From Pseudomonas vranovensis DSM 16006 (GTDB lineage: Bacteria > Pseudomonadota > Gammaproteobacteria > Pseudomonadales > Pseudomonadaceae): a stretch of DNA of 64,000 nt. Every line of letters begins with the position of its first letter. Position 1 is the stretch's first letter. The notes beneath the pieces were generated by a model. That model was not told the DNA's origin, made no database searches, and was given only the letters and a program-made list of their open reading frames with translations. Shown one piece after another: positions 1-64,000 of the stretch. Where the stretch lies: contig NZ_AUED01000001.1 in NCBI RefSeq assembly GCF_000425805.1, positions 496,001-560,000 of the forward strand, in the 5' to 3' direction. The position numbers and the translations under genes are program-made.

Positions 1-1329
1 GGCATCCCCATGGGCCACGAATTCACCTCGCTGGTGCTCGCCCTGCTGCAAGTCGGCGGTCATCCGTCCAAGGCCGGCGCGGAAGTCATCGAGCAGATCA
101 GCGCCCTCAAGGGTAAATTCAACTTTGAAACCTACTTCTCGCTGTCGTGCCAGAACTGCCCGGACGTGGTCCAGGCGCTGAACCTGATGGCAGTGCTCAA
201 CCCCAACGTGCGTCACGTTGCCATCGACGGTGCGTTGTTCCAGGCCGAAGTCGACTCGCGCAAGGTCATGGCCGTGCCGAGTGTCTACCTCAACGGTGAA
301 GTTTTCGGCCAGGGCCGCATGGGCCTGGAAGAGATACTCGCCAAGCTGGACACCAGCGCAGGTGAACGCCAGGCCGAGAAGATCAACGCCAAGGACGCCT
401 TTGACGTGCTGGTGGTCGGCGGTGGCCCGGCCGGCGCCGCAGCGGCCATTTATGCCGCGCGCAAAGGCATTCGCACCGGTGTTGCCGCGGAGCGCTTCGG
501 CGGCCAGGTGCTCGACACCATGGCCATCGAGAACTTCATCTCGGTGCAGGAAACCGAAGGCCCGAAACTGGCCATGGCGCTGGAAGAGCACGTCAAGCAG
601 TACGACGTCGACATCATGAACCTGCAGCGCGGTGAAGCGCTGATCCCGGCCACGGACGGCGGCCTGCATGAAGTACGCCTGGCCAGTGGCGCCTCGCTCA
701 AGGCCAAGGCCGTCATCCTGGCCACTGGTGCCCGCTGGCGCGAAATGAACGTGCCGGGTGAAAAAGAGTACCGCAGCCGTGGCGTTGCCTACTGCCCGCA
801 CTGCGACGGCCCCCTGTTCAAAGGCAAGCGCGTGGCGGTGATCGGTGGCGGAAACTCCGGTGTGGAAGCGGCCATCGACCTGGCCGGTATCGTCGCCCAC
901 GTGACCCTGATCGAGTTCGACAGCCAGTTGCGCGCCGACGCCGTGTTGCAACGCAAGCTGCACAGCCTGCCGAACGTCAAGGTCATTACCAGCGCCTTGA
1001 CCACCGAAGTGCTGGGCGACGGCGAGAAGGTCAACGGCCTGCGCTACAAAGACCGCAATAGCGATGAGCTGCATGACATCGCGCTGGAAGGCATCTTTGT
1101 ACAGATCGGCTTGCTGCCCAACACTGACTGGCTCAAGGGCACGCTGGAGCTGTCTCCGCGTGGCGAGATCATTGTTGATGCCCGTGGCCAGACCAACCTG
1201 CCGGGTGTGTTTGCCGCAGGTGATGTGACCACGGTGCCGTACAAGCAGATCGTGATTGCCGTGGGTGAGGGCGCCAAGGCTTCGCTGGCCGCCTTTGATC
1301 ACTTGATCCGGACGTCGGCTCCGGCTTGA
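1..1329 (+). CDS. ahpF: Alkyl hydroperoxide reductase subunit F (5' end outside window)
   Basis: Flavoprotein disulfide reductase that passes electrons from NADH through FAD and two redox disulfides to the peroxiredoxin AhpC, in the cytoplasm. About 442 codons are visible in frame 1 and the reading frame is open at base 1, so roughly 80 N-terminal residues lie outside (the family is about 520 aa). Seen in order: the N-terminal thioredoxin-fold redox pair CQNC near visible residue 50, an FAD-binding GGGPAG motif near 140, the central redox pair CPHC near 265, and an NAD-binding GGGNSG motif just after. The C-terminal AAGDV segment is typical of this reductase family. ahpC would be expected just upstream. 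The stop codon overlaps the 3' end of the convergent araC-type gene by 31 bp. Confidence 0.97.
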
Positions 1330-2222
1330 GGATCCAGAACGCGGGGCAAGTCGAGACGTCGCAGCGCCGCTCCTTCGGGGGCGTGTTTGCCCCGCGGTGC
1401 TTTTGCCTGGCGATACTCCCCAGGTGTCACCCCATAGGCCTGCTTGAACTGCCGGTTGAGGTGGCTCTGGTCCGAAAACCCTAACGCAAACGCCACATTG
1501 AAGGGCAGGCAATCGTTCTTCAACAGTTCTCGCGCACGGCTCAAGCGACGTTGCTTGAGCCAGGCATGCGGCGGCAAGCCGGTGGCCTGGCGAAACACCC
1601 GGGCAAAATGAAACGGCGACAGGCTGACTGCTTCGGCCAGTTCCTGCAGCGAAGGCGGGTAGGCCAGGCGGCTGTCCATCAACTCTTTGGCCCGGGCCAC
1701 GGCGCACGGCTCATTGCCCGGTGTTCGCGGGCTGACCACGTGGGCGTGACGCTGCAGCAGCAACAACACCGCCTCGCGCCAGGCGGTTTGTTGTTCGAGG
1801 GCGCTGGCGCCATGCTCGGCAGAGCTGTGCAGCCAACTGAATGCCTTGGCCAGTTGCGGGTCGTGCAGCACGCTGGCCTGGAAGCCGGGCAGGCCGTCGC
1901 GCTTGATTTCCAATTCGTCGAGCACGCCGGTAATGCGCTCGCTGTCGGGATAAAAGCCGCGATAGCGCCAGCCTTGTTCATGGGCCTTGGCCCCGGTGTG
2001 CAACTCGTCCGGGTTGATCAGCACCATGCTGCCCACGGGGGCCAGGTGCTCGCTGCCACGGTGCCAGAAGCGCTGGGCACCGGACTCGATAATGGTAATT
2101 ACATACCCTTCATGCACATGGGGCGCAAAGCGCTGCTGGATGTACCGGGCGTGCAACAGCTCGATATCACCCAGCGCCGGGGCTTGCCAGAAGCGGGTCT
2201 GCTCTTGTGCTGCTGCGTTCAT
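1299..2222 (-). CDS. AraC-family transcriptional regulator
   Basis: DNA-binding regulator of 307 aa. The N-terminal half is a cupin-like AraC_binding sensor domain (it contains [16 protein letters not shown]); the C-terminal half has the two helix-turn-helix motifs of the AraC family, with [20 protein letters not shown] and [20 protein letters not shown]. The ATG at 2222 overlaps the azlD stop by 4 bp, so it is the last gene of an azlC-azlD-araC unit and probably controls it. The family normally ends just after the GVTPGEYR segment. Here about 25 extra residues follow, encoded by a REP palindrome that runs into the ahpF 3' end. The DNA-binding core is complete, so it is probably functional. 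Confidence 0.93.
1340..1396. repeat. REP-type palindrome inside araC 3' end
   Basis: Inverted arms CGCGGGGCAA (1340-1349) and TTGCCCCGCG (1387-1396) enclose a GTCGAGACGTCGCA segment. The same arms and a GTCGAnnCGTCGCA core recur near 38182-38255 and, in degraded form, at 50700-50735. It is a Pseudomonas extragenic palindrome which here has become coding for the C-terminal tail of the AraC-type protein. Confidence 0.8.
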
Positions 2223-2542
2223 GGAGTGCCGTTCAACCACCAGCGAATGACAAAGAAGAAAGCCATGCTCACCAGCATGCTGATCAAGGTGCTGCGGGTC
2301 AACAGTACCAGCACTACAGCCACCACCGAACCGAGCAGGTAGGGGTTGGCCAGGCTCAGGTCGAGCTGATGGCCGGGCAGGAAAATGATCGGTCCGCAAA
2401 TCGCCGTGAGCATGCCCGGTACGGCAAAGCCCAGAAACTGCCGCGCGTTGGAACTCAGGCGCAAAGGCAGGCGTGGTTCGAGAAAGGCATAGCGGTTGAG
2501 AAACACCAACAGGCCCATGCCGATAATCAAGGCAAAAATCAT
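2219..2542 (-). CDS. azlD: AzlD-type branched-chain amino acid exporter, small subunit
   Basis: Small integral membrane protein of 107 aa with about four hydrophobic segments (the first is MIFALIIGMGLLVFLN). It matches the AzlD half of the two-component AzlC/AzlD exporter of branched-chain amino acids and analogues. The start at 2542 overlaps the azlC stop (ATGA overlap), and the gene ends in a 4-bp overlap with araC, so the three are translationally coupled. Longer in-frame extensions upstream of 2542 read through the azlC coding sequence and are not supported. Confidence 0.92.
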   Translation of the reverse strand: MIFALIIGMGLLVFLNRYAFLEPRLPLRLSSNARQFLGFAVPGMLTAICGPIIFLPGHQLDLSLANPYLLGSVVAVVLVLLTRSTLISMLVSMAFFFVIRWWLNGTP

Positions 2543-3237
2543 GCGCGCACTCCACTGAATTTCTGGCAGATGAAGCCGGCGCTCATGCCCAGCAGGCCTG
2601 CGGCCACCAGGCCGGTTTCCCAGTGCCAGAAGCTGAACAGCACCGAGCTGAACAACGACACCGCGACACACACTACAGTGGGCAGGTTGCGCACCAGGGG
2701 CGCAATCAGGGCAACGAAGGTGGCGACGATGGAGAAGTCCAGGCCCAACTGGTCCAGGTGCGGAATATTCTGCCCCAGGATGATCCCGACCAGGGTGAAC
2801 AGGTTCCAGGCAATGTAGAACGTCAGGCCCACCCCCAGGGCATACCAGCGGTTGAACTGCTTCTGGTCGTACTGACTGGTGAGGGCGAAGAACTCATCGG
2901 TGAGCAAAAAACCCAGGCCCAGGCGCCAGCGCGTGGGCAGCCCCGACAACACTGGACGCATCGACAGCCCGTAGAGCAGGTGCTGGGACGTCAGCAGCAG
3001 GGTGGTCAAGAGGATCGAGAACAGGTTGGCCCCGCCCTTGATCATGCCGATGGCCACCAGCTGGGCCGCGCCGGCAAAGACAATGGCCGACAGCCCCTGG
3101 CCTTCCCACGGGGTCAGGTTGGCTTCGATGGCCATCGAGCCGGCCAACAAGCCCCAGGGAGCAACGGCGAGGGATAACGGCAGGATGGCAATGGCGCCCT
3201 GAATAAACGCTTGGCGGGCGAAGGGAGGATTGGACAT
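2539..3237 (-). CDS. azlC: AzlC-type branched-chain amino acid exporter, large subunit
   Basis: Polytopic inner-membrane permease of 232 aa, the large partner of AzlD. The N-terminal region (ILPLSLAVAPWGLLAGSMA) and the following membrane segment with FAGAAQLVAIGM are hallmarks of the AzlC family. It should export branched-chain amino acids or toxic analogues. I take the ATG at 3237 (MSNPPFARQA), where homology begins. An in-frame ATG at 3273 adds 12 residues, and neither has a clear ribosome-binding site. It is the first gene of azlC-azlD-araC. Confidence 0.92.
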   Translation of the reverse strand: MSNPPFARQAFIQGAIAILPLSLAVAPWGLLAGSMAIEANLTPWEGQGLSAIVFAGAAQLVAIGMIKGGANLFSILLTTLLLTSQHLLYGLSMRPVLSGLPTRWRLGLGFLLTDEFFALTSQYDQKQFNRWYALGVGLTFYIAWNLFTLVGIILGQNIPHLDQLGLDFSIVATFVALIAPLVRNLPTVVCVAVSLFSSVLFSFWHWETGLVAAGLLGMSAGFICQKFSGVRA

Positions 3238-3341
3238 GGAAATCTGCGGCAGCTGAACAAGGATGTACAGCATGCCAGAGCGGCAGGCGGGTGACTTGAA
3301 CGATCTTGCTGTGCGCGGTCACCCGCGCATGCGGCGGGGTG

Positions 3342-4034
3342 TCAGTGGTGGCGGCTGAGCAACTGCTGTTGGGCGGCAAAGCAACCGTTGAGGTCCACCG
3401 CCTTCTGCCAGTAGACCTGGCGTTGCCCCGGGTAGAGGTTGCCCTGCAAGCGATAGATTTCAGCCTGATAGTCACGCTGGCGCCCCCACTGCATGGCCAG
3501 CCCCTGAGGCTGCTGGCGGTTGCACTGCAGGCGTTCGGCCGGCTGCGGGTAGTAGGAAGCGTAGCGGGGGGCCAGGGCGGGGATTTTTTCAAGGTCCCTG
3601 GCAAAGGCGCTGCTCTGGCTGTAGTCGGTACACCAGGTCTCGATCCCCAGTGCGGCTGGCGCAAAGCCCTGGGCAAGGCTGTCTTGCAGCAGAGGACAGG
3701 CCGCCTCGGGAATCTGGCTGGCGGGGAGGTAGGTCATGTAGTAGAGCGCCAACCGGTAGCGGGCCACGGGATGGTCGCGCTCGACAGCTTTTTTCAGCAG
3801 GCTCACCGCCGGCGCAAGGGTGCGCCCCAGCGCCTGGCCTTGCTGGGCCAGGTCCTGGTCGGTGGTGCTGGCCTTGAGACTGAAGCCGCTGCTCTGGGCT
3901 TCAGCCTGCTCCAGAAAGGTCAGGGCCTGGCGGTACAAGAGGTCGGCATGCGGGTCGATGGGCGAATCGTCAGCCAGGGCGCAGGCAGGAGCCATCACCA
4001 GGATCAGGCCGCGCAGAACCTGCGCGCGTATCAC
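3342..4034 (-). CDS. Secreted Sel1/TPR-like repeat protein, function unknown
   Basis: A protein of about 230 aa with a signal peptide (VLRGLILVMAPACALA, cleavage after ALA), so periplasmic or exported. The middle holds Sel1-like helical repeats (AVSLLKKAVERDHPVARYRL, then ALYYMTYLPASQIPEAACPL), a fold used for protein-protein contacts. Cysteines are spread through the second half. I chose the GTG at 4034 because an AAGG ribosome-binding site lies at the right distance and the signal peptide then starts at residue 1. ATG 4073 and TTG 4109 are in-frame alternatives. No operon partner is evident, and the exact function cannot be named. Confidence 0.75.
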   Translation of the reverse strand: MIRAQVLRGLILVMAPACALADDSPIDPHADLLYRQALTFLEQAEAQSSGFSLKASTTDQDLAQQGQALGRTLAPAVSLLKKAVERDHPVARYRLALYYMTYLPASQIPEAACPLLQDSLAQGFAPAALGIETWCTDYSQSSAFARDLEKIPALAPRYASYYPQPAERLQCNRQQPQGLAMQWGRQRDYQAEIYRLQGNLYPGQRQVYWQKAVDLNGCFAAQQQLLSRHH

Positions 4035-4198
4035 GGTGAGGCCTTTTTGAAGCAGGTGCTGGCGGCTGTGCATGAATAATTGGGTACGGCTGTGAAGTTC
4101 AGGGTTCAATCCGACTGTCCATAGTGTGGTTCGAAGGGGCCTGGGTGTTCGGTGTTCATTCTAACCGTACCAGGACCGCAGTCCAAACCCGCACCGGA

Positions 4199-4816
4199 TC
4201 AGGAGCGGAGCGCATCAAGATTGTAGAACAGCCCCGCCACGGCGATCACCAGCAGCAACCCACCGCTGGTCAGGCGGATCAGGTGGTGATGGCGGGAGGC
4301 AATCAGTCGCTGTGTCATGAAAATATAAAGGCCCAGTATCGCCACATCGATCACCACCCACACCAGGGAAAGTAGTAACAGGCTGTGACCTGCATGGGTA
4401 CTCACCTGAATGAACTGTGGGAAAAAGGCCACAAAGAACAGGATGTCCTTGGGGTTTGACAGGCCGACGGCAAACCCTTGCCACCAGCCACCCCGGGCAC
4501 CACGAGTAGCGGGTCGGGCAGCGTCGTCCTGGCGACCCTGGCGCAGGCTGCCCATCGCCAGGTAGGCGATGAACAGGCAGCCCACCAGGCTCAAGGCCGC
4601 AAGCCACCGCGGGTCGACTACCACGCTGGTGAGTATTACCGCGGCCGCCACGGCGATCAGCACCAGGGATGCACCGTTGGTGCCCAGCGCCGTGGCCACG
4701 GCCTGGCGCCGACCGGCGCGGGCGGCTGTGTCGACAACCAGCGCCACCACCGGGCCGGGGGTGGCAATCAACAGCAGGACGGTCAGGGCATAGGACAGCA
4801 GCAAAGTGATGTTCAT
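4199..4816 (-). CDS. LysE/RhtB-family amino acid exporter
   Basis: Inner-membrane exporter of 205 aa with about six hydrophobic segments. The first helix carries the family signature PGPVVALVVDTAARAGRR, and the GFAVGLSNPKDILFFVAFFP segment is the conserved mid-region of RhtB/LysE transporters. It likely exports an amino acid; the substrate cannot be told from sequence. The start at 4816 (MNITLLLS) fits the first membrane helix. An upstream in-frame ATG at 4861 would add a non-hydrophobic leader. It is divergent from the LysR gene at 4928, its probable regulator, with 111 bp between. Confidence 0.9.
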   Translation of the reverse strand: MNITLLLSYALTVLLLIATPGPVVALVVDTAARAGRRQAVATALGTNGASLVLIAVAAAVILTSVVVDPRWLAALSLVGCLFIAYLAMGSLRQGRQDDAARPATRGARGGWWQGFAVGLSNPKDILFFVAFFPQFIQVSTHAGHSLLLLSLVWVVIDVAILGLYIFMTQRLIASRHHHLIRLTSGGLLLVIAVAGLFYNLDALRS

Positions 4817-4927
4817 CGGCAGGCTCGGGCGGTAAAGGGTTGGCGGTATTTTCGGCAGCACCCTGACCCTTGTAAAACGCCTGTTACTATGGCTTTCTAT
4901 TAGTTTTACTCATGCTTGAATTCGACC

Positions 4928-5848
4928 ATGTCTGAACGCATCCCCGCCCTCCAGGCATTGCGGGCCTTCGAGGTGGCTGCCCGCTATGGCTCCTTCACCC
5001 GCGCCGCCCAGGAACTGGCACTGACCCAAGGTGCTGTCAGCCACCACATCAAGACCCTCGAAAGTCTGTACGACTGCGCTCTCTTCCAGCGGCGCGGGCC
5101 CCGGCTGACGCTGACCGAGCCCGGGCGGCTGCTCGCCCAGGAGCTCAAGGTCGGGTTCAAGATCATTGAAAACGCTTGCGGGCTGTTGAGGAAAGACCGC
5201 AGCGGTATTCGTCTGAAGGCACCTTCGACCCTCACGGTGCGTTGGCTGCTCAAGGCCCTCGACCAGTATCGCGAGCAGGCGCCGCACAGTCGGGTGCAGT
5301 TATCGAGCGTCTGGATGGATATCGACCGTGTCGACTTCTACAGCGAACCCTTTGAGGCCGCGATCCTGCTGGCCGATGGGCGTTTTGCCGCCGAGGTCGA
5401 CAGCCTCAGACTGTTCGATGAGTGGCTGGTACCGGTGTGCAGCCCGGATCACTGCGCCGCCAGTGCCCGCGCGCTGTCTGAACTGGACCCCAGCCAATTG
5501 CTTCATCCCTCGCCAGACCGCCGCGACTGGCGGCGCTGGCTCACCCGCTTGGGGGCGCTGCAGCTGGCGATCGACCGTGGGCAAGTGTTCGACACCCTTG
5601 ATCAGGGCATGTCCGCTGCCCAGCAAGGCGCAGGTGTTGCCGTCGCCGACCTGCTACTGGCCCAGGTCGAGCTCGAGGGCGGTCGGCTGGTGACGCCGTT
5701 CCCACAGGCTGTGGCGACCGGCGAGGGTTATTACCTGACATGGCTCAGGTCCAGTCCCCAGGCCCGGCAGGTGCGGGCGCTGGGTGAGTTCCTGCTGAAA
5801 AGCGCACCGCAGCTGCCGCAGCAGGGCATTGATTATTTATATGACTAA
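4928..5848 (+). CDS. LysR-family regulator, GcvA-like
   Basis: LysR-type DNA-binding protein of 306 aa. The N-terminal winged HTH reads ALRAFEVAARYGSFTRAAQE followed by ALTQGAVSHHIKTLES, as in the GcvA/AmpR subgroup. The remainder is the periplasmic-binding-protein-like effector domain. It faces the LysE exporter gene, the usual arrangement for a regulator controlling an amino-acid exporter. I use ATG 4928; a TTG at 4916 adds four residues. Its stop overlaps the stop of the convergent LysR gene by 4 bp. Confidence 0.92.
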   Translation: MSERIPALQALRAFEVAARYGSFTRAAQELALTQGAVSHHIKTLESLYDCALFQRRGPRLTLTEPGRLLAQELKVGFKIIENACGLLRKDRSGIRLKAPSTLTVRWLLKALDQYREQAPHSRVQLSSVWMDIDRVDFYSEPFEAAILLADGRFAAEVDSLRLFDEWLVPVCSPDHCAASARALSELDPSQLLHPSPDRRDWRRWLTRLGALQLAIDRGQVFDTLDQGMSAAQQGAGVAVADLLLAQVELEGGRLVTPFPQAVATGEGYYLTWLRSSPQARQVRALGEFLLKSAPQLPQQGIDYLYD

Positions 5849-6765
5849 TAGTCGGGCCCGCTCCCACAGGCCGGTTCGGTAAATAGCCGCTCACTCATGA
5901 AGTCGATGAACACTCGCAAGCGCGACGGCATCTGCCGCCCCGACGGCCACAGCAAGTAGAAACTGCCGCGCCGCTCCATGAAGTCGTCCAGCACCGTAGT
6001 CAGTTCTCCCTTGGCCAGTTGCTGGCGTACGGTGAAATCCGGCAGGCAGGTGATGCCGCGATCACGCATGGCAAAGCACACGCGCGTCTCGACATGGTTG
6101 CAGACCATCGACACCGGAATTTCGTACTCGCGTCCCGGCTGCTCGCTGCGCAGTGGCCAGCGCTCAAGCTTGCCGCTGCTGGGGAAGCGGTAATGCAGGC
6201 AGGTGTGACCGGCCAGATCGTCAGGGTGACGCGGCATGCCGCAGCGTTGGAAGTAGCCAGGGGAGCCCACCAGCAAGTGGTGGAAGTGGCCGAGGAATTT
6301 CGCGTTCAGGCGTGAGTCCGACGGCGTACCGCCGCGCATTACCACATCGAACCCTTCACCGATGATGTCGACCATGCGGTCGCTGAAATCGAGGTCCAAT
6401 TCGACCTGCGGGTACAGCGCCATGAACTCGCTCAAGGCCGGCATTACCAGCGCAGTGACCTGGGGCAGGCTGACGCGCAGGCGCCCGCGCGGGGTTTCCG
6501 TCGATTGCGACAGTTCAAGTTCGGTGGCCTCGATCTCGGCCAGGATGCGCCGGCTGCGCTCCAGAAACACCGTGCCTTCGGCGGTGAGGGTGATGCTGCG
6601 GGTGCTGCGGTGAAACAGCCGCACACCCAGGCGGGCTTCCAGGCGCGCGACTCGCTTGCCAATGGCCGAGGCACTGACACCAAGCGATTGCGCCGCAGCG
6701 ACAAAACTGCGGGTTTCGGCTACCCGTACGAACACCACGAAACCGTTGAGACTGTCCACGGGCAA
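5845..6765 (-). CDS. LysR-family regulator of the adjacent MFS pump
   Basis: LysR-type regulator of 306 aa from the large CrgA/AaeR-like subgroup: FVRVAETRSFVAAAQSLGVS followed by ASAIGKRVARLEARLGVRLF is the winged HTH, and a LysR substrate-binding domain follows. It is divergent from the MFS gene at 6873, with 107 bp between that contain a short GGACA-TCAG-TGTCC inverted repeat (6776-6789), a candidate operator. It probably controls that pump. The effector is unknown. Confidence 0.92.
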   Translation of the reverse strand: MPVDSLNGFVVFVRVAETRSFVAAAQSLGVSASAIGKRVARLEARLGVRLFHRSTRSITLTAEGTVFLERSRRILAEIEATELELSQSTETPRGRLRVSLPQVTALVMPALSEFMALYPQVELDLDFSDRMVDIIGEGFDVVMRGGTPSDSRLNAKFLGHFHHLLVGSPGYFQRCGMPRHPDDLAGHTCLHYRFPSSGKLERWPLRSEQPGREYEIPVSMVCNHVETRVCFAMRDRGITCLPDFTVRQQLAKGELTTVLDDFMERRGSFYLLWPSGRQMPSRLRVFIDFMSERLFTEPACGSGPDY

Positions 6766-6775
6766 CTCCTATTAC

Positions 6776-6789
6776 GGACATCAGTGTCC
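6776..6789. promoter_or_regulatory. Candidate LysR operator between LysR and MFS genes
   Basis: Inverted repeat GGACA-4-TGTCC in the 107-bp divergent intergenic region; a second, weaker GTAC-6-GTAC repeat lies just to its right. Position and symmetry fit a LysR site, but this is inferred from sequence only. Confidence 0.35.
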
Positions 6790-6872
6790 TGGATGTACGG
6801 AATAGTACCCGTCTTTTTCCGTAGTGGCCGCAGCCAGTAAGGTTCGCCTGTCTTTCAAACAGGAGTTCCACC

Positions 6873-8093
6873 ATGACTCAGATGAGTTGCAGCGCTGCTG
6901 CCCAGACCACCCCCGAGGAGGCCAGCGAACAGCCTTTTCCGCTCAGCGGTTTGCTGGCGCTGGCAATGACCGGCTTCATTGCCATTCTCAGCGAGACCCT
7001 GCCCGCCGGGTTGCTCGGGCAGATTTCGGCGGGCATGCACATCAGCGAAGCCATGAGCGGGCAATTGGTCACGGTGTACGCGCTGGGCTCCTTGCTCACG
7101 GCCATTCCACTGGTGACCCTGACCCAGGGCTGGCGCCGGCGCCCGGTGTTGCTACTGGCGATTGTCGGTTTCCTGCTGTTCAACACCCTGACCGCCGTGT
7201 CGCAGTCTTACCTGCTGACCCTGTTCGCACGCTTCATGACCGGGGTCGCGGCAGGCCTTGCCTGGGGCGTGATTGCAGGGCATGCACGGCGCATGGTCAG
7301 CCCGGTCCTGCAAGGCAGGGCCATGGCCGTGGCGATGATCGGGGCACCGGTGGCGTTGTCGCTGGGCGTGCCGGTCGGTACCTGGCTGGGCGAGTGGGTG
7401 GGTTGGCGGGCGACCTTTGCCTGGGTCTCGCTGTCGAGCGTGTTGCTGATCGTCTGGGTGCTGTACAAGGTGCCGGACTTCGACGGGCACGCGCCGGGCC
7501 AGCGCCCGGGAATCGCCCAGGTGCTGCGCACGCCGGGGGTGGTGGCCGTGCTGTTGGTAATCCTCACCTGGGTGCTGGCCCACAACGTGCTGTACACCTA
7601 CATCGTGCCGTTTCTGGCGGCGGCGAACATGGCCGCCAGCACCGGGCTGGTGTTGTTGACGTTCGGTATCGCCGCCCTGGCCGGCATTGCCCTCGTAGGC
7701 GCCTGGATCGACCGGCACTTGCGCACCATGGTCGTGCTCAGCCTCGCAGGCTTTGGTGCCGTGGCGCTGGTGCTTGGCTTTGCCGGCCAGTCGCCGACGC
7801 TGGTGTTTTTCAGCGTGGCGGTTTGGGGCCTGACCTACGGCGGTGCGCCGACTCTCTTGCAGACGGCCAGCGCCGACGCCGCCGGGGAGGGCGCTGATGT
7901 GGCGCAGTCAATGATTGTCACCGTGTGGAACCTGGCCATAGCCGCCGGCGGCTTGCTGGGTGGTGTACTGCTGACCCAGTGGGGCGTCGGCAGTTTCGCC
8001 TGGGTGTTGCTCGCCTTGATTGGCGCTGCGTTGCTGATTGCCGGGCAATCCCGTCGCCATGGCTTTACACCGGGCGCCCGGGTGGCGGGCTAG
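6873..8093 (+). CDS. MFS transporter, DHA1 (SotB/AraJ-like) efflux family
   Basis: Twelve-helix inner-membrane secondary transporter of 406 aa. The N-terminus is cytoplasmic, followed by SGLLALAMTGFIAILSETLP, and the loop 2-3 motif has TQGWRRRPVLLLA, typical of the DHA1 sugar/drug efflux group (AraJ, SotB, YdeA). It probably exports a sugar or small toxic compound by proton antiport. A GGAG ribosome-binding site lies 8 bp before the ATG. The divergent LysR gene is the likely regulator. Confidence 0.9.
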   Translation: MTQMSCSAAAQTTPEEASEQPFPLSGLLALAMTGFIAILSETLPAGLLGQISAGMHISEAMSGQLVTVYALGSLLTAIPLVTLTQGWRRRPVLLLAIVGFLLFNTLTAVSQSYLLTLFARFMTGVAAGLAWGVIAGHARRMVSPVLQGRAMAVAMIGAPVALSLGVPVGTWLGEWVGWRATFAWVSLSSVLLIVWVLYKVPDFDGHAPGQRPGIAQVLRTPGVVAVLLVILTWVLAHNVLYTYIVPFLAAANMAASTGLVLLTFGIAALAGIALVGAWIDRHLRTMVVLSLAGFGAVALVLGFAGQSPTLVFFSVAVWGLTYGGAPTLLQTASADAAGEGADVAQSMIVTVWNLAIAAGGLLGGVLLTQWGVGSFAWVLLALIGAALLIAGQSRRHGFTPGARVAG

Positions 8094-8134
8094 GGTAGAA
8101 TCACTCCCTATCCAGCGGTATTGAGGTTGCAGCG

Positions 8135-10495
8135 GTGGAGTTACAGCAGGGCTTTGTCCTGACCCGGCATTGGCGCGATACCCCGGCAGGTACCTGCGTG
8201 GAGTTCTGGCTGGCCACCGATCAGGGCCCTCGGCGTGTGCGCTTGTCGGTGCAGACGTCGGTGGCGTTTATTCCTGCAGCACATGAGGCGCAAGCACAGG
8301 CCGTGCTGCGCGGTGAGCGCGATGTGAGCCTGCGCCCGCTGGGCCTTCGCGACTTTGAACAGCGCCCGGTGCTGGGCCTCTACTGCCGCCAGCACCGTCA
8401 GTTGATCCAGCTGGAAAAGCGCCTGCGCGCCGCTGGAGTGCAGGTCTACGAAGCCGATATCCGTCCGCCGGAGCGCTACCTGATGGAGCGCTTTATCACC
8501 GCGCCGGTCAACTTCAGCGGCACGCCAGATGAGCACGGCGTGCTGCACGATGCCCAGCTCAAGCCCGCCCCCGACTACCGCCCGACACTGAAACTGGTGT
8601 CCCTGGACATCGAAACCACCGAACGCGGCGAACTCTATTCCATTGCCCTCGAAGGCTGCGGCCAGCGCCAGGTGTACATGCTCGGGCCTGCCAATGGCGA
8701 CGCCCGGGGCATCGATTTCGACCTGGAGTATTGCGACAGCCGCGGCCAATTGCTTGAGCGTCTGAACCACTGGCTGGCCGTACACGACCCGGATGCGATC
8801 ATCGGTTGGAACCTGGTGCAGTTCGACCTGCGCGTGCTGCACGCTCACGCCCAGCAGTTGCAGGTGCCGCTGCGCCTGGGACGCGAGGGCGAGGTGATGG
8901 AGTGGCGCGAGCATGGCAGCCGTACGCACTTTTTTGCCGGTGCCTCGGGACGCCTGATCATCGACGGCATCGAGGCGCTGCGCTCGGCGACCTGGAGCTT
9001 TCCCTCGTTCAGCCTGGAGAACGTTGCCCAGACTCTGCTCGGCGAAGGCAAGGCCATCGATACCCCGTACCAGCGCATGGATGAGATCAACCGCATGTTT
9101 GCCGAGGACAAGCCGGCCCTGGCCCGCTACAACCTCAAGGACTGTGAGCTGGTTACACGCATTTTTGCCAAGACCGAACTGCTGACCTTTTTGCTGGAGC
9201 GTGCCACGGTCACCGGGCTACCGGCTGATCGCAGTGGTGGTTCGGTGGCTGCGTTCTGCCATTTGTATATCCCCCTGATGCACCGCCAGGGTTTTGTTGC
9301 ACCCAACCAGGGCGAGCGACCGGACGAAGCCAGCCCCGGTGGCTTTGTCATGGATTCGCGGCCGGGCTTGTACGAGTCGGTGCTGGTGCTCGACTACAAG
9401 AGCCTGTACCCGTCCATCATCCGCACCTTCCTGATCGACCCGCTGGGGTTGGTCGAAGGCTTGCGTGCGCCGGATGACGAAAGCTCGGTGCCGGGGTTTC
9501 GCGGCGCACGCTTCTCGCGTACCCAGCATTGCCTGCCTGCGATTGTCGAGCGCGTATGGCAGGGGCGCGAAACGGCCAAGCGCGACCACAACGCGCCGTT
9601 GTCCCAGGCCTTGAAGATCATCATGAATGCGTTTTATGGCGTACTGGGCTCCAGTGGCTGCCGCTTTTTCGACCCGCGCCTGGCCTCGTCGATCACTATG
9701 CGTGGCCACGAAATCATGCGCCGCACCCGCGAGTTGATCGAAGCTCAGGGTTATACCGTGATCTATGGCGACACCGACTCCACCTTCGTCTGGCTCAAGC
9801 GTGCCCATGACGAGGCCGATGCCGATGTCATCGGCCGGCGCCTGGTACAGCAGGTCAACCAGTGGTGGCGTGAACACCTGCGTGGTACCTACGGCCTGGA
9901 CAGCGCCCTGGAGTTGCAATACGAGACCCACTACAAGCGCTTCCTGATGCCGACCATCCGCGGTGCCGAGGAGGGCAGCAAGAAGCGCTATGCCGGGCTG
10001 GTGCAGCGCAGTGATGGGCATGAAGAAATGATCTACAAGGGCCTGGAAAGCGTGCGTACCGACTGGTCGCCGCTGGCCCGGCAGTTCCAGCAGGAACTGT
10101 ACGAACGGATATTCCGCCGCCAGCCCTACCAGGCGTACGTGCGCGAATACGTGCGCAAGACCCTGGCCGGTGAGCACGATGAGCTGCTGATCTACCGCAA
10201 GCGCTTGCGCAGACCCCTGGCTGATTACCAGCGCAACGTACCGCCCCATGTGCGGGCGGCGCGAATGGCTGATGACTACAACCAGCGCCAGGGGCGCCCG
10301 CGCCAGTACCAGAATGGTGGGTGGATCAGCTATGTGATTACCGTGGCCGGGCCCGAGCCATTGGAGACCCGGCACGCGGCCATCGACTATGACCATTACC
10401 TGACCCGCCAACTGCAACCGGTGGCCGATGCCATCCTGCCGTTTGTGCAGGATGATTTTTCGGCCTTGATCGATCGGCAGATGGGTTTGTTCTAG
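8135..10495 (+). CDS. polB: DNA polymerase II (family B)
   Basis: Replicative-type family B polymerase of 786 aa, the normal length for bacterial Pol II, used in SOS-associated restart and translesion synthesis. Seen: the 3'-5' exonuclease motif Exo [15 protein letters not shown] near residue 160, motif [14 protein letters not shown] near 425, motif [13 protein letters not shown] near 500 and motif [11 protein letters not shown] near 547. All catalytic acidic residues are present. The gene stands alone after the MFS gene, 41 bp downstream. No convincing LexA box was recognised in the short upstream gap. Confidence 0.97.
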
Positions 10496-10506
10496 CTTGC
10501 CTGTGG

Positions 10507-10626
10507 GAGCAACTGCCTTGAACCATGACCGCTGCGCGCTCGATCGCAGGCTATCGGCAGCGGCTACACCATCATGTGTAGCCGCTGCCGAGGCACGAGG
10601 CTGCGATCGACCGCAAAGCGGTCGTA
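10507..10626. repeat. Palindromic intergenic repeat, copy A
   Basis: Intergenic element after polB with nested inverted arms: outer CGATCGCAG (10541-10549)/CTGCGATCG, and an inner perfect 15-bp stem at 10555-10569 and 10576-10590 with a 6-nt loop. A second copy with the same TGTAGCCGCTGCCGAGGCAC core lies at 17132-17245. It could act as a terminator hairpin. The rest of 10496-10683 holds no gene. Confidence 0.75.
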
Positions 10627-10683
10627 ATCCAGGCACCACCTGCCAGGCACGCTGCACTGGCCTCCTCGCTGGCAAGCCCGCTC

Positions 10684-11184
10684 CTACACGCCCCGGATCA
10701 ACCCCAGGGCCAACATCAACCAGGCAGCCGCCGCCAGCGCGGTCACCGTGCGCACATGGTTCCAGCGGTTCCACCCCGGCACATAGCGCTGCCAGGCCGC
10801 AGCGGCCTCGGCACTGCCCGGATCAAGCTTGGCCAGGGCCTGGTTTTTCGGCACGTTGAACAGCATCGTCACCACGACATTGCCCGCCAGGTACAACGCG
10901 CTACCAATGGCCATGCACAGGCTGCCCGGCAGCGGCCAGCGCTGGTAGGCCCAGATCAACAACCCCACGCTGGTCAGCGCCGTGCCGAAGAACAAGGCCA
11001 GGAACAACCGGTTGAGCACCACTTGGTTGATCGACTGCATGGCCGTCACCGCACTTTGTTCGGGGATGCGCTCCAGGGCTTTCATCACGAAGTTGGAGAA
11101 GGCGAAGAACAGCCCGCCCATCAAGCCACAGCCCAGGGCGGTGGCAAGTATCAGCAGCAACAGCAGGATTTCGACAAGGCTCAT
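10684..11184 (-). CDS. DUF1772 (anthrone-oxygenase-like) membrane protein
   Basis: Four-helix integral membrane protein of 166 aa. The first helix is followed by GGLFFAFSNFVMKALERIP, the signature of the DUF1772 / anthrone oxygenase family, and the late FNVPKNQALA and YVPGWNRWNHVRT segments are also conserved there. No enzymatic role has been shown for the bacterial relatives that I can name. The start at 11184 (MSLVEILL) puts the first helix at the N-terminus; an in-frame ATG at 11217 adds 11 residues. It is monocistronic. Confidence 0.85.
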   Translation of the reverse strand: MSLVEILLLLLILATALGCGLMGGLFFAFSNFVMKALERIPEQSAVTAMQSINQVVLNRLFLALFFGTALTSVGLLIWAYQRWPLPGSLCMAIGSALYLAGNVVVTMLFNVPKNQALAKLDPGSAEAAAAWQRYVPGWNRWNHVRTVTALAAAAWLMLALGLIRGV

Positions 11185-11403
11185 GGTCCAGTCCTTCGGC
11201 AGCGGGGTGACAGGCATGGCTGACAGCTTCAGCTATCCTCAGATTCAGATGTCAGCCGTCTCTGGACGAGGCGAAGGTTCTACTTGGAAATCGGAAGTTA
11301 CCTTTGGCCAGCCCACGGAATTCGTCCTGTAGTTTAGGCTCGCACCTCGGATCTTTCGACGCGATCTGTAGTCTTTGATGCATGGAATTTGAAGGAGATG
11401 CGC

Positions 11404-11952
11404 ATGCTCGTCCGGTCACTGACCCTCGCCACCTTGCTGGCCATTGCCGGCCCCGTCCTCGCTGACGACGCCCCCCTGACCCAGGACCTGTACAAGTCCC
11501 GCCCCTTGATTGTGATCGCCCCCAGCACCGCCGACCCGACCCTGCGCGGCCTGAACGAAGCGCTCAAGGACCCGGCCACCAAGAAGGCCTTCGATGAACG
11601 TAGCCTGGTGCTCTACAGCGTTGCCGGCATGGTCGGCAAGCGCGATGACAAGAACCTTGAACAACAGACCACCATGGCCCTGATCCGTGAGCTGAAGCTG
11701 GGGGCGCGTGCCGGCACCCAGGTGATTCTGGTCGGCAAGGATGGCGAGAAGCATGTGATCGAGCACGATGGCTCGGTCGAACCTGAATCGATCTTCAAGG
11801 CAGTGGACGAATTGCCCGCTGCCGAGAAGGCGGTTACCCCACCGACCGTGGCAGCTCCCGTGGCAGAGGCAAAGCCGGGCAAAGATGGCAAGCCGGCCAA
11901 GCCTGCCAAACCCGCGAAGCCGGCCGCGCCTCCAAAACCGCTGGAAGACTGA
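11404..11952 (+). CDS. DUF4174-like secreted protein with Lys/Pro/Ala tail
   Basis: A 182-aa protein with a clear signal peptide (LVRSLTLATLLAIAGPVLA then ADD), so periplasmic. Residues 20-130 look like the thioredoxin-like DUF4174 domain (RPLIVIAPS..., then TQVILVGKDGEK). The last 45 residues are low-complexity Lys/Pro/Ala repeats (PAKPAKPAKPA), a flexible and possibly wall- or nucleic-acid-interacting tail. A GAAGGAG ribosome-binding site at 11391-11397 fits ATG 11404 rather than the ATG at 11398 or the TTG at 11389. The function is unknown. Confidence 0.8.
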   Translation: MLVRSLTLATLLAIAGPVLADDAPLTQDLYKSRPLIVIAPSTADPTLRGLNEALKDPATKKAFDERSLVLYSVAGMVGKRDDKNLEQQTTMALIRELKLGARAGTQVILVGKDGEKHVIEHDGSVEPESIFKAVDELPAAEKAVTPPTVAAPVAEAKPGKDGKPAKPAKPAKPAAPPKPLED

Positions 11953-11970
11953 GCCCTGCAGCGAAGGGGC

Positions 11971-13137
11971 TCAGGACACCGTGGTCCAGCAGCCCTGGTC
12001 CTGGTCGGAGCGCACACACGCCTCAATGAAAGCCATGCCGCGCAAGCCGTCTTCGGCGTTCGGACACAGACGCACCAGTGGGGAGCTTGGGCGTTGCTCG
12101 CGTCGCGCCCGGATCAGCTCGGCGGCGTCGCTGTAGATGTTGGCGAAAGCTTCGAGCAAGCCTTCCGGTTGACCAGCCTTGATCCGCGTAGCCTGCTTCG
12201 CTGCATCGCTTAGCCAGGCTTCGCCACGGCGCAGTACCTGATGGGGCTGGTCCTGATGACGCAGCTCCAGGCGTTCCGGCTCTTCCTGGTGCCAGTACAG
12301 CGAGCCGGTCGAGCCGAAGACCCGGATCTGCAAACCATGTCGATGACCAGCGGCGACAAAGCTTGCCCAGAGCATCCCGCGGGCGCCACCGTTCAGGCGC
12401 AGCTTTACATGAGCGTTGTCGTCGGAGCGGCGTCCCGGCACCAGGGTGCTGAGTTCGGCAGAAACTTCGCTGATTTCCTGGCCGGTGACAAAGCGCAGCA
12501 ACTGGTGGGCGTGTACGCCAACATCGGCGAGTACCGACGAGGTGCCAGCCTGACTTGGGTCGGTGCGCCAGGCCAGGCTCTTGACCCCTTGCTGCTCCAG
12601 CGGGTGGGTGCCGAAGGCGCTGGCGTGCTCGACCTGCACCAGGCGCACCTCGCCAATCGCACCCCGGGCGATCAGCTCCCGGGCTTCGCGGATCATCGGA
12701 TAGCCACTGTAGTTGTGCGTGAGCAATTGCAGCGCCGGGCCCTGACGCACCCGCTCGACCAGTGTTCTGGCCTCGTCCAGGCTGGTGGCCAGGGGCTTGT
12801 CACAGATCACATCGATGCCGTGTTCGAGAAAGGCCAGGCTCGCTGGCACATGCACGGCATTGGGCGCCATGATCGCTACCGCCTGGATACCGTCGGCGCG
12901 CCCGGCTTCGACCCGGGCCATCTGCGCAAAGTCGCTGTAGATACGTTCTGGGTCCACGCCGTAGGCCTGCGCGGCAGCCAGGTTGCGCTGCGGGTCGCGG
13001 GCAAACACCCCGGCGACCAGCTCGAAGTGCCCGTCAAGGTGAGCGGCGTAGCGGTGGGTGGCGCCGATCGACGACTCCAGGCCGCCACCAACGAAACCCA
13101 GGCGCAGCCGTTGGCTGGGGTTGGCGAGTGTTTTCAT
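11971..13137 (-). CDS. Gfo/Idh/MocA-family NAD(P)-dependent dehydrogenase
   Basis: Sugar- or cyclitol-type oxidoreductase of 388 aa. An N-terminal Rossmann fold with [18 protein letters not shown] is followed by the family catalytic EKP-like motif in the form [15 protein letters not shown] and a C-terminal alpha/beta substrate domain. It oxidises a hydroxyl group on an unidentified polyol, inosose or carbacycle. It is the last gene of the four-gene leftward operon and overlaps aroQ by 4 bp. Context suggests catabolism of a quinate-, shikimate- or inositol-like compound. Confidence 0.88.
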
Positions 13138-13589
13138 GCATCACCTCCTTGTTGTGCGCGCAGTTCACGGGCGAAATGGTCGATGGCCAACACATAGCCG
13201 TGGGTACCGAAGCCGGCCAGCACCGCCTTGGCCACCAGCGACACATAGGAGTGGTGGCGGAAGGCTTCGCGGCGGTGAACGTTGGAAATATGCACCTCGA
13301 TCACCGGTACTTCGGCAGCGATCAGTGCGTCGTGAATGGCCAGCGAGGTGTGAGTCCAGGCGCCAGGGTTGATAACGATACCGGCCACCCGGCCACGCGC
13401 CTGGTGAATCCAGTCGATCATCTGGCCTTCGTGGTTGGTCTGGTGAAACTCCAGGGCCAGGTCCTGGCCGCTGGCGGCCTGTTCGCACAGGGCCTGGACA
13501 TCGGCCAGGGTTTCCCGGCCATAGACGTCGGGCTGACGCAGGCCAAGCATGTTCAGGTTGGGGCCGTTGAGCACGAGCAGGGTGGTCAT
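13134..13589 (-). CDS. aroQ: 3-dehydroquinate dehydratase, type II
   Basis: Type II dehydroquinase of 151 aa, converting 3-dehydroquinate to 3-dehydroshikimate in the cytoplasm. Seen: NGPNLNMLG at the N-terminus, the DVYGRE loop with the catalytic tyrosine, [10 protein letters not shown], and [19 protein letters not shown] with the catalytic histidine. It overlaps both neighbours by 4 bp. Placed between two dehydrogenases and a transporter, it is more likely a catabolic copy (quinate or shikimate breakdown) than the housekeeping biosynthetic one. That role is inference. Confidence 0.93.
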
Positions 13590-14980
13590 GGGTGCAGATT
13601 TCCCGTCAGTGAGGTGGCGCGCAGGGCGTCATAGGTGGGTTTGTCCAGGGCGACGGCATCACCGCGGCCAAGTTGATCCAGGGGGGTGCGGTAGGTTTCC
13701 GGCGCACTCCAGGCAGCGATAGCCGAGATCGCGGTCACTACGCAGGTGATGCTGCCGATCAGCAGCGGCACGTTGTCCGAGCCAGGCGGTGCCACGGCGG
13801 TAAACAGGGCCGGGAGCAGGGCGGTGAACATGTAGCCGACGTTCTGGGCAATGGCCATGGCCGACACCCGATAGTGGGTCTGGAACTGCTCGGGAAAAAA
13901 GCTGGGGAAAATCGCGTTGTAGCCCTGGTAGATCATTCCCCACATCAGCAGCGAGGCGGCGAAGGCCAGCGGCAGGTTGTGCAGGCTGATCGCATACAGG
14001 TACAGGAACGACATCAGGCCGCAGCCCAGCGCACTGCCGATGATCAGCGGCCGGCGTCCGACCCGGTCCGAAAGGTTGCCGACAAAGGGAATTACCAGCA
14101 CCGCGACGATATTGCCCACCACCGGAATCCACAGGTACACGCTCTTGTCGAAACCCACGCCGTAGGCCGGCTGCACCGCATAGGCGGCGCCAAACACGGT
14201 GGTCACCACCGGGATCACGTTCATCAGCGATACCCCCAGCACCACCAGCATGCCGCGCCAGCTGTACTTGAACGCATCGCGAATCGGCGAGCGTTGGCGA
14301 ACCTGCGGGTTGACCTTGCGGGTGAACGCCTGGGGTTCCTCCACCTCGCGGCGGATGATGAAGGCGGCGATCAGCACGGCGGCGCTGAGCAGGAACGGAA
14401 TCCGCCAGCCCCAGCTGTTGAATGCTTCCTCGGGCATGAAGTAGGCCAGTGGCAGGAAGATCGCCGCGGCCAATACTTGCCCGGCCTGCACCCCTTGCAG
14501 GGTAAAGCTGGCAAAGAAGCCACGTCGCCCGGGCGGGGCATGTTCAAGGATCATCGAACTCGCCCCGGCGATTTCCCCGGCCACGGCGAAACCCTGGATC
14601 AGGCGCAGCACTACCAGCAGCGCGGGCGCCCAGTAGCCGATCTGGTTGTAGGTGGGCAACAGGCCGACCGCGACGGTGGCCAGGCCCATGAGGAACATGC
14701 ACAGCAACAGCACATTCTTGCGCCCGCGGGTATCGCCCCAGTGACCGAGGAAGAAGGCGCCTACCGGGCGCGCCAGGTAACCCACGCCGTAGGTGGCGAG
14801 CGAGGCGATGATCGCCACACTGGGGTCGCTGGAAGGGAAGAAGATCTGCGGGAAGATCAGTGCCGCGGCCTGGGCGTAGATAAAGAAATCGTAGTACTCC
14901 AGGGCCGAACCGACCCAGCCACTGGCCGTGGCTTTTTTCGTTTGCTGCGTAGCGTGCAGCCCCCCGGCATGTTTGGCCAT
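13586..14980 (-). CDS. MHS-family metabolite:H+ symporter (shikimate/quinate-type)
   Basis: Major facilitator of 464 aa in the metabolite:H+ symporter group (ShiA, ProP, KgtP). [20 protein letters not shown] at residues 20-40 and the loop 2-3 motif [14 protein letters not shown] are diagnostic. It imports an organic acid or cyclitol with protons. The start at 14980 has a GGAGAC ribosome-binding site; the longer in-frame reading upstream is not needed. The 4-bp overlap with aroQ ties it to dehydroquinate metabolism, so quinate or shikimate is the favoured substrate. Confidence 0.88.
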
Positions 14981-15020
14981 TGGGTGTCTCCGTTTGTTGT
15001 TGTTATGGAGGTACGGCGGG

Positions 15021-16073
15021 TTAAAGCGATTCGGTGAGTACGGTCTGGCCGCTGCGGGCAGCCTGGGCAATGGCATCGACGATCTGCAGGTTGCGCAGGC
15101 CGTCAAGCACGGTCACCAACGGTTGGGCCTCGCCGCGTATCACCTGACAGAAGTGCCCCAGCTGGCGTTGCAGCGGGTCGGCCTGCTCCAGTGTCGCCAC
15201 AGCAGTGCTGAAGGGCTTCCACCAGGAGCGGTCTTGATCGCGCTGGTAGTACTTCAGGCGCATGGTCGGGATCGACAACGAGCCACGGGTGCCGGTTATC
15301 ACGTAGCAGTCTTCGTCGGCATAGCTTGGGTAATCGAGATTCTCCCGGGCGGTCTGCTCCCAGCTTCGGGCGCAGGCGGCGGTGTCCGAGAGCATGAAGG
15401 TGCCCAGGGCGCCACTGGCGAAGCGCAGGCTGATGGCGATGCTGTCTTCCACGGCAAAGCTGCGGGTGGCGCTGGAGGCCTGGGCCTGCACGGCAACGAT
15501 CTCGCCGCACAGCGAACGCAGGTTGCCGATCTCGTGGATCAGGTTGATCAGCACCGGTCCGCCCCCGGCTTCGCGGCGCCAGGGCGCGGCGTCGAAGTAA
15601 TCATCGGGCTTGTAGAACAGGGCGCTGCCCATCACCGCCACGAGGTTGCCGAGGACGCCCTCGGCGATGACCTCGCGGGCCTTGTCGAGAATCGCGCTGT
15701 GGGCGCGATGGTGGCCCACCAGCAGTCGTGCGCCGCGTTGCTCGGCGATGGCCAGCAGGCGCTTGCCTTCTGCGAGGCTGTGAGCCACCGGTTTTTCGAT
15801 CAGCGCGGCCACGCCTTGCTCGACGCAGGCCAGGGCGCCTTGAACATGCAGTTGATTGGGCGTAGCGAGGATGACTCCGTCCGGGCGCTGTTCGGCGAAC
15901 AACTGTTCCAGCGAGGCGTACAACGGCACCCCGGCGGCCAGGGCCAGTGCTGCGGCGGCCGGTGCCGGATCGACCAGCGCGCAGAGTTGGCAGGTGGTGC
16001 TGGCCTGGATCAGTTCGATGTGACGACGGCCGATCAGGCCGGCGCCGGCGACGGCAATGCGTAGGGTGGTCAT
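15021..16073 (-). CDS. Gfo/Idh/MocA-family dehydrogenase (second copy in operon)
   Basis: NAD(P)-dependent oxidoreductase of 350 aa. It has the Rossmann motif AVAGAGLIGRRHIE at the start, the catalytic-motif lysine in AALIEKPVAHSLAEGKRL, and the C-terminal GFO_IDH_MocA_C domain. It is the first gene of the operon, 40 bp before the MHS transporter, and divergent from the LysR gene at 16166. It is not closely similar to the dehydrogenase at 11971, so the pathway probably has two separate oxidation or epimerisation steps on a ring substrate. Confidence 0.9.
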   Translation of the reverse strand: MTTLRIAVAGAGLIGRRHIELIQASTTCQLCALVDPAPAAAALALAAGVPLYASLEQLFAEQRPDGVILATPNQLHVQGALACVEQGVAALIEKPVAHSLAEGKRLLAIAEQRGARLLVGHHRAHSAILDKAREVIAEGVLGNLVAVMGSALFYKPDDYFDAAPWRREAGGGPVLINLIHEIGNLRSLCGEIVAVQAQASSATRSFAVEDSIAISLRFASGALGTFMLSDTAACARSWEQTARENLDYPSYADEDCYVITGTRGSLSIPTMRLKYYQRDQDRSWWKPFSTAVATLEQADPLQRQLGHFCQVIRGEAQPLVTVLDGLRNLQIVDAIAQAARSGQTVLTESL

Positions 16074-16165
16074 GGCGCTCTCATTGTTCTTGTGTGGACA
16101 AGGCTGACCGCGGCGGCGGTTTTGTGAGAGGCTAATAAAAAACGCTGGGGAGATAATCGGGCTGA

Positions 16166-17110
16166 ATGAAGAATCAGAATGCGCTATTAGCGAATAATGA
16201 TCCGCTGCTGCGCGACCTGCAGTTGTTCTGTGAAGTGGCCCGGCGTTCGAGTTTCATTGCCGCAGCCACCGAGATAGGGCTGTCGCCGGCTCACGTCAGC
16301 AAGCGTATCGCCACCCTGGAGACGCTGCTGGGGGTGAAGTTGTTCAACCGCACCACGCGACGGGTAAACATCACCAGCGATGGCGAGGCAGCCTTCATCT
16401 GGGCGCAGAAGATCCTCGAGAACGTCGAGTCGATGCTCGAGTCGCTGTCCGGGGCGCATAGCGAGCCGCGCGGTACCTTGCGCATCAGCACCAGCCTGCG
16501 CCTGGGGCGCGAGCATGTCGCCCCGATCTTGTCGTTGCTGCGCAAGCGCCATCCGAACCTGGATGTCTGGCTGGAGCTGATGGACCGTCGGGTGGACCTG
16601 ATCGGGGAGAACTTCGACATTGATATCCGCGTGGGGGAGGTGCAGGAAAAGCACCTGATCGCTCATCGTATTGCTGAAAACAAGCGCGTGCTGGCAGCGG
16701 CACCCGACTACCTGGCGCGCCGCGGCCCGGTGCGGGTACCGGCGGAACTGGCGCAGCAGGACTGCCTGTTGTTTCGCAGCCGCGACGACCGCTTCGGGGT
16801 ATGGCGACTGACCGGTCCGGGCGGCGCCGAGACGGTCAAGGTCACCGGGCCCATGGCGGCCAACCACAGTGACATCGTGCGCCAGTGGGCATTGGACGGC
16901 CACGGCATCATCATGGCGTCCTACTGGGATGTGGTCAGTAATCTTGAGGATGGATCGCTGGTGCGGGTGCTGCCGGCGTACTACCAGCCGGCGGATGTCT
17001 GGGCGGTGACCGCAGCGCGCTCGAGCAGCTCGGCCAAGGTGCGCAGTTGCGTGGCATTTCTGCGCGAGCAACTGGCCGAGGGGCCCTATGCGTTGGCGGT
17101 GGGTGGGTGA
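16166..17110 (+). CDS. LysR-family regulator of the dehydroquinase operon
   Basis: LysR-type regulator of 314 aa. The N-terminal HTH is FCEVARRSSFIAAATEIGLS followed by PAHVSKRIATLETLLGVKLF; the C-terminal effector domain belongs to the CrgA-like group. It faces the four-gene Gfo/Idh-MHS-aroQ-Gfo/Idh operon across 92 bp and most likely activates it in response to the pathway substrate. Confidence 0.92.
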   Translation: MKNQNALLANNDPLLRDLQLFCEVARRSSFIAAATEIGLSPAHVSKRIATLETLLGVKLFNRTTRRVNITSDGEAAFIWAQKILENVESMLESLSGAHSEPRGTLRISTSLRLGREHVAPILSLLRKRHPNLDVWLELMDRRVDLIGENFDIDIRVGEVQEKHLIAHRIAENKRVLAAAPDYLARRGPVRVPAELAQQDCLLFRSRDDRFGVWRLTGPGGAETVKVTGPMAANHSDIVRQWALDGHGIIMASYWDVVSNLEDGSLVRVLPAYYQPADVWAVTAARSSSSAKVRSCVAFLREQLAEGPYALAVGG

Positions 17111-17131
17111 CCGCGTGGGTGTGGGAACTGA

Positions 17132-17245
17132 CTTGAGCCACGACCGCTGTGCGGTCGATCGCAGGCAGTCGCCAGCGGCTACACTGGTTTCTGTAGCCGC
17201 TGCCGAGGCACGAGGCTGCGATCGACTGCGCGGCAGTCGCCAGGC
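17132..17245. repeat. Palindromic intergenic repeat, copy B
   Basis: Second copy of the element at 10507-10626. Outer arms CGATCGCAG (17156-17164)/CTGCGATCG (17216-17224); inner stem CAGCGGCTACA (17173-17183)/TGTAGCCGCTG (17192-17202). It lies between the convergent LysR gene and the 17255 gene, a position typical of a bidirectional terminator. Confidence 0.75.
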
Positions 17246-17254
17246 AGGCGCTAT

Positions 17255-17686
17255 TCAGTCGCCTGCCTGAACCTGCAGTACCAGTTGCCCGTCAAAGCTA
17301 CGGACCAACCCGCTGGCCAGCAGCAGGGGCACCAGGCGCTTGTGCAGTTGCGGTTCGACGAAGGCGCGCAGGGTGTCCAGGTCCAGATTGCCCAGCGGCG
17401 ACAGCTCGGCCTTGGTGTACGACAACCAGGCTTTCCTCAGTACCAGCAACACATCACTGCCTGAGGTCGTGGCAAAGCGGCGATTGACCGTCTGGCCTTG
17501 CAGGTCGAAGGTGTGCGCATGCTCGTAACCCGACTCGTCACCGGCGGTGGCCAGGCAGCGGCTGCAGCGGCAAGGGCCGTCGCCGAAGGCTTTTTGCAGG
17601 TAGCTGTTGAAATCCACCACAGGCTTGAGGCCCAGGCGCTTGTCGACCTCGAACAGGTCCGAGGTCAGATGTTGTTCAGCGGTCAA
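17255..17686 (-). CDS. Conserved-looking hypothetical protein with CxCxxC motif
   Basis: A soluble protein of 143 aa with no signal peptide or membrane segment and a family I do not recognise. A cysteine cluster GPCRCSRCLATAG near residues 37-50 could bind a metal or iron-sulfur centre, or form a redox site. The C-terminal half is helical and Leu-rich. Codon usage matches its neighbours and it ends in a repeat-bounded gap, so it looks like a genuine standalone gene. Confidence 0.65.
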   Translation of the reverse strand: MTAEQHLTSDLFEVDKRLGLKPVVDFNSYLQKAFGDGPCRCSRCLATAGDESGYEHAHTFDLQGQTVNRRFATTSGSDVLLVLRKAWLSYTKAELSPLGNLDLDTLRAFVEPQLHKRLVPLLLASGLVRSFDGQLVLQVQAGD

Positions 17687-17841
17687 TGTCGTTTCCCTGA
17701 TTGATCATGGCGGGCGCGCACAATACCAGCCTTTGCCGGCGCCGGATGTCGAAGTGCGCGGGATTTTTGTGCGCCAGTCCTTTACCCTAGGCGCCCGCGT
17801 GCGTCAGTAGACGCCGATCTATCCGTCGTTGGAGTTCAAGC

Positions 17842-18129
17842 ATGTACAACTACACAGCCACCGTGACCGTCAGCGACGACTTGCACGAAGACGTCGAAGC
17901 GGTGGAAAACGTCGCGATCCGGGTCGGCCTTGAAGCGGTGACCGAAACCCTGAAAAAGGTGCATTTTGTCGGTGCCCTGGCAGCACCCGACAAGGCCACG
18001 CACATTTGCGTCACCTTGGACAACGGCCTGAGCTACTACGGCCCGATCGTCAACGGTCATGCCGAGCTCGAAGGCGGCTGGATCGCCTTTGAATGCGACA
18101 TGCTCACCCCTCAAGAACTCGGCCTGTAA
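17842..18129 (+). CDS. Small soluble hypothetical protein
   Basis: A 95-aa acidic protein starting MYNYTATVTVSDDLHEDVEA. It has no membrane segment or recognised motif; the pattern suggests a compact alpha/beta fold (beta strand, helix, beta-rich half with YYGPIVNGHAELEGGW). It is preceded by a GGAG-type ribosome-binding site (GTTGGAGTTCAAGC then ATG). Its strand and spacing do not tie it to a neighbour. The function is unknown. Confidence 0.7.
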   Translation: MYNYTATVTVSDDLHEDVEAVENVAIRVGLEAVTETLKKVHFVGALAAPDKATHICVTLDNGLSYYGPIVNGHAELEGGWIAFECDMLTPQELGL

Positions 18130-18217
18130 CGTTCATCCCCTCGCGACCCAGCCATCGGCCTTGGTTGTATGCTGTAGGTCGCAGGCAAATCCTGGCTGCG
18201 CAGCCGGAGTGCCGGGA

Positions 18218-18466
18218 ATGAGCAATGTTGATGACAACGAGCCCCAGGACGAGCTTGACCAACTGGCTGCCGAGTATGTTCTGGGAACCCTCGCAGCCGG
18301 GCCGCGCACCGAGTTCGAGCATCATATGAGCCATGATGCCGAACTCAAGGCGCTGGTGGATAGCTGGGAGCCACGGCTCACGGTCGAGCCCGCGCTGTTG
18401 CCGGTGCAGCTACCACCCTCCGGCCTGTGGCCCCGCATTAAGTGCTGGTTGCATCACAGTCGATGA
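18218..18466 (+). CDS. Orphan anti-sigma-factor N-terminal domain (RskA/ChrR-like)
   Basis: An 82-aa protein whose middle (LDQLAAEYVLGTLAAGPRTE followed by FEHHMSHDAELKALVDSWEPRL) closely follows the sigma-binding N-terminal domain of RskA-type anti-sigma factors. The membrane helix and periplasmic domain of that family are absent, and there is no ECF sigma gene beside it. The ATG at 18218 has GGAG 8 bp upstream. It may be a soluble anti-sigma protein or a remnant; the open frame has no internal damage. Confidence 0.7.
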   Translation: MSNVDDNEPQDELDQLAAEYVLGTLAAGPRTEFEHHMSHDAELKALVDSWEPRLTVEPALLPVQLPPSGLWPRIKCWLHHSR

Positions 18467-18467
18467 T

Positions 18468-18959
18468 TCAGGCCAGCACGGCCGACCACAATAGCCCCGC
18501 CAGATACAAGGCCACGCCGAACACGATGTGGGCCACCAGGCTGCGCACGCGTGCCGCCGGTGGGTTGGGGGTTTTCGACGCGGCAATGCCCAGGCCCATT
18601 CCGGGTTGCATGATTAGAAACGGCGCCAGGACCGTCGCCACACCCAGCGCCAGCGCCGGTAGCAAGACAGGCTGACGTACCCAGTCCAGCCCGTTGAGGG
18701 CCAGCAGAACGGCGGCGAAAACGATGCCGGTCAGGTAGTGGGTGGCCCAGCCCAGCACACGCTCCGAGGGCAAGGCCGGCGCCTTGGCGATGCTGGCATG
18801 GAAGAACTGACCCTGGGGCATATACCCGACCCAGCGGCCCACCAGTGCCCAGTTCGGTCCCTGGATATCGAGTACCCGCTGCTGGAACAGTGTCCACAGG
18901 TCGGCCAGCGCCGTTGCGGTCAGGCCGATCAGCACCGCGAGAATGAATCCTTCGAGCAT
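18468..18959 (-). CDS. DUF2938 membrane protein
   Basis: A 163-aa integral membrane protein with about four hydrophobic segments, matching DUF2938 (FILAVLIGLTATALADLWTL at the start, GWATHYLTGIVFA in the middle, PFLIMQPGMGLGIAASKTPN near the end). A GGAG ribosome-binding site precedes ATG 18959. It is transcribed divergently from the ArsR-rhodanese gene across a palindromic operator, so it is the likely regulatory target. Its role is unproven; sulfur or thiol handling is a guess from that partner. Confidence 0.8.
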   Translation of the reverse strand: MLEGFILAVLIGLTATALADLWTLFQQRVLDIQGPNWALVGRWVGYMPQGQFFHASIAKAPALPSERVLGWATHYLTGIVFAAVLLALNGLDWVRQPVLLPALALGVATVLAPFLIMQPGMGLGIAASKTPNPPAARVRSLVAHIVFGVALYLAGLLWSAVLA

Positions 18960-18974
18960 GGGTTTCTCCTGTTT

Positions 18975-19008
18975 ATCATTCAATGAATTGATTGAATGAT
19001 TGATCAAT
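18975..19008. promoter_or_regulatory. Palindromic operator between DUF2938 and ArsR-rhodanese genes
   Basis: A perfect inverted repeat ATCATTCAAT (18975-18984)/ATTGAATGAT (18991-19000) with spacer GAATTG is directly followed by a second palindrome ATTGATCAAT (18999-19008). The AT-rich symmetry, set in GC-rich DNA and centred between divergent genes, fits an ArsR-family repressor site covering both promoters. Confidence 0.75.
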
Positions 19009-19023
19009 GCTACCGTGCTGTCA

Positions 19024-19665
19024 ATGACTGACCTCAACTCTCAATTTCAGCACGATATCGCCGAACTGGCCCGAACCCTGGGCCACGCCCATCGCCTTAA
19101 CCTGCTCGACGCCATCGCTCAGGGTGAGCGTGCCGTGGAGCAGTTGGCGCAGCAGTGTGAACTGTCGGTGGCCAATGCCTCGCAACATCTGCAGCACCTG
19201 CGTCGGGCCGGTTTCGTGCAGACCCGCCGCGACGGCAAGCGTGTGTTGTACCGCCTCGGCGAAGGCCCCATCCACGGGCTGCTCGCCGCACTTGGGCAAC
19301 TGGCCGAGTTCAACCGCGCCGCCATGCGCGAGCTGCTCGACGACAGCCAGCACACCCCCGAACAATTGGAAGCCATCAGCCGTGAAGAGTTGCTCGAGCG
19401 TTTGCGCGAGCACAGCGTGACATTGCTTGATGTGCGGCCCGCCGACGAATTCGCCCAGGGCCACTTGCCCGGCGCCATCAACATTCCATTTCGTGAGTTG
19501 CAGCAGCGCCTGGGCGAGCTGCCACCGAGCCAGGAGGTAATCGCCTATTGCCGTGGTCCCTGGTGCGTGTTTTCCCGCGATGCGGTCGCCGCCCTCAAGG
19601 CCGGCGGCTTGCGCGCACGCCATTTTGCCAATGGCGTCGAACACTGGCCGGGCGCATTACAGTAG
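19024..19665 (+). CDS. ArsR-family regulator fused to a rhodanese domain
   Basis: A 213-aa fusion. Residues about 10-95 are an ArsR winged HTH (ELARTLGHAHRLNLLDAI, QLAQQCELSVANASQHLQHL). Residues about 120-213 are a rhodanese domain with the active-site loop AYCRGPWCVFS, whose cysteine can carry persulfide. ArsR-rhodanese fusions are known sulfur- or thiol-responsive repressors. The palindrome just upstream is its likely operator, and the divergent DUF2938 gene the likely target. ATG 19024 is chosen; an ATG at 19000 sits inside the operator and would add eight residues. Neither has a good ribosome-binding site. Confidence 0.9.
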   Translation: MTDLNSQFQHDIAELARTLGHAHRLNLLDAIAQGERAVEQLAQQCELSVANASQHLQHLRRAGFVQTRRDGKRVLYRLGEGPIHGLLAALGQLAEFNRAAMRELLDDSQHTPEQLEAISREELLERLREHSVTLLDVRPADEFAQGHLPGAINIPFRELQQRLGELPPSQEVIAYCRGPWCVFSRDAVAALKAGGLRARHFANGVEHWPGALQ

Positions 19666-19690
19666 GGCCGCAAGGGTAGGGGCGACGCCG

Positions 19691-22558
19691 TCAAGCGCTA
19701 TCCAGCGCCGCCAAATAGGGCTCGATATCCACCTCGTCGAGCTGATCGCGCCCAAGGAACTGCTCACCGTACTGGCGATACACGCCACTGGTGAGGAACA
19801 GGCGAAACAGCTCTGCATCGATATGCTGGTCGCGGGCCATGAAGCTGAGGATCTTCACGGACTCGGAGAGGGTCTTGGCCGTTTTGTAAGGCCGGTCCGC
19901 CGCGCTGAGTGCTTCAAAGATGTCGGCGATGGCCATCACCCGTTCGGCGATGCTCATGTCGTCCTTGTGCAGGCGGCGCGGGTAACCGGTACCGTCCATC
20001 TTTTCGTGATGGTTGCCGGCAATGGAGGGCACGCGTTTGAGGTGGCTCGGCAACGGCAAGGTGTTGAGCATGATGATCGTCTGCACGATGTGTTCGTTGA
20101 TCTTGAAGCGCTCTTCGTCGGTCAAGGTGCCGCGGCGGATGGAGAGGTTGTACAGCTCGCCATAATTGTAGGCCTGCGCCGGCAAGCGCATGTCGAAGCC
20201 CCAGATATTGCGCGGATCGTGCTTGTCCACCGGTGGCTTGCGTTCGCCCCAGGGCACGAGATGGTCGGCGCGGTCGGCCAGCAATGTCTCTTGCACCGGC
20301 AAGGCAGGCGACGGCGCCGTTGCCAGGCGCTCGGCTTCGTCACGGGACACGCCCAGGCGGTTGTCGAAATGCCGGACCCAGCGCCGCGCGCCGATCTGCT
20401 GGAGGCGTTCGATAGCCTCGTCACTCATGAACTCGCCACCGATGTTGGCAGTGGCAACAAAGGCAAACTCCTCTTGAAGCGTGGCCCTTTGACGGTCGAG
20501 GGCCGTTTGCAGTGCCTGTTGATCGCCGCCGGCGGCCAGGGCTTTGCAGTGCTCCAGTTCGGCGTCGCGCCACAGCACTTCGAAGCGGGTACGGATTTCA
20601 TGGATGCGGTTGTACAGCGTCTCCAGCTTGGTGGCTTTATCGACCACGTATTCGGGGCTGGTGACCTTGCCGCAGTCATGCAGCCACGCAGCGATCCTGA
20701 ATTCATACCGCTCGATTTCACTCATGCGGTAGTCGGCATAAGGACCACTTTGGGTTTCGATCACCTTGTCCAGCAACATTTCGGCCAGCTGCGGTACCCG
20801 CTGGCAGTGGCCGCCGGTGTAGGGGCTCTTGGCGTCGGTGGCGTCGGCCAGCAGCTTGATGATGGCGTCCAGCAGGCGTTGCTGGGTTTCGATCAGTTGG
20901 CGCGTTTCGATGGCAACAGCCGCAGCCCCGGACAATTCCTGGACGAACTGGCGGAACGGTTGCTGCACGCCGCCCGGCTGCTGCTGGGCGGGCCCCAGTT
21001 GCAGTACCAGGATGCCAAGCAGACGCTCGCTGCGGTCGTTCAGCGCAACAGTCAGCGGGTGTACCTGGCTCGGCAGCGCCCGAGCCACAGCGGTATTGAG
21101 TGCTTCCGGGCTATGGGTCGCCAGGTGCAGTTCCGGGGGGAACGGGTCACTGCGGCAATGGGCCGCCAGTTGCAGGACTTGGGATTCTTCCCGGTGCAGA
21201 TATATCGCGCCGCCTTCGACGCATGTGGCGTCCACCAGTTGCCCCAGCACCTGCTCGAGCATCTTGTCGAGGTCGGTTTCCCGGCTGAGGGCCAGGGTGA
21301 TGGCCTGAAAATTGTTGATGGTGCGCGACATGCTGCCCAGCACCTGGCTGAGCTCGCCCACCTCGGTGATCCGCGACTTGACTCCCACCTTCTGGGCAAA
21401 ATCGAACCCGGCCAGTGCCCGCACCTGATGAGTCAGCGCCTGCAACGGTTGCGCGATGCGCTGGGACAGCGCCCAGCCCGCCATCAATAACAGGGCAGTC
21501 AAGGCGCCTGCCCATAGCGCCGCTTCGAGCAGCGCACGGCGCGCGCCAGTCAGCAGTTCGCTGGCCGGTATGGCAATAAGCATTCGGATGTCATGCTGGA
21601 TAAAGGACGACAAGGGCACCTGAATGCCATACCAGTCCTGGCCGGCGGAATGATAGCGGATGGGGTCCAGGCCCTTGTGGTCATTGGCCAGCAACCAGTC
21701 CAGGCTGCTTACCCCCAGCTCGTCCAGTCGCGACAAGCGCAGCTTTTCTCCCTCCCTGACCACCACTCGCTGCAGATCCGGGTAAATGATCACGTTGCCT
21801 TTACTGTCCACCACGGCCATTTCGGTACCGGGGGTCATGCGCAGGTCTTTGACTTCGCCGCCCAGGTCATTGACCGAGGCATCCATGCCCATCACTGCCG
21901 CACCGTCGACACTGCGCTGCGCTACCGTCAGGCCGATTTCGCGGGTGGTAAAGAACACATAGGGTTCTGTCAGCACGGCAGTTGCGGACTCCATGCCCGT
22001 GACAAACCAGCCACGGGTGCGTGGGTCGAAGCGGTAATCAGGCTTGGCGACGCTTTTGAGCTGCATCAGTTGCAGGTCGTAGAAACGCCATTCGCCCTGC
22101 ATCTGGCCGGCGCTGTCCTGGCTGATGCTCTGTACCAGGTAGGCCGAGCCCGGCGGGGCTTGCAGGTCGTGTTTCTCGGTAGCGTTGCGCAGCTCGCGCA
22201 CCAGCAGGAACTCACCATTGGGATAGCCGACATACACCGCACTGAGCGTTGAGTTGGCGTTCAGGCTCGCCACCAGCAAGGGCAGGCGGTCGAGGCGCTG
22301 TGACAGAGTGCGGGCCTGGGAGATAGGGTCATAGGCCAGCAGGCGGATGGTACTGAGCACCGGGTCGATCAAGCGTTGGGCGCGCTCGTTGATGGTGCGG
22401 CCCAACTGGTGCGTGGAATCTGCCGAGGCGGCCACCAGCGCCTGCTTGATGCCGTGATAGCCCTGATAGGCCAGCACCCCGCAGAGCAGCAGGGTACTGA
22501 CCATGATCGCCAGGCCGATGAGCACCTGCAGGGAGAACCCGCGACGGGGTCTGTTCAT
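19691..22558 (-). CDS. Membrane sensor with Cache, HAMP, GAF-like and HD-GYP domains
   Basis: A 955-aa inner-membrane signalling protein, probably a cyclic-di-GMP phosphodiesterase. In order: membrane helix 1 (about 10-32), a periplasmic dCache-like sensor (35-335), membrane helix 2 (about 340-360), HAMP (365-415), a GAF-like region (425-560) and an HD-GYP domain (590-900). HD-GYP residues are present: GGHCQRV, WLHDCGKV, then HHEKMDGTGYP and AIADIFEALSAADRPYK. About 218 residues separate HDCGK from HHEK, against roughly 60 in canonical HD-GYP, so about 150 residues are inserted inside the catalytic domain. It stands alone and runs convergent to the ArsR-rhodanese gene. Confidence 0.92.
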   Translation of the reverse strand: MNRPRRGFSLQVLIGLAIMVSTLLLCGVLAYQGYHGIKQALVAASADSTHQLGRTINERAQRLIDPVLSTIRLLAYDPISQARTLSQRLDRLPLLVASLNANSTLSAVYVGYPNGEFLLVRELRNATEKHDLQAPPGSAYLVQSISQDSAGQMQGEWRFYDLQLMQLKSVAKPDYRFDPRTRGWFVTGMESATAVLTEPYVFFTTREIGLTVAQRSVDGAAVMGMDASVNDLGGEVKDLRMTPGTEMAVVDSKGNVIIYPDLQRVVVREGEKLRLSRLDELGVSSLDWLLANDHKGLDPIRYHSAGQDWYGIQVPLSSFIQHDIRMLIAIPASELLTGARRALLEAALWAGALTALLLMAGWALSQRIAQPLQALTHQVRALAGFDFAQKVGVKSRITEVGELSQVLGSMSRTINNFQAITLALSRETDLDKMLEQVLGQLVDATCVEGGAIYLHREESQVLQLAAHCRSDPFPPELHLATHSPEALNTAVARALPSQVHPLTVALNDRSERLLGILVLQLGPAQQQPGGVQQPFRQFVQELSGAAAVAIETRQLIETQQRLLDAIIKLLADATDAKSPYTGGHCQRVPQLAEMLLDKVIETQSGPYADYRMSEIERYEFRIAAWLHDCGKVTSPEYVVDKATKLETLYNRIHEIRTRFEVLWRDAELEHCKALAAGGDQQALQTALDRQRATLQEEFAFVATANIGGEFMSDEAIERLQQIGARRWVRHFDNRLGVSRDEAERLATAPSPALPVQETLLADRADHLVPWGERKPPVDKHDPRNIWGFDMRLPAQAYNYGELYNLSIRRGTLTDEERFKINEHIVQTIIMLNTLPLPSHLKRVPSIAGNHHEKMDGTGYPRRLHKDDMSIAERVMAIADIFEALSAADRPYKTAKTLSESVKILSFMARDQHIDAELFRLFLTSGVYRQYGEQFLGRDQLDEVDIEPYLAALDSA

Positions 22559-22685
22559 GGCGGAGAACCTTTATTGGCACGCAGGGTGATAACTGCTGTT
22601 CAGTTCCACATAGGCCAATACCGGCGGCGCATGGGTAAGACAATGCTAGACCAGCGATTGTCCGGGCGCCTGACGCCAGTGAACG

Positions 22686-23927
22686 CTACCTGAGGCAGCG
22701 TTCAAGAATGTCCAGCCCCTCGTTCAGTACCTCAGGCTCGATCGTCAGCGGGGCAAGCAGGCGGATGATGTGCCGTGACTTGCCGCTGGGCATCAGCAGC
22801 AGCCCGGCGTCCCGGGCCGCTTCCAGCACCCGGGCCAGTTGCGCGGGGGCGGGCGCGCCGTTGGCATCGACCAGCTCGATGCCGCGCATGGCACCGGTTC
22901 CCGTCAGACGGCCCAGGCAGGGCGACAGCTTCTGCGCCTGCCAGCGCTGGTAGCGGCTGACAATGGCGCTTTCCTGCAGCTCGCCCCAGGTGGCGAGGTT
23001 GGCATCCGTCAGCTGTTCGAGGGTCGAGAGGGCCGCAGCGCAGGCCATCGGGTTACCCGAATAGGTGCCACCCAAGCCGCCCTTGGGCAGGTTGTCGAGC
23101 AGGTCCTTGCGCCCAAGTACGGCCCCCAGCGGCATGCCGCCGGCGATGCTCTTGGCCACCAGCAGCAGGTCGGGTTCGATGCCCAGGCGGGGGAAGGCAA
23201 AGCGCTGGCCGGTGCGACCGAAACCGGACTGGATCTCGTCGGCAATCAGCACAATCCCATGACGATCGCAGAAGCTGCGAAGCGCCTGGGCAAAGGCCGG
23301 TTCCATGGCCAGGAAGCCGCCTTCGCCCTGTACCGGTTCGAAGATCACTGCCGCCACTTCGTCGACATCGATCTCGACACTGAACAGCCGCTCCAGGGCC
23401 GCCAGAGCCTGTTCGCTGGTCACGCCGGTATCGGCGCTGGGGAAGGGCAGGTGATACACCGGTCCCGGCAGTACGCCGACCCGCTGCTTGTAAGGGGCTA
23501 CCTTGCCGTTGAGGTTCAGGGTAGCCAGGGTGCGACCGTGAAAGCCACCGTCGAAGGCGATGATCGCCGTCTTGCCCGTAGCGCCCCGGGCAATTTTCAG
23601 GGCGTTCTCCGCCGCCTCTGCGCCACTGTTGGTGAGCATGCCGCTCAACGGGTAGGACACCGGTACGAACGCTGCCAGGCGCTGCATCAGTTCAATGTAC
23701 GGCTCATGCCCGGCGGCATTGAATGCGTAGTGGGTGAGGCGTGTGGCCTGATGCTGGATCGCCGCGACAATACTCGGGTTGCAATGGCCCAGGTTCAATA
23801 CGCCAATACCGCCGACAAAATCTATATACCGCTTGCCGTGGGTATCCCAGACTTCCGCGTTTTTTCCGTGGGACAGCGTTATCGGATGAACTACGGAGAT
23901 GGACTGACTGATAAATTCGTGGCTCAT
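22686..23927 (-). CDS. Class III aminotransferase (GabT-like; possible 2-aminoadipate aminotransferase)
   Basis: PLP-dependent omega-amino-acid type transaminase of 413 aa. Seen: DFVGGIGVLNLGHCNP, the GEGGF loop in FEPVQGEGGFLAMEP, the cofactor aspartate region LIADEIQSGFGRTG, and the PLP-lysine motif LLLVAKSIAGGMPLG. It resembles 4-aminobutyrate aminotransferases. From its P. putida-like setting it may be the enzyme that transaminates L-2-aminoadipate in D-lysine breakdown; that assignment is from memory of gene order and is tentative. A LysR gene and an amino-acid permease lie upstream. Confidence 0.85.
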   Translation of the reverse strand: MSHEFISQSISVVHPITLSHGKNAEVWDTHGKRYIDFVGGIGVLNLGHCNPSIVAAIQHQATRLTHYAFNAAGHEPYIELMQRLAAFVPVSYPLSGMLTNSGAEAAENALKIARGATGKTAIIAFDGGFHGRTLATLNLNGKVAPYKQRVGVLPGPVYHLPFPSADTGVTSEQALAALERLFSVEIDVDEVAAVIFEPVQGEGGFLAMEPAFAQALRSFCDRHGIVLIADEIQSGFGRTGQRFAFPRLGIEPDLLLVAKSIAGGMPLGAVLGRKDLLDNLPKGGLGGTYSGNPMACAAALSTLEQLTDANLATWGELQESAIVSRYQRWQAQKLSPCLGRLTGTGAMRGIELVDANGAPAPAQLARVLEAARDAGLLLMPSGKSRHIIRLLAPLTIEPEVLNEGLDILERCLR

Positions 23928-24019
23928 ATGCACGCGGCCTCTGATTAGTTATGCCGGTATATAAGCGAGACAACCGACAGGCGCGCAAACGAATTAAAGG
24001 ATTGGAATCATTCCGGCAA

Positions 24020-24925
24020 TTATTGAAGTTTCCCCTGGAAACGGACACGCTCGTTGATCCACTGAACGAACGCCCGCACCTTGGGCACTTCGGCGGCATG
24101 TTCAGCATGGGCAATGAAGTGCGAGCCCTCGCTGGGCTTGGCGTGTGCCCAGGCGATCACCAGTTTGCCCTCCTGCAGCTCCTCAGCCACCAGGTACTGG
24201 GGTATCAGCGCGATACCGCAGCCGGCCTGGGCTGCGCGGATGCACATGGAAAAGGTGTCGAATCGCGGGCCATGGTAGCTGTTTTCGCTGTGCAGGCCCT
24301 GGCCCTGGAACCATTCGTGCCAGGCTTCCGGGCGCGATGTGCATTGCAGCAGGCGGTGCGCGGTGAGGGCGCTGGCGCTGTCGAAGCTGTGGCGGGCCAG
24401 CAGTTGCGGTGAACACACCGGTACCACCTGTTCGTTGAACAGCTCGATGCAGGTTGCCCCGGGCCAGGTGCCCTGGCCGAAGAAGAAGGCGATATCGGCC
24501 TTGGCCTGGACCAGGTCGAAGGGCTCAAGTGCGTTGCGTACGTCCAGGTGAATGCGCGGGTAACGCTCACCAAAGCCCTTGAGGTTGGGCACCAGCCAGC
24601 GCTCGCCGAAGGTTGGCTGGGTGGCAATGCGCAGTACTTCGGTTTCGCCGCCATAGCTGAGGATGTAGCGGCTGGACATGTCCAGCTGGACCAGGATCTT
24701 GTTTACCTCGGTCAGGTACAGGGCGCCGGCCGGGGTCAGGTGCAGGCGCCGGCGAATGCGCTGGAACAAGGGATGACTGAGCATGTCTTCAAGCTGGGCG
24801 ACCTGCTTGCTGACCGCGCTCTGGGTCAGGTGCAGTTCCTGGGCGGCGCGGGTGAAGCTCAGGTGCCGGGCGGCGGCTTCGAAGCACTGCAGGGCGGTGG
24901 TCGAGGGCATCAGGCGTTTGGACAT
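24020..24925 (-). CDS. LysR-family regulator, GcvA-like
   Basis: A 301-aa LysR regulator with N-terminal HTH ALQCFEAAARHLSFTRAAQE followed by HLTQSAVSKQVAQLEDML. It is transcribed in the same direction as the aminotransferase, 92 bp upstream of it, and divergent from the amino-acid permease at 25260. It may control both, linking uptake of an amino acid to its transamination. Confidence 0.9.
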   Translation of the reverse strand: MSKRLMPSTTALQCFEAAARHLSFTRAAQELHLTQSAVSKQVAQLEDMLSHPLFQRIRRRLHLTPAGALYLTEVNKILVQLDMSSRYILSYGGETEVLRIATQPTFGERWLVPNLKGFGERYPRIHLDVRNALEPFDLVQAKADIAFFFGQGTWPGATCIELFNEQVVPVCSPQLLARHSFDSASALTAHRLLQCTSRPEAWHEWFQGQGLHSENSYHGPRFDTFSMCIRAAQAGCGIALIPQYLVAEELQEGKLVIAWAHAKPSEGSHFIAHAEHAAEVPKVRAFVQWINERVRFQGKLQ

Positions 24926-25259
24926 GGGCGGTCAATCCGGCGAAAAAGGCGTGAGGTCATTCCGTAATGGAATCATGTGTTTCTAAAAGGTCGTTTGTGA
25001 CAGGCGGCCCTCTAGATTAATACTGACCCGCATCAAGGATTTCAACTGAAATTCACAGTAGGCAAACCTTAGTGGCCAGGGTAACTAACTGGCCGTCTTT
25101 TCCTGCTCGCAAAGTTCATTTTTTTCACCGGTGAGAATAACTTTTATTCGGCGTGGGACGAGCCGCGGATAACAACAAGCGTCCTCCTTAAAATAAAAAT
25201 CTGCTCTATTCCTGTCGGCTGCGCTGATGTGCAGCGGCATACCCAGTTGAGGGTTGAAC
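24926..25259. other. 334-bp intergenic region before the permease, with leader hairpin
   Basis: No gene is seen. A stem GGCCAG (25074-25079)/CTGGCC (25089-25094) with a 9-nt loop is followed by a T-rich stretch (GTCTTTTCC), about 165 bp before the permease start. It could be a terminator or leader attenuator. The region is AT-rich compared with its flanks and should hold the divergent LysR and permease promoters. Confidence 0.4.
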
Positions 25260-26672
25260 ATGGCATCGCTACAACAAAAGAAACAGCGTTCGCTGCAACA
25301 TGGCCTGACCTCCCGTCAGGTGTCGATGATTTCCATTGCCGGAATCATTGGCGCCGGACTGTTCATCGGCTCATCCACTGCCATCGCCACGGCCGGGCCA
25401 GCCATCCTGATCTCCTACGCCATGACCGGCCTGCTGGTGCTGCTGGTGATGCGCATGCTGGGTGAGATGGCCATCGCCAACCCGAACAGTGGCTCGTTCT
25501 CAACGTACGCAAGCCAGGCCATCGGCCCCTGGGCCGGCTTTACCATCGGCTGGTTGTACTGGTGGTTCTGGGTGCTGATCATCCCGGTCGAAGCCATTGC
25601 CGGCGCCGACATCCTCCATGCCTATTTCCCCGGTGTGCCGTCCTGGCTGTTCGCGTTTCTGATCATGATCGTGCTGTCGTGCACCAACCTGATCAGCGTA
25701 AAGAACTTCGGTGAGTTCGAGTACTGGTTCGCCCTGATCAAGGTGGTGGCGATCCTGGCCTTCATCGGCGTGTGCACCCTGGCGGTGTTCGGAGTGTGGC
25801 CACTGGCGCAGCAGACCTCCGGGGTCAGCCAGTTGTGGGCCAACGGGGGCTTCATGCCCAACGGCTTCGGCGCGGTGCTGGGCGGCGTACTGGTGACCAT
25901 TTTCTCGTTCTTTGGTGCCGAGATCGTCACCATTGCAGCCGACGAAACCGCCAACCCCAAAGACAAGATCCGCAAGGCCACCAACCTGGTGGTCTACCGC
26001 ATCGCGATTTTCTACATCGTGTCGATCTTCTTCATTGTCTCGCTGGTGGCCTGGAATGACCCGGGGCTCAAATCCGTGGGCTCGTTCCAGCGCGTGCTGG
26101 AAGTGCTGAACGTACCGGGGGCCAAGTTGCTGGTTGACCTGGTGGTCCTGGTGGCGGTGACCAGTTGCATGAACTCGGGACTCTACACCGCTTCGCGTAT
26201 GCTCTACTCGCTGGGCTCACGCGGCGAGGCGCTGAAAATGACCAAGCGTATTTCCGGCAACGGCGTACCCACCGTGGCGGTGATCCTCTCGACTTTTGCA
26301 GGGTTTGCCGGATGCCTGGTCAACTATGTGTTCCCCGGCAAAGTGTTTGGCTTCCTGCTCTCGACCACGGGTGCCATCGCTCTACTGGTGTACCTGGTGA
26401 TCGCCGTATCGCAGCTGCGTATGCGTGCTATCACCGACCGTGCAGGTACCGAACTGGCCTTCAAAATGTGGTTGTTCCCGTGGCTCACATGGCTGGTGAT
26501 CGGCCTGATCGTCACCGTGCTGGGGTACATGCTGATCAGCCCGGCCTACCGCTATGAAACCCTGATGACTGCAGGCGTTACCCTGGCCATTCTGCTGATC
26601 TCGCTGACCCGGCGCAAAGCGGGCTCCAGCGCCCTGGCAGGTCAACCGGCGGTATCGGGCAAAGGCGCCTAG
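25260..26672 (+). CDS. Amino-acid permease, GABA permease (APC) family
   Basis: Inner-membrane amino-acid:H+ symporter of 470 aa with 12 predicted helices. The first helix carries SMISIAGIIGAGLFIGSSTA, the APC-family substrate-binding signature, and the sequence looks closest to GabP and related permeases. ATG 25260 follows a GAGGG sequence; a TTG at 25254 adds two residues. With the LysR and aminotransferase genes to its left it probably imports the amino acid they process. A strong terminator follows at 26701. Confidence 0.92.
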   Translation: MASLQQKKQRSLQHGLTSRQVSMISIAGIIGAGLFIGSSTAIATAGPAILISYAMTGLLVLLVMRMLGEMAIANPNSGSFSTYASQAIGPWAGFTIGWLYWWFWVLIIPVEAIAGADILHAYFPGVPSWLFAFLIMIVLSCTNLISVKNFGEFEYWFALIKVVAILAFIGVCTLAVFGVWPLAQQTSGVSQLWANGGFMPNGFGAVLGGVLVTIFSFFGAEIVTIAADETANPKDKIRKATNLVVYRIAIFYIVSIFFIVSLVAWNDPGLKSVGSFQRVLEVLNVPGAKLLVDLVVLVAVTSCMNSGLYTASRMLYSLGSRGEALKMTKRISGNGVPTVAVILSTFAGFAGCLVNYVFPGKVFGFLLSTTGAIALLVYLVIAVSQLRMRAITDRAGTELAFKMWLFPWLTWLVIGLIVTVLGYMLISPAYRYETLMTAGVTLAILLISLTRRKAGSSALAGQPAVSGKGA

Positions 26673-26700
26673 CCCGTACTTTTGCAAGGTTGAAGCGCAA

Positions 26701-26729
26701 AAAAGCCCATGACCGGTTCATGGGCTTTT
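26701..26729 (+). terminator. Rho-independent terminator of the permease gene
   Basis: A perfect 12-bp stem AAAAGCCCATGA (26701-26712)/TCATGGGCTTTT (26718-26729) with loop CCGGT. A-rich before and T-rich after, so it can work in either direction; it lies 29 bp after the permease stop. Confidence 0.9.
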
Positions 26730-26790
26730 GCGTTACACGACGTTACTATCAACCCTCGCTTTCCCTCTAAAACAGACAATCAGGAAGCTT

Positions 26791-27288
26791 ATGAGTAACC
26801 ACCTGCTATCCCTCCAGGAACTGGCCGCACCCGAAGGCGTCTGCTATGGCTGCGGTTGTTCCCACCCAAGCGGCTTGCACGTTAAAAGTCATTGGGACGA
26901 GGACGGTATTCACCTGATCTGCCGGCACTCACCGGACAGCACCTTTCTCGGATGGCCGGGGCTGGTGTACGGCGGGCTGCTGGCGATGCTGGTCGACTGC
27001 CATTCCAACTGGACGGCCATGGCTTACCACTACCGCGCCGAAGGCCGTGAACCCGGCAGTCTGCCACGCCTGGACTGCGTGACAGGGCAATTGAGCCTGA
27101 CCTACCTCAAGCCGACACCCATGGGGGTCGAGTTGCTGCTCAAGGCCCGGGTCGAAGGTGAGGTAGGGCGCAAGAGCCGGGTGATCTGCGAGGTGTGGGC
27201 CGGTGATGTGCTGACCGTGACGGCCGACTCGGTGTTCGTGCGGGTCGACACCGAGAAGCTCAAGCACAAGGCCCACGGTCAGGCTTGA
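26791..27288 (+). CDS. PaaI-type hotdog-fold thioesterase
   Basis: A 165-aa hotdog-fold protein, probable acyl-CoA thioesterase. The N-terminal CYGCGCSHPSGLHVK resembles the CFGCG..NP.GL motif of this group, and GWPGLVYGGLLAMLVDCHS is the conserved helix with the G-hhhG-hhD catalytic pattern. An AGGAAG ribosome-binding site sits just before ATG 26791. It is a single gene behind the permease terminator; its acyl substrate is unknown. Confidence 0.85.
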   Translation: MSNHLLSLQELAAPEGVCYGCGCSHPSGLHVKSHWDEDGIHLICRHSPDSTFLGWPGLVYGGLLAMLVDCHSNWTAMAYHYRAEGREPGSLPRLDCVTGQLSLTYLKPTPMGVELLLKARVEGEVGRKSRVICEVWAGDVLTVTADSVFVRVDTEKLKHKAHGQA

Positions 27289-27313
27289 AGCCAATCAAAG
27301 CGGTCGACACGCC

Positions 27314-28462
27314 TCAGCGCAGGGTGTCGACCATCTGTCCCAGGACATCCAGCACGGCGTCAGCCAGATCCTTGGAGCGTCGGCCGTTCCAGCCCGTTTG
27401 CGGGTTGGGGGCGTCATCGTGGTCCTTGAAGGGCATCTCCAGGGTCAGCGACAAGCAGTCGTAGGCCTGGCCGACGCTGTTGGCACCCAGGGTCAGGTTG
27501 GCCTGGCCCGGTGCCGAGCGCGGATAACCGTGAACCTGCTGGAAGTCCACCGTGCGTTTGCACAGGCTGTCGCGGAAGGTTTTCTCCAGTTCAGCCAGGC
27601 GCGGGGTGTAGCCAGGGTTGCCTTCGCAGCCGGCGGTGAACACATGCGGGATTTCTTCGTCGCCGTGTACATCCAGGAACAGGTCGACGCCGTGCTGCTT
27701 CATTTGCGACTGGGCGAAGAACACTTCCGGGCTCTTGTCGATACTTGCGCTCTGCCAGGCGCGGTTGAGGTCCTGGCCGGCGAAATTGGTACGCAGGTGG
27801 CCACGGAAGGCGCCATCGGGGTTCATGTTGGGGATCAAATAAAGGTCGGCTCGCTGGAGCAACGCCTGCAGCGTCGGGTCATTGTGCTCCAGGCGATCGA
27901 TCACGCCTTCCATGAACCATTCAGCCATGTGTTCGCCCGGGTGCTGTTGGGCAATCAGCCACAGCTTGCGTTTGCCGGGCGCACTGTCGCCTGCGCGCAG
28001 CAAGGGAATATCACGACCTTCAATGCTGCGGCCGGTGGCCAACAGTTCGACACCCGGCAAGTGCTTGGCGCGTTCGATCAATTGGTTGTGGCGGGAGCGG
28101 GGGTAGGGCTCGAAATAGGCGAACCAGGCCTGTGGCTGCTCGGCGGCAAGATCAAAGCTCAGGGCTTTGCCATCAAAGCGGGTGGGGACGCGGAACCAGT
28201 GCTGCTGATCGTAGGATGCCACTGCCTGGTAGCCTGTCCACGCCCCGTTATAGGATGACTGGCCGGCGTTCTCCAGGACGAAACCGTGCTGCTGGCCTGG
28301 GGTCAGGCCGCTGGCCTTAAAATGAAACCACTGGAAGTGACCGCTGTGGGTGTCGGGCCGTATAGCCAGGCGGGTCAGGCGCGGGTCACTGGCATCGTTG
28401 ATCAGGATATTGCCGGAATCGAAATCGCAGTCGATATGCAGAGGGGGCAGCGTCACAGTCAT
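27314..28462 (-). CDS. M14-family zinc carboxypeptidase (cytosolic carboxypeptidase-like)
   Basis: A 382-aa cytoplasmic metallocarboxypeptidase. An N-terminal beta-rich domain (about residues 1-125) precedes the peptidase domain. Zinc ligands are in QQHPGEHMAEW and FLDVHGDEE, the substrate-binding asparagine-arginine pair is in GQDLNRAW, and the catalytic glutamate is in LSLTLEMPFKD. This architecture matches the M14 cytosolic carboxypeptidase group, whose eukaryotic members trim polyglutamate side chains. I take ATG 28462; the upstream in-frame ATG 28492 adds ten residues. It has no signal peptide, and its natural substrate in bacteria is unclear. Confidence 0.9.
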   Translation of the reverse strand: MTVTLPPLHIDCDFDSGNILINDASDPRLTRLAIRPDTHSGHFQWFHFKASGLTPGQQHGFVLENAGQSSYNGAWTGYQAVASYDQQHWFRVPTRFDGKALSFDLAAEQPQAWFAYFEPYPRSRHNQLIERAKHLPGVELLATGRSIEGRDIPLLRAGDSAPGKRKLWLIAQQHPGEHMAEWFMEGVIDRLEHNDPTLQALLQRADLYLIPNMNPDGAFRGHLRTNFAGQDLNRAWQSASIDKSPEVFFAQSQMKQHGVDLFLDVHGDEEIPHVFTAGCEGNPGYTPRLAELEKTFRDSLCKRTVDFQQVHGYPRSAPGQANLTLGANSVGQAYDCLSLTLEMPFKDHDDAPNPQTGWNGRRSKDLADAVLDVLGQMVDTLR

Positions 28463-28510
28463 CACCAGGCACCTGTAGAGTTGTTGTGGCACCCACTCTA
28501 CACGCCTGGA

Positions 28511-29023
28511 TCAGGACCAGAAACCGATCGCTGCCAATGCTGCCAGACCCAGGCCTATGGCCACCGAGCAACCGCCCACCGACAAGGCCGCGCGTGGCTC
28601 GCGGTACCAGGCGTCGTGCCCCAGTCGCTGCGCTGGTGCCAGCAAGGTGCGCCAGCGCAGTTCGGTGGCGTGGAAGGCTTCGCGATGTTCGGGGGCGGCG
28701 TCCAGCCAGCGGCGAAAGTCGATGCGCTCGCTGGCCGTCACCTGCGGGCTCTGCAAGCGTACATACCATTGCCCGGCCATGCTCGCGAGGACGTCGCCTT
28801 GCGGGCGTACGCTCTGCAGGGCCTGGTTCATGTGGCGTTCGACAGTCAGTGCTGGCAGGCTCAGGCGTTCGGCGATGCTGGCAAAGCTCAGTTGGTCGAG
28901 GCGGCTGAGGAGGAAGACTTGCTGGACGCGACGCGGCAGCTTCTTCAGGTGTTGCAGCAGGGTGTCGTCCGCAAGGTGCTGGGATTCGGGTTGATGCTCA
29001 AGGGGCAGCAGCAGACGTGTCAT
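28511..29023 (-). CDS. FecI/FecR hybrid: sigma-70 region 4 plus FecR N-terminal domain and one membrane helix
   Basis: An unusual 170-aa protein. Residues about 20-72 form a sigma-70 region-4 HTH (LKKLPRRVQQVFLLSRLDQL, then SIAERLSLPALTVERHMNQA), as in FecI-type iron-responsive sigma factors, but region 2 is absent. Residues about 85-125 are the DUF4880 cytoplasmic domain of FecR anti-sigma factors (ERIDFRRWLDAAPEHREAFH). A single membrane helix ends the protein (GLGLAALAAIGFW), so the periplasmic FecR sensor domain is missing. An AAGGAG ribosome-binding site precedes ATG 29023; a TTG at 29029 is possible. A Fur-like box lies at 29091-29105 and PrrF sits just beyond, so iron control is likely. 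Confidence 0.85.
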   Translation of the reverse strand: MTRLLLPLEHQPESQHLADDTLLQHLKKLPRRVQQVFLLSRLDQLSFASIAERLSLPALTVERHMNQALQSVRPQGDVLASMAGQWYVRLQSPQVTASERIDFRRWLDAAPEHREAFHATELRWRTLLAPAQRLGHDAWYREPRAALSVGGCSVAIGLGLAALAAIGFWS

Positions 29024-29090
29024 GTACAAGCTCCTTGCTCAGAGGGGGAAGGGGGCGTCCTCCGTGACGCTGCAACAGCTTAGTCTTAAC

Positions 29091-29105
29091 GAGATTGATT
29101 CTCAA
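29091..29105 (-). promoter_or_regulatory. Fur-like box upstream of the FecI/FecR hybrid gene
   Basis: GAGATTGATTCTCAA, read on the minus strand, matches the 7-1-7 Fur consensus (TGATAATCATTATCA) at about 11 of 15 positions. It lies 68 bp before the hybrid gene start, a typical promoter position. Confidence 0.5.
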
Positions 29106-29208
29106 GTGCTAATTCTGCAAAGCGCCGTTACATCCTTCACGATGAGACATTCATTTGCTATCATCGCGGCCATTCAAGCAGCACCCGCCTTCATTAGCCT
29201 GAAGAGCC

Positions 29209-29237
29209 AAAAAAAAGACCCGGCAAAAAGCCGGGTC
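29209..29237 (-). terminator. Rho-independent terminator of prrF
   Basis: An 8-bp stem GACCCGGC/GCCGGGTC (29217-29224 and 29230-29237) with a 5-nt loop, followed on the minus strand by eight T residues (29216-29209). Confidence 0.92.
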
Positions 29238-29323
29238 AAAAACCGTGATTAGCCTGATGAGGAGATAATCTGAGAGTCCGACCTAAGGGCTTTCAGTTTA
29301 TCCAACCAGTCTCGCGACCAGTT
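29209..29323 (-). ncRNA. prrF: PrrF iron-responsive small RNA
   Basis: A minus-strand RNA of about 115 nt. Read 5'->3' it begins AACTGGTCGCGAG, carries the conserved antisense core TTATCTCCTCATCAGGC that pairs with mRNAs of iron-containing proteins, then TAATCACGG, and ends in a rho-independent terminator. This is the known layout of Pseudomonas PrrF, the RyhB counterpart, which lowers expression of iron-rich enzymes when iron is scarce. A sigma-70 promoter overlapped by a Fur box lies immediately upstream. Only one copy is in this window, unlike the tandem pair of P. aeruginosa. Confidence 0.93.
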
Positions 29324-29329
29324 GTGAGC

Positions 29330-29358
29330 AATAATAATCGTTATCATTTGCAAGTCAA
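29330..29358 (-). promoter_or_regulatory. prrF promoter with overlapping Fur box
   Basis: On the minus strand: -35 TTGACT (29353-29358), a 16-bp spacer, -10 TATTAT (29331-29336), and a start about 7 nt further at 29323/29324. A Fur box, AATGATAACGATTATTATT (29330-29348), covers the spacer and -10, so Fur-Fe(II) would block transcription when iron is plentiful. Confidence 0.88.
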
Positions 29359-29452
29359 ATGAATTTTCCGTCATTCCGTAAAAAAACTTTACCGAATGCG
29401 CTCCCTCCTTGAATGAGCGGCGCTGGCGCCGTCATTGCAGCGACTTCCCACG

Positions 29453-29797
29453 TTAGCTTTCTGTCCCTCTACACCGCTGTTCGGTGGGCAGGTGTTCGAC
29501 CATGGCCTTGGCCAGGCTGATCATGTGCACCACGGCCAAGGCCAGTTGTCGCGGCCTTCCCTGCAACCCGTTGGCCGACTCGCAGGCGGTGGCTTCGGCA
29601 CACAGCAGCAACTGCACGGCACGTTCGGCCGCTTCAGGGCCGCTGAGGGTTCCTCGCGGAATCAACCAGGGTTCCTCCGCTGTCGGTATCACCGGTGTTG
29701 GATTGAGGTAGAAATCCAGCGCTTTGCGGGCAGCGTCGCTCGTGCTCAGTGCTTCGTTATCCAGGTTGATATCCATTTCAGGAAGTGTCTGTTTCAT
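29453..29797 (-). CDS. DUF6124 (DUF3077-type) protein
   Basis: A 114-aa soluble protein of the Pseudomonas-restricted DUF6124 family. The AARKALDFYLNP segment near residue 30 and the helical segment LSGPEAAERAVQLLLCAEAT are its recognisable features. No function is known. ATG 29797 gives MKQTLPE, the usual family start; an upstream in-frame start at 29812 adds five residues. It is divergent from the CI-like repressor gene, which may control it. Confidence 0.78.
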   Translation of the reverse strand: MKQTLPEMDINLDNEALSTSDAARKALDFYLNPTPVIPTAEEPWLIPRGTLSGPEAAERAVQLLLCAEATACESANGLQGRPRQLALAVVHMISLAKAMVEHLPTEQRCRGTES

Positions 29798-29875
29798 TCG
29801 GCTACCTGCCATATGGGTAAGCGATCTAAGGTAGGCGCGAATAATAATACGTAATGTAGTTGTGACCGCTTTTTA

Positions 29876-29895
29876 AATACTACAATTTGTGTATT
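29876..29895. promoter_or_regulatory. Candidate operator of the CI-like repressor
   Basis: The imperfect 20-bp palindrome AATACTACAATTTGTGTATT lies in the AT-rich gap between the DUF6124 and CI-like genes; an additional TGTAGT (29855-29860)/ACTACA (29879-29884) pair overlaps it. The symmetry and position fit an autoregulatory site. Not verified. Confidence 0.4.
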
Positions 29896-29919
29896 GAACG
29901 TCAGGGAGCAGTCCGTATC

Positions 29920-30591
29920 GTGCCAGCGATGGATAATTGGACTGATCTGGTCAAGGCCAGGATGCGTGAACTCAAAGTCACGCAGGAGAATCTCGCCGAA
30001 CGCATCGGGGTCACCCAGGGTGCAGTCGGGCATTGGTTGCGCGAAGAACGCGAGCCCAGGCTCAGGGTGCTGAACCAGATTCTGATCGAGGTCGGCTTGC
30101 CGCCATTGCAGATGGTGTTTCCCTCGCACACGTCGGAAACCAGCGGCACTTATGGTGTGCTGCCCGGTACATCGGCGGCAACCCTGGACCTGGAGCACCA
30201 GAAGCACGATCTGTATTTTCGCTACCCGATCCTGTCCTGGGATGGCCTGGAGACGATCGAGCCTACAAGGCCTTGCGTGCGCCAGTCGTCGGACCATGTC
30301 GCGTTGGGGCGAACGTTCTGGTTGCCGGTGGAAGGCGATGCGATGACCGCGCCAATGGGCTTGAGTGTGCCGGAGGGCATGCTGATCCTGGTGGATACGG
30401 GCGTGAGCGTCGCGCCGGGCAAGCTGGTGATCGCCCGCTTGCCCGATCGCACGGGCCCGGTTTTTCGCCAACTGATCGAGGAGGGTGGCCAACGCTACCT
30501 GAAACCCCTCAATCCGACGTACCCCAAGGCAGTGTTCACGGCGCAGTGTGAAGTGCTGGGTGTGGTGGTGCAGGCGTTTGTGAGGTTTTGA
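29920..30591 (+). CDS. CI/LexA-like repressor without self-cleavage residues
   Basis: A protein of about 223 aa with the layout of phage CI repressors: an N-terminal HTH (LVKARMRELKVTQENLAERI followed by GVTQGAVGHWLREEREPRL) and a C-terminal S24-like dimerisation domain that aligns closely with lambda CI through EGDAMTAP, VPEGMLILVDTG, PVFRQLIEEGG and PLNPTYP. The catalytic serine (GNSM in CI) is alanine here (GDAM), and the catalytic lysine position (TFKK) is arginine (VFRQ), so RecA-induced self-cleavage should not occur. No phage genes surround it. GTG 29920 and ATG 29929 are both plausible starts. Confidence 0.85.
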   Translation: MPAMDNWTDLVKARMRELKVTQENLAERIGVTQGAVGHWLREEREPRLRVLNQILIEVGLPPLQMVFPSHTSETSGTYGVLPGTSAATLDLEHQKHDLYFRYPILSWDGLETIEPTRPCVRQSSDHVALGRTFWLPVEGDAMTAPMGLSVPEGMLILVDTGVSVAPGKLVIARLPDRTGPVFRQLIEEGGQRYLKPLNPTYPKAVFTAQCEVLGVVVQAFVRF

Positions 30592-30595
30592 ACGG

Positions 30596-30646
30596 CATCG
30601 CGGGACAAGTTCGCTCCTACAGTAGGAGCGAACTTGTCCCGCGATG
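30596..30646. terminator. Perfect 24-bp palindrome between convergent genes
   Basis: Arms 30596-30619 and 30623-30646 are perfectly complementary over 24 bp with loop CAG; the arm contains CGCGGGACAAGTTCGCTCC, a Pseudomonas REP-family sequence. Lying between the CI-like gene and the liuD stop, it can terminate both transcripts. Confidence 0.85.
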
Positions 30647-30651
30647 TGTTT

Positions 30652-32607
30652 TCAGTCTTCTTGCAGCTCCACCAGCACAGCCCCTTCACTGACCATCTCG
30701 CCTTCCTGGCAAAACAGCGCCTTGACCGTCCCGGCGTGCGCTGCGCGAATGCTGTGTTCCATCTTCATGGCTTCCAGCACCACCAATTGAGCACCCGCTT
30801 CAACCGTCTGCCCTACCTCGACCAATACCCGCACGATACTGCCGTTCATGGGCGCACTCAGGCCGCCCTGGTGGCTGTGACTGGCATCGGCCTCGGCAAT
30901 CGGGTCAAACGGGGTCACCGCGTGCAGCTCGCCGTCCCACTGCAGATAGAGGGTGGTGCCGCGACGGATTGCCAAGTGCCGACGGCGCAGGCCATCCTGC
31001 TCGATCACTAGCTGTTCGCCGTCCAGTGTCAGCGTTGGCGCAGCCGCATGACTGAGCCCCACGGCCTGGTCCTGGCCGTTGCAATTCAAGTGCAGGCTGA
31101 TGTGCGCCGGCACGCCCAGGCGCAAGCCCGCGTTTGCCGCCCAGGGCGAGTGGCGATCATCGCCACGGTGCTGGACCGGCTGGCTCTGAATCCAGGCTTC
31201 AGCCGCGGCCTGCCAGAACGCAGCGGGCAGTGGCTGGGTGGCTGGCAACAACTGTTCCTGATAGCGCGGGATGAAACCGGTATCGAGCTCGGCCTCGGCG
31301 AACGCCGGGTGCGCAAGGATCCGCCGCAGAAACGCGATGTTGGTTTTCAGCCCGCCAATGGCGAACTCATCGAGCATCGCCAGCAAGCGCAGGCGTGCCT
31401 GTTCGCGGGTCTGGCCCCAGGCGATCAGCTTGCCCAGCATCGGGTCGTAGAACGGCGAGATGCTGTCGCCTTCACTGACGCCACTGTCGACCCGGCGCCC
31501 TTCACCCGGCGCCGACTCGCGGTACAGCACCAGTTGCCCGGTAGCAGGGAGGAAGTCGTTGGCGGGGTCTTCTGCGTACAGGCGTACTTCGATGGCGTGG
31601 CCATTGAGCGGCACTTGTTCCTGGGTGATCGGCAATGGCTCGCCGCAAGCCACGCGGATCTGCCAGGCCACCAGGTCCAGGCCGGTAATGGCTTCGGTCA
31701 CCGGGTGCTCCACCTGCAGGCGGGTGTTCATTTCCATGAAGAAGAATTCGCCGCGGGCATCGAGCAGGAATTCGACGGTACCGGCGCCGACATAACCAAT
31801 GGCCTGGGCGGCCTTGACCGCCGCTTCGCCCATGGCCTGGCGCTGGGCTGGGCTCAGGCCTGGTGCTGGGGCCTCCTCGACGACTTTCTGGTGGCGGCGC
31901 TGGATCGAGCAGTCGCGCTCATTGAGGTACAGGCAGTTGCCGTGCTGGTCGGCGAATACCTGGATCTCTACGTGACGCGGCTTGAGTACGTACTTCTCCA
32001 CCAGCATGCGCGCATCGCCAAACGACGACTGCGCTTCACGCTGGGCCGAGGCCAGGGCTTCGGCCAGCTGGCTTTCGCTTTCGACCACCTTCATGCCCTT
32101 GCCGCCACCCCCGGCGGTGGCCTTGAGCAGCACCGGGTAGCCGATGGACTCGGCGGCAGCGCGGAAGGTTTCCAGGTCCTGGGCTTCACCGTGGTAGCCC
32201 GGCACCAGGGGGACGCCGGCTTGCTCCATCAGGGCCTTGGCGGCCGACTTGCTGCCCATCGCGTCGATAGCGCTGGCCGGCGGGCCGAGGAAGATCAGCC
32301 CGGCCGCTTCGATGGCACGGGCGAAGCCCGCGTTCTCCGACAGGAAGCCGTAACCCGGGTGAATCGCCTGGGCGCCGCTGGCCTTGGCCGCGGCCAGCAG
32401 CTTGTCGATGTCCAGGTAGCTTTCGGCGGCCTTGGCTCCACCCAGGTCAACGCGGATATCGGCTTCACGGCTGTGCCGCGCTTCACGGTCGATGGCGCTG
32501 TGTACGGCCACGGTGGTCAGGCCCAGGGCCTTGGCGGTGCGCATCACCCGGCAAGCGATCTCGCCGCGGTTGGCAACCAGCAGGGTAGTCAATGGCGTGC
32601 GGGTCAT
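30652..32607 (-). CDS. liuD: 3-Methylcrotonyl-CoA carboxylase, alpha (biotin) subunit
   Basis: A 651-aa biotin carboxylase plus biotin carrier protein for leucine/isovalerate breakdown. It carboxylates its own biotin with ATP and bicarbonate for transfer to 3-methylcrotonyl-CoA. Seen: VANRGEIACRVMRTAKALG at the start, the ATP-grasp loop KATAGGGGKGM near residue 160, EMNTRLQVEHPVTE near 290, and the biotin site VLEAMKMEHSI near the C-terminus. It is the last gene of liuABCD and overlaps liuC by 4 bp. Confidence 0.95.
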   Translation of the reverse strand: MTRTPLTTLLVANRGEIACRVMRTAKALGLTTVAVHSAIDREARHSREADIRVDLGGAKAAESYLDIDKLLAAAKASGAQAIHPGYGFLSENAGFARAIEAAGLIFLGPPASAIDAMGSKSAAKALMEQAGVPLVPGYHGEAQDLETFRAAAESIGYPVLLKATAGGGGKGMKVVESESQLAEALASAQREAQSSFGDARMLVEKYVLKPRHVEIQVFADQHGNCLYLNERDCSIQRRHQKVVEEAPAPGLSPAQRQAMGEAAVKAAQAIGYVGAGTVEFLLDARGEFFFMEMNTRLQVEHPVTEAITGLDLVAWQIRVACGEPLPITQEQVPLNGHAIEVRLYAEDPANDFLPATGQLVLYRESAPGEGRRVDSGVSEGDSISPFYDPMLGKLIAWGQTREQARLRLLAMLDEFAIGGLKTNIAFLRRILAHPAFAEAELDTGFIPRYQEQLLPATQPLPAAFWQAAAEAWIQSQPVQHRGDDRHSPWAANAGLRLGVPAHISLHLNCNGQDQAVGLSHAAAPTLTLDGEQLVIEQDGLRRRHLAIRRGTTLYLQWDGELHAVTPFDPIAEADASHSHQGGLSAPMNGSIVRVLVEVGQTVEAGAQLVVLEAMKMEHSIRAAHAGTVKALFCQEGEMVSEGAVLVELQED

Positions 32608-33428
32608 GGGCGCGGCTCCTTGTTCGACGGTTCGCCCTGCCAGGCGGGTGTGCGTTTTTCCAGGAAGGCGCGCAAGCCTTCCTGGCCCTCGGGGCTCACG
32701 CGGATACGGGCGATGGCATTCTCGCAGTAGCGGCGCAGGGCAGGGGTCAGCTCGCCGTGACCCACTTCACGCAGCAACTCTTTGCTGGCACGCATGGCCT
32801 GGGGGCTGTTGAGCAGCAGGTTGTCGATCCACAGTTCGACCTGTTGCTCAAGCTCGGCGGCCGGGTACGCCTCGGCCAGCAAGCCCAGTTCACGGGCGCG
32901 CTCGCCACTGAAGCGCTCGGCGGTCAGGGCATAGCGACGTGCGGCGCGCTCGCCCATGGCCTGTACCACGAACGGGCTGATCACCGCAGGCGCCAGGCCG
33001 ATGCGTACTTCCGACAGGCACAGTTGTGCCTCGCGGGTGCCGATGGCCATGTCGCAGCAACTGATCAGGCCCAGTGCGCCGCCAAAGGCTGCGCCCTGGA
33101 CCACGGCCAGAGTCGGTACCTTGAGCTTGGCCAGGTTGTACATCAGCTCTGCCAGCTCGCGGGCATCGTCCAGGTTGGTGTTGTAGTCAAGCGCTGCCGA
33201 TTGCTGCATCCAGGCCAGGTCGGCGCCTGCGCTGAAATGCCGGCCACGGCCGCGCAGCAGGACGAAGCGCAAGCTGGCGTCGGCGGCGATCTGGTCGATG
33301 GCCAGGATCAGCTCGCGGATCATCTGGGCGTTGAAGGCGTTGTTCTTGTCTTCCCGGCTCAGCCACAGGGTGGCGAAACCACGGGAGTCCTTGTTCAGTT
33401 CAAGGGTAGTGAAGTCGCTCATGCTCAC
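32604..33428 (-). CDS. liuC: 3-Methylglutaconyl-CoA hydratase
   Basis: A 274-aa enoyl-CoA hydratase/isomerase-family enzyme that hydrates 3-methylglutaconyl-CoA to HMG-CoA in the leucine pathway. The crotonase fold motifs [16 protein letters not shown] and [20 protein letters not shown] form the oxyanion hole region. It overlaps liuB and liuD by 4 bp each, as expected for one operon. Assignment to the leucine pathway rests on this placement. Confidence 0.93.
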
Positions 33429-35029
33429 ATCCGGAAAATGCCGAAACGGCTTTGTTCGATCGGTGCGTTGAGGGCTGCGGACAATGCCAGGCCCAGTACG
33501 TCGCGGGTTTGTGCCGGGTCGATGACGCCGTCATCCCACAGGCGGGCGCTGGAGTAGTACGGGTGGCCCTGGTGTTCGTACTGATCGAGGATCGGCTGCT
33601 TGAGCCGTGCCTCGTCCTCGGCGCTGAACGGCTGGCCGCTACGCTCGCTCTGCTCGCGCTTGACCTGGGCCAGCACGCCGGCGGCTTGTTCGGCGCCCAT
33701 GACACCGATGCGTGCATTGGGCCACATCCACAGGAACCGTGGGTCGTAGGCGCGGCCGCACATGCCGTAGTTGCCGGCACCGAAACTGCCACCGATGATC
33801 ACGGTGAACTTCGGTACCCGGGCACAGGCCACGGCGGTCACCAGTTTGGCGCCATGCTTGGCGATACCGCCGGCTTCGTACTTCTGACCCACCATGAAGC
33901 CGGTGATGTTCTGCAAAAACAGCAAGGGAATGCCGCGCTGGCAGGCCAGTTCGATAAAGTGCGCGCCTTTTTGCGCAGCCTCCGCGAACAGGATGCCGTT
34001 GTTGGCCAGGATGGCGATCGGGTAACCGTGCAGGTGGGCAAAGCCGCACACCAAAGTGGTGCCGAACAGTGCCTTGAACTCGTCGAACACCGAACCGTCC
34101 ACCAGGCGGGCAATCACCTCGCGCACATCGAACGGTTGCTTGGCATCGGCCGGCACCACGCCGTACAGCTCCTGGGCGTCGTACAGCGGCGCGATCGGTG
34201 CCCGTTGCTGCAAGGTGCCGAGCTTCTGCCAGTTGAGGTTGGCCACGCAGCGCCGAGCGATGGCCAGGGCGTGTTCGTCGTTGTCGGCATAGTGGTCGGC
34301 CACGCCGCTGGTCTTGCAATGTACATCGGCACCGCCCAGGTCCTCGGCGCTGACCACTTCACCGGTGGCCGCCTTGACCAGCGGCGGGCCGGCCAGAAAG
34401 ATCGTGGCCTGCTGGCGCACCATGATCGCTTCGTCGGCCATGGCTGGCACATAGGCGCCGCCTGCAGTGCATGAACCCATGACCACGGCGATCTGCGGAA
34501 TGCCCAAGGCACTCATGTTGGCCTGGTTGAAGAAAATTCGCCCGAAGTGCTCGCGGTCCGGGAACACCTCGTCCTGGCGCGGCAGGTTGGCACCGCCGGA
34601 GTCCACCAGGTACAGGCAGGGCAGGCGGTTCTGCAAGGCGATGGCCTGGGCACGCAGGTGCTTTTTTACCGTCAGCGGGTAGTAGGAGCCGCCTTTGACC
34701 GTGGCGTCGTTGGCCACGATCATGCATTCGACGCCTTCGACTCGGCCGATGCCGGCAATCACGCCTGCTGCCGGTACGTCCTCGCCGTACACCTCATGTG
34801 CGGCCAACTGGCCGATTTCCAGGAACGGCGAACCGGCGTCGAGCAAGTGGTCGATGCGATCGCGCGGCAGCAATTTGCCTCGCGAGGTGTGCCGCTCCTG
34901 GGCCTTGTGGCCGCCGCCCTGGTGGACCTTGGCCAGCAGCGTGCGAAGGCCCTGGACTTGCTCAAGCATGGCCGCGCTGTTCTGGGCGAACTCGGGAGCG
35001 CGGGGGTTCAAATGGGATTTCAGAATCAT
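33425..35029 (-). CDS. liuB: 3-Methylcrotonyl-CoA carboxylase, beta (carboxyltransferase) subunit
   Basis: A 534-aa carboxyltransferase that moves the carboxyl group from biotin on LiuD to 3-methylcrotonyl-CoA. It has the two crotonase-like CoA carboxyltransferase domains; [20 protein letters not shown] and [20 protein letters not shown] mark the first, and [20 protein letters not shown] with [10 protein letters not shown] the second. ATG 35029 ([14 protein letters not shown]) is the family start; an in-frame ATG at 35059 adds ten residues. A hairpin-forming sequence separates it from liuA by 109 bp. Confidence 0.95.
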
Positions 35030-35044
35030 CGGGGCTCCTGGCGC

Positions 35045-35124
35045 AGCTTCAAGCGGCAAGCTTCAAGCTGCAAGAGTTGATCGGCGCTACAACTGCTTTT
35101 ACTTGCAGCTTGTCGCTTGAAGCT
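35045..35124. repeat. Intercistronic inverted repeat between liuA and liuB
   Basis: The arms AGCTTCAAGCGGCAAGCT... (35045-35074) and CTTGCAGCTTGTCGCTTGAA... (35102-35124) are complementary except for a 7-nt insertion (TCAAGCT) in the first arm and one mismatch. This is a common Pseudomonas repeat sequence. Inside the operon it could reduce read-through or protect the 3' end of the liuA message. Confidence 0.7.
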
Positions 35125-35138
35125 AACCGCTGACTCGC

Positions 35139-36302
35139 TCAGCGGGTTTCGTTGAACAGTTCGCGCCCGATCAGCATCCGGCGAATCTCGCTGGTGCCTG
35201 CGCCGATTTCATAGAGCTTGGCGTCGCGCAGCAGGCGACCGGCCGGGAACTCGTTGATGTAGCCGTTGCCACCAAGGATCTGGATAGCCTCCAGGGCCAT
35301 CTGGGTAGCGCGCTCGGCGGTATAGAGGATCACCCCGGCGGCGTCCTTGCGAGTGGTCTCGCTGCGGTCGCACGCCTGGGCCACGGCGTACAGGTAGGCA
35401 CGGCTGGCGTTGAGCTGGGTGTACATGTCGGCGATCTTGCCCTGGATCAGCTGGAATTCACCGATGCTCTGGCCGAACTGCTTGCGGTCGTGGATGTAGG
35501 GCACGACCAGGTCCATACAGGCCTGCATGATCCCGGTCGGGCCACCGGAGAGCACAACGCGTTCATAGTCCAGGCCGCTCATCAGCACTTTTACGCCACC
35601 GTTGAGGGCGCCGAGGATGTTTTCCCTGGGTACTTCGACGTTGTCGAAAAACAGTTCGCAGGTGTTGGAGCCGCGCATACCCAGCTTGTCGAATTTGTTG
35701 CTGCGGCTGAAGCCCTTGAAGTCACGCTCGACAATAAAGGCGGTGATGCCGTGAGGGCCCTTGTCCAGGTCGGTCTTGGCGTAGATCACATAGGTGTTGG
35801 CGTCGGGACCGTTGGTGATCCAGGTCTTGCTGCCGTTGAGGACGAAATGGTCGCCACATGCTTCGGCGCGCAGCTTCATTGACACCACGTCGGAGCCGGC
35901 ATTGGGCTCGCTCATGGCCAGGGCACCGATGTGCTCGCCGCTGATCAGCTTGGGCAGGTATTTGGCTTTTTGCTCGGCGTTGCCGTTGCGGTTGATCTGG
36001 TTGACGCAGAGGTTGGAGTGGGCGCCGTAGGAGAGGGCGACCGAGGCCGAGCCACGACTGATTTCTTCCATGGCCACCACGTGGGCCAGGTAGCCCAGGC
36101 CGGCGCCGCCGTATTCTTCGGAGACGGTGATGCCCAACAGGCCCATGTCGCCGAACTTGCGCCACATGTCGGCGGGGAACAGGTTGTCCTGGTCGATCTG
36201 TGCGGCGCGAGGTGCCAGTTCGGCGGCGACGAAAGACTGTACCTGGTCGCGCAGCATGTCGATGGTTTCGCCGAGGGCGAAGTTCAGGGTCGGATAACGC
36301 AT
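35139..36302 (-). CDS. liuA: Isovaleryl-CoA dehydrogenase
   Basis: A 387-aa FAD acyl-CoA dehydrogenase, the first committed step of the leucine/isovalerate CoA pathway. Seen: [23 protein letters not shown]-type FAD/substrate segments such as [17 protein letters not shown], and [18 protein letters not shown], whose glutamate matches the isovaleryl-CoA dehydrogenase catalytic base (position differs from straight-chain enzymes). RMLIGRELF ends the protein. ATG 36302 (MRYPTLNF) is the family start; the ATG at 36374 reads through a REP fragment. It is the first gene of liuABCD. Confidence 0.95.
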
Positions 36303-36332
36303 GTGGGCACCTTTTTGTTCTTGGATTTCAGG

Positions 36333-36361
36333 AGTATCGCGGGGCAAGCCCGCGGCTACAG
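36333..36361. repeat. Partial REP sequence upstream of liuA
   Basis: GTATCGCGGGGCAAGCCCGC matches one side of the Pseudomonas REP family with a short self-complementary GCGGGG...CCCGC core. It sits in the liuA leader, between the operators and the start codon. Confidence 0.5.
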
Positions 36362-36375
36362 GTCTATCAATCACC

Positions 36376-36390
36376 TTTACGTTAACGTAA
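36376..36390. promoter_or_regulatory. LiuR-type operator, box 1
   Basis: TTTACGTTAACGTAA contains a perfect 14-bp palindrome (36377-36390). It resembles the TTTACGTnnACGTAA-like site of the MerR-family regulator LiuR that controls branched-chain amino-acid breakdown. It is 74 bp before the liuA start and 50 bp from box 2. No liuR gene is in this window. Confidence 0.75.
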
Positions 36391-36425
36391 GCCTGCGGTC
36401 GGTCACTGTCAATCGCGCCATGACC

Positions 36426-36440
36426 TTTACGTTAACGTAA
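36426..36440. promoter_or_regulatory. LiuR-type operator, box 2
   Basis: Exact second copy of TTTACGTTAACGTAA, 50 bp from box 1 and 63 bp before the acyl-CoA ligase start. The pair should coordinate the divergent liuABCD and ligase promoters. Confidence 0.75.
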
Positions 36441-36502
36441 ATATCAGCCAGAGTAGGACCCGCTTGAATCAGTTCCCAGAACAACCACAACAAGGGACCG
36501 CC

Positions 36503-38176
36503 ATGAATCAACCGAGCTATACCCAGGGGCGCCAGGATAAGCCCTTGCTGGCCATGACTATCGGCCAGGCGTTTGACAATACTGTGTCGCATTTTGCCCA
36601 GCGCGAGGCTCTGGTGGTGCGCCACCAGCAGTTGCGCTACAGCTGGCAGCAACTGGCCGACAGCGTTGACTGTCACGCCCGGGCGCTGATGGCCCTGGGG
36701 CTCAAGACCGGCGACCGCCTGGGCATCTGGGCACCCAACTGCGCCGAGTGGTGCATTGCCCAGGTCGCCAGCGCCAAGATCGGCGTGATCCTGGTCAATA
36801 TCAACCCCGCCTATCGCACCAGCGAGCTTGAGTATGTGCTCAAACAGTCGGGTTGCCAGTGGTTGATCTGCGCCGGTGCCTTCAAGACCTCCGATTACCA
36901 CGCCATGCTCGGTGAGCTGTTGCCCGAGCTCGGCGATCAAGTGCCTGGCGAGTTCTGCAGCGAGCTGTTGCCGGCCCTGCGCGGGCTGATCAGCCTCGAT
37001 GCCGCGCCACCGGCAGGCTTCCTGGCCTGGGAGCAGTTGGCAGCCTTGGCGGCGCATACCACCCCGGACGACTACCTGGCCCGCCAGCACAGCCTGCAGT
37101 TCGATCAACCGGTCAACATCCAGTACACCTCCGGCACCACCGGCTTCCCCAAGGGGGCCACCCTCAGTCACTACAACATCCTCAATAACGGCTACATGGT
37201 CGGTGAAAGCCTGGGCCTGACCGAGCACGACCGCATGGTGATCCCGGTGCCGTTGTACCACTGCTTCGGCATGGTCATGGGCAACCTGGGCTGCATCACC
37301 CACGGCAGCACCATGATCTACCCCAACGACGCCTTCGACCCGTTGCTGACCCTGGACACCGTCGCCCAGGAAAAGGCCACCGCGCTCTACGGTGTGCCGA
37401 CCATGTTCATCGCCATGCTCGACCACCCCCAGCGCACCGAGCGCGACCTGTCGAGCCTGCGCACCGGGATCATGGCCGGGGCCACCTGCCCGATCGAGGT
37501 GATGCGCCGGGTGATCGATCAGTTGCACATGAGCGAGGTGCAGATTGCCTACGGTATGACCGAGACCAGCCCGGTGTCGCTGCAGACAGGTCCCGATGAC
37601 GACCTGGAGCTGCGTGTCACCACGGTAGGGCGTACCCAGCCGCAGCTGGAAAGCAAGATTGTCGACGAGCACGGCTGCATCGTGCCGCGCGGCACCATTG
37701 GCGAGCTGTGTACGCGTGGCTACAGCGTGATGCTGGGCTACTGGGGCAACCCCGACGCGACCCTCGAAGCCATCGACCCGGCCGGCTGGATGCACACCGG
37801 CGACCTGGCGACCATGAACGAGGCGGGGTACGTGTGTATCGCCGGGCGCAACAAGGACATGATCATCCGCGGTGGCGAGAACATTTATCCACGGGAGCTG
37901 GAGGAGTTCTTCTTCACCCACCCCGCGGTGGCCGATGTGCAGGTGATCGGTATTCCGGACGAGCGCTATGGCGAGGAGATCGTTGCCTGGATCAAGTTCC
38001 ACCCCGGCCACAGCGTCAGCGAGATCGAGCTACAGCAGTGGTGCAAGAGCCGCATTGCCCACTTCAAGACCCCGCGTTACTTCCGTTTTGTCGACGAGTT
38101 CCCGATGACGGTGACCGGCAAGGTGCAGAAGTTCAGGATGCGCGAGATCAGCATCGAGGAGCTGGCCAGGGGTTGA
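36503..38176 (+). CDS. Acyl-CoA synthetase (AMP-forming) of the liu region
   Basis: A 557-aa ATP-dependent acid:CoA ligase. It has the AMP-binding P-loop [18 protein letters not shown] near residue 210, [10 protein letters not shown] near 350, the TGDLA motif near 435 and the catalytic lysine region [15 protein letters not shown] at the C-terminus. It likely activates isovalerate or another short/medium acid (perhaps from acyclic terpenes) for the LiuABCD enzymes. An AAGGGA ribosome-binding site precedes ATG 36503; an in-frame start at 36464 is further back. It is divergent from liuA with two shared operator boxes between. Confidence 0.92.
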
Positions 38177-38181
38177 GGCCG

Positions 38182-38255
38182 TCGCGGGGCAAGTCGAGCC
38201 GTCGCACCGCCGCCCCCACAGCGGTGGGCTTTGTGGGAGCGGGCTTGCCCCGCGA
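38182..38255. repeat. REP palindrome after the acyl-CoA ligase gene
   Basis: Arms TCGCGGGGCAAG (38182-38193) and CTTGCCCCGCGA (38244-38255) enclose GTCGAGCCGTCGCACC and GTGGGAGCGG segments. It belongs to the same family as 1340-1396. It sits between convergent genes and can serve as a terminator. Confidence 0.85.
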
Positions 38256-38259
38256 TCGT

Positions 38260-38421
38260 CTACGCTTTCACCGGCGGCTCGTCACTGGGCGGGTCGCCCA
38301 CGGTGGGTGGCACCGTCGGTGTGACCGGCAATTCATCGGGCTCTTCCTCCGGCACCTCGGGTGGCAGCGTCGGGTCGTCGATATTCGGATCGGGCGTTTC
38401 TGCCGGGATGGGAATGTTCAT
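38260..38421 (-). CDS. 53-aa acidic proline-rich small protein
   Basis: A short gene starting at ATG 38421 after a GAGG ribosome-binding site. The product is strongly acidic and proline-rich (PDPNIDDPTLPPEVPEEEPD, later PVTPTVPPTVGDPP), so intrinsically disordered, with no membrane segment or signal peptide. It stands alone between the ligase and glgE. The clean start, good spacing and low-complexity but non-random composition support a real gene; homologues would settle it. The function is unknown. Confidence 0.6.
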   Translation of the reverse strand: MNIPIPAETPDPNIDDPTLPPEVPEEEPDELPVTPTVPPTVGDPPSDEPPVKA

Positions 38422-38563
38422 GGCCTGACCTCGCAAGGGGGTTATGGATGACGGGCTCAGTTGTTTTCGACTGCACCGGGCGCCAATCGCTCATTTTTTT
38501 TGAACCCCACGCCGCCCATCTGCTCTGAACTCTTACGCCTACCTCGTAACGGAGCAAGGATCG

Positions 38564-40588
38564 ATGACCCGCGATGAGCCCTTCGAAACCGACCGTACAG
38601 CCCCGGCCAATGACCACGCCGACCAGGCCATCAGCCTGTCTCAGGCCCTGCTCGAACCCAGGATCGCGATCGAAAATACCCAGCCTCTGCTCGATGGCGG
38701 CCTGTTCGCGGTCAAGGCGGTGGTGGGGGAGGCGGTGCAGGTCAGCAGCAAGGTCTACAGTGATGGCCACGATGCACTGGCGGTGATGCTCAATTGGCGC
38801 CAGGCCCACAGCCGGCGCTGGCACTGCGTGCCGATGACGTTCGCTGGCAATGACCTGTGGCAGGCCGAGTTCACCGTTATCGAGCAAGGTCGGCACCTGT
38901 TCAGCATCGAAGCCTGGATCGACCCCTTCGCCACGTATTGCCATGACCTTGAGAAAAAATTCAATGCAGGCGTACCCGTGCCATTGGAGTTGCAGGAAGG
39001 CTTGCTGCTGCTTGATCACAATATCGAACGCAGCCAGGGCTTGTTGCGCGAACAGCTGCAAGGGCTGCGCCTGGCGCTGCCAACCCTGACCCACGAAGAG
39101 CAGGTGGCGCAGTTGCTGCATGCCAATACTGCCAGCTTGATGCGCGAAGCCGATCACCGCACCTTCCTGAGCCGCAGTCCGGAATACCCCCTGGATGTGG
39201 AGCGGCGCCAGGCGCTGTTTGCCAGCTGGTACGAGCTGTTTCCCCGCTCGATCACTGACGACCCCGAGCGGCACGGCACCTTCAACGATGTGCATGAACG
39301 CCTGCCGATGATCCGCGACATGGGCTTCGATGTGTTGTATTTCCCGCCCATTCACCCCATCGGCGTACGCCACCGCAAGGGCCGCAACAACGCCCTGCAG
39401 GCCGAGCCCGGCGACCCGGGCAGCCCCTACGCCATCGGCAATGAAGAGGGCGGACACGAAGCCATCCACCCGCAACTGGGCAGCCGCGAGGACTTTCGTC
39501 GACTGGTGGCTGCTGCCGCCGAGCACGGCCTGGAGATCGCTCTGGACTTCGCCATCCAGTGTTCCCAGGACCACCCCTGGCTGAAAGAGCATCCCGGCTG
39601 GTTCTCCTGGCGCCCGGACGGCACGATTCGCTACGCGGAAAATCCGCCGAAAAAGTATCAGGACATCGTCAACGTCGACTTCTATGCCGCCGATGCCGTG
39701 CCGGCCTTGTGGCTGGCTCTGCGCGATGTGGTGCTGGGCTGGGTACAGGAAGGGGTGAAGATGTTCCGGGTCGACAACCCGCACACCAAGCCGTTGCCGT
39801 TCTGGCACTGGATGATCGCCAACATCCGCAGCCAGCACCCGGAGGTGATCTTCCTCGCTGAAGCCTTCACCAAGCCAGCGATGATGGCGCGCCTGGGCAA
39901 GGTCGGCTATTCGCAGAGCTACACCTACTTCACCTGGCGCAACACCAAGGCCGAGCTGCAAACTTACTTCGAGGAGCTCAACCAGCCACCCTGGCGCTAT
40001 TGCTACCGCCCCAACTTCTTCGTCAACACCCCCGACATCAACCCGTATTTTCTCCACGAGTCCGGTCGCGCCGGGTTCCTCATTCGCGCCGCCCTGGCCA
40101 CCATGGGCTCGGGGTTGTGGGGCATGTACTCGGGGTTCGAACTGTGCGAGGCCACGCCGATACCGGGCAAAGAGGAATACCTGGATTCGGAGAAGTACCA
40201 GCTCCGCCCGCGGGACTTCACCCAGCCGGGCAACATCATTGCCGAAATCGCTCAGCTCAACCGCATCCGCCGCCAGAACCCGGCGCTGCAGACCCACCTG
40301 GGCGTGGCGTTCTTCAATGCCTGGAACGACAACATCGTGTATTTCGGCAAGCGTACCGCCGAGCGCGACAACTTCATCCTCATCGCCATCAGCCTCGACC
40401 CGCACAACGCCCAGGAGGCGCACTTCGAGTTGCCGCTGTGGGAGCTGGGCCTGGATGACAACGCCGACACCTTCGGTGAAGACCTGATGACCGGCCACCG
40501 CTGGACCTGGCACGGCAAGACCCAATGGATGCGCATCGAGCCCTGGCACCTGCCGTTCGGAATCTGGCGTATCGAAAAAGCCCTCTAG
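38564..40588 (+). CDS. glgE: Alpha-1,4-glucan:maltose-1-phosphate maltosyltransferase
   Basis: A 674-aa GH13_3 enzyme that extends alpha-1,4-glucan with maltose units from maltose-1-phosphate, in the cytoplasm. Seen: the N-terminal beta domain, FDVLYFPPIHPIG near residue 255, the nucleophile region MFRVDNPHTKPLPFWHW near 395, the acid/base EVIFLAEAFTKP near 425, and the C-terminal GIWRIEKAL. All core residues are present. It is the first gene of glgE-treS/mak-glgB, 13 bp before treS. Maltose-1-phosphate should come from the TreS-maltokinase protein next to it. Confidence 0.96.
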   Translation: MTRDEPFETDRTAPANDHADQAISLSQALLEPRIAIENTQPLLDGGLFAVKAVVGEAVQVSSKVYSDGHDALAVMLNWRQAHSRRWHCVPMTFAGNDLWQAEFTVIEQGRHLFSIEAWIDPFATYCHDLEKKFNAGVPVPLELQEGLLLLDHNIERSQGLLREQLQGLRLALPTLTHEEQVAQLLHANTASLMREADHRTFLSRSPEYPLDVERRQALFASWYELFPRSITDDPERHGTFNDVHERLPMIRDMGFDVLYFPPIHPIGVRHRKGRNNALQAEPGDPGSPYAIGNEEGGHEAIHPQLGSREDFRRLVAAAAEHGLEIALDFAIQCSQDHPWLKEHPGWFSWRPDGTIRYAENPPKKYQDIVNVDFYAADAVPALWLALRDVVLGWVQEGVKMFRVDNPHTKPLPFWHWMIANIRSQHPEVIFLAEAFTKPAMMARLGKVGYSQSYTYFTWRNTKAELQTYFEELNQPPWRYCYRPNFFVNTPDINPYFLHESGRAGFLIRAALATMGSGLWGMYSGFELCEATPIPGKEEYLDSEKYQLRPRDFTQPGNIIAEIAQLNRIRRQNPALQTHLGVAFFNAWNDNIVYFGKRTAERDNFILIAISLDPHNAQEAHFELPLWELGLDDNADTFGEDLMTGHRWTWHGKTQWMRIEPWHLPFGIWRIEKAL

Positions 40589-40601
40589 AAAGGAGTCGAC
40601 C

Positions 40602-43912
<3,311 letters not shown>

Positions 43913-43913
<1 letters not shown>

Positions 43914-46123
43914 TGAATCAACGCAAGCGCGAGGAAGGCGGGCTGGGTCATCGAGACAGCGACGCCCTGGTCAGGGCCGAGCACGCCGACCCGTTCGCCG
44001 TGCTCGGCCCGCACCCGGATGGTGCAGGCGGCCAGTTTGTCCGCGCCTATTTGCCCAATGCCTTGAGCGCTCAAGCCCTGGCCCGTGATGACGGGCGGGT
44101 GCTGGGCGAACTCGAGCAGCAATCGGTGCCGGGCCTGTTCATCGCTCACCTGCCCGAGCACCAGCCCTATGTGCTGCGGATCAACTGGGCCGGAGGCGAG
44201 CAACTGACCGAAGACCCTTACAGCTTCGGCCCGCTGCTGGGGGACATGGACCTTTATCTGTTTGCCGAGGGCAACCACCGTGACCTTTCCGGCAGCATGG
44301 GCGCGCAACTGACACAGGTAGAAGGCATCGACGGCGTACGCTTCTCCGTGTGGGCACCCAATGCCCGGCGAGTATCGGTGGTGGGCGATTTCAACAACTG
44401 GGACGGGCGTCGCCACCCGATGCGCCTGCGTCATCCTTCCGGCGTGTGGGAGATCTTCGTGCCGCGCCTGACGGCCGGCGAAGCCTACAAGTACGAAGTG
44501 CTGGGTCGCGAAGGCATCCTGCCGCTCAAGGCCGACCCCTTGGCCCGCGCCACGGAGCTGCCGCCCAGCACTGCCTCACGGGTGGCCGGCCCCTTGGCAC
44601 ACGACTGGCAGGACCAGGCCTGGATGCAGGTCCGTGGTGAACGTCAGGCGACCCATGCACCGTTGTCGATCTACGAGCTGCACGCAGGCTCCTGGCAATG
44701 CGAGCTGGACGACACCGGTGAAGTGGCGCGCTTCTACAACTGGCGCGAACTCGCCGGACGACTGGTGCCATACATCCAGCAGATGGGCTTCACGCATATC
44801 GAACTGATGCCGATCATGGAGCATCCGTTTGGCGGCTCATGGGGCTATCAGCCGCTGTCGCTGTTCGCGCCGACTGCACGCTACGGTAGTGCAGAAGACT
44901 TCGCCGCCTTCGTCGATGCCTGTCACCAGGCATCCATCGGGGTGATCCTCGACTGGGTGCCGGCACATTTCCCCACCGATACCCATGGCCTGGCGCGCTT
45001 CGACGGCACGGCGCTGTATGAGTACGACAACCCCCTCGAAGGCTTTCACCAGGATTGGGACACGCTGATCTACAACCTGGGCCGCACCGAAGTGCATGGC
45101 TTCATGCTGGCCTCGGCCTTGCATTGGCTCAAGCATTTTCATATCGACGGGCTGCGGGTCGATGCCGTGGCCTCGATGCTCTACCGCGACTACTCACGCA
45201 AAGCCGGCGAGTGGGTGCCCAACCGCCATGGTGGTCGGGAAAACCTCGAGGCCATCGACTTTCTTCGCCACCTAAACGATGTGGTCGCGCTTGAAGCGCC
45301 GGGAGCCCTGGTGATCGCTGAAGAGTCCACGGCCTGGCCCGGGGTCAGCCAGCCGACCCAGCAGGGCGGCCTGGGCTTTGCCTACAAATGGAACATGGGC
45401 TGGATGCACGACACCCTGCATTACATCCAGAACGACCCGATCCACCGTACCTACCATCACAATGAGATGAGCTTCGGGCTGATCTACGCCTACTCCGAGC
45501 ATTTCATTCTGCCGATTTCCCACGATGAAGTGGTCCACGGCAAACACTCGCTGATCGACAAGATGCCGGGTGACCGCTGGCAGAAGTTCGCCAACCTGCG
45601 CGCCTACCTGACCTTCATGTGGACCCATCCGGGCAAGAAGCTGCTGTTCATGGGCTGCGAGTTCGGCCAGTGGCGCGAGTGGAACCACGACAGCGAACTG
45701 GACTGGTACCTGCTCAAGTACCCCGAGCACCTGGGGGTGCAGCGCCTGGTCGGCGATCTCAACCGCCTGTACCGTGATGAGCGCGCGCTGCACGAACAGG
45801 ACTGCCTGCCCCAGGGGTTCCAATGGCTGATCGGCGACGATGCCCATAACAGCGTCTATGCCTGGCTGCGCTGGAGCGCGAGCGGCGAGCCATTGCTGGT
45901 GGTGGCGAACTTCACGCCGGTGCCGAGGGAGCGCTATCGCATCGGGGTGCCCTTTGGCGAGCGCTGGGCCGAGGTGCTCAACAGCGATGCCGAAGGCTAT
46001 GCCGGCACCAACTACGGCAACCTGGGCGAGGTCATCAGCGAGGCTATCCCCAGCCACGGCCAGCCGCAGTCGCTGGCCTTGAACCTGCCACCGTTGGGCG
46101 TGCTGATCCTGCGACCCGCCTGA
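43913..46123 (+). CDS. glgB: 1,4-alpha-glucan branching enzyme
   Basis: A 736-aa GH13_9 enzyme that adds alpha-1,6 branches to the linear glucan made by GlgE. It has the N-terminal domain with [11 protein letters not shown], a CBM48 ([14 protein letters not shown]), [12 protein letters not shown], the nucleophile [15 protein letters not shown], the acid [13 protein letters not shown], and [10 protein letters not shown]. The ATG at 43913 shares one base with the treS stop (TAATG), so translation is coupled. The in-frame extension back to 43853 lies inside treS. Confidence 0.97.
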
Positions 46124-46126
46124 CTG

Positions 46127-46206
46127 TTGGAGCGAGCTTTCCTCGCGCGAGGCCTGTATTGCCTGCACTGGCCTTCGCGGGGCAAGCCCCTTCCCACCGG
46201 CACATA
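46127..46206. repeat. REP-like repeat region after glgB
   Basis: TTGGAGCGAGCTTTCCTCGC and CTTCGCGGGGCAAGCCCC are halves of the Pseudomonas REP family. They lie between the glgB stop and the convergent barrel-protein stop and can form a terminator. Confidence 0.6.
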
Positions 46207-46256
46207 CACTACCTGTGGGGGCTAAAGAACCTTGCCCGTGCAAGACAGTTGCTGCC

Positions 46257-47357
46257 CTACCACCTGACCCGCACACCCAGGTTGCCGATCAGGCCATTCA
46301 AGTCGTTGTCATCCACATCGCTGCTGTAGTCGGCACTGACAAACAGAGCGACCTTGGGCGTCACCCGTGCCACCAGCCCCAATCCCACTTCCACTGTGGC
46401 CGAGTTGCGCCCGCTGCTGATCTTGTCGACCTGGTCCAGGCTTACAGTGTCGGAATGGGAGAAGTCGTACCAGACGTTGGTACGCAGGAAGGGTTCGATC
46501 GGCATGCCGCGCAGGTTATAGCGTGCCGACAATTTGGCCCCGACCCGGCCGGTCCAGTTCGGTTGCTCATCGAAGGCTTGCTGGGTAGCCGCCGGCGTCT
46601 GGCTGCCAGGAAAGAACTGTTGGTTGATCAACTGTGCCTGGGGCTCGATGGTCCAGTTCTCACCCAGGCTGATAGGGTAGCCGCCTTCAACCGACAAGGT
46701 CACCGCATGGCCATTGCCATCCAGGCGCTGGCCGGTTTCGCTGCGCCCGTTGATGTCGAAACGGGTACCCATGGCCACGGCATCCAGGTGCCAGCCCTGG
46801 GCGTGGGTCATGCTCCAGTACACACCCAGGCTTTCACCATCGAGGCTGACGGTGGATTGCTTGTCACCGACCTGGGGCTTGTGCATGCCATCGAAACCAC
46901 TCTGCAGGTTACTGTGGCCAACGAAGAAGCCGGCACGGTGAGTATTGCCACTGCCGGTTTCACGCACGAACAGGTCCGGGCTGATCTGCAGGGTCGGGGT
47001 GCGCGCGTCCAGGCGCGAAGGTTCAGGTGCGCCATTTTTCATCGGTGCCGGGAAGAACTGCGCCCACTGGCTGGCAATGGCATCCCTGGCCGCCGGAGAG
47101 TTGTGCTCGGACATGCGTTCGGAAAATGCATTCAAGGTGTGCAGGCCCAGGCCACTGGCACTGACGGGTACCAGTACCAGCGTGGGTGGCGGCAGGTCTT
47201 GTCCTTTTACCTGGGTTTGCCTCTGCATGAAGCTGTTGAACGGGTCGTTATCCTCCAGGCCCAACGCATGGGTTTCCAACGGGGTTGCAAGAAGCAGCGA
47301 CGTGGAAACCGCATAGAAAACATACTCAAAGCCCGTAGGAGTCGGAGTTTTTTTCAT
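46257..47357 (-). CDS. Orphan autotransporter beta-domain protein
   Basis: A 366-aa outer-membrane protein. The N-terminal signal segment (FEYVFYAVSTSLLLATPLET, cleaved near HALG) is followed by about 80 residues of linker and then about 270 residues of alternating beta strands matching the autotransporter beta-barrel (GYPISLGENWTIEPQAQLIN, EVGLGLVARV), ending in a terminal VRVRW aromatic residue recognised by BAM. The large passenger domain normally in front of such a barrel is absent. ATG 47357 fits the signal peptide; an ATG at 47384 adds nine residues. No partner gene explains its function. Confidence 0.82.
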   Translation of the reverse strand: MKKTPTPTGFEYVFYAVSTSLLLATPLETHALGLEDNDPFNSFMQRQTQVKGQDLPPPTLVLVPVSASGLGLHTLNAFSERMSEHNSPAARDAIASQWAQFFPAPMKNGAPEPSRLDARTPTLQISPDLFVRETGSGNTHRAGFFVGHSNLQSGFDGMHKPQVGDKQSTVSLDGESLGVYWSMTHAQGWHLDAVAMGTRFDINGRSETGQRLDGNGHAVTLSVEGGYPISLGENWTIEPQAQLINQQFFPGSQTPAATQQAFDEQPNWTGRVGAKLSARYNLRGMPIEPFLRTNVWYDFSHSDTVSLDQVDKISSGRNSATVEVGLGLVARVTPKVALFVSADYSSDVDDNDLNGLIGNLGVRVRW

Positions 47358-47661
47358 GGCGGATCTCCTCTGTATTACAGCCAAGGTCCTGGCCTGATGT
47401 CACGGGCTGTAAGACAAAACCAGAGGGCGACCCAAACCAGCAAAAAACAGTTCCTGCCACGCGCCGAAAGGCGCGAGCTAGAGGCTCGGAATAAGGATGC
47501 GGCATTACTTGTAGCTAAGGAGAGGACCGGGCGGGCGTCAAGAAGGCGTTATAGATCTGTTGTCAAGCTATTGGATGCTCCAATTGGCTGAAAATTAACA
47601 ATTATTCACGTTTCATAGTCGCCACGGCTCTTTCAGCCGTGGTGGCTATGCCGAATCATTG
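47358..47661. other. 304-bp gap between barrel gene and EEP gene, with hairpin
   Basis: No gene is seen. A hairpin CCACGGCT (47622-47629)/AGCCGTGG (47635-47642) with loop CTTTC lies just after the EEP gene stop and may terminate it. The remainder is AT-richer and should hold the promoter of the barrel gene. Confidence 0.5.
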
Positions 47662-48456
47662 CTAAAGGTGTACTTCTACGGCCAGGGGCAGGTGGTCGGA
47701 GAGGTGACTCCAGGGTTTGTTACCCAGGATCTGCGGGGCGTGACTGTTGGCATTGCGCAGGTAGATACGGTCCAGGCGCAGCAACGGAAGGCGGGCGGGG
47801 TACGTGCGGGCAAGCAGGCCATGATGACGTTCGAACGCCTCGTGCAACCCGCGGTGCAACCCCAGCGTGCGGTTGCCCCGTAGCTTCCAGTCATTGAAGT
47901 CACCGGCAATGATCACCGGTGCATCGACCGGCAGCGAGTCGAGCAGTCGGCGCAGCAGCTGCAGCTGCTTTTGCCGGTGGCTTTCCAGCAGCGACAGGTG
48001 TACGCACACGGCGTGCACCTGGTGCTGCCCGGGTACATCCAGTACGCAATGCAACAAGCCACGGCGCTCGGGGCCGGTGATCGAGACGTCGAGGTTGCGG
48101 TGTTCGATGATCGGGTACTTGGACAGCAGGGCGTTGCCGTGGTGGCCGTCCGGGTAGACGGCATTGCGCCCATAGGCGAAATCGCTCCACATGCTGTCGG
48201 CGAGGAATTCGTACTGCGACGTTTGCGGCCAGCCGGCGTAGCGGGCGGCATGACGGTCGTGGCTGCCGAGCACTTCCTGCAGGAACACGATATCGGCCTG
48301 GGTGCTGCGCACCGCCTCGCGCAGTTCCGGCAAGATGAAGCGACGGTTGAAGGCGGTAAAGCCCTTGTGAGTGTTGACGGTCAGCACCCGCAAGCGCTGC
48401 ACCGGAGGTGCCTGGCGGGTATCTGCAAGGAGGGTGGGGTGCGGTTCGAGATTCAC
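47662..48456 (-). CDS. Endonuclease/exonuclease/phosphatase (EEP) family protein
   Basis: A 264-aa EEP-fold metal-dependent phosphohydrolase without signal peptide. Seen: RVLTVNTHKGFTAFN at the start, the Mg-binding glutamate in IVFLQEVLGSHD, IIAGDFNDWK, and the C-terminal SDHLPLAVEV with the catalytic aspartate-histidine pair. Substrates in the family range from DNA to lipids and inositol phosphates and cannot be chosen here. It follows glgX by 64 bp on the same strand, at the end of the leftward glucan operon. Confidence 0.85.
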   Translation of the reverse strand: MNLEPHPTLLADTRQAPPVQRLRVLTVNTHKGFTAFNRRFILPELREAVRSTQADIVFLQEVLGSHDRHAARYAGWPQTSQYEFLADSMWSDFAYGRNAVYPDGHHGNALLSKYPIIEHRNLDVSITGPERRGLLHCVLDVPGQHQVHAVCVHLSLLESHRQKQLQLLRRLLDSLPVDAPVIIAGDFNDWKLRGNRTLGLHRGLHEAFERHHGLLARTYPARLPLLRLDRIYLRNANSHAPQILGNKPWSHLSDHLPLAVEVHL

Positions 48457-48520
48457 GATTGCTCCTTGTCGGCAAGCCTACTGCATGGGACTGGCCCCGG
48501 TCGGGTTCAGTTCCCGGCCT

Positions 48521-50677
48521 TCATGAGTCGTCCTCGCGTTGCAACTCCAGCAGCACCAGTGACCGTCCTGCTACCTCCAGCGCCGAGTCGAACTCATGCT
48601 GTTCGCCCTTGCGCAGTTGTGGCCGGTCGGTGTCGAGCAGGCAGTTCCAGTTTTCGCCCTCGGGCACCTGGGGCAAGGTAAAGGTGACGGCATCGTGGTA
48701 GGCATTGACGATCAACAGCAAGGTCGCATCGGCCCCCGGTCGCGGGATGCCACTGACCTGGGCACGACCATCCATCAGCATGCCGAGCGTCCTTCCTTGA
48801 CTGTCCTGCCATTGTTCAACATTCATCTCGCTGCCATCCGGGGCCAGCCAGGTGACATCCTTGACCCCAATCGCCTCATTGTAGTCGCCGACCAGAAAGC
48901 GCGAGCGGCGCAGCACCGGGTAAGCCAGGCGCAGTTTGGTCAGGCGCTTGACGAACTTGAGCAGTGCCGCGCCTTCATCGTCCAGGTCCCAGTTGACCCA
49001 ACCGATTTCGCTGTCCTGGCAGTAGGCATTGTTGTTGCCGTGCTGGGTGCGGCTGAATTCATCACCGGCGACGATCATCGGTGTGCCCTGGGCCAATAGC
49101 AGGGTGGCGAAGAAGTTGCGCATCTGGCGCAGGCGCAAGGCGTTGATCTCGGGGTCGTCGGTCGGCCCCTCGGCGCCGTGGTTCCAGGACAGGTTGTTGT
49201 TGCTGCCATCCTGGTTGTTCTCGTCGTTGTCCTCGTTGTGCTTGTCGTTGTACGAAACCAGGTCGCGCAGGGTGAAACCGTCATGGGCGGTGATGAAGTT
49301 GATCGAGGCATACGGCCGTCGCCCGCGGCGGTTGAACAGCTCGCCAGAGGCGGTCATGCGTGCGGCAAAGTCGGCCAGCTGGCCTTCGTCGCCTTTCCAG
49401 AAGGCCCGTACTGTGTCGCGAAAACGGTCATTCCATTCGGCCCAGCCGGGAGCGAAGTTGCCCACCTGGTAGCCGCCGGGGCCGCAGTCCCAGGGTTCGG
49501 CGATCAGCTTGACCTGGCTGAGCAGGGGGTCCTGGCGGCAGGCCACGAGGAAGCTGTGGCGTTCATCGAAACCTTCGTGATAGCGCCCAAGGATGGTGGC
49601 CAGGTCGAAACGAAAGCCGTCCACGTGCATCTCGCCGGCCCAGTAGCGCAGCGAATCGGTGACCAGTTGCAGCACGCAGGGGTGGCTCAGGTCCAGGGTG
49701 TTGCCGGTGCCTGAGTCGTTGATGTAGAAGCGCTTGTCGTCTGGCATCAGGCGGTAGTAAGAGGCGTTGTCGATACCGCGCATCGACAGGGTCGGGCCCA
49801 ACTCGTTGCCCTCGGCGGTGTGGTTGTAGACCACATCCAGAATCACCTCCAGGCCGGCGTCGTGCAGGTGCGCGACCATTTCCTTGAACTCGGCGATCTT
49901 GCCGTTGGCCAGGTAGCGCGGGTGTGGGGCGAAAAACGCGATGCTGTTGTAGCCCCAGTAGTTGTTCAGGCCCTTTTGCAGCAAGTGCTGGTCATTGACG
50001 TAGGCATGGATCGGCAGCAGCTCGATGGAAGACACCCCCAACTGCTTGATATGACCGAGCAACTCGTCGCACATCAGCCCGGCAAAGGTACCGCGGTTGC
50101 CGGCTGGCACTGCCGGGTGACGCATGCTGATGCCGCGCACGTGGGCTTCATAGAGGATGGTGCGTTCCCAGGGAATGCCCACGCGTTGGTCGCGGCCCCA
50201 GGTGTAGGCGGGGTCGATGACCTTGCACTTGGGCACGAAGGGCGCACTGTCGCGCTCATCGAAACTCAGGTCGCCGTCGGGGTGGCCGATGGTGTAGCCG
50301 AACAGGGCTTCGGACCACTTCAGGCTGCCTATCAATTGCTTGGCATACGGGTCGATCAGCAGCTTGTTGGGGTTGAAACGGTGGCCGTTCTGCGGCTCGT
50401 AGGGGCCGTGGACCCGGTAGCCGTAGATCTGCCCCGGGTGGGCGTCGGGCAGGTAGCCGTGGAATATTTCGTCGGTGTATTCGGGCAGCTCGATGCGTTC
50501 GAGCTCAACTTCACCACTTGAGTCGAACAGGCACAGTTCGACCTTGGTGGCATGAGCGGAGAACAGGGCGAAATTGACCCCCAGACCGTCCCAGGTGGCG
50601 CCCAGCGGAAAGGGCAGGCCTTCGCGGATACGCGAGGGTTCGGCGACGGGGGCGTCGGTGGGTCTGGGCTTGGTCAT
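48521..50677 (-). CDS. glgX: Glycogen debranching enzyme
   Basis: A 718-aa GH13_11 isoamylase-type enzyme that hydrolyses alpha-1,6 branches of glycogen. It has an N-terminal CBM48 (PLGATWDGLGVNFALFSAHA), the nucleophile DGFRFDLATILGR, the acid LIAEPWDCGPGGYQVG, and FITAHDGFTLRDLVSYNDKH. ATG 50677 starts MTKPRPTDAP; an in-frame start at 50746 would read through a REP fragment. It releases linear chains that TreY and TreZ can turn into trehalose, linking it to the genes upstream. Confidence 0.96.
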   Translation of the reverse strand: MTKPRPTDAPVAEPSRIREGLPFPLGATWDGLGVNFALFSAHATKVELCLFDSSGEVELERIELPEYTDEIFHGYLPDAHPGQIYGYRVHGPYEPQNGHRFNPNKLLIDPYAKQLIGSLKWSEALFGYTIGHPDGDLSFDERDSAPFVPKCKVIDPAYTWGRDQRVGIPWERTILYEAHVRGISMRHPAVPAGNRGTFAGLMCDELLGHIKQLGVSSIELLPIHAYVNDQHLLQKGLNNYWGYNSIAFFAPHPRYLANGKIAEFKEMVAHLHDAGLEVILDVVYNHTAEGNELGPTLSMRGIDNASYYRLMPDDKRFYINDSGTGNTLDLSHPCVLQLVTDSLRYWAGEMHVDGFRFDLATILGRYHEGFDERHSFLVACRQDPLLSQVKLIAEPWDCGPGGYQVGNFAPGWAEWNDRFRDTVRAFWKGDEGQLADFAARMTASGELFNRRGRRPYASINFITAHDGFTLRDLVSYNDKHNEDNDENNQDGSNNNLSWNHGAEGPTDDPEINALRLRQMRNFFATLLLAQGTPMIVAGDEFSRTQHGNNNAYCQDSEIGWVNWDLDDEGAALLKFVKRLTKLRLAYPVLRRSRFLVGDYNEAIGVKDVTWLAPDGSEMNVEQWQDSQGRTLGMLMDGRAQVSGIPRPGADATLLLIVNAYHDAVTFTLPQVPEGENWNCLLDTDRPQLRKGEQHEFDSALEVAGRSLVLLELQREDDS

Positions 50678-50699
50678 GGGACTCCTTGTTGGTATTGGG

Positions 50700-50735
50700 A
50701 CATCGCGGGCAAGTCGAAACGTCGCACCGCGATGG
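50700..50735. repeat. Degraded REP repeat between DUF2934 gene and glgX
   Basis: Contains ATCGCGGGCAAGTCGAAACG then TCGCACCGCGAT, a shortened copy of the family seen at 1340-1396 and 38182-38255, with ATCGCGG/CCGCGAT arms. Confidence 0.6.
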
Positions 50736-50738
50736 CTA

Positions 50739-50987
50739 TCAAGCAACAGGCGGTTTCTTGGTCGTACTGCGCGGCTTTTTAGCTGCCGCCGGCTTGGCGG
50801 GCGTCACCTGCAGCGGCGCCCCCGGCTTGGCCTTGACCTTGCGCGGGGTGGCCTTGGGAGCCAGGGCTTCGGCTTCGGCCAGCTTGCGCGCCATCTCCCA
50901 GTGGCGCGATTCCTGGCCTTCGGGTTTACCTTCGGACTCCCAGATCTGGTAGGCGAATTCGCGGATTCGTTTTTCTTCGACACTCAT
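50739..50987 (-). CDS. DUF2934 protein with Lys/Pro/Ala-rich tail
   Basis: An 82-aa protein. Residues 1-40 are a DUF2934 domain (IREFAYQIWESEGKPEGQES then HWEMARKLAEAE), a short helical motif. The second half is rich in Lys, Pro and Ala (TPAKPAAAKKPRSTTKKPPV), like histone-H1-type tails, and strongly basic. It lies 18 bp after treY and before glgX, on the same strand. The position inside the trehalose/glycogen operon is the only hint of function. Confidence 0.82.
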   Translation of the reverse strand: MSVEEKRIREFAYQIWESEGKPEGQESRHWEMARKLAEAEALAPKATPRKVKAKPGAPLQVTPAKPAAAKKPRSTTKKPPVA

Positions 50988-51005
50988 CTCGACGCTCCTG
51001 ATGGC

Positions 51006-53774
51006 TTAGGCATGATCAATCAATACGTTGACCGGGAACTCCCTGAGTACAGCGCTGAGCAACAGCTCCTTTGAGGTTGTGACTGCGCTGCTGGCAAAAA
51101 GTCCCGTGTAGTTAGCAGGTGACAAGGCAGATGGCAACAGCAGGTGTGTGTCGTCCCAGTTCTGCGCCGGGATCAAGGGAATCGGGGTATCTGCAAGCAA
51201 GGCGCAGGCCAGCCGCGGGACGATTACGATCGCCCGCGCCGAGTCACCCACGCGAGCAAAGGCCAGGACCCGCTCGGCGTGTCTGCCGCGCACCTCCAGC
51301 GGCAGGTAACGGCCCTCGGCAAACAGCTCGGGATAGTCCAGGCGACGTTCCAGCACCTGGCTGATCAGCGCCTGCTTGACCCGGCCATTGCGCCAATCCT
51401 GGAGTAGCTGCGCCGTGCTGGTGCTTTCATCCAGGGCTTGGCGGCGTTCGGCAAAATCAACGGCGCGGCGGTTGTCCGGGTCCACCAGGCTCAAGTCCCA
51501 GAATTCATTGCCCTGATACACGTCCGGCACCCCCGGTGCGGTCATGCGCAGCAGGCACTGGCCGAGGCTGTTCAGGGCGCCGGCGCAGGCAATGGACTGT
51601 GCGGCCAGGGCAATGGAATGACGCAGTTGCTGGTTCTGCGGGTCCAGCAGCAGGGCTTCGACAAAGCCCAGGCAAGCCTGTTCATAAACGTCGTTCGGGG
51701 CGCTCCAGCTGCTGCGCAGCTTGGCTTCGCGCAACGCCTTGCGTTGCCACTGTTGCAAGCGCTGCACATAGGTGCGCAGGGCCACTGGGTCGCTTTCATC
51801 CAGGGCCAACGGCCAACTGCCCAGCAGCGTCTGGTACAGCAGCCACTCATCACCGGGGGCAGGGGCCACGCCGTCGGCCAGTTCGGTGCGCAGGGGCGCT
51901 GCCAATTCTCGCCAGTGCTCCACCCGGCTGACCAGCCACGCGCTGCGCTCACTCAGTACTGCCAGGCGCGCGCGGCTGTCTTCGCCACGTTTGTGGTCGT
52001 GCGTGGCGGTGCTCAGCAGGTTGAGCGGGAAGGTGTGCTGACGTTGCAGGCAGACCTGATGGAAGTCCTCGACCGGCGCACTGAACCGCTCGGCGTCGAA
52101 GCCCACATCATTGCGTGAAAGCAGCAGCGCTGAGCGGTAAAAGGCGGTGTCCTCCACGGCTTTGGCGGCGGTTGGCGAGGTCAATTGCTGGAAGCGAATG
52201 CAGGCATGGCGCAGGTGCTTGCGTGCGCGCCCGGCGGGCAGGCGGCGCCAGGGCTGGCCTCCCAGCCAGTTTTGCAGGGCATCGAGCACCGGCCAGTCGC
52301 CTTCGCCCAGGGTTTTTCGGGCACCCTGCAAGGCATGCTGGAAAAAGGCTTCGTCCTCGACGGGACGGCCAGCGGCGTTGAGGTAGGTGCGGTATACCGG
52401 GTAGTGCTCGACCAGTGCCTGCAGAGCCCTGCGTATTGCGCCCAGGGTCAGGTCGCGACTCATCAGATCGTCACGGGCCACCTGCAGTAACGCCTGGGCC
52501 ACCGACTCGAAGTCGCCGGCCAGGCTGCCATTGAGCACCTGCTGGCGGGCCAGGCGTACTTCCTCGGCGAAGCCCGGGCGTTCACTGAGGGCGCTCCAGG
52601 CTTCACCCAATATGGCTTCCCCGGTCGGGTCATGCTGCAGCAGGCTGACCTGGTTCATGAACTCGTAGCCGGTGGTGCCATCCACGCCCCAGTCGCTGTG
52701 CAACTGTTCATTGGCGGCGAGAATTTTTTCGACATAAATGGGGAAATGGTCCAGCGCTGCACTCAAGGGGCGCTCGGCCAGCAGCCGGTCCACCCGTCGG
52801 CGCAGTTTGCGGCAATAGCCGCGCGGATCGGCCAGGCCGTCGATGTGGTCGATGCGCAGGCCGTCGACCAGGCCGCGGCGGATCAGCTCGAAGAGCATGT
52901 GGTGGGTGGCCTCGAACACCTCGCTGCGTTCGACCCGCAAACCGCCCAATTCGTTGATGTCGAAAAAGCGCCGCCAGTTGATGTCGTCGGCCGCGGTGCG
53001 CCAGCTGGCCAGGCGGTACGCCTGGCTTTCCAGCAAACCGTGCAGGCGCTCGAAACCCTCGGTGCTGCGGCCGTCGAAGGCCGGCAGCAGATGATCGATG
53101 GGGTACTCGATGGCCAGCGCCGCCAGCTCCTGCTGCAAACCTGGCGCCTTGTCGGCGGCCTGCATTGCGCTGTGCAGGGCGACAAAGCGCATGCCCAGGG
53201 CCTGAACCTCGGTGCTGTCGCTCAGGCAAAGAATTTGCCCGTAGTCGGTCGGGCTGATGGGAAAGCGGTGCTCATGGTGCTGTACATGAAAGCTGCCCCC
53301 GGCTGAATCGAAACGCAGCTTCAGGTCACCTGCCTGCAACACCGCGCCATAGTCGCTGCCCAGAAAGGGCAACAGCAACTGGCCTTCCAGCAAGGGATCG
53401 CTGGAGTGCCATTGGATATCGAAGAACGTCGCGTAACGGCTGCGTCGGCCCCAGGTCAGCAGGTCTTGCCACCAGGGGTTGTCGCTGCCCACGGCCATGT
53501 GATTGGAGACGATATCCAGGATCAGTCCCATGCCATGCTGGCGCAGCGCAGCCACCAGGCGAATCAGTGCCGCTTCACCGCCAAGCTCGGGGTTGATCCG
53601 GGTCGGGTCGACCACATCGTAGCCGTGCATCGAGCCCGGCCTGGCACTGAGCAGCGGGGAGGCATACAGGTGGCTGATGCCAAGGCGGGAAAAGTAGGGC
53701 ACCAGCGGCACTGCATCGTCGAGGCTGAAGCCGGCATGGAACTGCAGGCGCAGGGTGGCGCTCAAGGGTTTCAT
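51006..53774 (-). CDS. treY: Malto-oligosyltrehalose synthase
   Basis: A 922-aa GH13_26 enzyme that converts the reducing-end glucose pair of a malto-oligosaccharide to a trehalose unit. Seen: LRLQFHAGFSLDDAVPLVPY at the start, SHLYASPLLSARPGSMHGYD, the catalytic nucleophile in GLRIDHIDGLADPRGY, the acid in IYVEKILAANEQL, and STATHDHKRGEDSRARL. It overlaps malQ by 4 bp. Its product is cleaved by TreZ to free trehalose. Confidence 0.96.
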   Translation of the reverse strand: MKPLSATLRLQFHAGFSLDDAVPLVPYFSRLGISHLYASPLLSARPGSMHGYDVVDPTRINPELGGEAALIRLVAALRQHGMGLILDIVSNHMAVGSDNPWWQDLLTWGRRSRYATFFDIQWHSSDPLLEGQLLLPFLGSDYGAVLQAGDLKLRFDSAGGSFHVQHHEHRFPISPTDYGQILCLSDSTEVQALGMRFVALHSAMQAADKAPGLQQELAALAIEYPIDHLLPAFDGRSTEGFERLHGLLESQAYRLASWRTAADDINWRRFFDINELGGLRVERSEVFEATHHMLFELIRRGLVDGLRIDHIDGLADPRGYCRKLRRRVDRLLAERPLSAALDHFPIYVEKILAANEQLHSDWGVDGTTGYEFMNQVSLLQHDPTGEAILGEAWSALSERPGFAEEVRLARQQVLNGSLAGDFESVAQALLQVARDDLMSRDLTLGAIRRALQALVEHYPVYRTYLNAAGRPVEDEAFFQHALQGARKTLGEGDWPVLDALQNWLGGQPWRRLPAGRARKHLRHACIRFQQLTSPTAAKAVEDTAFYRSALLLSRNDVGFDAERFSAPVEDFHQVCLQRQHTFPLNLLSTATHDHKRGEDSRARLAVLSERSAWLVSRVEHWRELAAPLRTELADGVAPAPGDEWLLYQTLLGSWPLALDESDPVALRTYVQRLQQWQRKALREAKLRSSWSAPNDVYEQACLGFVEALLLDPQNQQLRHSIALAAQSIACAGALNSLGQCLLRMTAPGVPDVYQGNEFWDLSLVDPDNRRAVDFAERRQALDESTSTAQLLQDWRNGRVKQALISQVLERRLDYPELFAEGRYLPLEVRGRHAERVLAFARVGDSARAIVIVPRLACALLADTPIPLIPAQNWDDTHLLLPSALSPANYTGLFASSAVTTSKELLLSAVLREFPVNVLIDHA

Positions 53775-55840
53775 CGGTCGCGCTCCCAGGCCTGCTCGCG
53801 GGCCTGGGCGAGCAGTTCCAGGCGTCGTGCGGCATCATCGTCGTCGAGCAGCGCATTGGCCGGCAGGGCAAAGCGACGGCGCCAGTTGGGGTGGCTATCG
53901 ACTGTGCCGGGCAGGTTGGGTTGCTCGTCGATGCCCAGCAGATCCTCCAGCGGCAGCAACACCAACGGAGCATGGGTGTGCCCGAGAAAGCGAACGCAGG
54001 CGTCGATCAGCCCATCGGTGTCGGCCAGGGCACCGTAATTGTGCTCCAGGGTACGCTGCAGCCCCAGCCGCTCCTGTTGACGGGTTTCGCGCCAGTGCCG
54101 TTCGGTGATGGCATCGATCAGGCCCAGACGCTGGTTCCAGTCGATGTCGCGGGCCTGCAGCCAGCCGGCCAGTGGCGGCAGGTCGTGGGTGCTGGGGGTG
54201 GCCAGGGCATTGTCCGGCCAGTCGAGAATGGGTTTGAAGTGGCCGGGTGGGTCCTGCTCGAATTGCAGCACGCGCATACCGAGAATGGCGCGCTGCCCGA
54301 GTTTTTCCCGAAGCCCGGCGGGAACGGTGCCCAGGTCTTCACCCAGGACAACGGCGCGGTGACGCACCGACTCCAGGCACAGCAGGCGCAGTAGATCGTC
54401 CAGCGGATAATTGAGGTAGGCGCCGTCACGGGCATGGGCGCCCAGTGGCACCAGCCAGAGACGCTGCAGGCCCATGATGTGGTCGATGCGCAGGCCCCCG
54501 GCATGGGCGAAGTTGGCCCGCAGCATCTCGATAAAGGCGCGATAGCCATTGCGTCGCAGGCCTTCGGGGGAAAAGGCACAGATGGCCCAGTTCTGTCCCG
54601 AGCGGTTGAGGATGTCGGGTGGCGCACCGACATTGAGCCCGGCCAGCAGCTCGTCCTGGCGGCTCCAGGCCTGGCTGCCGGCACCGTCGGCGCCCACGGC
54701 CAGGTCGGCGATCAGGCCGATGGCCATGCCGTTGCTGCGGGCAGCATCCTGAGCGCGCTGCAGGCTGCGTTCGACCAGCCATTGGCAAAAGGCGTGAAAC
54801 TGGATCTGTTCGCGGTGCTCACGGGCAAAGGCTGCAACTTCGGGGCTCTGGGGGTCATGCCAGGCGTTCGGCCATTGCCGCCAGTCGGGGTTCAGGCCCC
54901 GGGTGCAAGCCTCCGCCAGCAGCGCTTCAAACCGGCAATGTTGTTCCAGGGCATCGCCGGCCTGGGCACAGTAGCTGTCGAAATCGGCCCGCAAGGGATG
55001 ATCGCCGTCGATGAAATCATCAAACAGCACCTGCAGCAGCTGGTAGCGCGCCGCCCCCGCCATGGGCCAGTCGATCAGCGGCAGTGCTTCGAGCTTCTCA
55101 AGGGCCGGTTCAAGCCCCAGGGTATCGATGGCCACGCGCACCACATGCTCACCCAATATGACGGAAGGGTTGGCGTACAGGCTGTTGAGGAACAGGCGAC
55201 TGGACGGCGAGTACGGGCTGTAGCGCCCAGTGTCGCTGGCGAACATCGCGTGCAGCGGGCTGATGGCCAGGGCATCGGCACCCCGTTCGGCGGCGCTGCG
55301 GGCCAGTTGCTCCAGTGCCTGGCAATCGCCGTAGCCGCCATCACCGGAGCGGCGCAGGCTGTAGAGCTGGGCGCTGATACCCCAGCAGCGCGGCGTTGGC
55401 GTGTGCAATGCATCGCTGAAACTGAAGCAACGGGTAGGGGCAACGGCGAGGGTAAAGTGACGCTCATCGATGCTCACCTGGTGATAGCCGACTGGCAGTC
55501 CCGGCGCCAGGGCGGCGTTCGGGTCGAGCTGCAGGTGTTGTTCGCTGCCGTCTTCAAGCTGCACGCGAACGGGGCTGGCGGCGGCAAAGTAGGCAGACAG
55601 GTCCAGCGCCTGCTGCTCATCGACGGTGAACAGCGGCGGCAGGTGCCGGGCGTCGTGGGCGGTCCTCAGGGCGGCCAGGCTCGCGGCAATGGCTACGGGG
55701 TCGTCGGCCGGATGGCCAAGCCCAGCCAGTACCTGGCGCAAGGCATCATCGCTGACCCGTTGTGCTCGCCCATTGGCGTCGATCCAGTCCACAGAAAGCC
55801 CGGCAAGGGCTGCCAGTTCCTGCAGGTGTGCGTCAGTCAT
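53771..55840 (-). CDS. malQ: 4-alpha-glucanotransferase (amylomaltase)
   Basis: A 689-aa GH77 enzyme that rearranges maltodextrins by transferring glucan segments. Seen: the aspartate in GLRIDHIMGLQRLWLVP, the GEDLGTVP acid motif, and TPSTHDLPPLAGW. It has the N-terminal extension of gammaproteobacterial MalQ. The ATG at 55840 (MTDAHLQELA) overlaps the treZ stop by 8 bp; a longer reading to 55933 is inside treZ. It lengthens short chains so TreY can use them. Confidence 0.95.
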   Translation of the reverse strand: MTDAHLQELAALAGLSVDWIDANGRAQRVSDDALRQVLAGLGHPADDPVAIAASLAALRTAHDARHLPPLFTVDEQQALDLSAYFAAASPVRVQLEDGSEQHLQLDPNAALAPGLPVGYHQVSIDERHFTLAVAPTRCFSFSDALHTPTPRCWGISAQLYSLRRSGDGGYGDCQALEQLARSAAERGADALAISPLHAMFASDTGRYSPYSPSSRLFLNSLYANPSVILGEHVVRVAIDTLGLEPALEKLEALPLIDWPMAGAARYQLLQVLFDDFIDGDHPLRADFDSYCAQAGDALEQHCRFEALLAEACTRGLNPDWRQWPNAWHDPQSPEVAAFAREHREQIQFHAFCQWLVERSLQRAQDAARSNGMAIGLIADLAVGADGAGSQAWSRQDELLAGLNVGAPPDILNRSGQNWAICAFSPEGLRRNGYRAFIEMLRANFAHAGGLRIDHIMGLQRLWLVPLGAHARDGAYLNYPLDDLLRLLCLESVRHRAVVLGEDLGTVPAGLREKLGQRAILGMRVLQFEQDPPGHFKPILDWPDNALATPSTHDLPPLAGWLQARDIDWNQRLGLIDAITERHWRETRQQERLGLQRTLEHNYGALADTDGLIDACVRFLGHTHAPLVLLPLEDLLGIDEQPNLPGTVDSHPNWRRRFALPANALLDDDDAARRLELLAQAREQAWERDR

Positions 55841-57611
55841 GGACAGGCTCCGGCGATGGGCTGGGCAGCAGGCTGACCAGGGTGGCAAAAGGGGGGAGTT
55901 GGTCGCTGGGCAACGGCTCGCTCGTGCAGGCATACACGTGAGTCGAGACCTGGGGCAGCATGCAGGGCACCGGTGCTGCGCTCAGGTTCAGGTCAATGCG
56001 CAGGGTGCGACCATCGGCCAGGCGCCAGCGCGCACTCAGTGCCTTGTCGCCGATCACCTCGGCGCCTTCGGCGTGGCAGCCGGACAAGTGGGGGACGATG
56101 TGCTGGTGACGCAGGTGCAACAGCTGGCGGTAAAACGCCTGCCAGGGTTGCTGAGGGGTATCTGGCACCAGGGGGCGCGAAGCGCTGTAGGTGGCCAGGG
56201 CATTGGGGTCGGGAATGGCGGCCCGCTGCAACGGGTCGGCGTAGGCGGTGAAGCCGGCGAACTCGGCCCGTCGCCCTTCGCGCACGGCGTCGGCCAGTTC
56301 ATCGTGGTGGTCGGTAAAAAACAGGAACGGTGTCTCGCTGCCCCATTCCTCACCCATGAACAGCAGCGGGATCATTGGCGACAGCAACAACAGGGTGGTG
56401 GCGGCGCGCAGGGCCTGGGGCGGACACAGCCGCCTCAAGCGTTCACCAAGGGCACGGTTGCCGACCTGGTCGTGGTTCTGCAGGAACAGCACAAAGGCGC
56501 AGGGCGGCAGGTGCGCGCTGGGCTCGCCGCGCGGGCGACCGGTGCGGTCCGCTTCGCCCTGGAACACGAACCCCTGGCTCAGGCAGCGGGCAAGTTTCTG
56601 GATGGTCGCCTGGCGGTAGTCGGCGTAGTAGGCTTCGTGCTCGCCGGTGAGCAACACATGCAGGGCGTTGTGACCGTCATCATTCCATTGGCCGTCGTAC
56701 GCCTGTTCAAGCAGGTGCGCCTGGTTGTGCTCGTTCTCCAGCACCAGCCAGACCTGCCGCTCGGGTGCCAGCGACTGGCGCACCCGCTGGCTCAGCTCGC
56801 GCAAGTATTCGGGGTGCCCGATGGCATGCACGGCGTCCAGGCGCAGGCCGTCGACGCGATAGACGTGCAGCCACATCAGGGCGTTCTCGATGAAAAAGTC
56901 GCACACTTGCGGGCTGCGAAAATCGATGGCCGCCCCCCAGGGGGTGTGCTTATCCTGGCGAAAGAAGCCGGATGCGTAGCGGTTCAAGTAATTGCCGTCG
57001 GGGCCGAAGTGGTTGTAGATCACATCCACCAGCACCATCAAACCGTGGCCGTGGGCCTGGTCGATCAGATGGCAGAGTTGCTCGGGCGTGCCGTAGCTGT
57101 GCTGTGGGGCAAAGGGCAGCACGCCGTCATAGCCCCAGTTTCGCTCCCCGGGAAACTGGCCCAGGGGCATCAATTCGATAGCGGTCACGCCCAGGTCGGC
57201 AAGGCGCGGCAGTTGCTGGATCAGTTGGGCGTAGCCGCCCATGAGGCCCACGTGGACTTCGTAGATCACCGCCTCCGGCCAGGGGCGGCCGTTCCAGTGG
57301 CTGTGCTGCCAGGGGTAGTTGGCAAGGTCGACCAGTTGGCTGGGGCCGTGTACGCCTTCAGGCTGAAAGCGCGAGGCCGGATCGGCCACCTGCAGGTCGC
57401 CGTCGATGCAGTAGCGGTAGCGCCTGCCAGCGATGGCTGGCAGACGTGCGCTGAACCAACCGTCGGCACCGCGCTCAAGGGCGTGGCGCACATCCGGCTC
57501 CAGGCACACCTCTACGCTGTGGGCATCTGGTGCCCATAGCGCAAAGCGTGCGGTTTCACTATCAAGCATCACGGCCCCGTGGGTCGCGATTGGCTCTGAC
57601 CTCAAGGGCAT
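55833..57611 (-). CDS. treZ: Malto-oligosyltrehalose trehalohydrolase
   Basis: A 592-aa GH13_10 enzyme that releases trehalose from the TreY product. It has an N-terminal CBM48-like domain (FALWAPDAHSVEVCLE), nucleophile motif GLRLDAVHAIGHPEY, the acid in VWLVLENEHN, and FLQNHDQVGNRALG. An in-frame GTG at 57620 is possible; ATG 57611 has a GAGG ribosome-binding site 8 bp upstream. It starts 16 bp after the glgA stop and overlaps malQ by 8 bp. Confidence 0.95.
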   Translation of the reverse strand: MPLRSEPIATHGAVMLDSETARFALWAPDAHSVEVCLEPDVRHALERGADGWFSARLPAIAGRRYRYCIDGDLQVADPASRFQPEGVHGPSQLVDLANYPWQHSHWNGRPWPEAVIYEVHVGLMGGYAQLIQQLPRLADLGVTAIELMPLGQFPGERNWGYDGVLPFAPQHSYGTPEQLCHLIDQAHGHGLMVLVDVIYNHFGPDGNYLNRYASGFFRQDKHTPWGAAIDFRSPQVCDFFIENALMWLHVYRVDGLRLDAVHAIGHPEYLRELSQRVRQSLAPERQVWLVLENEHNQAHLLEQAYDGQWNDDGHNALHVLLTGEHEAYYADYRQATIQKLARCLSQGFVFQGEADRTGRPRGEPSAHLPPCAFVLFLQNHDQVGNRALGERLRRLCPPQALRAATTLLLLSPMIPLLFMGEEWGSETPFLFFTDHHDELADAVREGRRAEFAGFTAYADPLQRAAIPDPNALATYSASRPLVPDTPQQPWQAFYRQLLHLRHQHIVPHLSGCHAEGAEVIGDKALSARWRLADGRTLRIDLNLSAAPVPCMLPQVSTHVYACTSEPLPSDQLPPFATLVSLLPSPSPEPVHD

Positions 57612-57627
57612 ACCTGCCACCTCGTCC

Positions 57628-59184
57628 TTAACGCGCCATCACCCGCGCCCGCTCCACCAGTTCCTCATACAGCCGCGCATAGGGCTCCACGGCCTGGCAC
57701 CAGTTGAAGGGCTGGGTCATGGCCAGGCAGCGCATGGCGTTGAGCAGGTCTTTCTTGCCATAGACATAGAAGGCCCGGCTCAGGGCCTGGCGGTAGCTTT
57801 CAACGGTGGATTCGTCGAACAGGAAGCCGGTGACGCCGTTGTCGATGGTGTCGGCCAGGCCGCCGGTATTGCGCGCCACCGGCAGCGAGCCGAAACGCTG
57901 GGCGTACATCTGGCTCAGGCCGCAGGGCTCGTAGCGCGACGGCATCAGGAGGAAATCACTGCCGGCAAACATGCGCCGGGCATCGGTTTCGTTGAAGCCG
58001 ATGCGCACGCCGATCTGGCCGGGGTAGCGCAGCGCCAGTTCGCGCATGGCGTGTTCTTCTTCCGGCTCGCCGCGGCCGATGATCGCGATCTGGCCACCCC
58101 GGCTGACGATGTAGTCGGCCACTCCCAGGGTGAGGTCCAGGCCCTTCTGGTAGACCAGCCGCGAGACCACCGCGAACAGCGGGCCGCTGGAGGGCTCGAG
58201 TTCGAACAGTTCACGGACCTGGCGGCTGTTGACCGCCTTGCCCTCCCAGTCGTTGAGGCTGAACGGGCGGGCCAGGTGCGGGTCGCTGGCCGAGTCCCAG
58301 CTTTCGTCGATGCCGTTGGGAATGCCACTGAGCAGGCCTTGCTGGGCCTTGCTGCCAAGAAAGCCGTCCAGGCCGCAGCCAAAGTCCGGGGTGGTGATTT
58401 CCCGGGCGTAGGTGGCGCTGACCGTGGTGATGTGGCTGGAGTAGGCCAGGCCCGCCTTGAGGAACGACAGCTTGCCGTAGAACTCCATGCCCTCCTGTTG
58501 CAGGGCGTGGTCGGGGATGGCCAGCTCCGGGCAGCAGGCCCGGCTGACCACGCCCTGGTAGGCCAGGTTGTGGATGGTGAACAGGGTGGGGGTTTGCAGA
58601 CCGCGCCAGTGCATATAGGCCGGCGCCAGGCCTGCGGGCCAGTCATGGGCATGCACCAGATCCGGCTTCCAGTGCACCATGCCTTCGCCTGCGGCGATCT
58701 CGGCGGCGGCCAGGCCCAGACGGGCAAAACGGATGTGGTTGTCAGGCCAGTCTCGACCATTGTTGGCACCATAGGGCGTGCCTTCGCGCTGGTACAGTTC
58801 CGGGCAGATCAAGACATAGATCACCAGGCCATCGGACAGGTCCATGCGACCGATCTTGCAGGGCGGCAACGCCGCGTGCCCACCCAACTCTCCCACCAGA
58901 TGGATCGGGTACTCGCTTTCCAGCACCTGCGGGTAGCCGGGGATCAGTACGCGCACGTCGTGCAGGTGGCGCATGGCCCGGGGCAGGGCGGCGGAAACAT
59001 CGCCCAGGCCACCGGTCTTGACCAGGTCGGCAATTTCAGAGGTGACGAACAATACCTTGCGTTTTTGCGTGTGCCGGGAGTCGGCGTCGGGTGCCTTGGC
59101 TGTCGTATTGAAATGCGTGGCCAGCGGCTCACGGTTGTCCGGGGTGAAATGCTCTACGTTAGGCTCGACAGCGGCACTGATCAT
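57628..59184 (-). CDS. glgA: Glycogen synthase
   Basis: A 518-aa GT5 glycosyltransferase that makes linear alpha-1,4-glucan from a nucleotide sugar (ADP-glucose in most bacteria). It has about 35 extra N-terminal residues, then the substrate motif LVKTGGLGDVSAALP, the mid-region AHDWPAGLAPAYMHW, and the C-terminal SRYEPCGLSQMYAQRFGSLP with NTGGLADTI. It is the first gene of the leftward glgA-treZ-malQ-treY-DUF2934-glgX operon. No glgC is in the window, so the sugar donor comes from elsewhere. Confidence 0.96.
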   Translation of the reverse strand: MISAAVEPNVEHFTPDNREPLATHFNTTAKAPDADSRHTQKRKVLFVTSEIADLVKTGGLGDVSAALPRAMRHLHDVRVLIPGYPQVLESEYPIHLVGELGGHAALPPCKIGRMDLSDGLVIYVLICPELYQREGTPYGANNGRDWPDNHIRFARLGLAAAEIAAGEGMVHWKPDLVHAHDWPAGLAPAYMHWRGLQTPTLFTIHNLAYQGVVSRACCPELAIPDHALQQEGMEFYGKLSFLKAGLAYSSHITTVSATYAREITTPDFGCGLDGFLGSKAQQGLLSGIPNGIDESWDSASDPHLARPFSLNDWEGKAVNSRQVRELFELEPSSGPLFAVVSRLVYQKGLDLTLGVADYIVSRGGQIAIIGRGEPEEEHAMRELALRYPGQIGVRIGFNETDARRMFAGSDFLLMPSRYEPCGLSQMYAQRFGSLPVARNTGGLADTIDNGVTGFLFDESTVESYRQALSRAFYVYGKKDLLNAMRCLAMTQPFNWCQAVEPYARLYEELVERARVMAR

Positions 59185-59599
59185 ACTTCTCTCCGTCCCT
59201 ATGTTGCGGGTGTGGTCACCCGTTGTTGTGTGTCTGCTAAAGGCGTCTCTCTATGTGTGGAGTTGCATTGCGATCCATGCCCCGACGTCATGCGCGCAAG
59301 CGCTACGCAAGTCGGCGATCCGTGCCGGCGGCGTGGTGACAGATTGGGGTGGGTGGGCCGCGCCTGGTTGACCAGAAACGATGGCCTACTAAATTGCTGA
59401 CCTGTTGCGATTTCAGAAAGTTCGACTTTTTTCAGCCTGGTTTTCCGAACAATCTCGTGGCCGCTACTGAGTGTAGGAGAGATACGTGGGGGAATGTGAC
59501 CCGCTGGTCACTTTACTTTCGGTCTGTGTCATACCGTACAATCGCCCGACTTTCCCCAGCCTTGCCGGGGCAACACTTATTACAGGGACAAGGATGACC
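59185..59599. other. 415-bp gap between glgA and the GNAT gene
   Basis: No gene or RNA is recognised. The region is AT-richer than its flanks and should contain the glgA promoter (leftward) and the GNAT gene promoter (rightward). I see no clear operator or riboswitch. Confidence 0.4.
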
Positions 59600-60094
59600 A
59601 TGGACGCCGCCGAACAGATTCTGGTTTTACAGGCCAGCTACAGCAACCCGATGCACGCGGAAGCCATCGGCCTGGTGCTGGACCAGTATGCCCGGGACCC
59701 CATGGGCGGCGGCCAGGCGCTTGACCCGCACCTGCTGGCGCAGCTGCCGGAGGAGCTGGCCCGGCGGCCGCATGCCTTCAGCGTGCTGGCCTTTGTCGAT
59801 GGCCAGCCGGCGGGGCTGGTGAACTGCTTTGAAGGGTTCTCGACCTTTGCCTGCCGGCCGCTGGTGAACATTCATGACGTGTCGGTGGTGCCGGCTCATC
59901 GCGGCAAAGGGTTGAGCCAGCGCATGTTGACCAAGGTCGAAGAAATCGCCCGCCAGCGCGGCTGCTGCAAGCTGACCCTGGAGGTGCTCGAAGGCAATCC
60001 CGCAGCCCAGGGCAGCTACCGCACCTTCGGTTTTGAACATGCCCGCTTCGACCCGGCCTATGGCGCCATGCAGTTCTGGACCAAGGTGTTGTAG
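59600..60094 (+). CDS. GNAT-family N-acetyltransferase
   Basis: A 164-aa acetyl-CoA-dependent acyltransferase. Central motif A of the GNAT fold is seen in VNIHDVSVVPAHRGKGLSQR (acetyl-CoA pyrophosphate loop) and the late EVLEGNPAAQGSYRTFGFEH segment. AAGGA lies 5 bp before ATG 59600; ATG 59594 is also in frame. The acceptor is unknown. It stands alone, with a terminator after it. Confidence 0.82.
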   Translation: MDAAEQILVLQASYSNPMHAEAIGLVLDQYARDPMGGGQALDPHLLAQLPEELARRPHAFSVLAFVDGQPAGLVNCFEGFSTFACRPLVNIHDVSVVPAHRGKGLSQRMLTKVEEIARQRGCCKLTLEVLEGNPAAQGSYRTFGFEHARFDPAYGAMQFWTKVL

Positions 60095-60111
60095 GGTTGG
60101 GGCAACAGTGA

Positions 60112-60139
60112 ACGGGCAGGTGGGGGAGAGCCTGCCCGT
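60112..60139. terminator. Hairpin between convergent GNAT and 55-aa genes
   Basis: A 9-bp stem ACGGGCAGG (60112-60120)/CCTGCCCGT (60131-60139) with a 10-nt loop in the 50-bp gap; likely a bidirectional terminator, although it lacks a T tract. Confidence 0.65.
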
Positions 60140-60144
60140 GAGTA

Positions 60145-60312
60145 TCAGGCGAGAGAATTTTTACTGTCGGACTTGGCTTGTTCCAACTGTCGACTCAGCG
60201 TGGCGACTTGCTGTTGCAACAGCTCGCGTTCTTCCCGCAGGCGCCGCAACTCTTCCCGGGTAATGGTGACGTAGAGCGTCTGGGGCGGCATTTTCGCCAG
60301 AAGGGTTCCCAT
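60145..60312 (-). CDS. 55-aa coiled-coil small protein
   Basis: A short gene read from ATG 60312, with GAGGT 6 bp upstream. The product has a charged, Leu/Gln-rich helix over residues 19-48 (EELRRLREERELLQQQVATL) with heptad spacing that should form a coiled coil, probably a homodimer. It has no signal peptide or membrane segment. It is divergent from gnd and convergent to the GNAT gene. The function is unknown. Confidence 0.65.
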   Translation of the reverse strand: MGTLLAKMPPQTLYVTITREELRRLREERELLQQQVATLSRQLEQAKSDSKNSLA

Positions 60313-60510
60313 TGCACACCTCGCAAATGGCTGGTTGTTGAGTACAAGCGTAGTTGCTCGGTCGGTCGGGGATTCTGAATTCTTTTTAAGTGCATGGGAA
60401 CTTTTTTGTTTCTTGCTGTCTTGCCGTTCGTCGCTGAACCAAGTCTGCCGGTGCTGGACTAACCTTGAAGGCCTGAACCGGCAGTTTTCATTCAAGGGGA
60501 GCATCGGCAC

Positions 60511-61490
60511 ATGCAACTGGGAATCGTGGGGCTGGGCCGCATGGGCGGCAATATCGCAAGACGTTTGATGCGCGGCGGCCACCAGACGGTGGTGCATGAC
60601 CGCGACCGCAAGGCCGTCGAGTCCCTGGCAGCCGAGGGTGCTGTCGGCGCGCATGACCTGGGCGCGCTGGTGGGCAAGCTGCACAAGCCGCGCGCGGTGT
60701 GGGTGATGCTGCCGGCGGGTGAGCCGACCGAGCAGACCATCGCGCAACTGGCCGACCTGCTGGACGCCGACGATGTGATCATTGATGGCGGCAACACCTT
60801 CTACAAGGACGACATCCGTCGTGCCAGCGACCTGGGCAAGCGGCAGCTGCATTACATGGATGTGGGCACCTCGGGTGGCGTCTGGGGCCTGGAGCGTGGC
60901 TACTGCATGATGATCGGTGGCGAGAAGGCGGTCTTCGATCGCCTCGACCCGCTGTTTGCCACACTGGCCCCCGGTGTCGGCAACATCCCCCGCACTCGAG
61001 GCCGCCAGGGCCCGGCCGGGCGCGCCGAGCAAGGGTACATCCATGCCGGCCCGGCAGGTGCCGGGCACTATGTGAAGATGATCCACAATGGTATCGAGTA
61101 CGGCCTGATGCAGGCCTACGCCGAGGGATTCGACATCCTCAAGAGCAAGGGCAGTGATGCCTTGCCGGCCGAACAGCGCTTTGACCTGGACATGGCCGAG
61201 ATCGCCGAGGTGTGGCGTCGCGGCAGCGTGGTGACCTCCTGGTTGCTGGACCTCACGGCCGACGCCCTGGTGGCAGACCCGCAATTGGGCGGCTACAGCG
61301 GTTCGGTGGCCGACAGTGGCGAAGGGCGCTGGACTATTGATGCCGCCGTGGAGCAGGCGGTGCCGGTGCCGGTGCTGTCGAGTGCGCTGTTCGCCCGCTT
61401 CCGTTCACGTCAGCAGCAGGGCACCTACGCCGATCGGATGCTTTCGGCAATGCGTTTCGGTTTCGGTGGCCATGTCGAGAAAAAGCCCGA

Positions 61491-61494
<4 letters not shown>
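60511..61494 (+). CDS. gnd: 6-Phosphogluconate dehydrogenase (short, decarboxylating GndA type)
   Basis: A 327-aa enzyme oxidising 6-phosphogluconate to ribulose-5-phosphate with CO2 release. It has the N-terminal Rossmann motif [33 protein letters not shown] and the catalytic-lysine region [20 protein letters not shown]. The length fits the short (about 330 aa) class rather than the 470-aa class. It overlaps zwf by 4 bp. Such short enzymes are often NAD-preferring, which cannot be decided here. Confidence 0.93.
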
Positions 61495-62993
<1,499 letters not shown>

Positions 62994-63013
62994 CGCACGC
63001 AAGAGGAGGGCCG

Positions 63014-64000
63014 ATGCCCGGCTTGATCGAAGACTATGCATTGATTGGAAATTGTCGCAGCGCTGCCCTGGTGGGGCGCGATGGCTCACTGGACTGGCTG
63101 TGCTTGCCCAGGTTCGATTCACCAGCGGTATTTGCCGCCTTGCTCGGGGAGGAGGAAAACGGCCGTTGGCGTCTGGCGCCCAGCGAGGCGGTGGAGCAGG
63201 TGAGCCGGGAGTACCTGGAGGACACGCTGATCCTGCAGACCACCTTCGTCACCGCCAGTGGTCGAGCCCGGGTCATCGACTGCATGCCCCTGGCCGATCA
63301 CAACAGCGTGGTACGCGTGGTCGAAGGGCTCGAAGGCCACGTGCCGTTCGAGATGGACCTGGTCATGCGCTTCGACTACGGCAACAGCGTACCTTGGGTC
63401 GAAAAGAGCGAGCCCCTGGTACTGACAGCGGTAGTGGGGCCGGATCGCCTGGTACTGCGCAGTGAAGTAGCGACCCATTCCCACGACCAGCATGTGGGCA
63501 GTCGCTTCAGTGTCCAGCAGGGCCAGCAATTGGCCTTCAGCCTCACCTACCAAGCCTCCCACTTGCCATTGCCGGCCCCGTTTGCCGTCGAAAAAGCCCT
63601 GGAAGAAACGGCAGAGCAGTGGCGGATTTTCGCTGGGCGTTGTCCTGATGTCGGTCCCTGGACAGCCTTGGTAAAACGCTCGCTGATCACCCTCAAGGCC
63701 ATGACCTATGCCCCCACCGGTGGCATCGTTGCGGCGGTGACCACCTCGTTGCCCGAGCACCTGGGCGGTGAGCGCAATTGGGACTACCGCTATTGCTGGC
63801 TGCGTGATGCAACCATGACTTTGCTGGCGTTCATGAACCTGGGCTACTTCGAGGAGGCTCAGGCCTGGCGCGAGTGGCTGTTGCGCTCGGTGGCGGGCAA
63901 CCCGGAGCAGATGCAGATCATGTACGGCCTGGCGGGTGAGCGTCGCTTGCAGGAGTTTGAGCTGCCCTGGCTCAGCGGCTACGAAGGCTCACAGCCGGTA
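63014..64000 (+). CDS. GH15-family glucoamylase/trehalase-like protein (3' end outside window)
   Basis: The first 329 residues of a glycoside hydrolase 15 protein; the frame is open at base 64000. MPGLIEDYALIGNCRSAALV opens the N-terminal beta domain, typical of the bacterial GH15 group with DGSLDWLCLPRFDSPAVFA. The catalytic (alpha/alpha)6 barrel begins near residue 215 with the GGERNWDYRYCWLRDATMTL motif. Known members hydrolyse trehalose or alpha-glucan ends. A GAGGAGGG ribosome-binding site precedes ATG 63014, 20 bp after zwf. It would feed glucose from trehalose or glucan to the zwf-gnd route once phosphorylated. Confidence 0.9.
   Translation, partial: MPGLIEDYALIGNCRSAALVGRDGSLDWLCLPRFDSPAVFAALLGEEENGRWRLAPSEAVEQVSREYLEDTLILQTTFVTASGRARVIDCMPLADHNSVVRVVEGLEGHVPFEMDLVMRFDYGNSVPWVEKSEPLVLTAVVGPDRLVLRSEVATHSHDQHVGSRFSVQQGQQLAFSLTYQASHLPLPAPFAVEKALEETAEQWRIFAGRCPDVGPWTALVKRSLITLKAMTYAPTGGIVAAVTTSLPEHLGGERNWDYRYCWLRDATMTLLAFMNLGYFEEAQAWREWLLRSVAGNPEQMQIMYGLAGERRLQEFELPWLSGYEGSQPV

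Follow-up and report, generated by a model that had tools for sequence, protein, structure and literature searches.

How is a repressor of the lambda CI type switched once it has lost the ability to cleave itself? This question is raised, and made testable for an SOS-locked repressor, by a locus in the window, the whole stretch of 64,000 nucleotides from Pseudomonas vranovensis DSM 16006 that we analyzed. The gene and the positions that bear on its cleavage are as follows:

29929..30591, plus strand: CI/PrtR-like repressor gene, 220 aa (HTH_3 5e-8, Peptidase_S24 1e-17, lambda CI 3e-19)
29953..30084, plus strand: helix-turn-helix DNA-binding domain, residues 9-52 (PF01381; helices in the AlphaFold2 model)
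30247..30252, plus strand: position of the scissile Ala-Gly, occupied by Leu107-Glu108 (alignment column)
30340..30342, plus strand: catalytic Ser position, here Ala138 (GCG; alignment with CI)
30466..30468, plus strand: catalytic Lys position, here Arg180 (CGC; alignment with CI)

The open reading frame runs from ATG 29929 to the end of the stop codon at 30591. The original prediction had recognized a real reading frame but started it at 29920, a GTG in the same frame that precedes the ATG by three codons; this GTG and TTG 29887, also in frame, are possible alternative starts. The best PDB match retrieved with HMMER is lambda CI (3bdn, E 3.4e-19, residues 11-215), and the C-terminal domain of the AlphaFold2 model (mean pLDDT 84 for the whole repressor), which is confidently modeled and of the CI type, superimposes on CI 1f39 at 1.3 Å with 47% identity using Foldseek. 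Both comparisons agree with the earlier claim that this domain aligns with lambda CI. The CI part of the alignment that had been proposed as a check pairs Ala138 with the CI serine of GNSMTAP and Arg180 with the first lysine of FKK, columns that we take to be Ser149 and Lys192 of lambda CI, and confirms the predicted replacement of the catalytic Ser by Ala and of the catalytic Lys by Arg. The Foldseek superposition on CI indicates that these columns are the right ones; the linker, which holds the Ala-Gly column, is aligned less surely than the C-terminal domain. A deletion in the linker was ruled out, as the alignment contains substitutions.

The protein combines a helix-turn-helix with a C-terminal domain of the S24 fold, as S24 self-cleaving repressors do, and has none of their three other hallmarks, the catalytic Ser, the catalytic Lys and the scissile Ala-Gly. 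The gene is nevertheless maintained under purifying selection, as indicated by dN/dS values of 0.13-0.18 in four pairs. By its sequence the repressor is predicted to be uncleavable, with nucleophile, base and scissile bond gone and the helix-turn-helix and CI-type C-terminal fold kept. Since self-cleavage appears to be lost, SOS should not inactivate it, and the residues found in this chromosomal protein of the CI/PrtR type support the proposed domesticated repressor beyond the reach of SOS.

A regulator match at 1e-10 was found in 149 of 199 genomes of the genus; 8 weak matches (1e-12 to 1e-34) were set aside and the other 141 were all fetched. Regulators with Arg in the Lys column (Arg-type) occur in 137 of the 199 genomes, as 142 genes at 138 loci, one of which was fetched twice. 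In the other four of the 141 fetched genomes (G018, G056, G094 and G192), the sole regulator is of a cleavable type that retains Ser, Lys and Ala-Gly. Arg is present in 142 of the 146 regulator genes of this census, the other four being of the cleavable type with Lys. The Arg-type genes have Ala (104), Ser (32), Thr (four) or Leu (two) in the Ser column, and five of the 142 keep Ala-Gly. A wider family sample, which does not distinguish Arg from cleavable type, gave a match at 1e-38 in 57 of 298 genomes and in two of 19 genera. We also aligned a named set (81 rows, all with Arg; 58 with Ala and 23 with Ser), in which the use of GDAMTAPM as one of the search seeds biases the share of Ala, a limit that does not apply to Arg180, which lies in no seed.

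We built a tree from 93 dereplicated rows, comprising 84 Arg-type and nine cleavable-type sequences (six chromosomal, the paralog L003 of the window's genome and two phage repressors), and the two types split with a support of 100/99. On this tree a single change to Arg falls in the Lys column, which holds Arg in 84/84 Arg-type rows, whereas at least nine changes fall in the Ser column (A57, S24 and T3 among the 84). Ala-Gly is found in all nine cleavable-type rows and in 6/84 Arg-type rows, the latter displaying 29 different dipeptides in a linker whose alignment is less sure. The simplest order of loss is that the base went first, followed by drift of the nucleophile and of the scissile bond; the fixed Arg may have a structural role of its own. 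The repressor is vertically inherited and of the CI/PrtR type, and its predicted loss of cleavage is genus-wide and ordered and is not a case of isolated decay. The locus thereby offers a natural lineage in which CI-type self-cleavage was lost piecewise and in which repressor, operators and partner gene are conserved across much of the genus.

That partner and the gene behind it stand on the other strand:

29453..29797, minus strand: DUF6124 gene, divergent from the repressor; conservation favors ATG 29797 as its start, with an in-frame alternative at 29812 (PF19619, E 1.5e-10)
29209..29358, minus strand: PrrF sRNA gene with promoter region, behind DUF6124 (Rfam RF00444, 168 bits)

Among the named loci (the best 80 of 153 matches), liuD lies on the other side of the regulator in 80/80 and a divergent DUF6124 homolog is present in 79/80, with starts ~130 bp apart except in the truncated L060. 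At L051, the adjacent DUF6124 and PrrF genes are gone, with other DNA instead, and the regulator and operators remain. In the census, a DUF6124 gene accompanies 138/138 Arg-type loci vs 0/4 cleavable-type loci, but the tree joins loss of the Lys and linkage to DUF6124 in a single event, which gives the association an N of 1 and makes the counts non-independent. The same dependence through common descent holds for the co-occurrence and PrrF counts given below. DUF6124 was found in 0/3 further cleavable-type loci (0/7 chromosomal cleavable-type loci in total). Across the 199 genomes, both genes occur in 137, the Arg-type regulator alone in none, DUF6124 alone in 21 and neither in 41. Residual distances of DUF6124 and repressor, with liuD and liuB removed, correlate over 77 loci (r 0.44-0.47; 0.44 for the C-terminal and 0.47 for the DNA-binding domain), and we dropped such distance-matrix co-evolution as proof, as it is positive but specific to neither domain. 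Tandem duplicated regulators, both Arg-type, lie beside one DUF6124 gene at L160, L163, L164 and L167, and a CrcZ sRNA gene is found at the 3' side of the regulator in two distant loci (L187 and L189).

The Pfam domains of eight flanking proteins (25.2-36.4 kb) are metabolic, transport, peptidase or sigma-factor domains, and the only two PHROG matches among them link two metabolic enzymes to families of unknown function. These eight proteins include none of phage or pyocin type, which fits the earlier statement that no phage genes accompany the repressor. The window contains two weak LexA-box-like matches, both away from the locus. One protein of the window (28514-29029) joins sigma-70 region 4, which we presume to be FecI-like, to a DUF4880 domain; its gene may be an iron-sigma/anti-sigma gene that has been fused or has decayed.

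The region between the two divergent genes contains palindromes:

29845..29861, plus strand: operator-like O1, imperfect palindrome TAATAC-N5-GTAGTT (TAC-N5-GTR at -85/-86 in 81/81 loci)
29878..29894, plus strand: operator-like O2, imperfect palindrome TACTAC-N5-GTGTAT (at -52/-53 in 80/81 loci)
29915..29921, plus strand: conserved GTATCGT, perhaps the right half-site of a third operator, O3 (positions -14 to -8 nearly invariant)

The centers of O1 and O2 are 33 bp apart in nearly all loci and 34 bp apart in L046 and L072. Across 32 diverse loci, the most frequent base at a position is found on average in 0.69 of rows in O1 and 0.85 in O2, against 0.49 for the rest of the sequence upstream of -27. 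Complete O3 sites (TAC-N5-GTA) exist in some relatives, such as L162 and L177, and in two cleavable loci that we take to be PrtR-like, where the sites lie at -85, -52 and -26; this layout suggests that the operators may derive from a phage-type immunity region. GTATCGT varies at third codon positions, hence its conservation is perhaps that of coding sequence and not of an operator. In a sample of 38 Arg-type genes (from the first 40 loci fetched by place, mostly from weaker matches), the strict pattern occurs at least once in 28 and is absent from ten, four of these in tandem pairs. A hairpin in the operator region was rejected (z 0.07). We infer with good support that the repressor would bind both predicted operators and repress both genes, perhaps cooperatively, and the twin palindromes and the adjacency of the genes favor the divergent DUF6124 gene as the likely target that had been suggested. 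No second regulon target emerged from applying the operator profile to the 28 other DUF6124 loci of genome G010 and the four of the window's genome, or from an IUPAC genome scan.

DUF6124 (DUF3077 being presumably its older name) was not found by name in the literature searched. The linked protein is modeled as a short N-terminal helix followed by a helical hairpin (mean pLDDT 76), a fold search yielded no significant match, antirepressor or other, and its gene is under purifying selection (dN/dS 0.10-0.18, four pairs). The window's genome has five DUF6124 genes and G010 has 29. Among the 32 that are unlinked to the repressor in these two genomes (L119-L146 in G010, L149-L152 in the window's genome), 31 adjoin a C4 antisense RNA detected with Rfam (27/28 and 4/4, respectively); in G010, L134 lacks C4 and at L145 the C4 overlaps a truncated gene. 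C4 was absent from all 13 repressor-linked DUF6124 loci scanned and from 27000-33000 of the window. The linked and C4-type proteins are homologous (hhalign 99.6%, E 3.6e-24). Counted in reverse, a Pfam-detected DUF6124 gene adjoins 27 of the 35 C4 RNAs over the cut-off in G010 and 4/8 in the window's genome; for the former, this link suggests their regulatory target. Of the eight other C4 RNAs of G010, six (L206, L207 and L209-L212) precede small proteins of ~90-100 aa, two of them DUF6124-like by eye. These six proteins are absent from the matches of the Pfam DUF6124 search and are perhaps part of a wider C4-gated small-protein family.

The C4 RNAs pair with the genes that they precede. The longest stretch of a C4 RNA that is perfectly complementary to the 30 nt preceding the start of its own gene averages 8.1 nt, vs 5.4 nt for 812 mismatched pairs, and none of 10,000 permutations was as high (p 1e-4; 29 cassettes with a defined start). 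The 27 different pairing words indicate that pairing between C4 and ribosome-binding site co-varies. In six of the 29 C4 RNAs the pairing is only 5-6 nt and no better than control, and in three more (L123, L132 and L138) the longest match is off the usual place. The arrangement of P1 immI, in which C4 lies upstream of and is complementary to a ribosome-binding region, was found for the unlinked genes and not for the linked one. Translation of the DUF6124 paralogs thus looks gated by C4 antisense RNAs. Phage P1 uses a C4 antisense RNA to control the antirepressor Ant, according to the available parts of two reports (PMC8201110, PMC5320573), and C4 and c4-a1b1 are listed by Weinberg 2010 (PMC2864571), the main text of which, as available, contains neither the word DUF nor antirepressor.

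We tentatively favor a model in which DUF6124 is an antirepressor-like partner of the cleavage-dead repressor and replaces self-cleavage. The repressor would occupy the two predicted operators between its own gene and the DUF6124 gene, and DUF6124 would bind the repressor and relieve repression, so that the pair would form a double-negative switch; inactivation by a partner protein would be SOS-independent and reversible, and C4-gated paralogs could act on the switch in trans. Such antagonism is suggested by the position and exclusivity of DUF6124 and by analogy with C4 systems, and the repressor, judged from its residues, is uncleavable, as expected of the repressor in a repressor/antirepressor pair. 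We hold the model below an even chance because DUF6124 occurs alone in 21 genomes, where C4-type members must act beyond this repressor, and because the association has a single origin. Moreover, a C4 followed by a small gene could also match a different product of P1 immI, for example Icd. DUF6124 nonetheless gains a concrete hypothesis, that of C4-gated antirepressor-like proteins. It is a more speculative and rather unlikely extension that a phage immunity circuit became a host network, with the dead repressor as hub, DUF6124 as antagonist and, in some genomes, just under 30 dispersed C4-gated cassettes acting on the same or related repressors, as a many-input SOS-independent switch that touches the PrrF iron sRNA.

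Two other accounts of DUF6124 are live as the main rivals. It could be a mere repressed output, with PrrF perhaps a second one by read-through and the repressor sensing some ligand or its own level, a possibility that we consider real though doubtful. The palindromes between the two genes are as expected from this account, and a terminator scan found no terminator-like site between the DUF6124 stop (29453) and PrrF. PrrF lies on the DUF6124 side in 79/80 named loci, in 75 of them no more than ~620 bp from where the regulator starts. Within the short stretch fetched for the census it is present in 131/138 Arg-type vs 0/4 cleavable-type loci; two PrrF copies occur in 65/65 genomes with an Arg-type regulator vs 17/34 without (first 99 genomes). 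However, PrrF is 2.3-3.5 kb away in the remaining four named loci and has a promoter-like site of its own, so synteny alone may explain the neighborhood, and a plain output leaves the DUF6124 homologs in C4 cassettes without a reason. Alternatively, and with slightly lower probability, DUF6124 would be a corepressor that aids repressor binding in a homeostatic autoregulated unit, as DdrR does with UmuDAb: in the available parts of the reports, that pair has a shared operator over both promoters, and DdrR enhances UmuDAb binding (PMC7273328, PMC11332147). The lack of a DUF6124 match in 14 control genomes fits a genus-specific partner of this kind, but UmuDAb belongs to the DNA-damage response, a repressor and corepressor without cleavage would have no evident way out, and the C4 pairing at the paralogs resembles the control of an antirepressor.

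The two remaining explanations concern the repressor itself. The original prediction offered superinfecting phages as an alternative target, and a domesticated repressor that confers immunity against incoming phages with the same operator would agree with its phage/pyocin-type descent, with relatives in 349 phage records and with the -85, -52 and -26 sites of the two PrtR-like loci. We nevertheless consider this role improbable: the best phage relative is only 42% identical among the matches listed, none of 50,697 phage records contains a match to the linked DUF6124 (one C4-type DUF6124 matched a single phage record, at its edge, and no plasmid), phage-type neighbors are absent from the eight proteins scanned, and the strict operator pattern is nowhere else convincing in the window's genome, with two of its five matches at the locus and the three elsewhere at or below the level of the reversed control pattern (19 matches). 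Least probable, and by our estimate very unlikely, is that the repressor is still cleaved by way of a substitute residue or a host protease. A Lys-to-Arg LexA reportedly cleaves slowly at high pH, and Ser is kept in 24/84 and Ala-Gly in 6/84 dereplicated relatives, but the copy in the window lacks Ser, Lys and Ala-Gly together, and Arg is constant among the 84 Arg-type rows and nearly so in the census.

Neither the repressor-DUF6124 pair nor the link between C4 and DUF6124 is described among the matches listed in the literature on S24 repressors, C4 RNA and PrtR, and several known systems share parts of this architecture. Like lambda CI, P22-type C2 and PrtR, the repressor has a helix-turn-helix, an S24 C-terminal domain and palindromes beside its gene; unlike them, it has lost Ser, Lys and Ala-Gly and has no phage or pyocin genes in view. 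In two phage relatives, a Cro-like gene stands where DUF6124 does here (an XRE annotation at L199, by eye at L198). UmuDAb-DdrR of Acinetobacter likewise has an S24 repressor that shares its operator with a divergently encoded small partner confined to the genus, and is set apart, as far as it is described in the parts available, by its action in the DNA-damage response, whereas the catalytic residues are absent here.

The Gifsy repressors GfoR and GtgR with their GfoA-type antirepressors resemble the present pair in that an uncleavable repressor has a small antirepressor, here proposed, as its exit. In the available accounts, the Gifsy repressors match the N-terminal domain of CI only and their antirepressors are controlled by LexA, whereas the present repressor retains the entire domain in a dead form and the surroundings of its locus showed no LexA-box-like site. 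The immI region of P1 and P7 (C4, Icd, Ant) resembles the unlinked DUF6124 genes, with a C4 directly upstream that is complementary to the ribosome-binding region of the small gene; it differs from the 27 C4-DUF6124 cassettes dispersed over the chromosome in one genome and from the linked copy, which has operators and no C4. In the TF-smORF modules of Vibrio prophages, as partially described, the small gene is switched on by the transcription factor and encodes a protein that inactivates the prophage master repressor; these modules nonetheless share with our proposed switch a small protein beside a transcription factor and an SOS-free route to repressor inactivation.
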